NCBI GenBank assembly: GCA_000996025.1
Contig: LBYF01000006.1
Coordinates: forward strand, 6,219 to 42,688
Direction: 5' to 3'
From: Parcubacteria group bacterium GW2011_GWA2_40_14
GTDB lineage: Bacteria; Patescibacteriota; Minisyncoccia; Phycocordibacterales; DATDWN01
Length of the DNA stretch: 36,470 bases
In this document: positions 1 to 36,470 of the stretch, in pieces
How the letters are laid out: every line of letters begins with the position of its first letter
How positions within the stretch are numbered: position 1 is the first letter of the stretch
The notes under the pieces: model-generated
Database searches by the model: none
The model's input: only the letters and a program-made list of their open reading frames with translations
Told to the model about the DNA's origin: nothing
Made by a program: the position numbers and the translations under genes

Positions 1-1830
1 GGCATATTTTTTGGTATTTGCGCCCTTCTTTCTCTGCTTACTTTTGAGATGATTCAGGGTAGCAAATTTATGAAAATATTGCTTTCTCTGGCCCTGCTTC
101 TCTCCCTATTTTTCCTTGCTTTGGTCAACTTCAGCATCATCTGGGTTATTCTGGCCATAACCGCCTTTCTTTTTATTCTCTATCGGATGTTTAGCGCGCA
201 ATCTGCTTATCCAAGTCAGACATCGTTTGGAAAAAAACTGTCAAAAATACCCCTCTACTCTTCTATTGTTCTTTTAGTTTCTCTTGTTTTTGTTATATGG
301 GGCGCAACGACGGGAAGTTATCTTTCAAACAAATTTAGTGTTACAAATGTGGAGGTTCGCCCAAATCTTTCTGTTACGCTGGACATCGCCAGGAACACTC
401 TCCAAAGTCGGCCTCTTTTTGGCTCCGGACCAAACACTTTTGCAGTAGAGTGGCTGACCTTTAGACCGGATGATATTATTTCCACTATTTTTTGGAATAC
501 TGATTTTCAGAGTGGCATCGGGCTCATTCCGACATTTGCCGTGACTACTGGCGCTATCGGCATATTGTCGTGGCTTTTATTTCTGGGCTTTTATGTCTAT
601 CTTGGTTTCAAATCCATATTCTCTCCCGTTACTGATGTATTCGTAAAATATCTCATCACATCATCATTTTTCGTCTCTCTTTATTTGTGGATTATGACTT
701 TTGTTTATGTCCCATCCACATCAATATTTATTCTAACTTTTTTCTTTAGCGGACTCTTTTTGGCTTCAGTTTATTTAGCCGGACTGATACCAACCTCAAT
801 ACATGTCTTCTCCCGAAGTCCCAAAACCGGATTTCTCTCCTCTCTCATTATGGTTATATTCTTTATTGCAAGTAGCGCTCTCGGTTACGGACTATTCAAA
901 AATTCACAGTCGCTTTGGTATTTCCAGAAAAGTTCATATGCCTTTAATACCTCAAATGATATTAACTTATCGGAAGAATACATGGGCAAAGCTATCATGG
1001 CGGTGCCGTCTGATATCTATTATCGGGCTCTCTCGGAAATTGAATTAGCCAAACTTTCTCTCATTTTATCCCAAGACCCAAAGAAGGTGAAACCGGAAGA
1101 TGCCCAAAAACAATTCAGTGAGACTTTAACCACAGCAATCAAAGCTGGCATAGGGGCTAAGGATGCCGACCCGAAGAACTATCTGAATTGGATTACTCTC
1201 GGACGAGTCTATGAAGCTGTTTCTGTGCCGGAGTTTGGTATAGACGGAGCGTATCAGAGTGCCCAGTTTGCATACAACGAAGCTCTTCGTAGAAATCCAA
1301 AAAACCCCGGCATCTTTATGCTCTTTGCTTGGCTTGCGGTAACAGGCAAGGATTTGAAACAGGCAAAACAATACGCTCTGCAAGCCATAGCCGTCAAGAA
1401 AAATTATATTGACGCTTATTTTCTTCTATCGCAAATAGAAGTGGCGGACAAGAACATAAAAGGAGCTATTGAATCTGTCACAGCGGCCTCTGTTATTGAC
1501 CCGACCGACCCAGGAATATTTTTCCAGCTTGGCCTTCTTAAATACAACAGTCAGGATTTTGACGGGGCGATCATTGCTCTGGAAAAGGCCATCACCCTGA
1601 CTCCGAATTATGCAAATGCCAAATACTTTCTCGGTTTAGCATATGAAGCTATAGGAGAGAGGACAAAAGCCATAGAACAGTTTGAACAACTTGCCATAAC
1701 CAATCCGGACAGCGAGGAAGTCAAAACAATTCTGACCAATCTTAAAGCCGGCAAGCCGATATTTACAGGTACTCAAAGCGCAAAACCGGAAAAAGGAAAA
1801 ACACTACCAGTCAAAGAGAAAGTACAATAA
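1..1830 (+). CDS. O-antigen ligase-like membrane protein with C-terminal TPR repeats (5' end missing)
   Basis: The reading frame is open from the first base, so the N-terminus lies outside the window; the ATG at 49 is probably internal. The N-terminal half is a series of hydrophobic segments, and between them is SRPLFGSGPNTF, which resembles the loop of WaaL/Wzy-type O-antigen ligases. The last 160 or so residues contain TPR-like helices (KDLKQAKQYALQAI, QDFDGAIIALEKAI, ERTKAIEQFEQLA). Proteins of this layout attach or polymerise envelope glycans, or act as membrane TPR scaffolds, and the following murJ gene fits an envelope role. The C-terminus is Lys/Pro-rich. The family assignment is fairly safe; the substrate is unknown. 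Confidence 0.7.
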   Translation, partial: GIFFGICALLSLLTFEMIQGSKFMKILLSLALLLSLFFLALVNFSIIWVILAITAFLFILYRMFSAQSAYPSQTSFGKKLSKIPLYSSIVLLVSLVFVIWGATTGSYLSNKFSVTNVEVRPNLSVTLDIARNTLQSRPLFGSGPNTFAVEWLTFRPDDIISTIFWNTDFQSGIGLIPTFAVTTGAIGILSWLLFLGFYVYLGFKSIFSPVTDVFVKYLITSSFFVSLYLWIMTFVYVPSTSIFILTFFFSGLFLASVYLAGLIPTSIHVFSRSPKTGFLSSLIMVIFFIASSALGYGLFKNSQSLWYFQKSSYAFNTSNDINLSEEYMGKAIMAVPSDIYYRALSEIELAKLSLILSQDPKKVKPEDAQKQFSETLTTAIKAGIGAKDADPKNYLNWITLGRVYEAVSVPEFGIDGAYQSAQFAYNEALRRNPKNPGIFMLFAWLAVTGKDLKQAKQYALQAIAVKKNYIDAYFLLSQIEVADKNIKGAIESVTAASVIDPTDPGIFFQLGLLKYNSQDFDGAIIALEKAITLTPNYANAKYFLGLAYEAIGERTKAIEQFEQLAITNPDSEEVKTILTNLKAGKPIFTGTQSAKPEKGKTLPVKEKVQ

Positions 1831-1850
1831 CGAATTAAAAATTCTACCCT

Positions 1851-3530
1851 ATGGTAAAGAATATACTGAACTTTCTAAATCGCGAGATAACCGGTCTTCA
1901 TCAAGCTGCCTATCTTTTGGGTTTTTTTGCCATATGTTCGCAGGTTTTGGCCTTGTTCCGAGACAGGATGTTAGCTTCCCAGTTTGGGGCAGGGGACACT
2001 CTTGACTTGTATTACTCCGCTTTTAGAATTCCAGATATTTTGTTTGCCACGGTGGCATCCATCGTTTCTATCTCCGTTCTCATTCCTTTTTTGATTGAAC
2101 GATTTGAAAAGGGGGAGGCAGAGGCCAAAGAGTTTGTTGATAATGTGTTCTCATTCTTTTTTTGTTTTATGCTTTTTGCCGGACTGTTGTCGTTTATCCT
2201 CGCGCCACATATTCTAAAAATTCTCTTCCCAGCGTTTGCCCTTGGTCAGGATTTTCCCTCGCTTGTTGTTTTGACTCGCATACTCCTCCTCTCGCCAGTT
2301 TTTTTGGGATTTTCAAATCTTTTGGCGTCTATTACTCAAATACATCGGAGGTTTTTTATCTACGCTATCTCACCCTTGGTCTATAACGTAGGTATTATTT
2401 TCGGCATTATTTTCTTGTATCCGTTATTTGGTTTAACGGGGTTGGGAATAGGAGTAGTCGCCGGAGCCTTTCTTCATTTTGCCGTTCAACTGCCGTTTAT
2501 TGTTAGTTGTAAGATGTTACCTCGGCTTCGTTTTCCCATAAAGTTCTCTTTTATACGCCAAATCATATATATATCCCTGCCACGCACCATTACTGTTTCC
2601 TCAAATGAAATCGCTGAACTTTTTCTCATCTCCTTCGCTTCGTTTTTTGTCCCCGGCTCCATTTCTATTTTTAACTTTTCTTTCAATTTGCAGTCGGTGC
2701 CACTTTCTATTATCGGAGTGTCATATTCTCTGGCCGCTTTCCCGACATTAACTCGGCTTTTCTCGGCCGGCAATCGGGAACAGTTTATTTTACAGATGAT
2801 TACCTCTGCCCGCCATATTATTTTTTGGTCGGTTCCTATCACGGTCTCGTTTATTGTACTGCGGGCACAGATAGTCCGCACCATTTTGGGCGCTGGTAGA
2901 TTTAACTGGGAGGATACCCGTCTGACAGCTGCCGCGCTTGCTCTCTTTAGTTGTTCTCTGGTCGCCCAAAGTCTTATAATTTTGTTTGTACGCTCGTATT
3001 ATTCCCAGGGCAAAACCAAAACTCCTTTGATTATGAATGTTATCTCTGCCGTCATCATTATCACGTTCAGCTTTTTTTTGGTAGAGTTTTTTCAGCAAAA
3101 CTTCTTTTTCAGAGATTTTGTTGAATCGCTTCTGAAAGTTTCGGGGCTTCCTGGTACGGTCGTTTTAATGCTTCCTCTCGGCTTTACTGTTGGGGCTCTC
3201 TTAAATCTGGTGATTTATTGGATAGCATTTTCCAGAAATTTTCCCTCGTTTTCTCCTCGGGTCTTGCGGACGTTCTTTCAAATAAGCGGGGCCTCTGTCA
3301 TCATGGGTTTTGTTACTTACAAATGCCTTAGTATATTTGATGCGGTTTTTAACATAAACACTTTGCCAGGAATATTTTTCCAAGGATTTGTTTCTGGTGT
3401 TGTGGGCATTGTTGTTGCCGCGCTTATTTTATATTTGCTTCATAACGAAGAACTTCGTGAGGTATGGGAGACTCTTCACAAGAAAATTTGGAAGGCAAAA
3501 GTTATTGTTCCCGACGCCGAACTCCAATAA
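1851..3530 (+). CDS. murJ: Lipid II flippase MurJ (MviN family)
   Basis: The 559-residue protein is hydrophobic throughout, consistent with about 14 membrane segments. Its N-terminus carries the family signature: RDRMLASQFGAGDTLDLYYS followed by AFRIPDILF. MurJ flips undecaprenyl-linked lipid II across the inner membrane for peptidoglycan synthesis; uppS at 25521 makes the lipid carrier. The gene starts 20 bases after the WaaL-like gene ends, so the two are probably co-transcribed. No ribosome binding site is visible ahead of the ATG, as for most genes here. Length is close to the family norm and no breaks are seen. Confidence 0.93.
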   Translation: MVKNILNFLNREITGLHQAAYLLGFFAICSQVLALFRDRMLASQFGAGDTLDLYYSAFRIPDILFATVASIVSISVLIPFLIERFEKGEAEAKEFVDNVFSFFFCFMLFAGLLSFILAPHILKILFPAFALGQDFPSLVVLTRILLLSPVFLGFSNLLASITQIHRRFFIYAISPLVYNVGIIFGIIFLYPLFGLTGLGIGVVAGAFLHFAVQLPFIVSCKMLPRLRFPIKFSFIRQIIYISLPRTITVSSNEIAELFLISFASFFVPGSISIFNFSFNLQSVPLSIIGVSYSLAAFPTLTRLFSAGNREQFILQMITSARHIIFWSVPITVSFIVLRAQIVRTILGAGRFNWEDTRLTAAALALFSCSLVAQSLIILFVRSYYSQGKTKTPLIMNVISAVIIITFSFFLVEFFQQNFFFRDFVESLLKVSGLPGTVVLMLPLGFTVGALLNLVIYWIAFSRNFPSFSPRVLRTFFQISGASVIMGFVTYKCLSIFDAVFNINTLPGIFFQGFVSGVVGIVVAALILYLLHNEELREVWETLHKKIWKAKVIVPDAELQ

Positions 3531-3549
3531 AATATGTTATTAATAAAGG

Positions 3550-3576
3550 ACTTGCTAACACTGGGTGTTAGCAAGT
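3550..3576. repeat. REP-like hairpin, left boundary of the RAYT gene
   Basis: A 12-bp stem (ACTTGCTAACAC paired with its complement) closes on a three-base loop TGG. It ends 11 bases before the transposase start codon. The same stem with the complementary loop CCA lies directly after the gene (4291-4321), so the two copies are in inverted orientation. Confidence 0.85.
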
Positions 3577-3587
3577 ATAATTAATAT

Positions 3588-4289
3588 ATGAGAAAGGAAA
3601 CTATCGTCATTGATTCATTCGTTCATGTTATTAATCGTGGAACAAAACAGATGCCCATATATAGGCAAAAGAGTGATTTGTGGAGGCTTTTATTTAGTTT
3701 ATTTTACGTTAACAATTTTTCGTCAAAAAATTGGGCACGAGAACTTGAAAGAGCAGAAATTGACCCCCAAAGTTTCATTTGGCCGGAAGTTCTTGGGGTA
3801 AGAAAACCAATAGTTTCTATTTTAGGTTTTACATTGATGTCAAATCATTTCCATTTGATTTTAAAGGAAATTATTGAAGGAGGTATTAGCAGTTTTTTAC
3901 ATAAATTTACAATGGGACATTCAAAATTTATCAATGCCAAATACAAAGAAAGTGGAAATTTGTTTCAAGGAAAGTTTCAGTCAAGAACAATTGAAACGGA
4001 CGAATATCTTCGTAGAGTAAGCGTGTATGTGATGGTTAAAAACACTTTTGAGTTATATCCAAAAGGAGGATTAAAAGGAGCCATAAAAGATTTTGAAGAT
4101 GCGTGGAAATGGGCTATTCAATATCCATTTTCAAGTCTCGGTGATTATGCTGGTGTAAGAAATTCACCAATTTTAGATAAGGACTTACTTGGAGAAATTT
4201 TTGATTCCCCAGAGGATTTTAAAGAATTTTCAAAAGACTATATTTTAGGAAGAACTCCAGATGAAGATATGGAAGAATTTGAATTTTAA
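3588..4289 (+). CDS. REP-associated tyrosine transposase (RAYT, Y1/IS200-like superfamily)
   Basis: The 233-residue protein has the HUH metal-binding motif of Y1 transposases in MSNHFHLIL (about residue 85) and a C-terminal DEYLRRVSVYVMVKN helix holding the likely catalytic tyrosine, after NLFQGKF. The N-terminal FVHVINRGTKQMPIY matches the family start. RAYTs are single-copy relatives of IS200/IS605 TnpA that nick and join single-stranded REP hairpins. Here hairpins of the same sequence stand 11 bases before the ATG and 1 base after the stop, and a related hairpin sits inside ruvC (7665-7693). The gene separates murJ from lepA and has no ribosome binding site. It appears intact. Confidence 0.88.
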   Translation: MRKETIVIDSFVHVINRGTKQMPIYRQKSDLWRLLFSLFYVNNFSSKNWARELERAEIDPQSFIWPEVLGVRKPIVSILGFTLMSNHFHLILKEIIEGGISSFLHKFTMGHSKFINAKYKESGNLFQGKFQSRTIETDEYLRRVSVYVMVKNTFELYPKGGLKGAIKDFEDAWKWAIQYPFSSLGDYAGVRNSPILDKDLLGEIFDSPEDFKEFSKDYILGRTPDEDMEEFEF

Positions 4290-4290
4290 T

Positions 4291-4321
4291 AAACTTGCTA
4301 ACACCCAGTGTTAGCAAGTTT
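4291..4321. repeat. REP-like hairpin, right boundary of the RAYT gene
   Basis: A 14-bp stem with arm AAACTTGCTAACAC and loop CCA. It is the exact reverse complement of the core of the left hairpin (3550-3576), so the pair forms an inverted set around the transposase. It may also terminate the transposase transcript, since a short T run follows. Confidence 0.85.
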
Positions 4322-4351
4322 TAATTTGGGAATCAGTATTTCTATGCTTTA

Positions 4352-6196
4352 ATGGTTGTTATGGAGAATATTCGAAACTTTTCAATAATTGCCCACATTG
4401 ACCATGGCAAATCTACCTTGGCTGATAGAATGCTAGAAATCACGGGGACAATAGAAGCGCGAAAGATGCAGGACCAAGTTCTCGATTCTATGGAACTTGA
4501 ACGTGAAAGGGGAATTACTATCAAAATGCAGCCCGTCAGGATGGTACACCATCCTGACGGTCCTGAGCGAAGCGAAGGGCAAGAGTACATTCTCAACTTG
4601 ATTGATACTCCGGGGCATATTGATTTTTCATATGAAGTTTCTCGGGCACTGAAGGCAGTGGAAGGGTCTATATTGCTCGTTGATTCTACCCAAGGTGTAC
4701 AGGCCCAAACATTGACAACTCTGGGCATGGCACGGGAGTCAGGGCTAATTATTATTCCTGTACTTTCAAAAATAGATTCACCACTAGCTCGAGTAAGTGA
4801 AGTTAGGGCTGAAGTAGTTAAACTTCTTGATTGTAATCCAGACGATATTTTAGAAGTTTCTGGAAAAACTGGAGAGGGTGTGGAGAATCTTTTGCTCGAG
4901 GTCATAAAGCGTATTCCACCACCAAAGGTATTGGTGCCGCAGGCGCCCGGCAATGTCGGCACCGGGACGTTCCGCGCGCTAGTGTTTGATTTCAAATATT
5001 CTACCCATCGTGGAGTTATTGTCTTTGTGCGCGTTATGAGCGGTTCTATTTCTAAAAATACTTCCCTTGTTTTTAAGGTTGCAAAAGAAAAATTTACAGC
5101 GATTGAAGTTGGTATTTTTTCTCCTGGTGAAGTGCCAACCGAAACACTATCTCTCGGAGAAATTGGGTACATTGTGACTGGTATAAAGGAACCAGGCATT
5201 GCCTCGGTTGGAGACACCGTGGCAGAGGAGAGAGACACGTTGCCACCACTTACGGGATATGAAAAACCTCATCCTGTTGTCTGGGCTTCCATTTATCCGG
5301 AGAGTCAAGATGATTTTATAACTTTGAAACAATCTCTCGGCAAATTAAAATTGTCTGACTCATCGTATACATATGAGGAAGAATCGTCTGGTTCACTCGG
5401 ACGTGGCTTTCGTTGCGGTTTTCTCGGCATGCTTCATTTGGAAATTATTACAGAGAGACTCCACCGTGAATTCAATTTGGATTTGGTTGTAACAATGCCA
5501 ACCATTACATATGAAGTGTTGTACAAAACGGGTCCGAAGCAAGGGAAGTGGGAGACAATTTATTCTCCATCACATTTTCCCGACGAGGGGTTACTTTCGG
5601 AGATTCGCGAGCCTTGGGTGGAATGCGTTATTATTACACCTTCAAAATATTTGGGAAATATTATGACGCTTTTGTATGAGCACGAAGTGGAGCTTGGCCA
5701 ATCTGAAAATTTTGGTGATGAGCGTACAAGAATGTTTTTGAAAATGCCACTGCGCGAGCTGATGCGAAATTTTTTTGATAAATTGAAAAGCGTTTCAAGT
5801 GGCTTTGCTTCTATTTCCTACGAGATTTTAGGGAAGCGCCCCGCCGATGTTGTGCGTATGGATATTTTGGTAGCCGACGAAGTTTTACCAGCATTTTCTC
5901 GCGTTATTTCACGCAGAATTGTAGAAAGTGAAGCTGAATCTATGGTGGAAAAGCTCCACGCCGTACTGCCGAGACAAATGTTTGTTATGAAAATCCAAGC
6001 CAAAGCGCTGGGGCGGATTATTTCTTCTCGTACTGTTTCAGCATTTAGCAAAGATGTTACCCAGCATATGTATGGTGGAGACATCACTCGCAAAATGAAA
6101 CTTCGTGAAAAGCAAAAGAAAGGCAAGAAAAAAATGAAAGCTCGTGGAAAAGTAAACATCCCCCAGGACGTATTTCTCAAAATGATGCGCTCATAA
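4352..6196 (+). CDS. lepA: Elongation factor 4 (LepA), ribosome back-translocating GTPase
   Basis: The full-length protein (614 residues) has the GTPase motifs AHIDHGKST (G1), DTPGH (G3) and SKID (G4, Ser in place of the usual Asn). The C-terminal LepA domain ends in YGGDITRKMKLREKQKKGKKKMK. EF4 binds stalled or mistranslocated ribosomes and moves tRNAs backwards. The ATG at 4361 gives the canonical MENIRNFSIIAHIDHG start and is the more likely initiation site; 4352 adds three residues. Two segments look inserted relative to E. coli LepA: residues 61-77 (palindrome 4533-4560 plus a GAGCGAAGCGAAGG repeat) and roughly residues 193-207 (GC-rich inverted repeat at 4933-4963). Both keep the frame open. 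Confidence 0.96.
   Translation: MVVMENIRNFSIIAHIDHGKSTLADRMLEITGTIEARKMQDQVLDSMELERERGITIKMQPVRMVHHPDGPERSEGQEYILNLIDTPGHIDFSYEVSRALKAVEGSILLVDSTQGVQAQTLTTLGMARESGLIIIPVLSKIDSPLARVSEVRAEVVKLLDCNPDDILEVSGKTGEGVENLLLEVIKRIPPPKVLVPQAPGNVGTGTFRALVFDFKYSTHRGVIVFVRVMSGSISKNTSLVFKVAKEKFTAIEVGIFSPGEVPTETLSLGEIGYIVTGIKEPGIASVGDTVAEERDTLPPLTGYEKPHPVVWASIYPESQDDFITLKQSLGKLKLSDSSYTYEEESSGSLGRGFRCGFLGMLHLEIITERLHREFNLDLVVTMPTITYEVLYKTGPKQGKWETIYSPSHFPDEGLLSEIREPWVECVIITPSKYLGNIMTLLYEHEVELGQSENFGDERTRMFLKMPLRELMRNFFDKLKSVSSGFASISYEILGKRPADVVRMDILVADEVLPAFSRVISRRIVESEAESMVEKLHAVLPRQMFVMKIQAKALGRIISSRTVSAFSKDVTQHMYGGDITRKMKLREKQKKGKKKMKARGKVNIPQDVFLKMMRS
4533..4580. repeat. Palindrome plus GAGCGAAG-type repeat inside lepA
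   Basis: Arms CCGTCAGGATGGT and ACCATCCTGACGG form a 13-bp stem around two bases, followed directly by CCTGAGCGAAGCGAAGGGC. In the lepA frame this encodes PVRMVHHPDG and PERSEGQ. E. coli LepA has a shorter, unrelated loop between the switch I region and DTPGH. A relative of the second part occurs between genes at 27782-27810. Confidence 0.75.
4933..4963. repeat. GC-rich inverted repeat inside lepA
   Basis: GGTGCCG at 4933-4939 is mirrored by CGGCACC at 4957-4963, in a GC-rich block that stands out from the AT-rich gene. It encodes part of VLVPQAPGNVGTGTF just after the GTPase domain, a place where E. coli LepA has a shorter linker (IPPPEGDPEGPLQAL). Confidence 0.55.
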
Positions 6197-6312
6197 CTCC
6201 AAATCCGGCGCATTTCGTCGTTGCTTCACAATTTTCCCTCCACGCGCAGTAGGTCTACTACAGCTTGGTCGGAAAAATTGCTTGCACCTAGAACTGCATC
6301 CGGATTTGGAGT
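6196..6312. repeat. Inverted-repeat-bounded 117-base element (MITE-like or structured RNA)
   Basis: ACTCCAAATCCGG at 6196-6208 and CCGGATTTGGAGT at 6300-6312 are perfect 13-base inverted repeats; the first overlaps the last base of the lepA stop codon. Inside, CAATTTTCC and GGAAAAATTG can pair, and GTAGG/CCTAC-type pairs lie near the middle, so the whole unit folds as a rod. No ORF is present. It could be a miniature transposable element or an RNA; the sequence does not decide. Confidence 0.5.
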
Positions 6313-6321
6313 CATGAGACA

Positions 6322-6393
6322 TTATCTAGATATTGCAAAGTGGGTCAGGCCGATGGCGATTGCATCAAATTCATTCTCTTTACCATTTTTCAG
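6322..6393 (-). pseudogene. Relic of a second ruvC 3' end
   Basis: On the minus strand this stretch reads LKNGKENEFDAIAIGLTHFAISR and a stop. The intact ruvC at 7254 ends DDEFDAIAIGLTHFAIHRQR and a stop. Over about 42 aligned bases there are five differences, all at third codon positions, so this copy diverged while still under coding selection and is not a fresh local duplication. Nothing upstream of about 6393 resembles ruvC. Confidence 0.75.
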
Positions 6394-6438
6394 TACGTTA
6401 TACTATATATTATGTATCATATTATGTATCGTTTTATA

Positions 6439-6474
6439 TACACCTATAGCATGCTATAGCGTGTTATAGGTGTA
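6439..6474. repeat. Palindrome with GCTATAGC core, downstream of the PaaX/Cas2-like gene
   Basis: A 36-base near-perfect palindrome: outer arms TACACCTATA and TATAGGTGTA, central GCTATAGC. The only mismatches between the arms allow G-U pairs. A sister element with the same arms and core is at 7147-7181 on the other side of the gene. Confidence 0.8.
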
Positions 6475-6488
6475 AATCAAATATGTGT

Positions 6489-7061
6489 TTAATCTGTATT
6501 TAAATTGAAATGCTTTCTAATAGAAGAATCGTTTTCTATTGAATCAACTATCAAATATAGAAGATCTTTGCCAATATGCATGTGAGCTTTGAGTAAGTTT
6601 ACCAAATCTTCGCATGGATATGGATAGACCCACACGCTATCCTGAATCTTTAGAAAACCGATTTCCAAAAGAGTGTGTCGGAGCTTTTCTCTTTGGGACT
6701 TTTTCTTTTCTGGTATGTCAAATATGAGCAAACGCCATTTTTTATCCCACTTTTTAGGTTTATCTAATGCATAATTTATCAATTCCAATGAAGACAATTT
6801 CTCCTCTCCTTTTTCTGTTAATTCAATAAATCCATTTTTGTATCTCAAAAAACTATTTCTCACCATATTATCGCGAGACCTTTTGATAGCTTCTTTTTGT
6901 CTTTTGTTGGATACTAAGCCAATCGATTTCATATATTGCAGGGCATTTGGGGCGAGAAGCGCAACTCCTAACAAGCCAGCGACTTTTACTGTAGACAAAA
7001 TTGCTTTTCGCACATACTCCTTTGATATTTTTTTCTTTAAATTATCTTCTATTTTTCCCAT
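6489..7061 (-). CDS. PaaX-type/Cas2-like winged-helix protein (orphan)
   Basis: The 190-residue protein has an N-terminal part suited to a winged helix (VRNSFLRYKNGFIELTEKGEEKL) and a C-terminal ferredoxin-like part, KKWRLLIFDIPEKKK then LLEIGFLKIQDSVWVYPYP. This pattern is shared by PaaX-type regulators and Cas2-fold proteins. No CRISPR array, cas1 or phenylacetate genes are nearby, so neither a CRISPR nor a PaaX metabolic role is supported. The gene lies between two related palindromes (6439-6474 and 7147-7181) and between a diverged ruvC tail and the real ruvC, which suggests it travels as a unit. DNA binding is a reasonable inference; the function is unknown. Confidence 0.7.
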   Translation of the reverse strand: MGKIEDNLKKKISKEYVRKAILSTVKVAGLLGVALLAPNALQYMKSIGLVSNKRQKEAIKRSRDNMVRNSFLRYKNGFIELTEKGEEKLSSLELINYALDKPKKWDKKWRLLIFDIPEKKKSQREKLRHTLLEIGFLKIQDSVWVYPYPCEDLVNLLKAHMHIGKDLLYLIVDSIENDSSIRKHFNLNTD

Positions 7062-7146
7062 ATATTTATTTTATCACTACCGTTTTACTTGTAGTCATAT
7101 TGGTATATTATGCGCTTCTGTACTTATTCTAATTATACCACTATTA

Positions 7147-7181
7147 TACACCTATCTTTGCTATAGCGTAGTATAGGTGTA
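7147..7181. repeat. Palindrome with GCTATAGC core, upstream of the PaaX/Cas2-like gene
   Basis: A 35-base element with arms TACACCTAT and ATAGGTGTA around CTTT-GCTATAGC-GTAG. Arms and core match the element at 6439-6474; the four-base spacers differ. It sits about 85 bases ahead of the start codon, where it could be an operator or an element end. Confidence 0.75.
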
Positions 7182-7253
7182 TCTTTTAAGAGGATACCAT
7201 TTATTTATAGTCTTTTAATTTATCTAGTTATTTAATTTAATTACTTAATTTAC

Positions 7254-7751
7254 TTATCTTTGTCTATGTATTGCAAAATGGGTCAGGCCGATAGCGATGG
7301 CGTCGAATTCATCATCACTATTTGTTTTGGAGTTCACGACAATTAGTTTTTTGACCATACTTATCATCTGTCTTTTTTCACTTCTTCCGTAGCCAGTTAT
7401 AGCTATTTTCACACTATTTGGTGTGTATTCAAAAATATCCAAACCGAGAGAACTTCCAGCGTACAAAATTACTCCGCGAGCTTCGGCCACAAGCATTGCT
7501 GTTTTTTGATTCCCACTGAAAAAAAGTTTTTCTGTCACAAGTGCTTCAGGTTTGTATTTTTTTATAACCTCTTTTATTTTATTTCCGATCAGAGCCAATC
7601 TCTCATGATGGGGAAGTTTGCTAGATGTTTTAAAACACTCCGAATAAACCAAAACCTCTTTTTCAACTTGCGCACACTGGGTGTGCGCAAGTTTTTCCAA
7701 CACAGCAATACCAAGTCTCTCGTATCCCGGGTCAATTGAAATAATTTTCAT
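7254..7751 (-). CDS. ruvC: Holliday junction endodeoxyribonuclease RuvC
   Basis: RuvC cuts Holliday junctions symmetrically in complex with RuvAB. The 165-residue protein starts MKIISIDPGYERLGIAV, with the first catalytic Asp at position 7. It continues with a central TEKLFFSGN (catalytic Glu) and ends with DDEFDAIAIGLTHFA, which carries the last acidic residues. Residues 20-29 (KLAHTQCAQV) are encoded by a REP-like hairpin (7665-7693) and look like an in-frame insertion in the beta-hairpin after strand 1. The order on the minus strand is ruvB, yebC, ruvC; ruvA is elsewhere (19092). A second, diverged ruvC tail lies downstream at 6322-6393. Confidence 0.92.
   Translation of the reverse strand: MKIISIDPGYERLGIAVLEKLAHTQCAQVEKEVLVYSECFKTSSKLPHHERLALIGNKIKEVIKKYKPEALVTEKLFFSGNQKTAMLVAEARGVILYAGSSLGLDIFEYTPNSVKIAITGYGRSEKRQMISMVKKLIVVNSKTNSDDEFDAIAIGLTHFAIHRQR
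7665..7693. repeat. REP-like hairpin within ruvC
   Basis: A 13-bp stem with arm AACTTGCGCACAC and loop TGG. It matches the RAYT-flanking hairpins (arm AACTTGCTAACAC) except that the TA in the arm is GC, with the matching change in the other arm, so pairing is preserved. It is read in frame as residues 20-29 of RuvC. Confidence 0.85.
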
Positions 7752-7824
7752 ACTAAAAGTATAGTATATTCTGGAACAAGTAGGTATTCTATGTAAGAAT
7801 ACATCATCAATATATGATATATGT

Positions 7825-7852
7825 AATTACCACCAGTATACTGGTGGTAATT
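7825..7852. repeat. Perfect 28-base palindrome between yebC and ruvC
   Basis: Arm AATTACCACCAGTA followed immediately by its complement. The centre CAGTATACTG is shared with the neighbouring palindrome (7848-7877) and with 30121-30148. Confidence 0.85.
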
Positions 7853-7877
7853 TACTACAGTATACTGTAGTAAATTA
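7848..7877. repeat. Perfect 30-base palindrome between yebC and ruvC
   Basis: Arm TAATTTACTACAGTA followed by its complement; it overlaps the previous palindrome by five bases. The pair fills the gap between the yebC stop and the ruvC start and could act as tandem hairpins in the yebC-ruvC transcript. Confidence 0.85.
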
Positions 7878-7901
7878 TAAACCAAAAAGTAAAAGGTTAA
7901 G

Positions 7902-8432
7902 TTACTCCGCGTTGGTGTAAACATCCTGCACTTCATCACACTCTTCCAATTCATCCACAAGTTGTGACAGTTTTTCTCCGTCCTGGTCTGAAATAGGAAT
8001 TGTTGTTTGGGGAGTCCACTGTCCTCCTGGACTATGTATGAATGCCCATGTGGCCGAGCCAATGCTAGCCAGACTGAAACCGTGTCTGGAAAGAATAAGT
8101 TTTATTTCTTGGGCCGCTTTGTTGCGATTGTCGGTGAGCGCCTCTATAACCATAGCGCATCCGCCTGGACCGTATGCCTCATAGGTAATTGCTTCCATCG
8201 CCACTCCACCTTCAGAGAATTTTTTAATTGCTCTCTCAATGTTATCGTTTGGCACATTGGCCGCCCTTGCTCTCTCTATCACGGATTTCAATCCTGGAGC
8301 ATTAACATTTCCTCCCGACTTTTTGGCTTCAACAGTTATAAGCTTTACGAACTTGCCAAAAATTTTTGACTTTTGGCTGTCAGTTTTCTCTTTCTGCCTC
8401 TTAATTTTTGACCATTTATTGTGTCCGCTCAT
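7902..8432 (-). CDS. yebC: YebC/PmpR family protein, shortened
   Basis: The protein starts with the family signature MSGHNKWSKIKRQKEKTDSQ and continues with domains I and II (YEAYGPGGCAMVIEALTDNRNK). YebC proteins act as transcription regulators or, as shown more recently, in translation of difficult sequences. At 176 residues it is about 65-70 shorter than typical YebC (about 240-250). Compared with E. coli, the gap falls after TWAFIHSPGG: most of domain III is missing, then the normal C-terminal part resumes (WTPQTTIPISDQDGEKLSQL, then VDELEECDEVQDVYTN). The reading frame is intact, so this is an internal deletion, not a frameshift. It is flanked by ruvC and ruvB, the usual neighbours. Confidence 0.9.
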   Translation of the reverse strand: MSGHNKWSKIKRQKEKTDSQKSKIFGKFVKLITVEAKKSGGNVNAPGLKSVIERARAANVPNDNIERAIKKFSEGGVAMEAITYEAYGPGGCAMVIEALTDNRNKAAQEIKLILSRHGFSLASIGSATWAFIHSPGGQWTPQTTIPISDQDGEKLSQLVDELEECDEVQDVYTNAE

Positions 8433-8481
8433 ACGAGATAGTTATAAAGTTTGTAAAGTTATAAAGTTCATAAAGTGGACG

Positions 8482-9492
8482 CTAAAGCAATTTAGGTGAA
8501 GCTAATCCCAAATGCTCATAACCAAGTGCTGTGACTGTCCTGCCACGAGGTGTGCGGTCTAGGAAACCAAGCTGGATGAGATATGGCTCGTTGAATTCTT
8601 CAATTGTGGCCTGTTCTTCGGACATTGCCGAGGCCAAAGTATTTAATCCCACCGGTCCACCAGCAAATTTATTTATTATTGTATGTAAAATATCACGGTC
8701 GACTGGGGACAGTCCCACCGCGTCAATACCGAGTAGCTTCAATGCCTCGTCCACAGAATTTTTTGACATATCTTTTTTGTGAACTTGGGCGAAGTCTCGA
8801 CAGCGTTTCAAAAAGTAGTTTGCCGTGCGTGGAGTGTATCTCGACCTTTTGGCGATTTCTACTCCAGCCGATTTTTCCAAATCAATACCGAGAATTTTGG
8901 CCGAACGGGTAATGATTTTGTGTATTTCATCGTTTGTATAGAATTCAAGCTTAAATATTCCGCCGGAAAACCGCGAGCGAAGAGGGGAGGAAATCATAGC
9001 GATACGAGTGGTAGCGCCAATAAGTGTAAACGGCGGGAGCTCCAGCTGAATTGTTCTGGCCGATGGTCCTTTACCAATAATAATATCCAGAGAGCCGGAT
9101 TCCATTGCAGGGTATAGCACTTCTTCAATAGTTTTATTCAGACGATGAATTTCATCAATGAATAAAATATCTCCAGGCGAAAGATTTGTCAGTATTGACG
9201 CCAAGTCGCCGATTTTTTCTATTGCCGGGCCACTAGTTACTTTCATCTGGGTTTGCGTTTCTTTTGCAACCAAATGGGCTAGGGTAGTTTTCCCAAGTCC
9301 CGGCGGTCCATAAAAAAGAATGTGTTCCGGGGGATGACGTCTTTCTTTTGCCGCAGTTAAGAGGATTTGAAGGTTCTTTTTTACATTTGTCTGCCCTATA
9401 TAATCCTCCCAAACTGCTGGACGGAGGGTAGTATCTAAAAATAACTCGTCTTTCGTAGCTTTGGACTTGTCTTTTAGTATTTTTTTCGCCAT
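8482..9492 (-). CDS. ruvB: Holliday junction branch migration ATPase RuvB
   Basis: The 336-residue AAA+ protein has Walker A (FYGPPGLGKTTLAHL), Walker B (ILFIDEIHRL), sensor 1 (LIGATTRIAMISSPLRSRF) and a C-terminal winged helix (LIQLGFLDRTPRGRTVTALGYEHL). With RuvA it drives branch migration at Holliday junctions. Length and motifs match the family norm. It is the first gene of a minus-strand group ruvB-yebC-ruvC. The space upstream holds a plus-strand promoter and a predicted structured RNA, so the ruvB promoter must lie within or beyond that region. Confidence 0.97.
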   Translation of the reverse strand: MAKKILKDKSKATKDELFLDTTLRPAVWEDYIGQTNVKKNLQILLTAAKERRHPPEHILFYGPPGLGKTTLAHLVAKETQTQMKVTSGPAIEKIGDLASILTNLSPGDILFIDEIHRLNKTIEEVLYPAMESGSLDIIIGKGPSARTIQLELPPFTLIGATTRIAMISSPLRSRFSGGIFKLEFYTNDEIHKIITRSAKILGIDLEKSAGVEIAKRSRYTPRTANYFLKRCRDFAQVHKKDMSKNSVDEALKLLGIDAVGLSPVDRDILHTIINKFAGGPVGLNTLASAMSEEQATIEEFNEPYLIQLGFLDRTPRGRTVTALGYEHLGLASPKLL

Positions 9493-9532
9493 TAGAGTTT
9501 ATTATAGCAAAAAGAACTGACCGTAAAGTAAC

Positions 9533-9561
9533 TTGACAGAAAATTTCTTTTGTGCTAGGAT
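9533..9561 (+). promoter_or_regulatory. Sigma70-type promoter driving the structured RNA
   Basis: A perfect -35 box TTGACA (9533-9538), a 17-base spacer and a -10 box TAGGAT (9556-9561). Predicted transcription start is near 9568, about 15 bases before the long terminal stem of the RNA. No ORF of note follows on the plus strand. Confidence 0.7.
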
Positions 9562-9568
9562 ACTCGGA

Positions 9569-9755
9569 TAATCGCAAAGTATGTTCCAAAATATAAATCT
9601 CTAAGCAACTAAGCATTTATGTTTACGAGTCTTTCTACGAGGACGTTCTGGGTAATACCTTGTGTATTATTCTGGAGTTATCCTTTGTGAAATACTTAGC
9701 TTTTGGTGCTGGTCATTAAAAGTGTTGCTTAGAGATTTATGTTTTTGAACAAGGT
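9569..9755 (+). ncRNA. Candidate 6S RNA (rod-shaped structured RNA)
   Basis: The 320-base gap between ruvB and pilB holds a long-range stem: 9583-9609 pairs with 9724-9750 over 27 positions with one mismatch and one G-U pair. Inside lies an apical hairpin (GGTAATAC and GTATTATT around CTTGT, extended by AGGA/TCCT), separated from the terminal stem by two largely unpaired strands, the 3' one with a small AGC/GCT hairpin. A closed terminal stem, a central bubble and an apical stem at about 170-185 bases is the architecture of 6S RNA, which mimics an open promoter and binds RNA polymerase. A strong plus-strand promoter precedes it. No clear intrinsic terminator follows. A ruvB leader on the opposite strand is the main alternative. 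Confidence 0.6.
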
Positions 9756-9814
9756 CTCCATTTCTTAATTATTCACATTGAATTTTATTAGGCAAGTCCG
9801 TTTTACACTACAAC

Positions 9815-11491
9815 CTACTCCTTTTCTACGTCAACTACACGCTCCAGTTCATCAAGAGTGGTGATGCCAGCCAAAATTTTCAAAACTCCATCCTCTCGAA
9901 TGTCCAAAAGGTTTTGGGCCTTTGCCGCCTTTTTTATTTCTCTTTCGCTTGGGTTATCTTTTACTACGCGCTCTATATTTTCGTCCATGACAATAGCTTC
10001 ATATACTCCGATTCGGCCTTTGAAACCGGTGTTGTTGCATTTATCGCAACCGGTGTTTTGCCAGACATTCGTTGTTTGGATATTTTCCAAATAAGTTTTA
10101 TCACTAATACTATCTAGAATTGCTATAATAGTTTCTTTAGCTTTTCCTTCAAGCAAGATTTCTTTTTTGCATTCTTCGCACAGTTTTCGCACGAGCCTTT
10201 GGGCCATGGCAATGTTCAGCGCCGAAGAAATAATTTTGGGATTGACACCTAAGTCAATAAGGCGGGGAAATGTGCCGGCTGCAGTGTTGGTGTGAAGGGT
10301 GGAGAAAACCAAATGTCCAGTCAAAGCCGAATTGATGGCAATCTCGGCCGTCTCCGCATCCCTGATTTCACCGACCATGATAACATCTGGGTCCTGGCGC
10401 AAAGCACTGCGCAATCCCTCGGCGAAGCCGTAGTCTTTTTTATCATCTGTCTGCGTTTGAACGATACCTGGCAGATGGTATTCAATCGGGTTTTCAATAG
10501 TGATTATTTTTATTTTCGGAGTGTGGATTTTTTTCAAAAAGGCGTATAAGGTAGTGGTTTTTCCAGAGCCAGTCGGGCCAGTGTTTAAAATCATACCGTT
10601 TGGCTTACTCATCTCGTGGTCTATTACTTCTAGAAGACGAGGACCAATGCCAAGCTCGGAGAGTGGGACAGAGATGGCGTTTGGATTTAGTACTCGCAAA
10701 ACTACCGACTCGCTGTAGGCGCCGGGCAAAAGCGATGTGCGGATTTCTATTTCTTCCTCTCTTATTTTTATACTAAAACGTCCGTCTTGAGCACCCTTGA
10801 CATTGAGTTTGAGATTGGAAATAAGTTTAATGCGTGAGAGAAGGAGACCGAAAGTTTCCAAATCAAATTCCAAAATATCTGTTAGCATACCGTCCAGTCG
10901 ATAGCGTAGTCGGACATAGTCTTCCTCGGGTTCAATATGAATATCCGAAGAGTTGGTGGCTATAGCCCCAGCCAGAATAATTTCCAAAATTCTGGAGATG
11001 CGATAACTTTTTTTCATTTTCAAAATTTGACTGATAAGATTCTGCACATCAGGTATGCCTTGAACTTGCGACAGGAAATCTGTAATCTGCTCGTTGGAAA
11101 TATCCAGAGCGCCGGACTTGGTTTCAAAGGAATATGACAAGTCTTTGTATCTGTCCCAGACTTTATTTAAGCTGGCGTGGCTTACCATGTAGAGCTCCAC
11201 TACGTACCCTTTTGCCTCCAGATTTTTTACCACTTCAACTGTTTTGGAATTTTGGGGAGAAAGGGCGCCGATGGAAAGAGTTTTATTGGTGTCATTAAAG
11301 ACAGCGATTTGGGCTTCGCGACTTTGGAGCTCGGATATGACACGAAGAGCGTCAATGTTTATGGGTGTGACAGTCAGGTCCAAGTAGGGAATGCCGTATT
11401 TGTTAGAGAGAGTTTCGGCTAGAGATTCCTCTTCTTGTTTTCGCAAATCTGAAACCCGCTTATTTTGTTTGTCTTCATCAAAAATGACCAT
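9815..11491 (-). CDS. pilB: Type IV pilus assembly ATPase PilB (GspE family)
   Basis: The 558-residue protein has an N-terminal MshEN/GspE-N-like domain (residues 1-140), Walker A GPTGSGKTTT (305-314), an Asp-box/Walker B region DPDVIMVGEIRD (367-378) and the His box TGHLVFSTLHTN. It also has a CxxC pair at about 438-441 and a second CDKCNNTG around 485, together forming the zinc-binding tetracysteine site of PilB/GspE. It is the hexameric cytoplasmic motor for pilus extension. The PilM/N/O-like genes at 22450-24536 are its likely partners. It is transcribed alone on the minus strand. Confidence 0.93.
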   Translation of the reverse strand: MVIFDEDKQNKRVSDLRKQEEESLAETLSNKYGIPYLDLTVTPINIDALRVISELQSREAQIAVFNDTNKTLSIGALSPQNSKTVEVVKNLEAKGYVVELYMVSHASLNKVWDRYKDLSYSFETKSGALDISNEQITDFLSQVQGIPDVQNLISQILKMKKSYRISRILEIILAGAIATNSSDIHIEPEEDYVRLRYRLDGMLTDILEFDLETFGLLLSRIKLISNLKLNVKGAQDGRFSIKIREEEIEIRTSLLPGAYSESVVLRVLNPNAISVPLSELGIGPRLLEVIDHEMSKPNGMILNTGPTGSGKTTTLYAFLKKIHTPKIKIITIENPIEYHLPGIVQTQTDDKKDYGFAEGLRSALRQDPDVIMVGEIRDAETAEIAINSALTGHLVFSTLHTNTAAGTFPRLIDLGVNPKIISSALNIAMAQRLVRKLCEECKKEILLEGKAKETIIAILDSISDKTYLENIQTTNVWQNTGCDKCNNTGFKGRIGVYEAIVMDENIERVVKDNPSEREIKKAAKAQNLLDIREDGVLKILAGITTLDELERVVDVEKE

Positions 11492-11543
11492 ATGAATTAT
11501 TGTAACACAATTACTCGCATGTTTTTAGCCATTTTTGGTATGC

Positions 11544-11572
11544 TTGACAAATATAATGAAATAGTGTAAGAT
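11544..11572 (+). promoter_or_regulatory. Sigma70-type promoter for the secreted orphan protein
   Basis: TTGACA at 11544-11549, 17 bases, then TAAGAT at 11567-11572. The start codon at 11591 follows after a strong Shine-Dalgarno sequence, AGGAGGT at 11580-11586. Such a complete signal set is unusual in this window. Confidence 0.8.
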
Positions 11573-11590
11573 ACAGACAGGAGGTGCAAA

Positions 11591-12211
11591 ATGCACTTAA
11601 AAAGTTTTTTGACCGTTTTGTTAGTCTTTTGTTTTTTTACGGGTGTTGGTTTTGCTCAGGAAGACCCAGAGCAAAGGCTTGTTCGGGCTAGGGCGGCGGA
11701 AATAGAAGCGCGTGAGGCGCGAAAAAAAGCCGAGGAAGAGCTGAAGAAAAAAGATACACCGACAATGAAGCGGGCCAGAAAGGAGATTGAGCACGAGGTC
11801 AAAAAAGAGCGAGAACTGAAGGAAGACAGCGAAAAAGTTCTGGCTCAATCGGCTATAACCGGATGTGAAGACGACAAAGTTGTAGTCAATGCGCGAGCAG
11901 TTCAGTTTAGCGTCATGGCTGTAATGGCGTCGATTCGTATCATCAACAAGTCCTCGGTTTCTCAAGATATTGAAACGTCCTCGCGAGGAATCGGGGTGGC
12001 AGTCAAAAATCTTTGCCCCGGCGGGGCCATCACTTTGGCTTTTTCAAGGGGGTGGGTTACTGACTCTGAAACGGAGGAGATAATCCTCACGGCTGTCGGA
12101 CGCAATCAGGGCATTGGCACACAAACCCAGACGTTTTCCCTGTACTTGAATCGCTCCGATGTCAGTTATCGGCGGGTCCAGAGTCGGGTCTGGGAAATTT
12201 ATGGAAGATAA
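11591..12211 (+). CDS. Secreted protein of unknown function with a charged coiled coil
   Basis: I do not recognise a family. The 206-residue protein has a clear signal peptide (hydrophobic LTVLLVFCFFTGVGF then AQEDP, likely cleaved after the Ala). A strongly charged Glu/Lys/Arg-rich helix (about residues 28-85) probably forms a coiled coil. A C-terminal domain of about 110 residues with beta-strand character follows (VRIINKSSVSQDI, GGAITLAFSRGW), containing two cysteines (CEDDK, LCPGG). It stands alone with its own promoter, Shine-Dalgarno sequence and GC-rich terminator, unlike its neighbours, which may point to acquisition or to high independent expression. It presumably acts in the cell envelope or outside the cell. 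Confidence 0.75.
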   Translation: MHLKSFLTVLLVFCFFTGVGFAQEDPEQRLVRARAAEIEAREARKKAEEELKKKDTPTMKRARKEIEHEVKKERELKEDSEKVLAQSAITGCEDDKVVVNARAVQFSVMAVMASIRIINKSSVSQDIETSSRGIGVAVKNLCPGGAITLAFSRGWVTDSETEEIILTAVGRNQGIGTQTQTFSLYLNRSDVSYRRVQSRVWEIYGR

Positions 12212-12227
12212 TTCGAAAGGAGACATG

Positions 12228-12256
12228 GCCCCGGGCAAAACACCCGGGGCTTTTTT
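12228..12256 (+). terminator. Intrinsic terminator after the secreted orphan protein
   Basis: An 8-bp all-GC stem GCCCCGGG/CCCGGGGC with loop CAAAACA, followed by TTTTTT. It starts 17 bases after the stop codon and is the clearest Rho-independent terminator in the window. Confidence 0.93.
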
Positions 12257-12283
12257 CATGTAAAAATATGATAGTATCTTTTT

Positions 12284-12766
12284 ATGTCAAAACACATTTC
12301 TAACAGTTTGGAAGAAACCCAAAAAATTGCCGACGATTTTGTTCATTCGCTTTTTTCCCTATGTCCGACATCGGGGAAAGTATCGGGTAAAGCCGTTGTT
12401 GTAGGTTTGTATGGAGAGTTAGGCGCAGGCAAAACGGCGTTTATGCAGTGTATAGCAAAAGCTCTCGGCGTGGGCGAAAAAGTTTTGAGCCCGACATTCG
12501 TCATTATGAAAATATATGATATTACGAAAATAGACGATATATCGTCTAAATTGAATTTCGATCATTTGATTCATGTTGATGCGTATCGAATGGATAGCTC
12601 CGATGAGCTTTTACACCTCGGCTGGCAGGAAATTATTTCCAATCCGAAAAATCTCATTTTGATAGAATGGCCGGAAAGAGTGACGGATGTAATGCCGGAA
12701 CATACTCGAGTAAACTTGAGGGTGCTTTCCGATGAAAATTCTAGAGAGATTGAGATTTTGGAATAG
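12284..12766 (+). CDS. tsaE: tRNA threonylcarbamoyladenosine biosynthesis ATPase TsaE
   Basis: The 160-residue protein has the TsaE Walker A motif GELGAGKTAFMQ, switch-like SPTFVIMKIY, HVDAYRM and the family C-terminal motif LILIEWPERV. TsaE works with TsaB and TsaD to make t6A37 on ANN-decoding tRNAs; those partners are not in this window. Between KIY and HVDAYR the segment DITKIDDISSKLNFDHLI is longer than in E. coli, and part of it is encoded by the palindrome TAGACGATATATCGTCTA (12531-12548). It lies directly after the terminator of the preceding gene and ahead of polA. Confidence 0.9.
   Translation: MSKHISNSLEETQKIADDFVHSLFSLCPTSGKVSGKAVVVGLYGELGAGKTAFMQCIAKALGVGEKVLSPTFVIMKIYDITKIDDISSKLNFDHLIHVDAYRMDSSDELLHLGWQEIISNPKNLILIEWPERVTDVMPEHTRVNLRVLSDENSREIEILE
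12531..12548. repeat. CGATATATCG palindrome within tsaE
   Basis: An 18-base perfect palindrome TAGACGATATATCGTCTA, read as part of IDDISSK in TsaE. The same ten-base core occurs in ruvX (22163-22184), in the SAM methyltransferase gene (30327-30336) and twice in miaA (32678-32687 and 32885-32908). Confidence 0.6.
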
Positions 12767-12826
12767 TGATATAATTAGGATAATTTCTACAATATTAATT
12801 TTTTGTCAATTTCTAATTTCTAAATA

Positions 12827-15196
12827 ATGCCCAATAAAACAAAAAATAAAAAAACACTGGCTTTGCTTGATGTGCATGCTATTTTGCACAGGGCATATCA
12901 TGCTTTGCCGGAGTTTGAGTCAAACAAGGGTGAGCCGACAGGGGCGCTCTACGGGCTTTGTACCATGCTCATAAAGCTGGTCAAGGATGTAAAACCAGAC
13001 TATATAGTGGCCTGTTATGATTTGCCCGAACCGACACAGCGTCATGAAGTTTATGCAGACTATAAAGCTGGTCGCAAGAAAATAGATGACAACTTGGTCA
13101 CCCAGCTCGAGAGGTCCAAAGATGTCTTTACGGCAATGCACATACCGATGTACTCATCTCCGGGATTTGAAGCTGATGATATGCTCGGTACTATAGTTGA
13201 GCAAGTGCAAAATATGTCAAAGGGACTCTTTGACATTGATATTGTAATTAGCTCGGGCGATATGGACACTATGCAACTGGTGAGTGGTGATAAAGTTCGC
13301 GTATATACATTGAAAAAGGGAATCAAAGACACCATTATATACAACGAAGCTGGAGTGAAAGAGAGATTTGGTTTTTTGCCAAAATTTTTGACGGATTTCA
13401 AGGGCCTGCGAGGCGACCCGTCAGACAACATTATCGGAATTAGCGGGATTGGAGAAAAAACAGCCACAGAACTGATTGTCAATTTTGGTTCTATAGAAGA
13501 TATATATAATAAACTAAAGAAACAGCCGAAAAGTTTTGAAAAAGCTGGAATCAAAAAAAGAATCATTGAACTTTTGAAAGAGGGCGAGGAAGAAGCACTT
13601 TTTTCCAAAATGCTGGCAACCATCAGGCGTGACGCCCCAATCCATTTTGTTTTACCTGAAAAAGTTTGGCGAGAAGATGTGGATATGGTAAAAGTCCAGA
13701 AATTATTTGCCGAGTTTGAGTTTCGTCAGCTTGGTGTAAAAGTGGCCGAAGTACTTTCTCTCGATTTACCCGCAAACTCTGCAGGAACGGAGAGTCCAGA
13801 TGACATAGCCGAAGTCGGACTTCTTTTGTGGGTGGTGGATTCAAACAAAACAAGTCCGTTGCTTGACGATATTTTGTCATACACTCGGACGGAGACCTTG
13901 ATAGATGCTCGTAAGACTTTGAAAAAGACTATACAAGAGCAAGGTCTGACATTTGTCGCTGAGACAATAGAAAAACCTCTCGTGCCTATTATAAAAAAGA
14001 TGAAAGTTAGTGGGGTAAAAATAGACGTAGAACGACTTCGACTTTTGTCCAAAAAATATCACGCAGAACTGGAGTCTCTGGGAAAGCAGATTTGGAAAAT
14101 AGTTGGACAGGAGTTTAATATTGCCTCGCCTAAACAGCTCGGAGAAATGCTTTTTGTCAAAATGGGATTGAAGCCGAAAAATCAAAAGAAAACGGCAAGT
14201 GGGGGGTTTTCCACAAAAGAGTCAGAATTGGAGAAACTTCGTGATGAACACCCGATTGCCGGACTTGTTCTTGAATATCGCGAATTGGCAAAACTTCTCG
14301 GTACATATATAGATACGATACCAACACAAGTGGCAGAGGACGGCAGGCTTCACGCTGATTTCTTGCAGACAGGCACCACAACAGGCAGAATGGGTTGCGA
14401 AAATCCAAACCTGCAAAACATACCAAATAAGACAGAGCTTGGACTGGAGATTCGCAAGTCATTTATTGCAGAGAAAAGTTACAAGCTTGTGGCTTTTGAT
14501 TATTCTCAGATAGAGCTTCGTATTGCCGCTTTCCTCTCGGGTGATAAAAAGTTGCTCCAGATTTTCAAAAAGGGCCTTGATGTTCATACTGCGGTGGCAA
14601 GCGAAGTTTTTGCAGTCCCTCCGTCTGAAGTAACAAAAGACATGCGTCGCAAAGCCAAGGTTATAAACTTTGGTGTGATGTATGGTATGGGTGTGACAGC
14701 ACTCCAGAAAAATATCGGTACGGGGAGAGAAGAAGCCAAGATATTTTTGGATAATTATTTTCAAAAGTTTTTAGGTTTGGCGGAGTATTTGGAAAAAGTT
14801 AAAAGAGAAACAGCACAAAAGGGCTACACAGAAACATTCTTTGGTCGTCGCAGGTATTTCCCAGACATCCGCTCCAAACTGCCTTTTATGCGCGCTTCTG
14901 CCGAGCGTATGGCCGTGAACGCGCCTATACAGGGTACAGAAGCTGATATTATAAAACTAGCAATGATAGAAATTGATCAATTTTTGGAAAGCAGGGATTT
15001 AAAAAAAGATGTCAAGTTGCTTCTTCAAGTTCACGATGAACTTGTATATGAAGTCAACGAAGAAGTGGTCAAGTCAATCGCTCCGGAAATTCAAAAAATA
15101 ATGGAAAATATTATTCTGCCGGAGAAAATTTTTGGAATAAAAATTACAACCAATGTATCTGTCGGCGATAATTGGGGAGAGATGGTACAAATGTAA
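12827..15196 (+). CDS. polA: DNA polymerase I with 5' nuclease domain and no evident proofreading site
   Basis: The protein has 789 residues, against 928 in E. coli. Residues 1-290 form the 5' flap nuclease (LLDVHAILHRAYHAL, GFEADDMLGT, SSGDMDTMQLV, DFKGLRGDPSDNI). The polymerase domain has motif A (VAFDYSQIELRIAAFLSGD), motif B (RRKAKVINFGVMYGMG) and motif C (LLQVHDELVYEV). The middle part (about 310-420) is short and lacks the acidic residues of a 3'-5' exonuclease, so proofreading is probably absent, as in Taq-like enzymes. The role is Okazaki fragment processing and repair synthesis. A dispersed AT-rich repeat (TCAATTTCTAATTTCTAAA, 12806-12824) precedes the ATG, and the HolA-like gene starts four bases after the stop. 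Confidence 0.95.
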   Translation: MPNKTKNKKTLALLDVHAILHRAYHALPEFESNKGEPTGALYGLCTMLIKLVKDVKPDYIVACYDLPEPTQRHEVYADYKAGRKKIDDNLVTQLERSKDVFTAMHIPMYSSPGFEADDMLGTIVEQVQNMSKGLFDIDIVISSGDMDTMQLVSGDKVRVYTLKKGIKDTIIYNEAGVKERFGFLPKFLTDFKGLRGDPSDNIIGISGIGEKTATELIVNFGSIEDIYNKLKKQPKSFEKAGIKKRIIELLKEGEEEALFSKMLATIRRDAPIHFVLPEKVWREDVDMVKVQKLFAEFEFRQLGVKVAEVLSLDLPANSAGTESPDDIAEVGLLLWVVDSNKTSPLLDDILSYTRTETLIDARKTLKKTIQEQGLTFVAETIEKPLVPIIKKMKVSGVKIDVERLRLLSKKYHAELESLGKQIWKIVGQEFNIASPKQLGEMLFVKMGLKPKNQKKTASGGFSTKESELEKLRDEHPIAGLVLEYRELAKLLGTYIDTIPTQVAEDGRLHADFLQTGTTTGRMGCENPNLQNIPNKTELGLEIRKSFIAEKSYKLVAFDYSQIELRIAAFLSGDKKLLQIFKKGLDVHTAVASEVFAVPPSEVTKDMRRKAKVINFGVMYGMGVTALQKNIGTGREEAKIFLDNYFQKFLGLAEYLEKVKRETAQKGYTETFFGRRRYFPDIRSKLPFMRASAERMAVNAPIQGTEADIIKLAMIEIDQFLESRDLKKDVKLLLQVHDELVYEVNEEVVKSIAPEIQKIMENIILPEKIFGIKITTNVSVGDNWGEMVQM

Positions 15197-15200
15197 ATAT

Positions 15201-15917
15201 ATGTTCTATTTTTTACACGGTACAGATACACACAAGGCACGCAGGAAACTTCACCAGTTTTTGGATTTGGCAGAGAAAAAGCGTCCTCTGGCAGAGTTAT
15301 TTAAGATAACCACAGAAAACTGGAGTGAGGGGCAGTTTGATGAACTGCTTGTATCTCGTGGTTTGTTTGAACAAAAATATACTGTGGTTCTAGATAATCT
15401 TTTCGAAAGAAAAGAAATAAAAGATTACATATTAGAGCGTATGGAAAATGTTGCCACCTCTGAACAAATATTTTTGATGTTAGAAGGAAAGGTGGATGGG
15501 CCAACACTGAAAAATATAGAAAAATTTTCCAAGCAGGTGGAGGAGTTTGCAAAGTCTGAAAATATTAAACACTCGGTGTTTAATATTTTCTCCATTACGG
15601 AAGGACTGGTTCGGAAAGATAAGAAGCATCTTTGGATATCATATGTTGATTTGCTTTCAAAGGGTGCTCCCGCAGAAGAAATTCACGGCATACTTTTCTG
15701 GCAAGTTAAGAATATGATTCTGGCAAGCAAAGGAGGTAATCAGAAAGAAACAAGACTTTCACCTTTTGTTTACAAAAATGCCCTGACGGGAGCCAGAAAA
15801 TATAGAACTGAAGAGCTCGTCACGATGTCCTCGCAATTAGTTGATATGACTCACCGAGTTAGACAAGGAGAAGGAGAGCTTGAAATAATGCTAGAGAAGT
15901 GGATTTTGGAGAAATAG
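15201..15917 (+). CDS. holA: DNA polymerase III delta subunit-like protein (HolA)
   Basis: The ATG at 15201, four bases after the polA stop, gives MFYFLHGTDTHKARRKLHQF, which matches the N-terminus of clamp-loader delta subunits. An upstream start at 15153 would overlap polA and adds residues without family similarity. The 238-residue protein shows GLFEQKYTVVLDNLF, a helical middle and a C-terminal collar-like region (GILFWQVKNMILA, LTGARKYRTEEL), shorter than E. coli delta (343). Delta opens the sliding clamp. Placement behind polA suggests co-expression. Sequence similarity in this family is low, so the call rests on the pattern. Confidence 0.72.
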   Translation: MFYFLHGTDTHKARRKLHQFLDLAEKKRPLAELFKITTENWSEGQFDELLVSRGLFEQKYTVVLDNLFERKEIKDYILERMENVATSEQIFLMLEGKVDGPTLKNIEKFSKQVEEFAKSENIKHSVFNIFSITEGLVRKDKKHLWISYVDLLSKGAPAEEIHGILFWQVKNMILASKGGNQKETRLSPFVYKNALTGARKYRTEELVTMSSQLVDMTHRVRQGEGELEIMLEKWILEK

Positions 15918-15957
15918 AAATTGGACTTTTAGGATTTTTCTGCTATATTACAAAGGT

Positions 15958-15988
15958 AATTTCTAATTTTCAATTTCTAATTTCTAAA
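15958..15988. repeat. Dispersed AATTTCTAATTTTCAATTTCTAA repeat
   Basis: Tandem variants of AATTTCTAATTT(T/C)CAATTTCTAA ahead of tRNA-Lys. Close copies lie at 12806-12824 and 26203-26234 (both between genes) and, on the opposite strand, inside fpg at 18671-18701. Confidence 0.75.
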
Positions 15989-15997
15989 CAAAATTTT

Positions 15998-16068
15998 GCG
16001 CCTATAGCTCAATGGTAGAGCATTCGCCTTTTAAGCGATCGACCATGGTCCGATTCCATGTAGGCGCA
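15998..16068 (+). tRNA. tRNA-Lys (anticodon TTT)
   Basis: Acceptor GCGCCTA pairs with TAGGCGC; D arm GCTC/GAGC; anticodon loop CTTTTAA; T arm CATGG-TCCGATT-CCATG; discriminator A. No CCA is encoded. The outermost anticodon-stem pair is T-T. Confidence 0.93.
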
Positions 16069-16111
16069 CATGAGATTTAGCTCTAGGAATATTCAAGAAA
16101 TAATTAAAATC

Positions 16112-16471
16112 TTATAAAGGCAGATCAAATGCCAGAAATCCTGGGCCGGTGAAGAGTAGTGAAAGTAATATTATACCTGCTAGTGCGTATGAAACTATTT
16201 TTTCCTGTGATAAAGCACCTGTTTTTCTGGTTGTATAAAAATCAAAAATGATTACGATAAACGCCAAGATGGCCGTGATTTGGGTGTAAAGACCCATAAC
16301 TAAAAGCGCTCCAACTATGGCATACACAGCTGACGAGACTTTGTATTGTTTACCTAATCTTTCACGCCCAATAGAAAATATGAAAACACCGCAAGCAAGG
16401 CGAAGTAAAAACGGAGCCAAAAGTCCAAATGAAAGCAATTCTGGAAATGTAGAAAGGGGATGCATTCTCAT
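16112..16471 (-). CDS. DoxX-like small membrane protein
   Basis: About 119 residues with four hydrophobic segments. The pattern LLRLACGVFIFSIGRERLGK, VGALLVMGLYTQITAILAFIV and a C-terminal segment ending in GPGFLAFDLP is typical of DoxX/DoxD-type proteins, whose functions are mostly unknown (some relate to oxidative stress). The open frame extends upstream to 16525, but that extension runs through two palindromes, so I prefer the ATG at 16471 (or 16465, MHPLSTFPELL). It is divergent from the SpoU methyltransferase gene. A second DoxX-like gene is at 20629. Confidence 0.65.
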   Translation of the reverse strand: MRMHPLSTFPELLSFGLLAPFLLRLACGVFIFSIGRERLGKQYKVSSAVYAIVGALLVMGLYTQITAILAFIVIIFDFYTTRKTGALSQEKIVSYALAGIILLSLLFTGPGFLAFDLPL

Positions 16472-16490
16472 ATTGTAATACAATATGAGA
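16466..16490. repeat. Perfect palindrome at the DoxX-like gene start
   Basis: Arm TCTCATATTGTA, one central A, then the complementary arm. It covers the likely start codon of the DoxX-like gene and could serve as an operator or a start-site hairpin. Confidence 0.75.
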
Positions 16491-16504
16491 AAATTTTCAA
16501 TTTC

Positions 16505-16554
16505 TGTCCAAATAATCATTTTCAAAAAAATTTTTGGAAATGATTATTTGGACA
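16505..16554. repeat. Long hairpin between divergent genes
   Basis: Two 24-base arms (TGTCCAAATAATCATT at the outer end) pair with a single G-T wobble around two bases. It lies in the divergent space between the DoxX-like gene and the methyltransferase gene, so it is not a simple terminator. It belongs to the palindrome class common in this window. Confidence 0.8.
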
Positions 16555-16599
16555 ATAAAACAGTCAATTTTCATTTAGAAACTATGCTATAGTTCCAAA

Positions 16600-17079
16600 A
16601 TGAAAACAAGAAAAGAAATAGCCGTTTTGCTTCACAATATTCGCAGTACACATAACGTTGGCTCTATTTTCCGCACGGCGGACGCTCTTGGTATTTCCAA
16701 AATCTATATATCTGGATACACTCCTACTCCCTTGGATAAATTTAACAGACCACGGAAGGATATTGCAAAAACCGCCCTCGGTGCAGAAAAAACGATTGGC
16801 TGGGTGTATGGTAAAACTCCAGAAGAAATAATAAGCAAACTTAAGAAAGAAAAATTTGAAGTTGTTGCTTTAGAGCAGGGGGAAAATTCTGTTGATTATA
16901 AAAAAGTAAAAGTATCCAAAAAAGTTTTATTTATTGTTGGCAATGAAGTTGATGGAATTGAGAAAAGAATTTTAAAATTATGCGATGTTGTCGCCGAAGT
17001 TCCAATGAATGGCAAAAAAGAGTCACTCAATGTTTCCGTTGCTTTTGGTGTAGCTCTCTTCCGCATTTTAAACATCTGA
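16600..17079 (+). CDS. SpoU/TrmH-type RNA 2'-O-methyltransferase
   Basis: The compact 159-residue protein consists of the SPOUT domain alone. Motif 1 is LLHNIRSTHNVGSIFRTADA, with the conserved N and R residues; motif 2 is LFIVGNEVDGIEKRIL; motif 3 is VPMNGKKESLNVSVAFGVALF. These form the trefoil-knot SAM site and dimer interface of TrmH/TrmL-type enzymes that methylate tRNA or rRNA ribose. The target cannot be read from the sequence. Family and frame are secure. Confidence 0.9.
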   Translation: MKTRKEIAVLLHNIRSTHNVGSIFRTADALGISKIYISGYTPTPLDKFNRPRKDIAKTALGAEKTIGWVYGKTPEEIISKLKKEKFEVVALEQGENSVDYKKVKVSKKVLFIVGNEVDGIEKRILKLCDVVAEVPMNGKKESLNVSVAFGVALFRILNI

Positions 17080-17163
17080 TTATGGATAATATAAAATAAT
17101 GCGGTCGTTGCATTTCGTAGTATGTCAAATTATGCATACATTTTTTATATCCAAAATTTTGGT

Positions 17164-18027
17164 TTAATACGTGATGGAGTCCACTATTTTCCCCAAATTA
17201 TCATATAAGACGATATTTTCGCGATTCATTTTCCAGAGAGAGGCGTTTCGCCTCAAGTACACTCGCCATTCGTGTTGGTAGAAGTCGCTATCTCCTTTGT
17301 GTGTGTTTATGCACGAGCCGTAGTTTATTTTTGTAGAAATAAAGGTTGTGCATTCGTGGCTCCAGTTTGCTGGTAAGGTATTTGTTTCTATCCTACAGCT
17401 TGGGAATGAATCTATATAATCAAAACAAGCATCGTTTATTACTCTGTTCGGTATACTGGAGAGGTCTTCATTGCGAGGCAGAGGGCAATTGCTGTTTATA
17501 TATGGCACAAAATTTTGAAATTGTTCGAGGTAGCCGGAACATTTATTCAGTTTAAAACTTGCCCCATTTGGCGAGATGCCGGTGACCAAATACATGGTAT
17601 CGCCATTTTCCAAATAAATGCCCTCTTCGCTGTTTAACATACCAGTGAAGAAAAGATATGTGGCTTTGGGAATAGTAACGCTTGCTCCGCTCGAGGTGCT
17701 TTTGACTGTCCAGCCGGTAAGGTAGATTTGTTCAGGAACCTGCCCCTTCATCTGTATGGTGATATATTCTTGGGATGGGTCGGTAGAGCGATTTACATAG
17801 CCAATAGAAACTTTTTCACTAAATACGGATTTATTTTTTTCTGTTTCCAGATTTTTAATTTGACGCTCTACTTCCTTTATTTTTTCTTCTATTTGAGACT
17901 TTTGTGGTTGCTTAATTGGGTCACCTGGATAAAAAAGTCCGCGATGAGGGTTTTTTACTCCGCCAAATGCGGCAATAGCTATAATAATAAGTATCCCGAT
18001 AATCGCCAAATAATGATCGCGTTCCAT
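17164..18027 (-). CDS. Membrane-anchored envelope protein with lamin-tail-like (LTD) pattern
   Basis: The 287-residue protein has one N-terminal membrane anchor (YLAIIGILIIIAIAAFGGV), then a coiled coil (QIEEKIKEVERQIKNLETEK). The beta-rich part contains EYITIQMKGQVPEQIYLTGW and GASVTIPKATYLFF, and ends with WRVYLRRNASLWKMNRENIV and LYDNLGKIVDSITY. This alternation and the closing LYDxxGxxVDS motif resemble lamin-tail domains found in surface proteins of these bacteria. Six cysteines occur in the last 120 residues, suggesting disulfides outside the membrane. The role is probably structural or adhesive; the exact function is unknown. Confidence 0.6.
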   Translation of the reverse strand: MERDHYLAIIGILIIIAIAAFGGVKNPHRGLFYPGDPIKQPQKSQIEEKIKEVERQIKNLETEKNKSVFSEKVSIGYVNRSTDPSQEYITIQMKGQVPEQIYLTGWTVKSTSSGASVTIPKATYLFFTGMLNSEEGIYLENGDTMYLVTGISPNGASFKLNKCSGYLEQFQNFVPYINSNCPLPRNEDLSSIPNRVINDACFDYIDSFPSCRIETNTLPANWSHECTTFISTKINYGSCINTHKGDSDFYQHEWRVYLRRNASLWKMNRENIVLYDNLGKIVDSITY

Positions 18028-18055
18028 AACATTATATTAGCATATTTTAGTTGAT

Positions 18056-18991
18056 TTACTTTTGATGTATATTGCAGAAATGTCCACTTCTACCACTGAT
18101 AACTTTTCGCACAATCGTTCCTTGGCAATTCTTCTTTAGGCATTTTTCTTTAGCTCGCTTGTAAACTTTGTGAGCGTTTTGGAAATTTCCACGCTCCCCG
18201 TATATATTGCGATAATCAGACATGGAGTCTCCGCCCATTTTTATAGATTTTGTCAAAATTTCCTGTATTCCTTTGCATATCTTTTTTATTTCTGTATCGC
18301 TTAGTGTTACTACTTTACGTTCAGGATTGACTCCAGCTTCCCACAAAACTTCATCGGAATAAATATTGCCAATGCCAGAGACAGTACTTTGGTCCATAAG
18401 AACAGTTTTTATCTTGCCATTTGGTTTTAATTTTAGTTGTTTCTCAAATGTTTTCAAGGACAAGTTGTCTAGGGGTTCTGGACCAAGATATGATAGGTCG
18501 ATTATTTCATTTCGTTTACTTGTTTCAAATAGAATCACTTTTGCAAACTTGCGCATATCAGAGAAGGCCAGATGCTTGCCGTTTGAAAGTATAAAAATGA
18601 GGTGAATGAATTGATTAAATGAATCTTGTAAGAGCCCCTTCTCTACCGGCACCCATTTTTCTTGTTTTTGTTTAGAAATTGGAAATTGGAAATTAGAAAT
18701 TCTTTTGTACTTTCCATACAACAGATGCCCCGTCATTTTCATGTGTATTAAAATTGTCTTACCTCCCGAAAGATGAATCAATACATTTTTCCCTCGCCTT
18801 TCCGCATTTTTTACTTTTTCTCCCGCAATTTCTTTCTTGAAGTACTCAAAATATTTTCTACTTTTTATGTTATCAGTGCGTTTGTTTGCCGTGCGAACAT
18901 AGTAATCTGACCATACATCTCGTATGGAAAGTTTCGGCAAGACTTCGTTTAGACCTTTTACAGTTGTTGTTACCTCGGGAAGTTCAGGCAT
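18056..18991 (-). CDS. mutM: Formamidopyrimidine-DNA glycosylase (Fpg/MutM)
   Basis: The N-terminal PELPEV gives catalytic Pro2 and Glu3. The body has LIHMKMTGHLLYG, DMRKFAKVIL, the H2TH region (LMDQSTVSGIGNIYSDEVLW) and a C-terminal zinc finger with CLKKNC and FCNIHQK. The enzyme removes oxidised purines such as 8-oxoguanine. It is 311 residues, about 40 longer than usual. Residues 98-107 (ISNFQFPISK) are encoded by a copy of the dispersed AT-rich repeat seen between genes elsewhere, in a loop where other Fpg proteins have no such sequence. The last zinc ligand position is His where Cys is usual (CNIH). Confidence 0.93.
   Translation of the reverse strand: MPELPEVTTTVKGLNEVLPKLSIRDVWSDYYVRTANKRTDNIKSRKYFEYFKKEIAGEKVKNAERRGKNVLIHLSGGKTILIHMKMTGHLLYGKYKRISNFQFPISKQKQEKWVPVEKGLLQDSFNQFIHLIFILSNGKHLAFSDMRKFAKVILFETSKRNEIIDLSYLGPEPLDNLSLKTFEKQLKLKPNGKIKTVLMDQSTVSGIGNIYSDEVLWEAGVNPERKVVTLSDTEIKKICKGIQEILTKSIKMGGDSMSDYRNIYGERGNFQNAHKVYKRAKEKCLKKNCQGTIVRKVISGRSGHFCNIHQK
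18671..18701. repeat. Dispersed AT-rich repeat read in frame within fpg
   Basis: TTTAGAAATTGGAAATTGGA followed by AATTAGAAATT is the reverse complement of the intergenic repeats at 12806, 15958 and 26203. In the fpg frame it encodes ISNFQFPISK. Confidence 0.8.
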
Positions 18992-19003
18992 AATAAGAAA
19001 TGT

Positions 19004-19084
19004 AAAGTGTAAATATCAAAATGTAAAATTGAACTTAAATTTTTTATTTTTCATTATTATTTTGCACTTTGATATTTACATTTT
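19004..19084. repeat. Long AT-rich inverted repeat between ruvA and fpg
   Basis: GTAAATATCAAAATGTAAAAT at 19009-19029 faces the near-complement at 19059-19079; the two differences are both G-U compatible. The arms enclose about 30 bases. It fills the ruvA-fpg gap and would form a hairpin in the minus-strand transcript. Confidence 0.7.
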
Positions 19085-19091
19085 TAATTAT

Positions 19092-19679
19092 TCATGACAG
19101 TAACTTCAAGGCTTTTTTCACTTTCTCTCCAGTGTCAGAAATATCCGAAACTTTCTTTAATGCTTCGCGCGCTTCACGTTCACTATAGCCAAGGGATTTT
19201 AGTGCTTCCAGAGCATCAACATCTCCGGAAATAAATTCTCCGCCTGAAACATCGACAAATTTATCTTTCAGTTCCAAAACGATTTTCTCGGCGCTTTTTT
19301 TGCCAACCCCGGAAACTTTTGTGAGGTGAGTGACATCGCCTGTGGCGATGGCTTTTCGGAGATTTCGCAAACTGGCCACAGTCATAATGGCCATGGCGGA
19401 CTTCGGTCCTATGCCAGAGACAGTGATGAGGAGTTCAAAGAAATTCAGTTCTTCTCTGGTAGTAAATCCGTACAAATCCAAAGCGTTTTCCCGTACAGCA
19501 AGATGCGTCCAGAACTCTGTCGTAGCTACCGTCTTGTCTTTATTGCCTCCACTTCGTTTCGGCGGGATAGGCTCCAGGACTGCTGTGTTTGTGTATATTT
19601 TGTACCCAATTCCACCAACATCTAAGATAACTGACTTTAAGTCATTTTGGATTATTGTGCCTTTGAGATAGCTTATCAT
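19092..19679 (-). CDS. ruvA: Holliday junction DNA-binding protein RuvA
   Basis: The 195-residue protein has domain I (MISYLKGTIIQNDLKSVIL, VGGIGYKIYTN), paired helix-hairpin-helix motifs (ITVSGIGPKSAMAIM and LTKVSGVGKKSAEKIVLELK) and a C-terminal domain III (DALEALKSLGYSEREAREAL) that binds RuvB. A small insertion (PKRSGGNKDKTV) sits in domain I. RuvA holds the four-way junction for RuvB. It lies apart from ruvB and ruvC and next to fpg, with which it may be co-transcribed. Confidence 0.95.
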   Translation of the reverse strand: MISYLKGTIIQNDLKSVILDVGGIGYKIYTNTAVLEPIPPKRSGGNKDKTVATTEFWTHLAVRENALDLYGFTTREELNFFELLITVSGIGPKSAMAIMTVASLRNLRKAIATGDVTHLTKVSGVGKKSAEKIVLELKDKFVDVSGGEFISGDVDALEALKSLGYSEREAREALKKVSDISDTGEKVKKALKLLS

Positions 19680-19731
19680 GACCCTATAATACTCTATTTA
19701 CAAAGTTCGGACTATAGTATAGTATCTCCCT

Positions 19732-19995
19732 ATGCCAATAACAACATCAGCTAAAAAAGCTCTCCGCTCCTCGAAACACAAGAGGGGATTTAATATTGTA
19801 AAAAAGGAGCTTATAAACAAAGCCATAAGGCAAGTTAAAAAGCTCATTTCTGAAAAGAAATTTAAGGAAGCAAAAGATTTTTTCCCTCAAGTTCAGAAAA
19901 TTTTGGACAAGTCCGTCAAAACAGGATTACTAAAGAAAAACACCGCTTCTCGTAAAAAATCTCGCATCAGCGCAATGATTAAAAAAGCAGCCTAA
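19732..19995 (+). CDS. rpsT: 30S ribosomal protein S20
   Basis: The 87-residue, Lys/Arg-rich helical protein starts MPITTSAKKALRSSKHKRGF and contains the S20 pattern VKKLISEKKFKEAKDFFPQV and LLKKNTASRKKSRISAMIKK. It binds 16S rRNA early in 30S assembly. It is a single-gene unit, divergent from ruvA and followed by a hairpin terminator shared with the convergent tRNA-Arg gene. Confidence 0.95.
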   Translation: MPITTSAKKALRSSKHKRGFNIVKKELINKAIRQVKKLISEKKFKEAKDFFPQVQKILDKSVKTGLLKKNTASRKKSRISAMIKKAA

Positions 19996-20025
19996 TCAAA
20001 AACCGCCGGAAGGCGATTTTTGATT
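19994..20025. terminator. Bidirectional terminator between rpsT and tRNA-Arg
   Basis: Arms AATCAAAAACCGCC and GGCGATTTTTGATT pair over 14 positions with one mismatch around GGAA. The stem has A runs on one side and T runs on the other, so it can stop transcripts from both directions, fitting its place between convergent genes. Confidence 0.7.
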
Positions 20026-20030
20026 TATTG

Positions 20031-20102
20031 TGCTCTCGTCTGGAGTCGAACCAGAATTTTTCCCTTCGCAGGGGAATGTCCTATCCATTGAACGACGAAA
20101 GC
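20031..20102 (-). tRNA. tRNA-Arg (anticodon GCG)
   Basis: Acceptor GCTTTCG pairs with CGAGAGC; D arm GTTC/GGAC; anticodon loop CTGCGAA; T arm TCTGG-TTCGACT-CCAGA; discriminator A. The anticodon GCG, rather than the usual ACG read as inosine, is uncommon in bacteria. Confidence 0.9.
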
Positions 20103-20162
20103 TAAGGGGACACTTACACATGAGGTAATCCTCAGGGGCATAATCAACTTATCACAAAATTT

Positions 20163-20624
20163 TTAGAATCCAAAGTAAATGAGGAACTTCTCCAATAGCG
20201 GTTCAGTATGCTCTTCTTCCTGCAAATGTTTGAAAAGAATCAATTTTACTTCTTCGGGCTCTATGTCGTTTATCAGGATAACGATGTAAGGCATGAGAAT
20301 TTTTTTTGATTTCAACAGGACTTTTGGATGTGCTTGCCCTGTTTCAACCCAGAATGAATCAAGATTTGCATAGGAGTAGCGGGTTTTGTCCACAGTTACT
20401 CCATTCTCGTCTACTTCTACATTTATAATCTTTGGGTGTCGCGATGCAAAAAGAGAAAGAGTAAAAGAAGAGACAATAATCAGAATGGCGAAAATTATAT
20501 TATTTAAAATAATAGCAATAAGACTGATTGATATGGTGACAATTGCCACAATCCAATACCAATCGGCGGTTTTTTGACGATATAGATATTCGGGCGCCTG
20601 CCAGGTTAATTTTTCCGTTGTCAT
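20163..20624 (-). CDS. Small conserved membrane protein, unknown function
   Basis: 153 residues: a short cytoplasmic N-terminus (LTWQAPEYLYRQKTADWYW), two adjacent membrane helices (IVAIVTISISLIAIILNNII, FAILIIVSSFTLSLFA), then a soluble domain (INVEVDENGVTVDKTRYSYA, LDSFWVETG) with alternating strands reminiscent of bacterial PH-like membrane proteins. I do not recognise a named function. It is four bases from the DoxX-like gene upstream and probably co-transcribed with it. Confidence 0.7.
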   Translation of the reverse strand: MTTEKLTWQAPEYLYRQKTADWYWIVAIVTISISLIAIILNNIIFAILIIVSSFTLSLFASRHPKIINVEVDENGVTVDKTRYSYANLDSFWVETGQAHPKVLLKSKKILMPYIVILINDIEPEEVKLILFKHLQEEEHTEPLLEKFLIYFGF

Positions 20625-20628
20625 TAGG

Positions 20629-21072
20629 CTATTCTAACACACTTGTTTGGGGAACTTCCCGAGGTTCTTTGGGTAAAATAGCAGAGGCGATTGTTATGGC
20701 ACAGCTGATAAGGGCCAGATTTTTTATAATGTACTGACCTTCAAGGGTTGGCACGAATATGACTGTCCACATGCTGGGGATGATAAATAGTGGTAGAGCT
20801 ACCATAATCATATGGAGGAAAAAGAGTCCTAGAGCCAGACGTTCTTTGCCAGGGACAAGAAAAAGTATGCCGATAAGCATTTCAAAAAGCCCAAAGAAAA
20901 CAATAAATATTCCAAAAGATAAAAATGGCACATACGCTAGAGTTTTGCCAAAAAGACTCTCCACCATTTCACTGGCCGGGCTTTGTCCCACTACTTTCAA
21001 AAGTCCAAACCAAAAATAAATGACGAACAAGGCAAGACGAGAAAAAAATACAGATGCTTGTTTTATATTCAT
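20629..21072 (-). CDS. DoxX-family-like membrane protein
   Basis: 147 residues with four hydrophobic segments. RLALFVIYFWFGLLKVVG near the start, then FGIFIVFFGLFEMLIGILFL, LGLFFLHMIMVALPLFI and YIIKNLALISCAITIASAIL, resembles DoxX-like proteins. The reading frame is clean and ends four bases before the next gene. Function unknown; the second such protein in the window after 16112. Confidence 0.65.
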   Translation of the reverse strand: MNIKQASVFFSRLALFVIYFWFGLLKVVGQSPASEMVESLFGKTLAYVPFLSFGIFIVFFGLFEMLIGILFLVPGKERLALGLFFLHMIMVALPLFIIPSMWTVIFVPTLEGQYIIKNLALISCAITIASAILPKEPREVPQTSVLE

Positions 21073-21113
21073 GTGTATAATAGTATCATTAATTATTTAT
21101 TAACAAAAGTGGA

Positions 21114-21551
21114 ATGAATAAAATTATAACAATCGTTGTTCTTTTAATTGTAATCGGTGCTGGGATTTTTCTGTATAACGACAGGAAAACAAATCAAGAT
21201 AGTAGAACAATAACGACAGACATTGAGACTGTTAGGCTTGAAAATATTGTCCCTTCCTCTGCAATGTCGCCGACAGTCAAGGAATTCACTGTTGTCGGAA
21301 CGAATTTTTCCTACGAGCCAAAAATTATAACCGTCAAAAAAGGCGATACGGTCAAAATTATTTTTAAAGACAACGAGGGTTTCCATGACCTGAAAATATC
21401 TGGATACGATGTGATAACAGAGCGTATAAATGCCGGTTCCGAGAGCTCGGTGCAGTTTGTTGCCGATAAAACCGGCAATTTTGAATATTTCTGCACTGTC
21501 GGTAACCACCGCGCCCAGGGCATGAAAGGGACGCTTGTGGTGACAGAATAA
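21114..21551 (+). CDS. Membrane-anchored cupredoxin (plastocyanin-like)
   Basis: 145 residues: an N-terminal membrane anchor or signal (KIITIVVLLIVIGAGIFLY), a linker, then one cupredoxin domain. The type 1 copper ligands are visible: His in GFHDLKI, then Cys, His and Met in FCTVGNHRAQGM. FVADKTGNFEYFCTVGNH is the typical C-terminal loop. It is probably an extracytoplasmic electron carrier or copper-binding protein. It is divergent from the DoxX-like gene and lies far from the copper cluster at 33481-36470. Confidence 0.88.
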   Translation: MNKIITIVVLLIVIGAGIFLYNDRKTNQDSRTITTDIETVRLENIVPSSAMSPTVKEFTVVGTNFSYEPKIITVKKGDTVKIIFKDNEGFHDLKISGYDVITERINAGSESSVQFVADKTGNFEYFCTVGNHRAQGMKGTLVVTE

Positions 21552-21583
21552 AAATTAAAACTGCCAGTCAATTCGCTGCAATG

Positions 21584-21671
21584 CGGAGGAGGTGAGATTC
21601 GAACTCACGAACCAGTTGCCCAGTTTCCGCTTTTCAAGAGCGGTGCCTTAAACCTCTCGAGCCACTCCTCC
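21584..21671 (-). tRNA. tRNA-Ser (anticodon TGA)
   Basis: Acceptor GGAGGAG pairs with CTCCTCC; anticodon stem CCGCT/AGCGG with loop CTTGAAA; long variable arm as expected for class II; T arm GTGAG-TTCGAAT-CTCAC; discriminator G. 88 bases. Confidence 0.94.
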
Positions 21672-21707
21672 GCGCTACAGCGAATTAGTTAAATATAGCT
21701 ATTTCTC

Positions 21708-21926
21708 CTACGTTTTTTCAATTGTTTCAACTGTGTATTTCCGCGCCACAAAATGGATATAAATGATGTCCAAAATGCCAAGTGTGTTTACAAGTAATAA
21801 AATAATAAACCACTTTTTGTGTGACAGTTGAGCGGCTTTCCACAGGGCAACTCCTTTCCACGGGATTGACCATAGTGTTATCACAATAAAAAGCCAGATT
21901 GGTAAACCATTTAATACCGTATCCAT
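21708..21926 (-). CDS. Small two-helix membrane protein (DUF5652-like)
   Basis: 72 residues with two membrane helices; WKGVALWKAAQLSHKKWFII and LLVNTLGILDIIYIHFV match the pattern of the DUF5652 family, common in these bacteria and of unknown function. It lies between tRNA-Ser and the 46-base palindrome. Confidence 0.75.
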   Translation of the reverse strand: MDTVLNGLPIWLFIVITLWSIPWKGVALWKAAQLSHKKWFIILLLVNTLGILDIIYIHFVARKYTVETIEKT

Positions 21927-21966
21927 TACGATATTCTAGCTTTTTTTAAGGTAATAATCAAATATG

Positions 21967-22012
21967 CCACATACGTTACAATCATGCTATAGCATGATTG
22001 TAACGTATGTGG
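21967..22012. repeat. Perfect 46-base palindrome upstream of ruvX
   Basis: A 23-base arm beginning CCACATACGTTACAATCATG is followed directly by its exact complement; the centre is TGCTATAGCA. The GCTATAGC core is the same as in the two palindromes around the PaaX/Cas2-like gene. It ends 31 bases before the ruvX ATG, in the divergent space with the DUF5652-like gene. Confidence 0.93.
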
Positions 22013-22043
22013 TGCGATGCAAATTTGATAATTTTAGGTTAAA

Positions 22044-22436
22044 ATGTCAGGTATGAAGTATTTGGGTATTGACTATGGTGCAAAAAATGTAGGACTTGCT
22101 ATTTCAGACGAGTCAGGCAATTTTGCTTTTCCCTTAAAAGTTCTAGAGAATTCAAAAGACATAATAGACGATATATCGTCTATTTGTAAGGAAAACAATA
22201 TTGGGGAAATTGTGGTAGGGGAGTCGAGGAATTTCGCTCAACAGGAAAATGAAATAATGAAAAAAATTAGCCCATTTGTAAAAGATTTGGAAGAAAAACT
22301 AGGCCTGCCTGTCCATATGCATCCTGAGTTTTTGACATCCATGGAAGCAGAGCGTTTGCAAGGCAAAAACGACATGCATGATGCTTCTGCTGCCGCTCTT
22401 ATATTAAAAAGTTACTTAGACACAAATAAGTTGTGA
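22044..22436 (+). CDS. ruvX: Putative Holliday junction resolvase RuvX (YqgF)
   Basis: The 130-residue protein has the RNase H-like fold signature: KYLGIDYGAKNVGLAISDES (catalytic Asp), IGEIVVGES, and a C-terminal DDxxAA-like MHDASAAALILKSYL. YqgF homologues process RNA or DNA junctions (16S rRNA 5' maturation in E. coli). The ATG at 22053 (MKYLGIDYG) is the family-like start; 22044 adds three residues. The palindrome at 22163-22184 lies inside the gene and encodes IIDDISSI without an obvious insertion. The pilM-like gene begins 13 bases after the stop. Confidence 0.88.
   Translation: MSGMKYLGIDYGAKNVGLAISDESGNFAFPLKVLENSKDIIDDISSICKENNIGEIVVGESRNFAQQENEIMKKISPFVKDLEEKLGLPVHMHPEFLTSMEAERLQGKNDMHDASAAALILKSYLDTNKL
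22163..22184. repeat. CGATATATCG palindrome within ruvX
   Basis: A perfect 22-base palindrome, arm AATAGACGATA. It shares 18 bases with the tsaE copy (TAGACGATATATCGTCTA) and is read in the same frame (DDISS). Confidence 0.65.
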
Positions 22437-22449
22437 TATAATTAAATTA

Positions 22450-23418
22450 ATGAAGTTCAATAAAATTTTTGAGGCATTTCCTCCACCAAAATTTCTGAAC
22501 ATACCATTTGCCGGTCTATCCATTTCGGATTCGGCTATTCACTGTATTCAGTTTGGCAAAAAAGATGGACGGATTTATATAGAAAAATACGCTGAAGTAG
22601 AACTCTCCCCGGGGACTATTGTTTCTGGAGAAATGCACGATAAAGAAAAAGTTCTAAATATATGGAAAACATTGAAAAAAGACCTAGGATTTGAGCATGT
22701 CAAAATATCTTTGCCTGAAGAGAAAGTGTATATCTTTACGGCAAAAATTCCCATTGTCAAACCTGAAGAAGTTTTAAGCGCAGTGGAATCCAAAATGGAA
22801 GAGTCTGTGCCGGTTTCTCAGAGCGAACTTCTCTTTGATTATGTTGTAGTGGACCATCGTGATAAGGGACATTTGGATGTAGTGGTTACGGCCTTACCCA
22901 TAAGCGTCATTGATATGTATGTTGGAATGGCCGAAACCGCCGGACTTTCTCTTCTTGCTTTGGGAATAGAATCTCAAGCTATAACCCGAGCACTATTGCC
23001 GAAAGGAAGCCGTGGTACTTCGCTTTTGGTTCATTTTGGAAAAGAAAAGGTCGGTTTGTATGTTGAGAGCGACCGTCTTGTTCGCTTCACATCCACCATT
23101 TTACTCCAGCGCGGGCCAATTCCAAACCCTGATTTTTTATCGCAAGAAGTTAAAAAGCTTTACACATATTGGCATACCTTGAAAGAAAATTTAGACAAGC
23201 CGGAAAAGAAAATAACCCAGATAATTGTAGTTGGTGAGAATATTCCGGAATGGGTTATACTAACCCTCTCAAATCAAAGTGGCACACCGATAGTTTTAGG
23301 AAATGTTTGGACAAATGCTTTTGATGTAAATCTTTTCACGCCGGCTATCCCATTTCCTGATTCTCTTCGCTACGGACCGGCGGTAGGACTAGCCCTTCCT
23401 TCGGATACGTTAATATAA
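22450..23418 (+). CDS. pilM: Type IV pilus assembly protein PilM-like (actin-fold ATPase)
   Basis: The 322-residue protein starts with an actin-like phosphate-1 segment (FAGLSISDSAIHCIQFGKKD) and has AKIPIVKPEEVLSAVESKME, ITQIIVVGENIPEW and a closing FPDSLRYGPAVGLAL. PilM polymerises at the cytoplasmic membrane and binds the N-terminal tail of PilN, linking the motor (PilB at 9815) to the alignment complex. It is followed by pilN- and pilO-like genes with short or overlapping junctions, so the three form one operon with ruvX ahead of it. Confidence 0.82.
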   Translation: MKFNKIFEAFPPPKFLNIPFAGLSISDSAIHCIQFGKKDGRIYIEKYAEVELSPGTIVSGEMHDKEKVLNIWKTLKKDLGFEHVKISLPEEKVYIFTAKIPIVKPEEVLSAVESKMEESVPVSQSELLFDYVVVDHRDKGHLDVVVTALPISVIDMYVGMAETAGLSLLALGIESQAITRALLPKGSRGTSLLVHFGKEKVGLYVESDRLVRFTSTILLQRGPIPNPDFLSQEVKKLYTYWHTLKENLDKPEKKITQIIVVGENIPEWVILTLSNQSGTPIVLGNVWTNAFDVNLFTPAIPFPDSLRYGPAVGLALPSDTLI

Positions 23419-23439
23419 GTAAACTCTAAACAACGAAAC

Positions 23440-23976
23440 ATGTTCAATCTTCTTCCTCAAAATCTAAAACAAAAAATAAAATCGGAGTATGCTCTGCGTC
23501 GCATGGTGGTTATCCTTTCATTTGTTATTTTTTTGCAAGTTTCCTCTATAGTTTTTACTCTTCCTTTGTGGTTTATTTCCGGGTTTAAGGAGAAAGAAGC
23601 TGTTTTACAAAAAAAATATATGGATAATTCAACATTATTCAAAAATACAGATTCCATATCTGATATTGTTTTTGATACCAATGCCAAACTAAGAGTTATA
23701 AATAATGTTCTTTCATATCCGAAATTCAGACCTCTTGTGGACATTATTATTCAAAGCAAATCAGAGAACATATATATTAGTGGAATTAATTATAAATATA
23801 CAGACGTAACGACTGCAAATATAGTCATTATAGGTATTGCCAACAAGCGTGAGGACTTGGTGGCATTTGTAAAAACTCTGGAGGGGACTAAAGTATTTCA
23901 GACTGTTCACTTACCGGTTGGAAATCTAGCTCAAGATAAAAATATAAATTTCTCTATAGAAATCTCCCTAATATGA
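23440..23976 (+). CDS. pilN: PilN-like type IV pilus assembly protein
   Basis: 178 residues: a short cytoplasmic N-terminus (MFNLLPQNLKQKIKSEYALR) that fits the PilM-binding tail, with NLLPQ close to the conserved INLLP motif. One membrane helix follows (VVILSFVIFLQVSSIVFTLP), then an extracytoplasmic ferredoxin-like domain after a coiled segment. PilN pairs with PilO to align the pilus machine. Its last four bases overlap the next gene (ATGA), which indicates translational coupling. Confidence 0.75.
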   Translation: MFNLLPQNLKQKIKSEYALRRMVVILSFVIFLQVSSIVFTLPLWFISGFKEKEAVLQKKYMDNSTLFKNTDSISDIVFDTNAKLRVINNVLSYPKFRPLVDIIIQSKSENIYISGINYKYTDVTTANIVIIGIANKREDLVAFVKTLEGTKVFQTVHLPVGNLAQDKNINFSIEISLI

Positions 23977-24536
23977 ACAATATAAATTCTCTTAAAAAAA
24001 TACTGGTTGTCCTCATTATCTGCATAATATGGTTTTGCTCAATATACTATATTATTTTCTCCAATATAAAAAACAAAAATGAGCAAACAGGTCGTTTGAT
24101 AAGTGAACTGAATGCACAAGTTAAAAAACAAGAAAATTCCCTTTTGGTAGAGAGAATGATAAAAAATGCAGATTCGAATATCAATCTAATTGATAGTTCT
24201 ATAATCGCCAAGGATGGGGATGTTGGATTTATTGAAAATTTGGAAAGAATAGCAAGGGAGAGTGGGCTTGAAATGACTATTCAGTCACTTATTTTTGAAG
24301 ACGACCCGTCCTTTGCTTCCACTACTCTAACCAGTTTGAAAATCACGGCAAAAACAAAAGGGGCCTGGCTTGGTAGTTATAAATTTTTGGCACATATGGA
24401 ATCTTTGCCCTTCAAAATAAAAATCAACAAGTTTGTTTTGGTCAAAAATATAAGTGATGCAGATTCTGAAATAAAAAATGCTGAACCGTCTTTATGGGAG
24501 AGTACATTTGAAATCCGAGTCTTAAAATACAAATAA
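23973..24536 (+). CDS. pilO: PilO-like type IV pilus assembly protein
   Basis: 187 residues with one N-terminal membrane helix (ILVVLIICIIWFCSIYYIIF), a coiled coil (EQTGRLISELNAQVKKQENS) and an alpha/beta periplasmic-type domain (FIENLERIARESGLEMTIQS, GSYKFLAHMESLPFKIKIN). The layout and position directly after the pilN-like gene support PilO, the partner of PilN. Sequence conservation of PilO is weak, so the call relies mostly on context. Confidence 0.7.
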   Translation: MNNINSLKKILVVLIICIIWFCSIYYIIFSNIKNKNEQTGRLISELNAQVKKQENSLLVERMIKNADSNINLIDSSIIAKDGDVGFIENLERIARESGLEMTIQSLIFEDDPSFASTTLTSLKITAKTKGAWLGSYKFLAHMESLPFKIKINKFVLVKNISDADSEIKNAEPSLWESTFEIRVLKYK

Positions 24537-24537
24537 T

Positions 24538-24873
24538 ATGTCAAAATTTTTAGAACAAATTAAAAAGTTACTCCAAAAACTCCAAGTGTCCGAAGATTCT
24601 TATAGAAAAGACGGCATACACCCAAAGCGTGATTGGAGGATTTTTTTGACATCTACATTCATCATTTTTTCTCTCTCCGCTCTGATATCGTTCTATATTT
24701 ATGTCCAGATTGACGAGGGCGGATTCTTCGCAGTCAAAGAAGATATTTTACCAAGCAATGTGGAAATTGATTCAGAACTTTTGAAAAAAACAGTGGACGA
24801 AATAAATCTGCGGGAAGTTTCTCTCCAAGCTCTCAAACAAAATAAAACCACCGTACCTGACCCATCTCTATAA
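24538..24873 (+). CDS. Small single-pass membrane protein of the pilus operon
   Basis: 111 residues with a charged N-terminal part, one membrane helix (IFLTSTFIIFSLSALISFYI) and a short outer tail rich in Glu and Leu. It starts two bases after the pilO-like stop, so it is very probably co-expressed with the pilus genes. No family is recognised; a PilP-like or other accessory role is possible but not shown by sequence. Confidence 0.6.
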   Translation: MSKFLEQIKKLLQKLQVSEDSYRKDGIHPKRDWRIFLTSTFIIFSLSALISFYIYVQIDEGGFFAVKEDILPSNVEIDSELLKKTVDEINLREVSLQALKQNKTTVPDPSL

Positions 24874-24876
24874 TTG

Positions 24877-24948
24877 TGCTCTCGGTAAGAATCGAACTTA
24901 CATTAGTGGCTTAGAAGTCCACGGTTCTATCCATTGAACTACGAGAGC
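24877..24948 (-). tRNA. tRNA-Arg (anticodon TCT)
   Basis: Acceptor GCTCTCG pairs with CGAGAGC; D arm GTTC/GAAC; anticodon loop CTTCTAA; T arm GTAAG-TTCGATT-CTTAC; discriminator A. It ends four bases from the convergent pilus operon. Confidence 0.93.
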
Positions 24949-24989
24949 AATAACACAACATTAACACAATTTAACAATTAAATTAAGAG

Positions 24990-25017
24990 AATTTTTGTGC
25001 GGGATACAGGGCTCGAA
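24990..25017 (-). pseudogene. 3' fragment of tRNA-Val (28-base direct repeat)
   Basis: These 28 bases are identical to 25145-25172, which is the end of the intact tRNA-Val (T loop through acceptor) plus downstream bases. The rest of the tRNA is absent here. The 130-base stretch up to the intact copy holds further inverted repeats: CAGGGCTCGAA at 25007-25017 with its complement at 25084-25094, a 10-bp hairpin at 25097-25119, and GGGATAC/GTATCCC at 25001-25037. No gene is seen in it. Confidence 0.8.
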
Positions 25018-25152
25018 TCTTACAGATTCAGTATCCCAATTGGATATTTTATTTCGTAAACTCATAAAATACCTCAATCGGGCTTCGAGCCCTGACGTAA
25101 AGTCATAACATGACTTTACTCATCACACACAAAAAATTTATAACAATTTTTG

Positions 25153-25226
25153 TGCGGGATACAGGGCTCGAACCTGTGACCTTCGCTGTGTAAAAGCGCT
25201 GCTCGTACCAACTGAGCTAATCCCGC
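25153..25226 (-). tRNA. tRNA-Val (anticodon TAC)
   Basis: Acceptor GCGGGAT pairs with ATCCCGC; D arm GCTC/GAGC; anticodon loop TTTACAC; T arm CAGG-TTCGAGC-CCTG extended by one pair; discriminator A. Relics of the same gene lie on both sides (24990-25017 and 25410-25458). Confidence 0.94.
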
Positions 25227-25238
25227 ATGTTTATGTAC

Positions 25239-25439
25239 TCAATTTCTTTTTTTTTCGATATAAACAACTTCAATATTGCTCATTCTACTTGTAGAAATAT
25301 TTTGTCTATTTTTGTGTTCGTGTAATCTGCGAATCAGGTTATTTGTCATACCTTTATAACAGTTACCCTCATTATCTTTTAGAACATATAACAGTATACA
25401 TGGAATATATACCAACTGAGCCCGTCCGAACGGATTCAT
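25239..25439 (-). pseudogene. Truncated GIY-YIG endonuclease-domain ORF
   Basis: The 66-residue frame contains LYVLKDNEGNCYKGMTNNLI and RRLHEHKNR, a clear GIY-YIG (UvrC-N-like) start with YVL and YKG as the two signature parts and the conserved Arg. It stops soon after IEVVYIEKKRN, before the glutamate-bearing second half usually seen. Its ATG lies inside a palindrome inserted in a tRNA-Val fragment, so the N-terminus is not native. It is best read as a decayed mobile or homing-type nuclease domain. Small GIY-YIG proteins of about 80-90 residues are the full-length comparison. Confidence 0.65.
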
Positions 25440-25458
25440 CCGGGCGGGCTAATCCCGC
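25410..25458 (-). pseudogene. 5' fragment of tRNA-Val split by a palindrome
   Basis: On the minus strand GCGGGATTAG (25458-25449) and CTCAGTTGGTA (25420-25410) are the first 21 bases of tRNA-Val. They are separated by a 28-base GC-rich near-palindrome (25421-25448; ends CCCGTCCG and CGGGCGGG) inserted in the D arm. The tRNA sequence stops after the D loop. Confidence 0.8.
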
Positions 25459-25520
25459 AATATAGTGCTTTTAGAGTACAGCATATTGTCTACTTTGTAA
25501 AATCGTGTAGAATAGACTAA

Positions 25521-26204
25521 ATGAAAATACCGAATTGTGTGGGAATAATAATGGATGGCAATCGCAGATGGGCAAAAAACAAAGGCATGTTAGCTCTAAA
25601 AGGTCATCATGCCGGAGGAGAGAAACTTAAAGAGGTTGTACGTTGGGTAAGGGATGCCGATATAAAGCACGTTATTTTCTATGCCTTTTCAACCGAAAAC
25701 TGGAATCGTTCCGAAGAAGAGGTTTCCTATTTGTTGAACTTGATAGCAGAGTTTTTGCAAAAAGAGTTTGAAAATTTTCATAAAGAAGGCGGGGTCTTGC
25801 ATTGTGTCGGCGATATATCCCGATTCTCTCTAGTTTTGCAAAAAATATTGAAAGATGTAGAAGAAAAAACCAAAGACAATTCTGGTCCCCACATTTACCT
25901 TGCTTTGAACTATGGAGGAAGACAAGAAATTCTGTCTGCTGTGAAAAAAATTGTGGCAGAAAATCCAAAACAGGAAGATATAACAGAAGAATATTTGGCA
26001 AAATATTTACAGACAGGCGATATGCCGGACCCAGATATTATTATCCGCACATCAGGAGAAATGCGACTCTCTGGCTTTTTACCATGGCAAGGGGTGTACA
26101 GCGAACTCTTTTTTACACCTGCCATGTGGCCGGACTTTTCCAAAGAAGAATTTTTGAAAATTCTTGAGGAATATGGTGAACGAGACCGTCGTCACGGGAA
26201 ATAA
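25521..26204 (+). CDS. uppS: Undecaprenyl diphosphate synthase
   Basis: The 227-residue cis-prenyltransferase has the phosphate-binding start IIMDGNRRWAKNKG, the motifs YAFSTENWNRS and LNYGGRQEIL, and the C-terminal region IIIRTSGEMRLSGFLPWQ, YSELFFTPAMWPDF. It condenses isopentenyl diphosphate units onto farnesyl diphosphate to build the C55 carrier for peptidoglycan precursors (flipped by MurJ, 1851). Ser replaces Gly in the usual RTGGE, and SGF replaces SNF. Length is near normal. Confidence 0.95.
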   Translation: MKIPNCVGIIMDGNRRWAKNKGMLALKGHHAGGEKLKEVVRWVRDADIKHVIFYAFSTENWNRSEEEVSYLLNLIAEFLQKEFENFHKEGGVLHCVGDISRFSLVLQKILKDVEEKTKDNSGPHIYLALNYGGRQEILSAVKKIVAENPKQEDITEEYLAKYLQTGDMPDPDIIIRTSGEMRLSGFLPWQGVYSELFFTPAMWPDFSKEEFLKILEEYGERDRRHGK

Positions 26205-26234
26205 TTTCTAATTTTCAATTTCTAATTTATAAAC
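26203..26234. repeat. Dispersed AATTTCTAATTTTCAATTTCTAA repeat
   Basis: Almost identical to the copy at 15958-15988. It overlaps the uppS stop codon and runs to two bases before the pseudouridine synthase start. Confidence 0.75.
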
Positions 26235-26236
26235 GA

Positions 26237-26974
26237 TTGAAATCACAAAACGTAGAGATTTTATACGAAGATAAAGATATATTGGCAATAAATAAACCGT
26301 CCGGTCTTGTTGTGCATAGCGATGGTAAAACCGCAGAGAAAACTTTGGTTGATTGGATAATATTAAAGTATCCAAAAATAAAAAAAGTTGGAGAGTCGTG
26401 GACAACTCCATCAGGTGAAATTATTTATCGTCCCGGCATAGTGCATCGGCTAGATAGGGAAACTTCCGGAGTGATGCTTGTGGCCAAAACACAAAAGGGG
26501 TTTGAAAATCTGAAGAAGCAGTTTCAAGAGCACAAGATTGAAAAAGTTTATCACGCCTTTACTTATGGCGAGATGAAAAATGACAGCGGAACAATAGACA
26601 GACCAATAGCTCGGAGCAAAAAAGATTTTCGAATGTGGTCTGCCCAACGCGGAGCAAGGGGAGAGCCGAGGGAGGCCATTACTGACTACAAAGTGATAAC
26701 TCGGGCAAATGGTTACTCTTTTGTACACGTGTTCCCAAAAACAGGGAGGACACATCAAATTCGCGTCCATTTCAAAGCAATAAATTATCCTCTTGTTTCT
26801 GACTCTTTATATGCTCCCAAAAGAAAAAATGAGCGAAAAAATAGTCTTGGCTTGGAGCGCGTAGCTTTACATTCATATGGAATTACGTTTACCGATTTAA
26901 AAGATAAAAGCCACACAGTAACAGCGCCTTACCCAGGTGATTTTGAAAAAGCTTTTGAAATATTACAAACTTAA
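26237..26974 (+). CDS. RluA-family pseudouridine synthase without S4 domain
   Basis: The 245-residue protein has DILAINKPSGLVVHSD, the catalytic loop GIVHRLDRETSGVMLVAKT (active Asp in RLD) and the closing motif TGRTHQIRVHF. RluA/RluD-type enzymes convert uridines of 23S rRNA or tRNA to pseudouridine. No N-terminal S4 domain is present. The start is TTG at 26237, since no ATG precedes the conserved region in frame. The dispersed repeat at 26203-26234 abuts it. The gene is followed by the palindrome 26982-27009. Confidence 0.9.
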   Translation: MKSQNVEILYEDKDILAINKPSGLVVHSDGKTAEKTLVDWIILKYPKIKKVGESWTTPSGEIIYRPGIVHRLDRETSGVMLVAKTQKGFENLKKQFQEHKIEKVYHAFTYGEMKNDSGTIDRPIARSKKDFRMWSAQRGARGEPREAITDYKVITRANGYSFVHVFPKTGRTHQIRVHFKAINYPLVSDSLYAPKRKNERKNSLGLERVALHSYGITFTDLKDKSHTVTAPYPGDFEKAFEILQT

Positions 26975-26981
26975 AAAAATG

Positions 26982-27009
26982 ATTTTGGTACAATATATTG
27001 TACCAAAAT
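26982..27009. repeat. Perfect 28-base palindrome ahead of rplS
   Basis: Arm ATTTTGGTACAATA plus its complement. It equals the palindrome at 30121-30148 except for one base in each arm (A to G, with T to C in the partner), so pairing is kept. Confidence 0.9.
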
Positions 27010-27074
27010 GGATGTTCGGAAAAATAAACGTATTATTGCAATTATAAAAAGCATGTGTTAGATTACCATGACGT

Positions 27075-27491
27075 ATGGAAATCCAGTCTTCAGTCAAAAT
27101 AGCTGACAGAAAGTCTCTTGATATAAAAAGCGGTGATAATGTTCGCGTTTGGCAAAAGATTATTGAGAAAGGTAAAACTCGTCTGCAGGCCTTTGAGGGA
27201 CTGGTCATTGCCGTAAAACATGGCAAGGAAGCAGGAGGGACTTTTACTGTACGACGCGTGGCGTCAGGTGTAGGCGTTGAGAAAATTTTCCCACTATACT
27301 CTCCCATAATTGACTCTATCGAAACATTGAAACGCTCAAAAGTGCGTCGTGCAAAGCTCTATCACATACGAGACAAAGCAGCCAAGGAAATTCGTAGGCA
27401 AATGCGAAATATCCGCGCTCTTCCGGATAATACTCCAAGTGTTGACGAAGAGGTCGTAGAAACAAAAGTCACAGAAGCAGTTGCAGAATAA
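27075..27491 (+). CDS. rplS: 50S ribosomal protein L19
   Basis: The 138-residue protein carries the L19 pattern: IKSGDNVRVWQKIIEKGKTR, LQAFEGLVIAVKHGKEAGGT, FTVRRVASGVGVEKIFPLYS and RRAKLYHIRDKAAKEIRR. It sits at the 30S-50S interface. An acidic tail of about 25 residues (VDEEVVETKVTEAVAE) extends beyond the usual end. A long palindrome that can act as terminator follows ten bases after the stop. Confidence 0.95.
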   Translation: MEIQSSVKIADRKSLDIKSGDNVRVWQKIIEKGKTRLQAFEGLVIAVKHGKEAGGTFTVRRVASGVGVEKIFPLYSPIIDSIETLKRSKVRRAKLYHIRDKAAKEIRRQMRNIRALPDNTPSVDEEVVETKVTEAVAE

Positions 27492-27501
27492 GATTGGTAA
27501 G

Positions 27502-27555
27502 AAAAACATCCTCATAAGATTTCTGCATATGCAGAAATCTTATGAGGATGTTTTT
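27502..27555 (+). terminator. Perfect 54-base palindrome, likely rplS terminator
   Basis: A 27-base arm beginning AAAAACATCCTCATAAGATT is followed directly by its complement, ending in a T run. It is placed where a terminator for rplS is expected, but its stem is much longer than needed and has no unpaired loop, so it may also belong to the palindrome class. Confidence 0.75.
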
Positions 27556-27600
27556 TATGTTGAAAAAAAGTAAAAAATATCATATACTGCATGAATTAAT

Positions 27601-27682
27601 GTCCAGATGGAGAAATTGGCAAACTCGCTACCTTGAGGTGGTAGTGCCGAAAGGCTTGGGGGTTCAAGTCCCCCTCTGGACA
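27601..27682 (+). tRNA. tRNA-Leu (anticodon GAG)
   Basis: Acceptor GTCCAGA pairs with TCTGGAC; anticodon stem CTACC/GGTAG with loop TTGAGGT; class II variable arm (TGCCGAAAGGCT); T arm GGGGG-TTCAAGT-CCCCC; discriminator A. 82 bases. Confidence 0.94.
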
Positions 27683-27781
27683 CAAAACGAATTATGTTAT
27701 AATAATTACGAGAGTCATACCGCTCAAAACTGTAGAAGAACCCGAAGAAAAACATTGGCTCGGAACCATATTTTAATTTTT

Positions 27782-27810
27782 CCTGCATTGAGCGGAGTCG
27801 AAGTGGGGGA
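27782..27810. repeat. GAGCGGAGTCGAAG-type REP-like repeat
   Basis: CATTGAGCGGAGTCGAAGTGG is a member of a short repeat type widely seen in bacterial genomes and resembles the GAGCGAAGCGAAGG stretch within lepA (4561-4580). The rest of the gap 27683-27857 shows no gene. Confidence 0.5.
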
Positions 27811-27857
27811 AGAAAAATTTTTAATCATAATCAAACATTATAATTTAGAGAAAAGTT

Positions 27858-28334
27858 ATGGTAAAATTATTCATAATAATTTCAATTATATTTTTAGTTC
27901 CTTTGTTTGGAGTGCTTTTTACAGGTCATCCCAGTCCACTCGGAATATTGGGAGTGGCCCCTGTTTTCGGTATTTTAGGTCTGATTGGTGTTTGGTTTCG
28001 TAAATCTTTGGGATTAATTCTCTATTCACTAGTCTCATTATTTATTTTTTTATACCCTTTAGCGCTTTCTTACAAAGATGGAGGACTCACTGGAGTTAAT
28101 TTATCTGAGATACTTAAATCACCAGTTCCTTATTATTTATTATTTTTTCCAATCTCAGCTTTAGTGTTTTGGATAAAACATGAACCTTTTACTCCTTTTT
28201 CGTTGCCTAAATTATTTAGAGTGCAGTTGTGGATTATTGTAGTTATTTTAGTTATGTTGCTAATTTTGTACATTGATTCACATGTTATACCCGGAGGCTT
28301 CGTGGATTATATACTTAATCTCATAATTCAATAA
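27858..28334 (+). CDS. Four-helix membrane protein, unknown function
   Basis: 158 residues, almost entirely hydrophobic: LFIIISIIFLVPLFGVLFTG, a GILGVAPVFGILGLIGVWF segment, SLGLILYSLVSLFIFLYPLA, YLLFFPISALVFWIK and LWIIVVILVMLLILYI. The start at 27858 follows a short purine-rich stretch (GAGAAAAG). No family is recognised, and nothing in the context fixes a role; the AI-2E-type permease follows in the same direction. Confidence 0.6.
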   Translation: MVKLFIIISIIFLVPLFGVLFTGHPSPLGILGVAPVFGILGLIGVWFRKSLGLILYSLVSLFIFLYPLALSYKDGGLTGVNLSEILKSPVPYYLLFFPISALVFWIKHEPFTPFSLPKLFRVQLWIIVVILVMLLILYIDSHVIPGGFVDYILNLIIQ

Positions 28335-28377
28335 AATTGATAGGACGTGTTTTACAGACTTGTTCAGAATTAAGAAT

Positions 28378-29421
28378 ATGAAACACTCAAAAACAGAACT
28401 TTATTTTTTAATTACCCTCCTCTCGGGTATTTTTATACTTTCTTTTTTTATTTTTAAACCTTTTATTTTTGCTCTTATCCTAGCAATAGTTTTTGCAACT
28501 GTTTTTGATCCAATTCATAAAAAGGCCCTTATCATCACAAGGGAGAGAAAGGGTTTAGCGGCATTATTGACCACCTTTTTTGTTTTGGTCGTTGTTGTTG
28601 TGCCTCTTATTTTTCTGGGTATACAGGTTTTTCAGGAAGCAACCGAGCTTTACTCTTTTCTCATAGAGAATAGTGGTGAGGTCGATATTTCTAGTAATGC
28701 CAGTCTGGCTATACAGAACCTGACCAGTTTTTCTCCTGCACGGGTAAACTCTCTCGATGTTAACCTGTATTTAAAGCAGGGATTAAATTGGTTACTCCAG
28801 CATCTTGGTCCACTCTTTGCCGGTTTTGCAAAAGTAATAATCAGTATATTTATATTTCTTTTCGCTCTGTATTATTTGTTTAAAGATGGTCACAAATTGA
28901 AAAAGACTGTTATCGCACTAAGTCCATTGCAGGATATTCACGATGAAACTATTTTTAATAAAATTGCCATAGCAATTAATTCGGTCGTCAGGGGAAATTT
29001 AACCATAGCTGTTATTCAAGGCATATTAACCGCGGTTGGGTTTACTATCTTTGGAGTTCCCAATCCATTTCTTTGGGGTAGTGTTGCGGCAATCTCTGCG
29101 CTAGTTCCAAGCATTGGAACAGCTCTGGTCCTTCTTCCAGCCATTCTCTTTCTATATTTTAGTGGAGAGACCTTTTCCGCCCTAGGCCTTTTCCTTTGGG
29201 GCATGATGGCAGTGGGACTCATTGACAACTTTTTAGGACCAAAACTGGTTGAACGAGGAATGCGACTCCACCCGTTTCTTATTTTGCTTTCTATCTTTGG
29301 GGGTATAAGTTTTTTCGGGCCTCTAGGATTCTTATTGGGACCGCTCGTCCTCAGTCTACTTTTTGCTCTCCTTGAGATTTATTCCGCTATCAGCAAAGAA
29401 CATGAAGGTCGAAATAAATAA
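28378..29421 (+). CDS. AI-2E family transporter (PerM/YdiK-like permease)
   Basis: About 347 residues with the family layout: two N-terminal helices, a further helix (LTTFFVLVVVVVPLIFLGIQ), a soluble stretch, then helices with the conserved ALYYLFKDG, NSVVRGNLTIAVIQG, FGVPNPFLWGSVAAISALVP and DNFLGPKLV. Members export AI-2 or other small molecules, or act in ion or proton-coupled transport; the substrate here is unknown. The ATG at 28378 (MKHSKTELYF) fits better than the upstream in-frame start at 28360. Confidence 0.88.
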   Translation: MKHSKTELYFLITLLSGIFILSFFIFKPFIFALILAIVFATVFDPIHKKALIITRERKGLAALLTTFFVLVVVVVPLIFLGIQVFQEATELYSFLIENSGEVDISSNASLAIQNLTSFSPARVNSLDVNLYLKQGLNWLLQHLGPLFAGFAKVIISIFIFLFALYYLFKDGHKLKKTVIALSPLQDIHDETIFNKIAIAINSVVRGNLTIAVIQGILTAVGFTIFGVPNPFLWGSVAAISALVPSIGTALVLLPAILFLYFSGETFSALGLFLWGMMAVGLIDNFLGPKLVERGMRLHPFLILLSIFGGISFFGPLGFLLGPLVLSLLFALLEIYSAISKEHEGRNK

Positions 29422-29474
29422 ATAAAAAGAATTTGGAAATAAGTTGTTTTTCTGTTATAAATGAGGAGTTAATG

Positions 29475-29547
29475 GTGGTCGTAGCTCAATTGGTAGAGCA
29501 TCCGCCTGTGGCGCGGAAGGTTGCCGGATCGTCACCGGTCGACCACC
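29475..29547 (+). tRNA. tRNA-His (anticodon GTG) with non-canonical T loop
   Basis: Acceptor GTGGTCG pairs with CGACCAC, with an encoded G at 29474 opposite discriminator C as needed for tRNA-His identity. Anticodon loop CTGTGGC in stem TCCGC/GCGGA. T stem GCCGG/CCGGT closes the loop ATCGTCA, which lacks the usual TTCRA start: position 54 is A and position 58 is T. Confidence 0.88.
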
Positions 29548-29590
29548 CAAATATTGAATGATATTGTTGAAAGATGTATAGTATATCCTT

Positions 29591-30118
29591 ATGAAAGGAG
29601 AATTTTACTCTTATCTTGAGAGCAAAAAATATCAGACAAAATATCGCCAGGAGTTCATTACTATTACAGACGATGTGGAAGAGGTGATACAGAAATCGGG
29701 TGTGAAGCGTGGAAGTATTGTTATCCAAACACACCATACCACTTGCGGGATTTGGGTCAATGAAAATGAGAAAAATTTGATTGGCCCTTCGGAGAGGCTT
29801 GGTTATGCATCAGATTTACGCAAAGTTTTGGACAAATTTGCCCATCCTGCCGATGAATATGGACATAACGATATTTGCCATTCTGAAAACAAAACAGGCA
29901 AACGCACTACCCATCTCTGTGAACCAGACGAAAACGGAGTAATCAATGAATGTGTCAACGGGCACGCTCACGCCCAAGCTCTCTTGATTCATCCATCCAT
30001 TTCGCTTATCGTGGAAGATGGCAAGCTCCTGAAGGGAGGCTGGCAGGAGATAATGTTGGTTGAGTTAGACCATGACAGGGAGCGACAAGTCTCTTTTCTT
30101 GTTGCTGGATTAAAATAA
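29591..30118 (+). CDS. YjbQ family protein (UPF0047, thiamine phosphate synthase-like)
   Basis: The 175-residue protein has the family motifs IVIQTHHTTCGIWVNENE, HNDICHSENKTGKRTTH, NGHAHAQALLIHPS and GGWQEIMLVELDHDRERQV. The conserved His and Glu residues build the metal-associated site of the YjbQ trimer. Some members rescue thiamine phosphate synthase activity; the physiological role is not settled. There is an insertion relative to short members (HPADEYGHNDICHSENKTGK). The gene ends two bases before the palindrome 30121-30148. Confidence 0.9.
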   Translation: MKGEFYSYLESKKYQTKYRQEFITITDDVEEVIQKSGVKRGSIVIQTHHTTCGIWVNENEKNLIGPSERLGYASDLRKVLDKFAHPADEYGHNDICHSENKTGKRTTHLCEPDENGVINECVNGHAHAQALLIHPSISLIVEDGKLLKGGWQEIMLVELDHDRERQVSFLVAGLK

Positions 30119-30120
30119 AC

Positions 30121-30148
30121 ATTTTGGTACAGTATACTGTACCAAAAT
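30121..30148. repeat. Perfect 28-base palindrome between yjbQ and the methyltransferase gene
   Basis: Arm ATTTTGGTACAGTA plus complement; the compensated sister of 26982-27009. A possible TTG start of the next gene lies within it, but the ATG at 30163 is preferred. Confidence 0.9.
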
Positions 30149-30162
30149 GTTCCAACGTATTT

Positions 30163-31050
30163 ATGGAACATATCTTACAAAATATTTTAGTTGCAGAAAG
30201 ATCAGACGATTATGAACTGCTTGATAGCGGGGATGGTCAAAAGTTGGAGCGATACGGTAGGGTGGTTCTTTCTCGTCCTGACCCACAAGCTTTGTGGCCA
30301 AAAATGTTATCAAAATCGAAATGGGACGATATATCGGCTAAATTCGAACGAGTCAGGACAACAGGCAAATGGCAGATAATGAAAGAAATTTCTGATCCAT
30401 GGCAGGTGACACTTGAGGGAATTACTTTTTCCTTAAAACTTTTACCGTCAAAACACATAGGGCTTTTCCCAGAACAGTCGGCACAGTGGGAATGGATTGC
30501 GGACAAAATACAAACTAGAACCACACAAGGTAACCCTGTGTATGTTCTAAATTTGTTTGGTTATACGGGAGGAGCATCTTTAGCTTGCGCCAAAGCCGGA
30601 GCAGAGGTTACTCATGTTGATTCCTCAAAGTTTGCTGTGGATTTGGCGATGAAAAATCGTGACCTTTCTGGATTAAAAGAAAAACCAATTAGATTTATTG
30701 TAGATGATGTTCGTAAGTTTGCAGAAAGAGAAATCAAGCGTGGTAGTAAATATGATATCATTATTTTGGACCCACCTGTATATGGTAAGGGTCTAAAAGG
30801 AGAAGTTTGGAATATTGAAAATGATCTGATGTCGCTTCTTCTACGATTAAAAAATATCATTTCTTTGGAGCCACTTTCTGTAATGTTGAATGGCTATGCC
30901 TCGGGGTATTCTAGTATGACATATTCTCAAATGCTTTTTTCTGCATTTTCTGATTTTGGAGGTAAAGTTTCATTTGGTGAACTTGCTATAAAAGAATCTT
31001 CTGGAAACAGATTATTATCATCTGGCATATTTGCAAGGTGGCTAAAATAA
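30163..31050 (+). CDS. Class I SAM-dependent methyltransferase (RlmI/YccW-like)
   Basis: 295 residues from the ATG at 30163. It has the SAM-binding motif VLNLFGYTGGASLACAKAGA, an acidic end of strand 2 (THVDSSK), VDDVRKFA and the catalytic-type DIIILDPPVYGKG (DPPxYG), then MLNGYASGYSSM. These are features of 23S rRNA m5C methyltransferases of the RlmI/RlmK type; the N-terminal PUA domain is missing and is replaced by a short region that includes DDISAKFE (CGATATATCG site). The frame upstream to 30124 would start with TTG inside a palindrome. Its last 124 bases overlap the convergent nucleotidyltransferase gene. Confidence 0.85.
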   Translation: MEHILQNILVAERSDDYELLDSGDGQKLERYGRVVLSRPDPQALWPKMLSKSKWDDISAKFERVRTTGKWQIMKEISDPWQVTLEGITFSLKLLPSKHIGLFPEQSAQWEWIADKIQTRTTQGNPVYVLNLFGYTGGASLACAKAGAEVTHVDSSKFAVDLAMKNRDLSGLKEKPIRFIVDDVRKFAEREIKRGSKYDIIILDPPVYGKGLKGEVWNIENDLMSLLLRLKNIISLEPLSVMLNGYASGYSSMTYSQMLFSAFSDFGGKVSFGELAIKESSGNRLLSSGIFARWLK

Positions 31051-31724
31051 GTATTATTTTTAGCTTTTTCTAGATCTTCAAACGAATTAATTGGCATCCA
31101 TTTTTTTGTTGTAATTGCGGTAATGGGAAATGTTTCTCTTTGAGCTAAAATTGTATGTGGAAGGCCATACTCTCCGTTTTGGATGATAATTCCAGGACTG
31201 TCAAATATGTGAGTATCAATCACATATGACCCTATAGATACTAGCGCCCCATCCTTTTTTTCTTTTTCTGTAAGAGGATGAAATCCTGTTACATGACTAT
31301 TGTCATCGATGTGAATACTGTCATACCCCGGCATTTTAGCGTGTTGTATACCAAAAGCTCGTAGATGAAGGAGATGCTCCTCCAGCTCTTCTTTATTGTA
31401 TATATCATCACCATTTAACACCAAGAATCTTTCTTTTGGAGTAAATTTTTCTCTTGCACAAAGAAGTGCCCCAAAAGTTCCATTTATTCCAGTTTGTTCA
31501 ATATATGTGATAGGGCGTCCATTTGAGATATTTCCGCTGTGCGATATAATTTTTGCTTTGAGATGGCTGACTATTATTATTATTTCATCAATCGATTTTG
31601 GTAATGATCGGAGTGTACGGTCAATAGTAGCAATACCCCCGATTTTTAACAGAGGTTTTGGTGTGTGTTCTGTAAGTGGCAAGAGACGAGTGCCTTTTCC
31701 TGCGGCAAGTATAACGACTTTCAT
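30927..31724 (-). CDS. Sugar-phosphate nucleotidyltransferase (GlmU-N/RmlA-like)
   Basis: 265 residues with the nucleotidyltransferase signature MKVVILAAGKGTRLLPLTEH, TPKPLLKIGG, followed by LVLNGDDIYN (metal-binding Asp) and a Rossmann-type core. Such enzymes activate sugar phosphates to NDP-sugars for envelope glycans; the sugar is not predictable. The C-terminal 40 residues (from about SHLANMPDDNN) are encoded antisense to the 3' end of the methyltransferase gene and are Ser/Pro/Asn-rich, without domain character, suggesting that the original stop was lost and the frame ran on. Confidence 0.85.
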   Translation of the reverse strand: MKVVILAAGKGTRLLPLTEHTPKPLLKIGGIATIDRTLRSLPKSIDEIIIIVSHLKAKIISHSGNISNGRPITYIEQTGINGTFGALLCAREKFTPKERFLVLNGDDIYNKEELEEHLLHLRAFGIQHAKMPGYDSIHIDDNSHVTGFHPLTEKEKKDGALVSIGSYVIDTHIFDSPGIIIQNGEYGLPHTILAQRETFPITAITTKKWMPINSFEDLEKAKNNTYFSHLANMPDDNNLFPEDSFIASSPNETLPPKSENAEKSI

Positions 31725-31783
31725 TCTTACATCGTATTGCTTTACAGATTTTTTGGCAAGAAAAATGGGGCCACTTTGGGCCC

Positions 31784-32284
31784 CTAAATTGAAAGAACAA
31801 GGTCGTTGTATTTGGCAAGAAGATTTTTTGGATATTCCACAGGGTCAGATAGTCGGCCTTCATACGGAATAGAGTCAATGCCTTGCTTACAGCGCATATA
31901 TCGTACAATCATCCGCATATATCCGAGACCAAATGTTTCCCGCCTCTCCATGATTTCCTCGAAGCTCATAAAACGAACCTCGATTATTTCATTGGTTGGC
32001 TCTTGCAGAATTTCTCCTGAAAATATTCGAGTTTCATAGAGAAAAACAATTCCATTTGGACGTTGCACAAAACAGGCAATGAGTTTGAGTTCCTTCTCGT
32101 CTATTAGGGTTCCTGCTTCCTCCTCTGTTTCTTCCTGAGCAGCATGCCGAGGCGATTCTCCTCGCTCAATATTTCCGCCCGGGAGCATCCATTTTTTCTC
32201 TCCATAATTTTGCCGTACAACCAACATCTCGTCAGTAGGACTTAGGACGATAACATTTGCTCCATTCCCACGCTCTTTTTTCAT
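31784..32284 (-). CDS. NUDIX hydrolase
   Basis: 166 residues. The NUDIX box is GNIERGESPRHAAQEETEEEAGT: spacing and the metal-binding EExE are intact, but the consensus Arg of REUXEE is Glu here. PGG precedes it and KKWMLPGGNIERG sits on the usual strand. These enzymes hydrolyse nucleoside diphosphates linked to another moiety (sanitation, capped RNA or NDP-sugars). It lies upstream of the nucleotidyltransferase gene on the same strand, which may hint at nucleotide-sugar substrates, without proof. Confidence 0.85.
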   Translation of the reverse strand: MKKERGNGANVIVLSPTDEMLVVRQNYGEKKWMLPGGNIERGESPRHAAQEETEEEAGTLIDEKELKLIACFVQRPNGIVFLYETRIFSGEILQEPTNEIIEVRFMSFEEIMERRETFGLGYMRMIVRYMRCKQGIDSIPYEGRLSDPVEYPKNLLAKYNDLVLSI

Positions 32285-32307
32285 AAAAGACCTCCTATTT
32301 TACCTTA

Positions 32308-33213
32308 CTATGTTTTTAAAAATTTTGCCACTTCCTTCTCAATTTTCATTGTTTCAGCAGGGGAATACCACTTTATTCTGTTATCTCGTTTAAACCATGT
32401 CATCTGCCGTTTGGCATAGCGCCAGATTTCTGTTTCTAGCTTTTTTATAAGTTCAGCTTTGGTTATTTTCTTTTGTAGATATCGAGAAAGATATCTATAT
32501 TCAAGACCAAGTTCATTCATGCGCTTCCATGAAAGACCGTTTTTGTGTAGATTTCTTACCTCCCTTATCATACCTTCTCTAATTCGCGCGAATAGGCGAA
32601 TATGGATTCGTTCTTTCGATATTTCTGGTTTGGCATTCAGTCCAATTTGTAAAAATTTGTAAGTTTTTCTATTTGGACGATATATCGGTGGTATTTTTCC
32701 TAAAGCGGCGACTATCTCAATGGCTCGGATTAGTCTGACAGGATTTTTGCTACCCTGTTCCTTTGCTATATTTTTTGCTCGTCTAGGATCAAGTTTGTTT
32801 AGTATCTCAAACAGTTCCGATACAGTTTTCTTTCCTAGTTTTTTTCGTAATTCTTTGTTTGGAGGTACTTCAGGCAAACTAATATTATATACGATATATC
32901 GTATATAAAATCCTGTACCACCGCATATTATTGGTAGTTTTCCTCTAGATAAAATATCTTTGATTTTTTCTTCCGCGATTTTTTTCCATTCTGAAACAGT
33001 AAAAACTTTTTTGGGAGAAACAATATCAAGCATGTGGTGGGGAACACCTTGCATCTCCTTTTTTGTGATTTTCCCAGTGCCTATATCAAGCCCTTTATAT
33101 ACCTGCCGTGAATCAGCGGAAATAACTTCGCCATTGTACCTTCTAGCCAGTTTTACAGCCAAATCTGATTTTCCGGTGGCAGTTGGACCGAGAATAACTA
33201 AAATTTTATGCAT
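32308..33213 (-). CDS. miaA: tRNA dimethylallyltransferase MiaA
   Basis: 301 residues from the ATG at 33213: ILVILGPTATGKSDLAVKLA (P-loop), VISADSRQVYKGLDIGTGK, VPHHMLDIVSP and GGTGFYIRYIVY, with a C-terminal WRYAKRQMTWFKRD. MiaA adds dimethylallyl to A37 of tRNAs reading UNN codons. The frame stays open 87 codons upstream, but that part is encoded by the GC-rich repeat region 33214-33480 and has no family similarity. The palindrome 32885-32908 and a second CGATATATCG at 32678 lie within the gene, without clear insertions. Confidence 0.95.
   Translation of the reverse strand: MHKILVILGPTATGKSDLAVKLARRYNGEVISADSRQVYKGLDIGTGKITKKEMQGVPHHMLDIVSPKKVFTVSEWKKIAEEKIKDILSRGKLPIICGGTGFYIRYIVYNISLPEVPPNKELRKKLGKKTVSELFEILNKLDPRRAKNIAKEQGSKNPVRLIRAIEIVAALGKIPPIYRPNRKTYKFLQIGLNAKPEISKERIHIRLFARIREGMIREVRNLHKNGLSWKRMNELGLEYRYLSRYLQKKITKAELIKKLETEIWRYAKRQMTWFKRDNRIKWYSPAETMKIEKEVAKFLKT
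32885..32908. repeat. CGATATATCG palindrome within miaA
   Basis: A perfect 24-base palindrome, arm TTATATACGATA. It encodes RYIVY in a region that aligns with E. coli MiaA without a gap, so it looks like a fitted sequence rather than an insertion. Confidence 0.6.
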
Positions 33214-33480
33214 TTTTGTGCTGTAATTATACACTTTGCGCGAACCTTTTTCGAGCGGAAACTGGACGAATGAATCAGTCCCGCCACCGCCTCGCAGAGC
33301 CTCGGCGGACACCAAAGAAAAATGTTCCTTGCTTTTCGGATTTGCGCGCGACCAATTTCTTCTAAAAAGGAAAGGACAATTCGGATGTCGCAAGCGGAGG
33401 AGGAGGAGAGATCCGCTATGAGGAATCCTCCGCTTGCTCCGCTGTTTTCTTTTGGCGAAATTCGGGACTGACAAAAAATC
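33214..33480. other. GC-rich intergenic region with nested inverted repeats
   Basis: 267 bases with no credible gene. TCAGTCCCG (33275-33283) and CGGGACTGA (33463-33471) bracket most of it. Inside are GCAAGCGGAGGA (33390-33401) with its complement at 33426-33437, and CCGCC/GGCGG around 33281-33309. Composition is clearly more GC-rich than the flanking genes. Long frames cross it on both strands but none resembles a protein family. It could be a cluster of REP-like elements or a structured RNA. Confidence 0.6.
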
Positions 33481-33885
33481 TTAGCTAAACTTAATCTGAA
33501 AACTGAACATACCCATACCGCAAACGCCTTGCAATGTTTCTCCTGATTTTTGCGTACCAATATCAATTTCTGTTTCTCCCGTTTGGGGTAAGATTTTTTG
33601 ATATCCGATTGAATGAATTGCAAGTGATGCTGAACAATCATATGTCCCATCTGTTTTTACGATGAGTTTTGTCGGGATACCTGCCTGTGCCGTACTCACT
33701 CTTGGCGAGTACCCGCTCTTGGCGTTAATAGTGATATATTGCACGCCATCTTTTATCACACTATTTTGGACTGTCTGATTTGAAGCAGTTTTGGTATTAT
33801 TGTTTGATTTAGAACTGCCAACAAAAATAATCCCAAGTCCAATGACAAGGGCAATTGTGAGAATAATTGAAGCAGTTTTATTCAT
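33481..33885 (-). CDS. Membrane-anchored cupredoxin-like protein of the copper cluster
   Basis: 134 residues from the ATG at 33885 (MNKTASIILTIALVIGLGII, a membrane anchor); a longer frame to 33912 adds residues of no value. The domain contains TINAKSGYSPRVSTAQAG, YDCSASLAIHSIGYQ and a C-terminal CGMGMFSFQIKF. Cys, His and Met residues in these loops fit a copper site, although the spacing differs from plastocyanin. It is encoded downstream of the HMA-TauE/SafE and P-type ATPase genes and probably binds or transfers copper outside the membrane. Confidence 0.75.
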   Translation of the reverse strand: MNKTASIILTIALVIGLGIIFVGSSKSNNNTKTASNQTVQNSVIKDGVQYITINAKSGYSPRVSTAQAGIPTKLIVKTDGTYDCSASLAIHSIGYQKILPQTGETEIDIGTQKSGETLQGVCGMGMFSFQIKFS

Positions 33886-33908
33886 AAAGTGATTATAACA
33901 ACAAACGA

Positions 33909-33951
33909 GCAAAAATCAAAAATAAAAATAGTTTTTATTTTTAGTTTTTGC
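33909..33951. terminator. AT-only hairpin after the HMA-TauE/SafE gene
   Basis: Two 20-base arms (GCAAAAATCAAAAATAAAAA and a near-complement) around TAG. It lies between two minus-strand genes; its stem is nearly all A-T, so termination would be weak and the site may be another palindromic repeat. Confidence 0.4.
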
Positions 33952-33991
33952 GAGAGCCGTTGTTATATTGTACCCAGTTATATATCAAAAA

Positions 33992-34999
33992 TTAAATGCT
34001 GAATAAAGGATTGATGATACCGAGTCCGGCAAGTCCAGCGAGAAGTGCAAACAATCCAAGACCTATTACAATTATTCCTGCGGATTTAAAAAAAAGTGGT
34101 GCGTGTTTTGAGTGTGCAAATGACACTGAACCGAATGAAAGCAATGCAAGTATTGGCAACGTCCCAAGCGCAAACGAAAACATAATGAGAAGCCCAGACA
34201 TAAATGATCCACTAGAAAGTGCGGCAACTTGCATTGATTGGGTGAATCCACATGGCAAGAAAAATGTACCAAAACCAATGATAAGTGGTGTAAGTGTTTT
34301 GTGTTCTATTTTTCTAAAAAAATTAAAAATTGCAGGAGATAAAGCAATTTTATTTTTTGCGAATACTCCTACCAAGTTTAAACCAAGGAGTATCATAACG
34401 GCTGATGCAGTAATTCCCAGTATTGCTGTAAATGTAAAACTAATACCTATGGCGTTTCCAATCAATCCGAGAACCCCGCCCAAGATTGTAAAACTAACGA
34501 GCCTTCCAACGTGGAAAAGTACAAAATTCTTTTTGTCGCTGATATTGTCTTTGGAGACTGTCGCCGATAGGGAAAGAACAAGCCCACCAACAATAGCAAG
34601 ACAACTAGAAACTGATGCGATTAGACCAATGATAAAACTTGTTGCTGGTGTGGCAGTGCCTCCGATACCGAGATTCAATATTCCTGATTTTTGTAAAATA
34701 AAAAATAAAACAAGAAACGCAAGACCGATTGGAATAGCTTGCCAAATAACCCCGTTATTTTTATCTTCTTTAGTAATTTTCTCAACCGAAAGAGTATAGC
34801 CGTTGTGTTTTATTTTTTCATTCAGCATTTCTGCTAACTCGTGTTTACTGTTATCAAGTTCAGTTTCAACTGATACAATTTCGCTTTTCAAATCAACGTG
34901 AGTATTTTGTATTCCTATTTGTTCATTTAAAATATCTTCAATCAAGATTTTGCATGAAGCACAATGAGTACCCGATACATGAAATGTGTATGTTTTCAT
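33992..34999 (-). CDS. HMA domain fused to TauE/SafE-like (DsbD-type) membrane protein
   Basis: 335 residues. The N-terminal 65 or so form a heavy-metal-associated domain (FHVSGTHCASCKILIEDIL; CxxC at 13 and 16). A membrane helix and a six-helix SafE/DsbD-like domain follow, with VSSCLAIVGGLVLSL, FHVGRLVSFTILGGVLGLIG and FGTFFLPCGFTQSMQVAAL; the paired cysteine/proline sites resemble those of copper-related family members. The fusion is known from bacterial copper export and cytochrome oxidase assembly loci. The gene starts one base after the P-type ATPase stop, so the two are coupled. Confidence 0.85.
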   Translation of the reverse strand: MKTYTFHVSGTHCASCKILIEDILNEQIGIQNTHVDLKSEIVSVETELDNSKHELAEMLNEKIKHNGYTLSVEKITKEDKNNGVIWQAIPIGLAFLVLFFILQKSGILNLGIGGTATPATSFIIGLIASVSSCLAIVGGLVLSLSATVSKDNISDKKNFVLFHVGRLVSFTILGGVLGLIGNAIGISFTFTAILGITASAVMILLGLNLVGVFAKNKIALSPAIFNFFRKIEHKTLTPLIIGFGTFFLPCGFTQSMQVAALSSGSFMSGLLIMFSFALGTLPILALLSFGSVSFAHSKHAPLFFKSAGIIVIGLGLFALLAGLAGLGIINPLFSI

Positions 35000-35000
35000 A

Positions 35001-36470
35001 TTATAATTTCTTTGCCTTAATTCTTAATGAGTTCGACACAACTGATACGGACGATATTGCCATAGCAAAACCAGCGAAAACTGGCGAGAGCAACCAACCA
35101 AAGACTGGATAGAAAGCCCCGCCGGCAAGTGGAATGCCAACAATGTTGTAAATAAACGCCCAGAAAAGATTTTGTTTAATTCCGTTCATTGTCATTTTTG
35201 ATAATTTTACCGCTTTGACGAGTTTTGAAATGTCGCCACCGAGTAGAGTAATACCTGCTGATTCAATCGCTACATCTGTCCCTGTTCCCATAGCAACCCC
35301 GACATCTGCTTGGGCAAGAGCAGGGGCATCATTTACACCATCGCCCACCATTACCACAATATCTCCTTTAGTTTGTAAGTCCTTGATAATATTTAATTTA
35401 TCCTCTGGCATTACCTCTGCAAAAACTTTATCAATACCCACAATTTTAGCGATATATTCGGCTGTATTTTTGTCATCACCCGAAAGCATTACCACTTTCT
35501 TTTTCAATTTATGTAATGCTTTTACTGTTTCAATTGCTTCGGGCTTGATAGGATCGGCGACAAAAACTATTCCGAGTAATGCGTTTTTATTTGCAAGCAA
35601 TACTGGCGTTTTGCCTTGCTTCGTTTCCTGTTCCAAAGATTGAATGTTGTATGGAATATTTAAGTCAGAAATTATTTTTAGATTACCTGCAAAATATTCG
35701 GTATCGCCAATCGTTCCTTTAAGACCTTTGCCTTTTATGATTTCAAAATTTGAAATACTTTTTGTATCAATATTTTTTTCTTTTGCGTAATTTACTATTG
35801 CATGGGCTATGGGATGTTCAGATTTACTTTCAAGTGTTGCGAGGATTGAGATAATTTCTTTCTCGTTTTTGTTTCCCAAAACCTCTACTTTTGTCAGTTC
35901 AGGTTTGCCTTTTGTGATAGTTCCTGTTTTATCAACCACAACGATATTTGCTTTATGAAGTGTTTCAAGTGCAGTAGCATCTTTAACTAAAATGCCTTCT
36001 TTTGCGCCCTTACCAACTCCGACAATGATTGCCGTAGGAGTGGCAAGACCAAGCGCGCACGGACAAGCAATAACAAGTATTCCTACAAATGAAGTGAGCG
36101 CAAATGAAAGTGCTTTTGAAAAACCAAACGCTGGTAGACCAAAGTACATCCATAATCCAAATGAAATGATTGCGATGACTAATACAGTCGGCACAAACAC
36201 GGAAGAAATTTTATCCGCAAGTGCTTGTATCGGTGCTTTGCTACCTTGCGCATCCTCAACCATTTTTATAATGTGAGAAAGAAGTGTTTCCGAACCAACT
36301 TTTGTCGCTTTGAAATTAAATGTGCCTGTTGTATTGATTGTTCCAGCGACAACTTGTGTGCCGACAGTCTTTTCTACTGGAATTGGCTCACCAGTAATCA
36401 TTGACTCATCAACATAGGACAATCCGAGAACCACCACACCATCAACAGGGATTTTTTGCCCTGGTTTTAC
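35001..36470 (-). CDS. Heavy-metal (probably copper) translocating P1B-type ATPase, N-terminus missing
   Basis: The frame is open to the window edge, so the metal-binding domain and first helices are missing; the visible part begins at [14 protein letters not shown] of the actuator domain. It has TGEP, the intramembrane [10 protein letters not shown], the phosphorylation site [14 protein letters not shown] (HP motif), [11 protein letters not shown] and the last helices ([20 protein letters not shown]). CPC plus the NLFWAFxYN and MAxSSVSVVxNSLR region fits CopA-type Cu+ pumps. It is the first gene of the copper cluster seen here. Confidence 0.92.

What the first reader, a model, noticed from the sequence alone, without database searches (positions are those of the whole stretch)
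6322..7320. PaaX/Cas2-like gene between palindromes and between two ruvC tails: candidate mobile unit
From left to right: a diverged ruvC 3' end, a GCTATAGC palindrome, an orphan winged-helix/Cas2-fold gene, a sister palindrome, then the real ruvC 3' end. A direct repeat of a host gene's 3' end around a single gene is the footprint of site-specific integration that rebuilds the target, as integrases do at tRNA genes. No known integrase is present, so the Cas2-like protein with its palindromes could itself be the mobile part. This is the best candidate here for an undescribed system.
Basis: partly seen in the sequence, partly recalled or inferred. Interest (0 to 1): 0.72.

Follow-up and report, generated by a model that had tools for sequence, protein, structure and literature searches.

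The report
Palindrome-bounded Cas2-like element in Patescibacteria
A small gene that looks like a DNA-binding protein fused to a CRISPR Cas2 fold sits between two near-perfect DNA palindromes; the same gene-plus-palindromes unit recurs across the ultra-small Patescibacteria, and matching palindromes without the gene are scattered through this genome, so it looks like an undescribed selfish or repeat-spreading element.

Summary
A PaaX_M/Cas2-like gene (window 6489-7061, minus) lies between two 35-36-nt palindromes with identical arms, and between a 53-nt, 85% copy of the ruvC 3' end and the real ruvC 3' end. The important part is the gene plus palindromes, not the ruvC tail. The genome holds seven homologues. 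Among homologues from other Patescibacteria, 67 of 74 have a matched pair of 14-8-14 palindromes against 4 of 410 control ORFs; a second set, reaching other classes of the phylum, gave 26 of 28. Seventeen gene-less 36-nt palindromes are dispersed in this genome, one at window 21972-22007; their outer arms match resident elements. Their interiors vary but stay symmetric (31-33 of 33 paired, 12-19 expected). Ten same-genus genomes have the lepA-ruvC interval without the gene. The layout is that of REP/RAYT or IS200 elements, but the protein has no HUH/Y1 domain; it keeps the Cas2 catalytic Asp. The ruvC tail copy differs mostly at synonymous sites, as between species, and only 4 of 78 elements have such flanking repeats, so it is better read as a recombination scar than as an integration footprint. 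Active mobility and the chemistry are inferred, not shown.

The parts
6439..7181 (-). whole unit: palindrome - PaaX/Cas2-like gene - palindrome (743 nt)
   Evidence: recurs with the same architecture in 67/74 and 26/28 homologues
6489..7061 (-). PaaX_M/Cas2-like gene, 190 aa: winged helix (about residues 30-95) plus ferredoxin/Cas2-like domain (about 105-175), Asp115 in IFDIPE
6439..6474 (.). downstream (D) palindrome TACACCTATAGCATGCTATAGCGTGTTATAGGTGTA
7147..7181 (.). upstream (U) palindrome TACACCTATCTTTGCTATAGCGTAGTATAGGTGTA
21972..22007 (.). solo perfect palindrome TACGTTACAATCATGCTATAGCATGATTGTAACGTA, no gene beside it; arms of the type of the element at G000:C8
   Evidence: G000:C6:28190-28225; L197
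6322..6374 (-). truncated, diverged copy of the ruvC 3' end; recombination scar next to the unit, not part of its recurring anatomy
7254..7751 (-). intact ruvC (repeat segment 7260-7312); ends ...IHRQR* where the left copy keeps a stop after the R

Best explanation
The gene and its two palindromes form one compact element of about 0.65-0.75 kb, a member of a large and so far undescribed family in Patescibacteria. The element and, above all, its palindromes spread within and between genomes. Proposed mechanism: the protein acts as a dimer. Its winged-helix domain reads the outer arms of a palindrome (inferred from co-variation of arm and domain). Its Cas2-fold domain, with the Cas2 catalytic Asp intact, cuts or resolves the palindrome or the hairpin it forms, near the conserved CTATAG-type centre (inferred). 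Repair that copies one arm from the other would keep the palindromes perfectly symmetric while their interior changes, and exchange at the centre would shuffle half-sites between the two ends of an element (inferred). Gene-less palindromes are the non-autonomous form, as REPs are to RAYT genes. The element reached the lepA-ruvC interval after the lineage split from its sampled relatives, probably on a DNA segment taken up from a related species and joined in the ruvC tail, which left the 53-nt duplicate.
For: Shown: paired 14-8-14 palindromes at 67/74 homologues vs 4/410 control ORFs and at 26/28 in a second, partly overlapping set that reaches other classes of the phylum. Seven copies in 637 kb, each with its own palindromes. 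Gene in 121/297 genomes of the order and 94/286 of the phylum, up to 11 copies, patchy within the genus. Solo palindromes: 17 in G000, 8 in G005, none in the six genus members without the gene; at order level 10 of 13 palindrome-bearing genomes carry the gene, p=0.008. Solo arms match resident elements. Interior positions 4-14 of 33 solos pair 31-33/33 vs 12-19 expected. Six dispersed copies of a roughly 88-nt unit with one of these palindromes inside. Outer arm co-varies with the winged-helix domain (r=0.42, permutation maximum 0.25), less with the Cas2 domain (0.24), inner arm hardly. Half-site pairing departs from chance (mean gap 2.84 vs 1.57, sd 0.16), with self, direct and inverted pairings all seen. 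Unoccupied intervals: lepA-ruvC 10/10 relatives, rsmA-uvrD and rpsR-efp, rpsG-fusA 31 nt in L062 vs about 1.2 kb in L085. Asp115 invariant in 48/48, not Asp in PaaX or Rv0674.
Against: No movement was observed. No near-identical copy pair at two sites was found: in-genome copies are at most 69% identical in protein and the nearest relative usually lies in another genome, so the genes themselves move rarely or anciently. Some sites are shared between species (rsmA-uvrD in G000, G003, G005), as with slow vertical inheritance plus loss. Exact junctions could not be read because intergenic DNA turns over too fast at this distance. Solos matching the pattern were found in only about a dozen of 297 genomes, though only one core sequence was searched. 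Two genomes (G025, G039) have palindromes without a detected gene. The structure model is moderate (pLDDT 76, pTM 0.52) and its best fold match is the repressor PaaX.
Confidence: 0.6

Rival explanations
1. A PaaX-type repressor that regulates itself and a small regulon: the palindromes are operators, and the solos are operators at other promoters.
For: PaaX is the nearest fold and family; in 29 of 63 elements the upstream palindrome ends exactly at the start codon; arms co-vary with the winged helix.
Against: A second palindrome also lies downstream of the gene. Solos lie between convergent genes (6) more often than divergent ones (3) of 33 and are not promoter-specific. The variable interior is perfectly symmetric, which operators do not need. 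A palindrome-bearing repeat is dispersed in six copies. Distribution is patchy and multi-copy.
Confidence: 0.22
2. The palindromes are REP-like repeats moved by the Y1 (RAYT-type) transposases of these genomes, one of which lies at window 3588-4289; the Cas2-like gene is a passenger that sits between two of them.
For: G000 and G005, richest in solos, have 3 and at least 6 Y1 genes.
Against: Y1 presence does not track the palindromes: G003 has the element and no Y1; G004, G009 and G010 have Y1 but no such palindrome. Arms co-vary with the Cas2-like protein. The gene is bracketed by palindromes in 90% of cases across the phylum.
Confidence: 0.07
3. One reading: site-specific integration into the 3' end of ruvC that rebuilds the gene, as integrases do at tRNA genes.
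For: The ruvC 3' end is repeated on the far side of the unit; L064 has the unit beside a tRNA-Leu gene with a decayed partial copy on the other side.
Against: Flanking repeats in only 4/78 elements and with unrelated targets; copies diverged as between species, mostly synonymous; L085 has a duplicated rpsG tail on one side of the unit only; no integrase in the unit.
Confidence: 0.05
4. An ordinary vertically inherited gene with hairpin-type terminators on both sides; nothing mobile.
For: Some sites are shared by several species.
Against: Palindromes are not followed by T-runs and lie directly upstream of the start codon; U and D match each other; up to 11 copies per genome at different sites; many unoccupied sites in relatives; solos.
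Confidence: 0.06

Closest known systems
REP/RAYT system (repetitive extragenic palindromes and REP-associated tyrosine transposases; PMC2817692)
   Same: One gene always flanked by two palindromes; many gene-less palindromes of matching type in the genome; intergenic; several gene types per genome, each with its own palindrome; complementary changes in the arms.
   Different: The protein is PaaX/Cas2-like, without a Y1/HUH domain. Palindromes are symmetric, 36 nt, AT-rich, with a CTATAG-type centre and no GT(A/G)G head.
IS200/IS605-type insertion sequences
   Same: Single-gene element of about 0.7 kb with a hairpin at each end.
   Different: No Y1 transposase; the palindromes at the two ends are alike and also occur alone.
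PaaX family repressors (TIGR02277; structure 8a39)
   Same: Winged helix followed by a Cas2-like domain; nearest fold (TM 0.54 on the query).
   Different: 190 aa against about 300; 37 bits against a cut-off of 264.55; Asp115 replaced in PaaX; no paa genes nearby; bounded by palindromes.
Cas2 (TIGR01573)
   Same: DIP...GxxRxQxSVW-type motif including the catalytic Asp; 26.8 bits, just above the cut-off of 24.5.
   Different: Extra N-terminal winged helix; encoded between palindromes rather than beside cas1 or a CRISPR array in this window.
IS1272, which inserts into inverted repeats and replaces them (PMC5678879)
   Same: Inverted-repeat structures are the relevant sites and no short target duplication is made.
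   Different: Canonical transposase gene; IS1272 targets inverted repeats of unrelated sequence, whereas here the arms belong to the element's own family.

Membership tests
REP/RAYT | Y1/HUH tyrosine transposase encoded by the flanked gene | tested here: not met
   Pfam: PaaX_M and weak Cas2 only, no Y1_Tnp; the A2 invariant columns contain no HUH motif
REP/RAYT | gene flanked on both sides by palindromes of one type | tested here: met
   67/74 vs 4/410 controls; 26/28
REP/RAYT | solo palindromes of matching type elsewhere in the genome | tested here: met
   17 in G000, 8 in G005, arms as in resident elements
REP/RAYT | GT(A/G)G head at one side of an asymmetric palindrome | tested here: not met
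   36-nt symmetric palindromes, TAC...GTA
IS200/IS605 | TnpA of the Y1 family | tested here: not met
integrase-type element at a gene 3' end | integrase or recombinase gene inside the unit | tested here: not met
   the only gene of the unit is the PaaX/Cas2-like one
integrase-type element at a gene 3' end | near-identical duplicate of the target gene end around the unit | tested here: not met
   4/78 elements with any large flanking repeat, 74-87% identical
PaaX repressor | full-length PaaX (TIGR02277 above cut-off) | tested here: not met
   37 bits vs 264.55
PaaX repressor | PaaX_M Cas2-like middle domain | tested here: met
   E=1.4e-21, 76.8 bits vs cut-off 24
PaaX repressor | controls promoters through operator sites | not testable with these tools
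   needs binding and expression data
Cas2 | Cas2 domain with catalytic Asp | tested here: met
   TIGR01573 26.8 vs 24.5 bits for the window protein; Asp115 invariant in 48/48
Cas2 | encoded with cas1 and a CRISPR array | not tested
   neighbours in the window are lepA, ruvC, yebC and ruvB; cas1 was not searched genome-wide
mobile element | occupied and unoccupied versions of the same site | tested here: met
   lepA-ruvC, rsmA-uvrD, rpsR-efp, rpsG-fusA; exact junctions not resolved
mobile element | recent near-identical copies at different sites | tested here: not met
   for the gene: at most 69% protein identity within a genome; identical 36-nt solos at several sites do exist

The most novel reading that the evidence does not exclude
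A new class of mobile DNA in which a winged-helix/Cas2-fold protein is the only enzyme: it cuts and exchanges strands at the centre of its own palindromes, so elements carry hybrid half-site palindromes ([ab'] gene [ba'] or [ab'] gene [ab']) and solo palindromes ([aa'], [bb']) are its empty or copied sites. It would be a Cas2 relative working as a recombinase without Cas1.
Probability: 0.38. Interest if true: 0.92.

Novelty: categorically new. Interest (0 to 1): 0.74.

Why it matters
If right, about 40% of sampled genomes in this order and a third of those sampled across Patescibacteria carry an unrecognised repeat-spreading element built on a Cas2-like protein, annotated until now as a PaaX-like regulator or an orphan Cas2. 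It would give a second, non-homologous origin for REP/RAYT-like genome biology, a clue to what Cas2-fold proteins did outside CRISPR, and a ready test of how perfect palindromes are kept symmetric while their sequence changes. Even under the repressor rival, a phylum-wide family of regulators bounded by self-matching palindromes would be new.

Tried and rejected
Integration footprint at ruvC: flanking-repeat scan of 78 elements gave only 4 cases with unrelated targets. Vehicle search: no homologue in IMG/VR viral contigs, INPHARED phages or PLSDB plasmids; PHROGs gave nothing above chance. Known RNA: the Rfam matches in the window are tRNAs only. Y1 transposase as mover: presence does not track palindromes. 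Exact junctions from occupied versus unoccupied sites: intergenic DNA of same-genus species is too different to align. Per-element tests of half-site pairing are mostly not significant on their own (6 of 63 at p<=0.05); only the aggregate is. Mirror-copying of the gene start into the outer flank, suggested by L163, was tested on 29 elements and is not general (mean symmetric extension 1.24 vs 0.34 in controls; flanks match the starts of other elements as well). Direct sequence match to a solved structure: none with the single sequence. Papers: searches for PaaX, Cas2, Patescibacteria/Parcubacteria and palindromic mobile elements found no description; the library is incomplete, so earlier description elsewhere cannot be excluded.

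Full report
What is there. The window belongs to a Patescibacteria genome (G000, 637 kb in 26 contigs; its same-genus relatives include genomes labelled Candidatus Zambryskibacteria). Between lepA (ends 6196) and ruvC (7254-7751, minus) lie, from left to right: a 19-nt inverted repeat 6190-6318 with 91 nt between its arms; a 53-nt, 85% copy of the ruvC 3' end (6322-6374); a palindrome (6439-6474); a 190-aa gene (6489-7061, minus); a second palindrome (7147-7181); and the true ruvC end. The gene matches Pfam PaaX_M (1.4e-21) and NCBIfam cas2 (26.8 bits, cut-off 24.5), but not full-length PaaX (37 vs 264.55 bits).

The unit recurs. The genome has seven homologues, 28-60% identical to this one, each between its own pair of palindromes roughly 530-710 bp apart. 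A scan of GTDB genomes returned at least 556 relatives; the 80 kept carry Parcubacteria-type names or unnamed-bacterium titles. The gene is in 121 of 297 sampled genomes of the order and 94 of 286 across the phylum, with up to 11 copies, and patchily inside the genus (7, 6, 2, 2, 1, 1 and six genomes with none). I scored paired upstream and downstream palindromes in a fixed 36-nt frame: 67 of 74 homologues exceed the 99th percentile of 410 control ORFs from the same contigs, 36 exceed the control maximum, and 29 of 63 have the upstream palindrome ending exactly at the start codon. A second, partly overlapping set of 28 homologues, including four from outside the class, gave 26.

Anatomy of the palindromes. 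The layout is 14-8-14: a conserved outer arm (TACRTTA, TACACCTA and similar), a variable inner arm, and a centre C-NNNN-G (mostly CTATAG, also CGGTCG, CGATCG, CACATG) that is usually the same, or its reverse complement, at the two ends of one element. Outer-arm distance correlates with distance of the winged-helix domain (r=0.42; maximum of 500 permutations 0.25), less with the Cas2 domain (0.24), and inner arms hardly at all. Shared ancestry contributes to such a correlation, so it is support, not proof, for the winged helix reading the outer arm.

Solo palindromes. The pattern TACNY-N9-GCTATAGC-N9-RNGTA finds 22 places in G000 (17 without a gene, one of them at window 21972-22007), 11 in G005, 3 in G008 and 2 in G003. 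It finds none in the six genus members without the gene, and none in G002 and G007, which have the gene; the reversed pattern finds none. At order level 13 of 297 genomes match a slightly looser pattern and 10 of them have the gene (hypergeometric p=0.008). Arms of solos match resident elements: TACACCTAT with the window element, TACGTTA with G000:C8, TACACTTA with G000:C4, TACATTAT with G005:C15. Of 33 solos read in context 29 are perfect over the whole 36 nt, 32 are intergenic, and they lie between convergent, tandem and divergent genes alike. The interior differs between solos yet stays symmetric: positions 4-14 are paired in 31-33 of 33 solos where column composition predicts 12-19; symmetry extends a few bases outward. 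Identical 36-mers occur at different places with different flanks (L216, L217). Six G000 solos lie inside a longer dispersed repeat of about 88 nt. This is dispersal of palindromes plus either selection for a hairpin or arm-templated repair.

Half-sites. Writing each palindrome as two halves shows three arrangements: each end self-symmetric with the ends different (for example L098, L095, L106), ends as direct copies (L080, L124, L119, G005:C15) and ends as reverse complements (L057, L122, L123). In L057 the ends are exactly [ab'] and [ba'] and a solo in the same genome is [bb']; in G005 the ends are both [ab'] and a solo is [bb']. Over 63 elements the preference for one pairing over the others exceeds column-wise permutation strongly (2.84 vs 1.57, sd 0.16), but only 6 elements are significant alone. 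Exchange at the palindrome centre explains all three arrangements; this is inference.

Occupied and unoccupied sites. All ten same-genus genomes in which the lepA-ruvC interval could be looked for lack the gene beside ruvC (nine read in full); in G005 the two genes are a few bases apart. The rsmA-uvrD site is occupied in G000, G003 and G005 and unoccupied in G001, G002, G004, G006, G010 and G011; rpsR-efp is occupied in G000 and G008 and lacks the gene in G002, G003, G004, G005, G006, G010 and G011. Elsewhere, rpsG-fusA is 31 nt in L062 and about 1.2 kb with an element in L085. Intergenic DNA changes too fast to read exact junctions. Gene copies within a genome are old: at most 69% identical, and 17 of 19 have their nearest relative in another genome. 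So the genes move rarely; the palindromes are the lively part.

The ruvC tail. The two copies differ at 7 of 50 positions, within the 2-13 differences seen to other species of the genus; five of six changed codons are synonymous (and reading of the sequence). The left copy therefore evolved as coding sequence for a time. Similar oddities stand beside a few other elements: tRNA-Leu and a decayed copy (L064), a Nudix gene and a remnant (L075), a duplicated leader (L109), and a one-sided rpsG tail (L085), but large flanking repeats are seen in only 4 of 78 elements. I read them as scars of DNA uptake and illegitimate joining in intergenic regions, not as the element's own integration signature.

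Protein. 48 aligned homologues share 18 invariant residues, among them W105, D106, R110, D115, S142, W144, P147 and Y148. D115 in IFDIPE corresponds to the catalytic Asp of Cas2 (family knowledge); at that place PaaX (8a39) has E and Rv0674 has T. AlphaFold2 gives a winged helix plus a ferredoxin fold (pLDDT 76); the best PDB match is PaaX (E 5e-4), with Cas2 chains next for the second domain. No HUH motif is conserved.

Comparison. RAYT genes are always flanked by two inverted REPs, with solo REPs elsewhere and complementary arm changes (PMC2817692). The system here works like that, but fails the defining test of a Y1/HUH transposase and of the asymmetric GT(A/G)G-headed REP, so it is not filed as REP/RAYT. 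IS1272 shows that an element can use inverted repeats as targets without short target duplications (PMC5678879). I found no description of a Cas2/PaaX-type palindrome-bounded element in the papers searched.

Verdict. Architecture, recurrence, dispersal of cognate palindromes and presence/absence are shown. Active mobility by this protein, its cleavage chemistry and centre exchange are inferred. The main rival is a self-regulating repressor with operators; symmetric but variable interiors, a palindrome on both sides, solos between convergent genes and dispersed repeat copies argue against it without excluding it. The label 'categorically new' is conditional on the mobile reading; under the repressor rival it would be a new variant of a known kind.

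Noticed in passing
window 7824-7877: Two overlapping perfect palindromes between ruvC and yebC, AATTACCACCAGTATACTGGTGGTAATT and TAATTTACTACAGTATACTGTAGTAAATTA, with centre GTATAC instead of CTATAG; possibly another palindrome family.
   Followed up: no
window 6190-6318; L003 left flank; L132: Fold-back sequence of about 115-125 nt next to lepA. A similar-looking segment of the L003 left flank (query 1381-1496) matches many places in genomes with and without the Cas2-like gene; probably a separate dispersed repeat family of the genus.
   Followed up: partly
window 3588-4289: RAYT-like Y1 transposase gene between murJ and lepA; three Y1 genes in this genome and several in relatives.
   Followed up: partly
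L085:4770-4860: The rpsG 3' end (ANKAFAHFAW*) is duplicated on one side of an element, with a short inverted-repeat sequence between the copies.
   Followed up: partly
L064:1000-2240: Solo palindrome - tRNA-Leu - element - decayed tRNA-Leu copy; the solo and the downstream palindrome share their outside flank but differ by a compensatory T-A to C-G change in the arms.
   Followed up: partly
L202, L280-L289 (dnaK-dnaJ interval): The dnaK-dnaJ interval holds different small ORFs or palindromes in nearly every species of the genus, an intergenic turnover hot spot; G000 and G005 have different solo palindromes there and G007 a third type with centre GCACGTGC.
   Followed up: partly
L109:1068-1160 and 2335-2432: Two small genes on either side of an element share a leader of about 95 nt at 86% identity, perhaps a conserved regulatory leader.
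   Followed up: no

Follow-up and report, generated by a model that had tools for sequence, protein, structure and literature searches.

The perfect hairpin inside ruvC probably belongs to a mobile family of short palindromic repeats (23–29 bp), which enter genes and persist only where they stay in frame within a dispensable loop. The window, that is, the whole 36,470-nucleotide stretch of DNA analysed here, reads AACTTGCGCACAC TGG GTGTGCGCAAGTT at this place (Table 1), a 13+3+13 inverted repeat whose arms are 100% complementary. As RNA, the hairpin folds with −20.7 kcal/mol (z −5.2), a value equalled by none of 200 shuffled sequences, and its fold as DNA has a z of −6.4. The hairpin that an earlier note had picked out from the letters is therefore real, and translation bears out the stretch of RuvC that it was said to encode. 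Its stem equals that of the copies around the transposase except for TA/GC, as had been stated, and those two copies also have the loop of the ruvC hairpin (TGG, read as CCA on the opposite strand). The observation is thus confirmed and its interpretation only in part: a palindrome family, an insertion and a loop stand, while domestication, compensation within ruvC and RAYT membership are not supported.

Table 1 Features of the window treated in the text
Feature	Coordinates	Strand	Remarks
Palindrome copy, TA variant, loop TGG, upstream of transposase	3550..3576	+	Stem match
Y1/HUH transposase-like gene	3588..4289	+	233 aa; Pfam Y1_Tnp 26.9 bits, cut-off 23
Palindrome copy, TA variant, loop CCA on +, downstream of transposase	4291..4321	-	Inverted relative to upstream copy
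ruvC (name based on Pfam)	7254..7751	-	165 aa; Pfam RuvC 117.8 bits
Palindromic element, GC stem variant, in frame in ruvC	7665..7693	-	Encodes KLAHTQCAQV, RuvC residues 20-29

By comparison with close relatives, the ruvC hairpin is an inserted segment, with a net gain of six residues. A RuvC match is present in 11 of the 12 genus genomes, and the loop between a conserved EK and a conserved E is five residues long in seven of these 11, rather than the same-length segment with unrelated codons that the earlier note had set against an insertion. It has 11 residues in the genome holding the window (G000), 9 in G005, 13 in G009 and 20 in G003, and the short form recurs in five genomes of other genera of the same family; the named close relatives returned by the RuvC search are mostly Candidatus Zambryskibacteria. 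A gap of ten to fifteen residues had been expected in relatives, and the insertion holds at a smaller net size of only six. The hairpin, at 29 bases, is longer than the net gain of 18 nt; some of the native loop has therefore been replaced, and the junctions are not clean. No target-site duplication was found, and no movement was seen.

The same loop carries other palindromes elsewhere. That of G005 contains CTTCCCAAAGG-5-CCTTTGGGAAG, the core of which is also present in the topA and recG of G005, and a more distant genome (L184) has ACTTGGAAAC-3-GTTTCCAAGT at this position. Among 31 distinct RuvC genes (44 sequences minus 4 not extracted and 9 duplicates; L194 and L195 left out), five GC-containing perfect hairpins of at least nine pairs were counted, where 100 synonymous codon draws gave 0.11 on average and never more than 2. 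Three of the five lie in the same loop, in three genomes and with three different stems. A separate palindrome was observed in the ruvC of G007 (L021), in a second loop before the SDDE motif (residues ~133–150): it reads INYGGINYGGNASVV, with the palindrome ACTACGGAGGC-3-GCCTCCGTAGT, which recurs in the topA of G007 and beside a transposase of that genome (L072).

The AlphaFold2 model of the protein has a mean pLDDT of 91.1, and residues 21–30 form its least certain block (mean 62). In this model, the insert is the turn between the beta strands 12–21 and 31–41; the surface position proposed earlier thus agrees with a segment modelled as a low-confidence surface loop between two strands. The best PDB matches in Foldseek are RuvC structures, headed by 7xhj with a TM-score by query of 0.86, and D7, E74, D147 and D150, which we take to be the RuvC catalytic residues, are invariant among 26 aligned relatives. 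Because the RuvC fold and these putative catalytic residues are retained, the gene with its longer loop is probably functional. RuvC would then work normally, and the inserted peptide would have no selected function. The suggestion that the element had been domesticated as protein sequence implies a selected function of the peptide and goes further than is needed: a tolerated insertion suffices.

The hairpin belongs to a family dispersed over its own genome (637,511 bases in 26 contigs). The pattern ACTTGCNNACACNNNGTGTNNGCAAGT, with at most three mismatches, occurs at 12 places in G000 and its backwards control at none; a chance origin of the family is excluded. The 23-base palindrome core is found in 14 copies, eight of which lie in frame within conserved genes (ruvC, ksgA, rnpA, uvrA, pyrG, infB, topA and a methyltransferase-like gene, all but ruvC named by inspecting their protein sequences). 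The other six do not; two stand beside the transposase and four elsewhere. The inner 10-base arms are perfectly paired in all 14, and the loop is TGG or CCA in 13 and TCG or CGA in the remaining one. A hairpin with the same core and another outer stem (G000:C1:30387, L035) is excluded from this count, and a candidate in uvrB (L038) was dropped, having the 11-base core without a hairpin. The ksgA of G000 bears, besides the copy read as LLTPSVSK, a second palindrome of a different family that encodes FPRAWPWGK (C8:7146-7170, L159).

A second family, ATGTCAAGG-5-CCTTGACAT, occupies 13 places in G000, 11 of them inside ORFs and two flanking another transposase. The ORF sites are in recJ (twice), cysS, argS, nifS (twice), uvrB, trxB, alaS, leuS and one ORF without a gene name; ten of these 11 copies read one frame, (M/V)S(R/K)xxLD. 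Loops are less uniform here, with GGCAT or ATGCC in nine of 13. Palindrome-free forms exist in relatives for ksgA, pyrG, topA, trxB, nifS and comEC, and in each of three genomes the topA loop is occupied by a different palindrome; the infB and rnpA loops vary too widely to be scored as occupied or not, and these two sites were omitted from the site table. The recG palindromes, which come from two families, do not look like simple insertions: the segments that carry them have kept their length and are similar to the native peptide. The second-family peptide of recG in G003, G007 and G008 (L198, L249 and L226) is, for example, MSRGILD where the native one is FSSGILD. Replacement seeded by one arm was considered as a general rule and rejected, since empty sites resemble one arm above background at only 8 of the 16 sites compared (Wilcoxon p 0.56; ruvC, recO and the second nifS copy left out), with recG-1 and recG-2 showing the strongest resemblance. 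A recO palindrome of G007 was not counted as a family copy: it has a different outer stem, and even the G000 sequence comes close to a palindrome there.

The variants of the stem bear on how the GC form came to lie in ruvC. Only two of the six reading frames are open in the TA form, which in that of ruvC reads LANTQC followed by a stop (TAG). A copy of this type could therefore not have persisted at this site, whereas the GC form leaves all six frames open. Since the GC form also occurs between genes (G000:C15:7382-7408), the copy in ruvC may already have had it on arrival, and the double change was not necessarily made in ruvC. Most copies of G007 have a third kind of stem, TC, and the argS copy of G007, in the same frame as that of ruvC, reads LTHTTCEQV. 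Across ten distinct copies from two genomes, three of ten pairs have changed on both sides, and the covariation score of the arms is 0.187 as opposed to 0.067 for shuffled arms, with none of 500 shuffles scoring as high; some pairs in the G007 copies are imperfect, three of the ten distinct copies being unpaired at one position. Of the compensatory change that the earlier note had seen, the covariation across variants thus stands, and compensation need not have taken place inside ruvC, given the intergenic GC form.

The transposase-like protein of the window has N86, H87, H89 and Tyr147 invariant in 16 aligned sequences. It matches the REP-associated model NF047646 only remotely, at 23.4 bits, below the cut-off of 80, and has no PHROG match. 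No GTAG-like guide tetranucleotide is conserved beside the hairpin foot in the 14 flanks, where the information lies mostly in stem-extending bases (AC before the core, GT after it). The label RAYT-type therefore fits the arrangement, a hairpin family flanking a Y1 transposase, and does not denote a proven membership, in view of the bit score and the missing GTAG-type guide. Y1 transposase-like genes gave 33 matches in 12 of 17 genomes of the taxonomic family, of which 30 loci were tested, three matches having no locus. A perfect hairpin adjoins 23 of these 30 loci, compared with 3.9% of 280 background windows, and seven loci are without one. Hairpins stand on both sides at 11 loci, in ten of them with one stem family on both sides. 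The palindromes thus appear tied to the transposases, which, to judge from these sequences, may mobilise them.

Based on the above data, we propose that the transposase of the window, or a relative of it, spreads the palindrome as single-stranded DNA. A copy that enters a gene would persist only if it is in frame and the loop can be spared. At ruvC, the palindrome has taken the place of part of the native loop.

Comparison with G007, which holds the nearest transposase (81% identical), suggests that copies may also change after their arrival. All eight places in G007 have the loop GTA or TAC. In ksgA, the element is present in both genomes within a shared insertion, 5 of the 31 preceding bases differing, and this insertion is absent in the eight other genus genomes that have the region. 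In uvrA, the flanks are common to G000 and G007; this case is uncertain, as the reading frame of G007 is interrupted a short way upstream, close to the end of a contig. Both genes show the same paired stem change between the two genomes (A-T to C-G) plus a loop difference, the loop being TAC in ksgA and GTA in uvrA of G007 and CCA in both genes of G000. In trxB, the second-family loop is GGCAT in G000 and ACTCC in G007. Orthologous copies could have been overwritten in place or inserted repeatedly at the same points, and the flanks shared at orthologous sites favour overwriting. A broader reading, which we put forward tentatively and regard as somewhat less probable than its opposite, is that most of the palindromes lie within essential genes and are converted where they stand to the current stem and loop of the genome, the Y1 transposase (or replication) repeatedly overwriting short stretches of unrelated proteins.

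The spread and likeness of the copies might also come about without the transposase, if single-stranded palindromes anneal, or templates switch between copies, during replication; the transposase would then be a passenger with two copies of its own. Orthologous copies do differ between genomes in the way that the other copies of each genome do, and some sites, such as recG, show no change in length. We nonetheless hold this account to be rather unlikely, because a passenger would not need the adjoining palindrome seen at 23 of 30 loci or the single family on both sides at ten of them. Mobilisation by the transposase remains our preferred reading. A true domestication, in which LAHTQCAQV alters how RuvC works or the gene is regulated through the hairpin in its mRNA or DNA, would fit the perfect pairing of the inner arms in every copy and the presence of copies in repair genes (ruvC, uvrA, uvrB and recJ, with recG in relatives), which recalls the intragenic REPs as described in PMC3733652. 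It is improbable, however, as the same palindromes are also found in translation, nucleotide and redox genes (infB, pyrG, trxB, alaS and leuS), relatives do without the ruvC copy, and the segment is modelled at low confidence. Least credible of all is an origin in place by template switching, one arm being copied from the other as in quasipalindromes and the likeness to other copies reflecting common local rules: such switching is described as homogenising inverted-repeat arms and inverting spacers (PMC8604942, PMC8794818), and the opposed loop orientations of ksgA and uvrA in G007 would suit it, but local copying cannot account for arms and a loop that recur across the genome (14 core copies), and the arm comparison with empty sites, which did not include ruvC, was negative.

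Several known systems resemble the preferred reading of a mobile palindrome. The Rickettsia palindromic elements (RPEs) are described as several palindrome families that lie in frame in conserved genes, in a genome that is reduced, and occupy solvent-exposed positions; orthologues are reported to carry different families close together (PMC10969869, PMC3767692). In both systems palindromes are carried in frame inside unrelated conserved genes. The present elements, by a comparison of descriptions only, differ in their length of 23–29 bp as opposed to ~100–150 bp (PMC3767692), in a transposase gene flanked by the same palindromes, and in phylum. Intragenic GTAG/CGTC REPs, according to the account in PMC3733652, are short palindromes in coding regions, often of DNA repair genes, and GTAG REPs are linked to RAYT genes; repair genes are likewise among the carriers here. 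These REPs are given there as mostly extragenic, with GTAG or CGTC at one end, whereas most copies here are inside genes (8 of 14 in the first family, 11 of 13 in the second), and the first family lacks a conserved tag of this kind. In REPtrons, a TnpA-REP/RAYT gene is flanked by REPs (PMC6006769), and the system found here is similar in that hairpins, in inverted orientation, stand on either side of a Y1 HUH transposase, in its family-specific stems and in its many palindrome copies. It departs from them in a transposase remote in sequence, a tyrosine motif YVMVKNT as opposed to the Y..NP described for most subclasses (PMC6006769), and the lack of a guide tetranucleotide. Because the elements differ from REPs in location, guide tetranucleotide and transposase model and from RPEs in length, we set them beside these classes and not within them.

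New here are the phylum, the preponderance of copies inside genes and the link to transposases, together with indications that the ksgA, uvrA and trxB copies adopt the resident stem and loop. Our searches of open PMC papers brought up no report of such palindromes in Patescibacteria, which does not prove their absence in print. Protein-coding palindromes, known in Rickettsia and a few REP-rich species, are thereby extended to Patescibacteria, where a candidate mobiliser lies beside them. The copies provide a natural record of insertion-tolerant loops in RuvC, topoisomerase I, CTP synthase and other proteins, and orthologous sites with changing palindromes could serve to test the concerted evolution of dispersed short repeats. 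Caution is advisable with such loops in these genomes, which may be recent mobile DNA and not adaptation.

Further features lie near ruvC in the window. At 6322–6374 there is a remnant of a ruvC 3′ end, identical at 45 of 53 bases to positions 7260–7312 of the intact gene ~0.9 kb away. Between the two lies a gene (6489–7061) with a PaaX central Cas2-like domain, flanked by related palindromic stretches (TATACACCTAT...ATAGGTGTA) at 6432–6481 and 7145–7182, as if gene and repeats had been inserted there. On the other side, between ruvC and the next gene, two perfect palindromes (AATTACCACCAGTA... and TAATTTACTACAGTA...) adjoin each other at 7824–7877.
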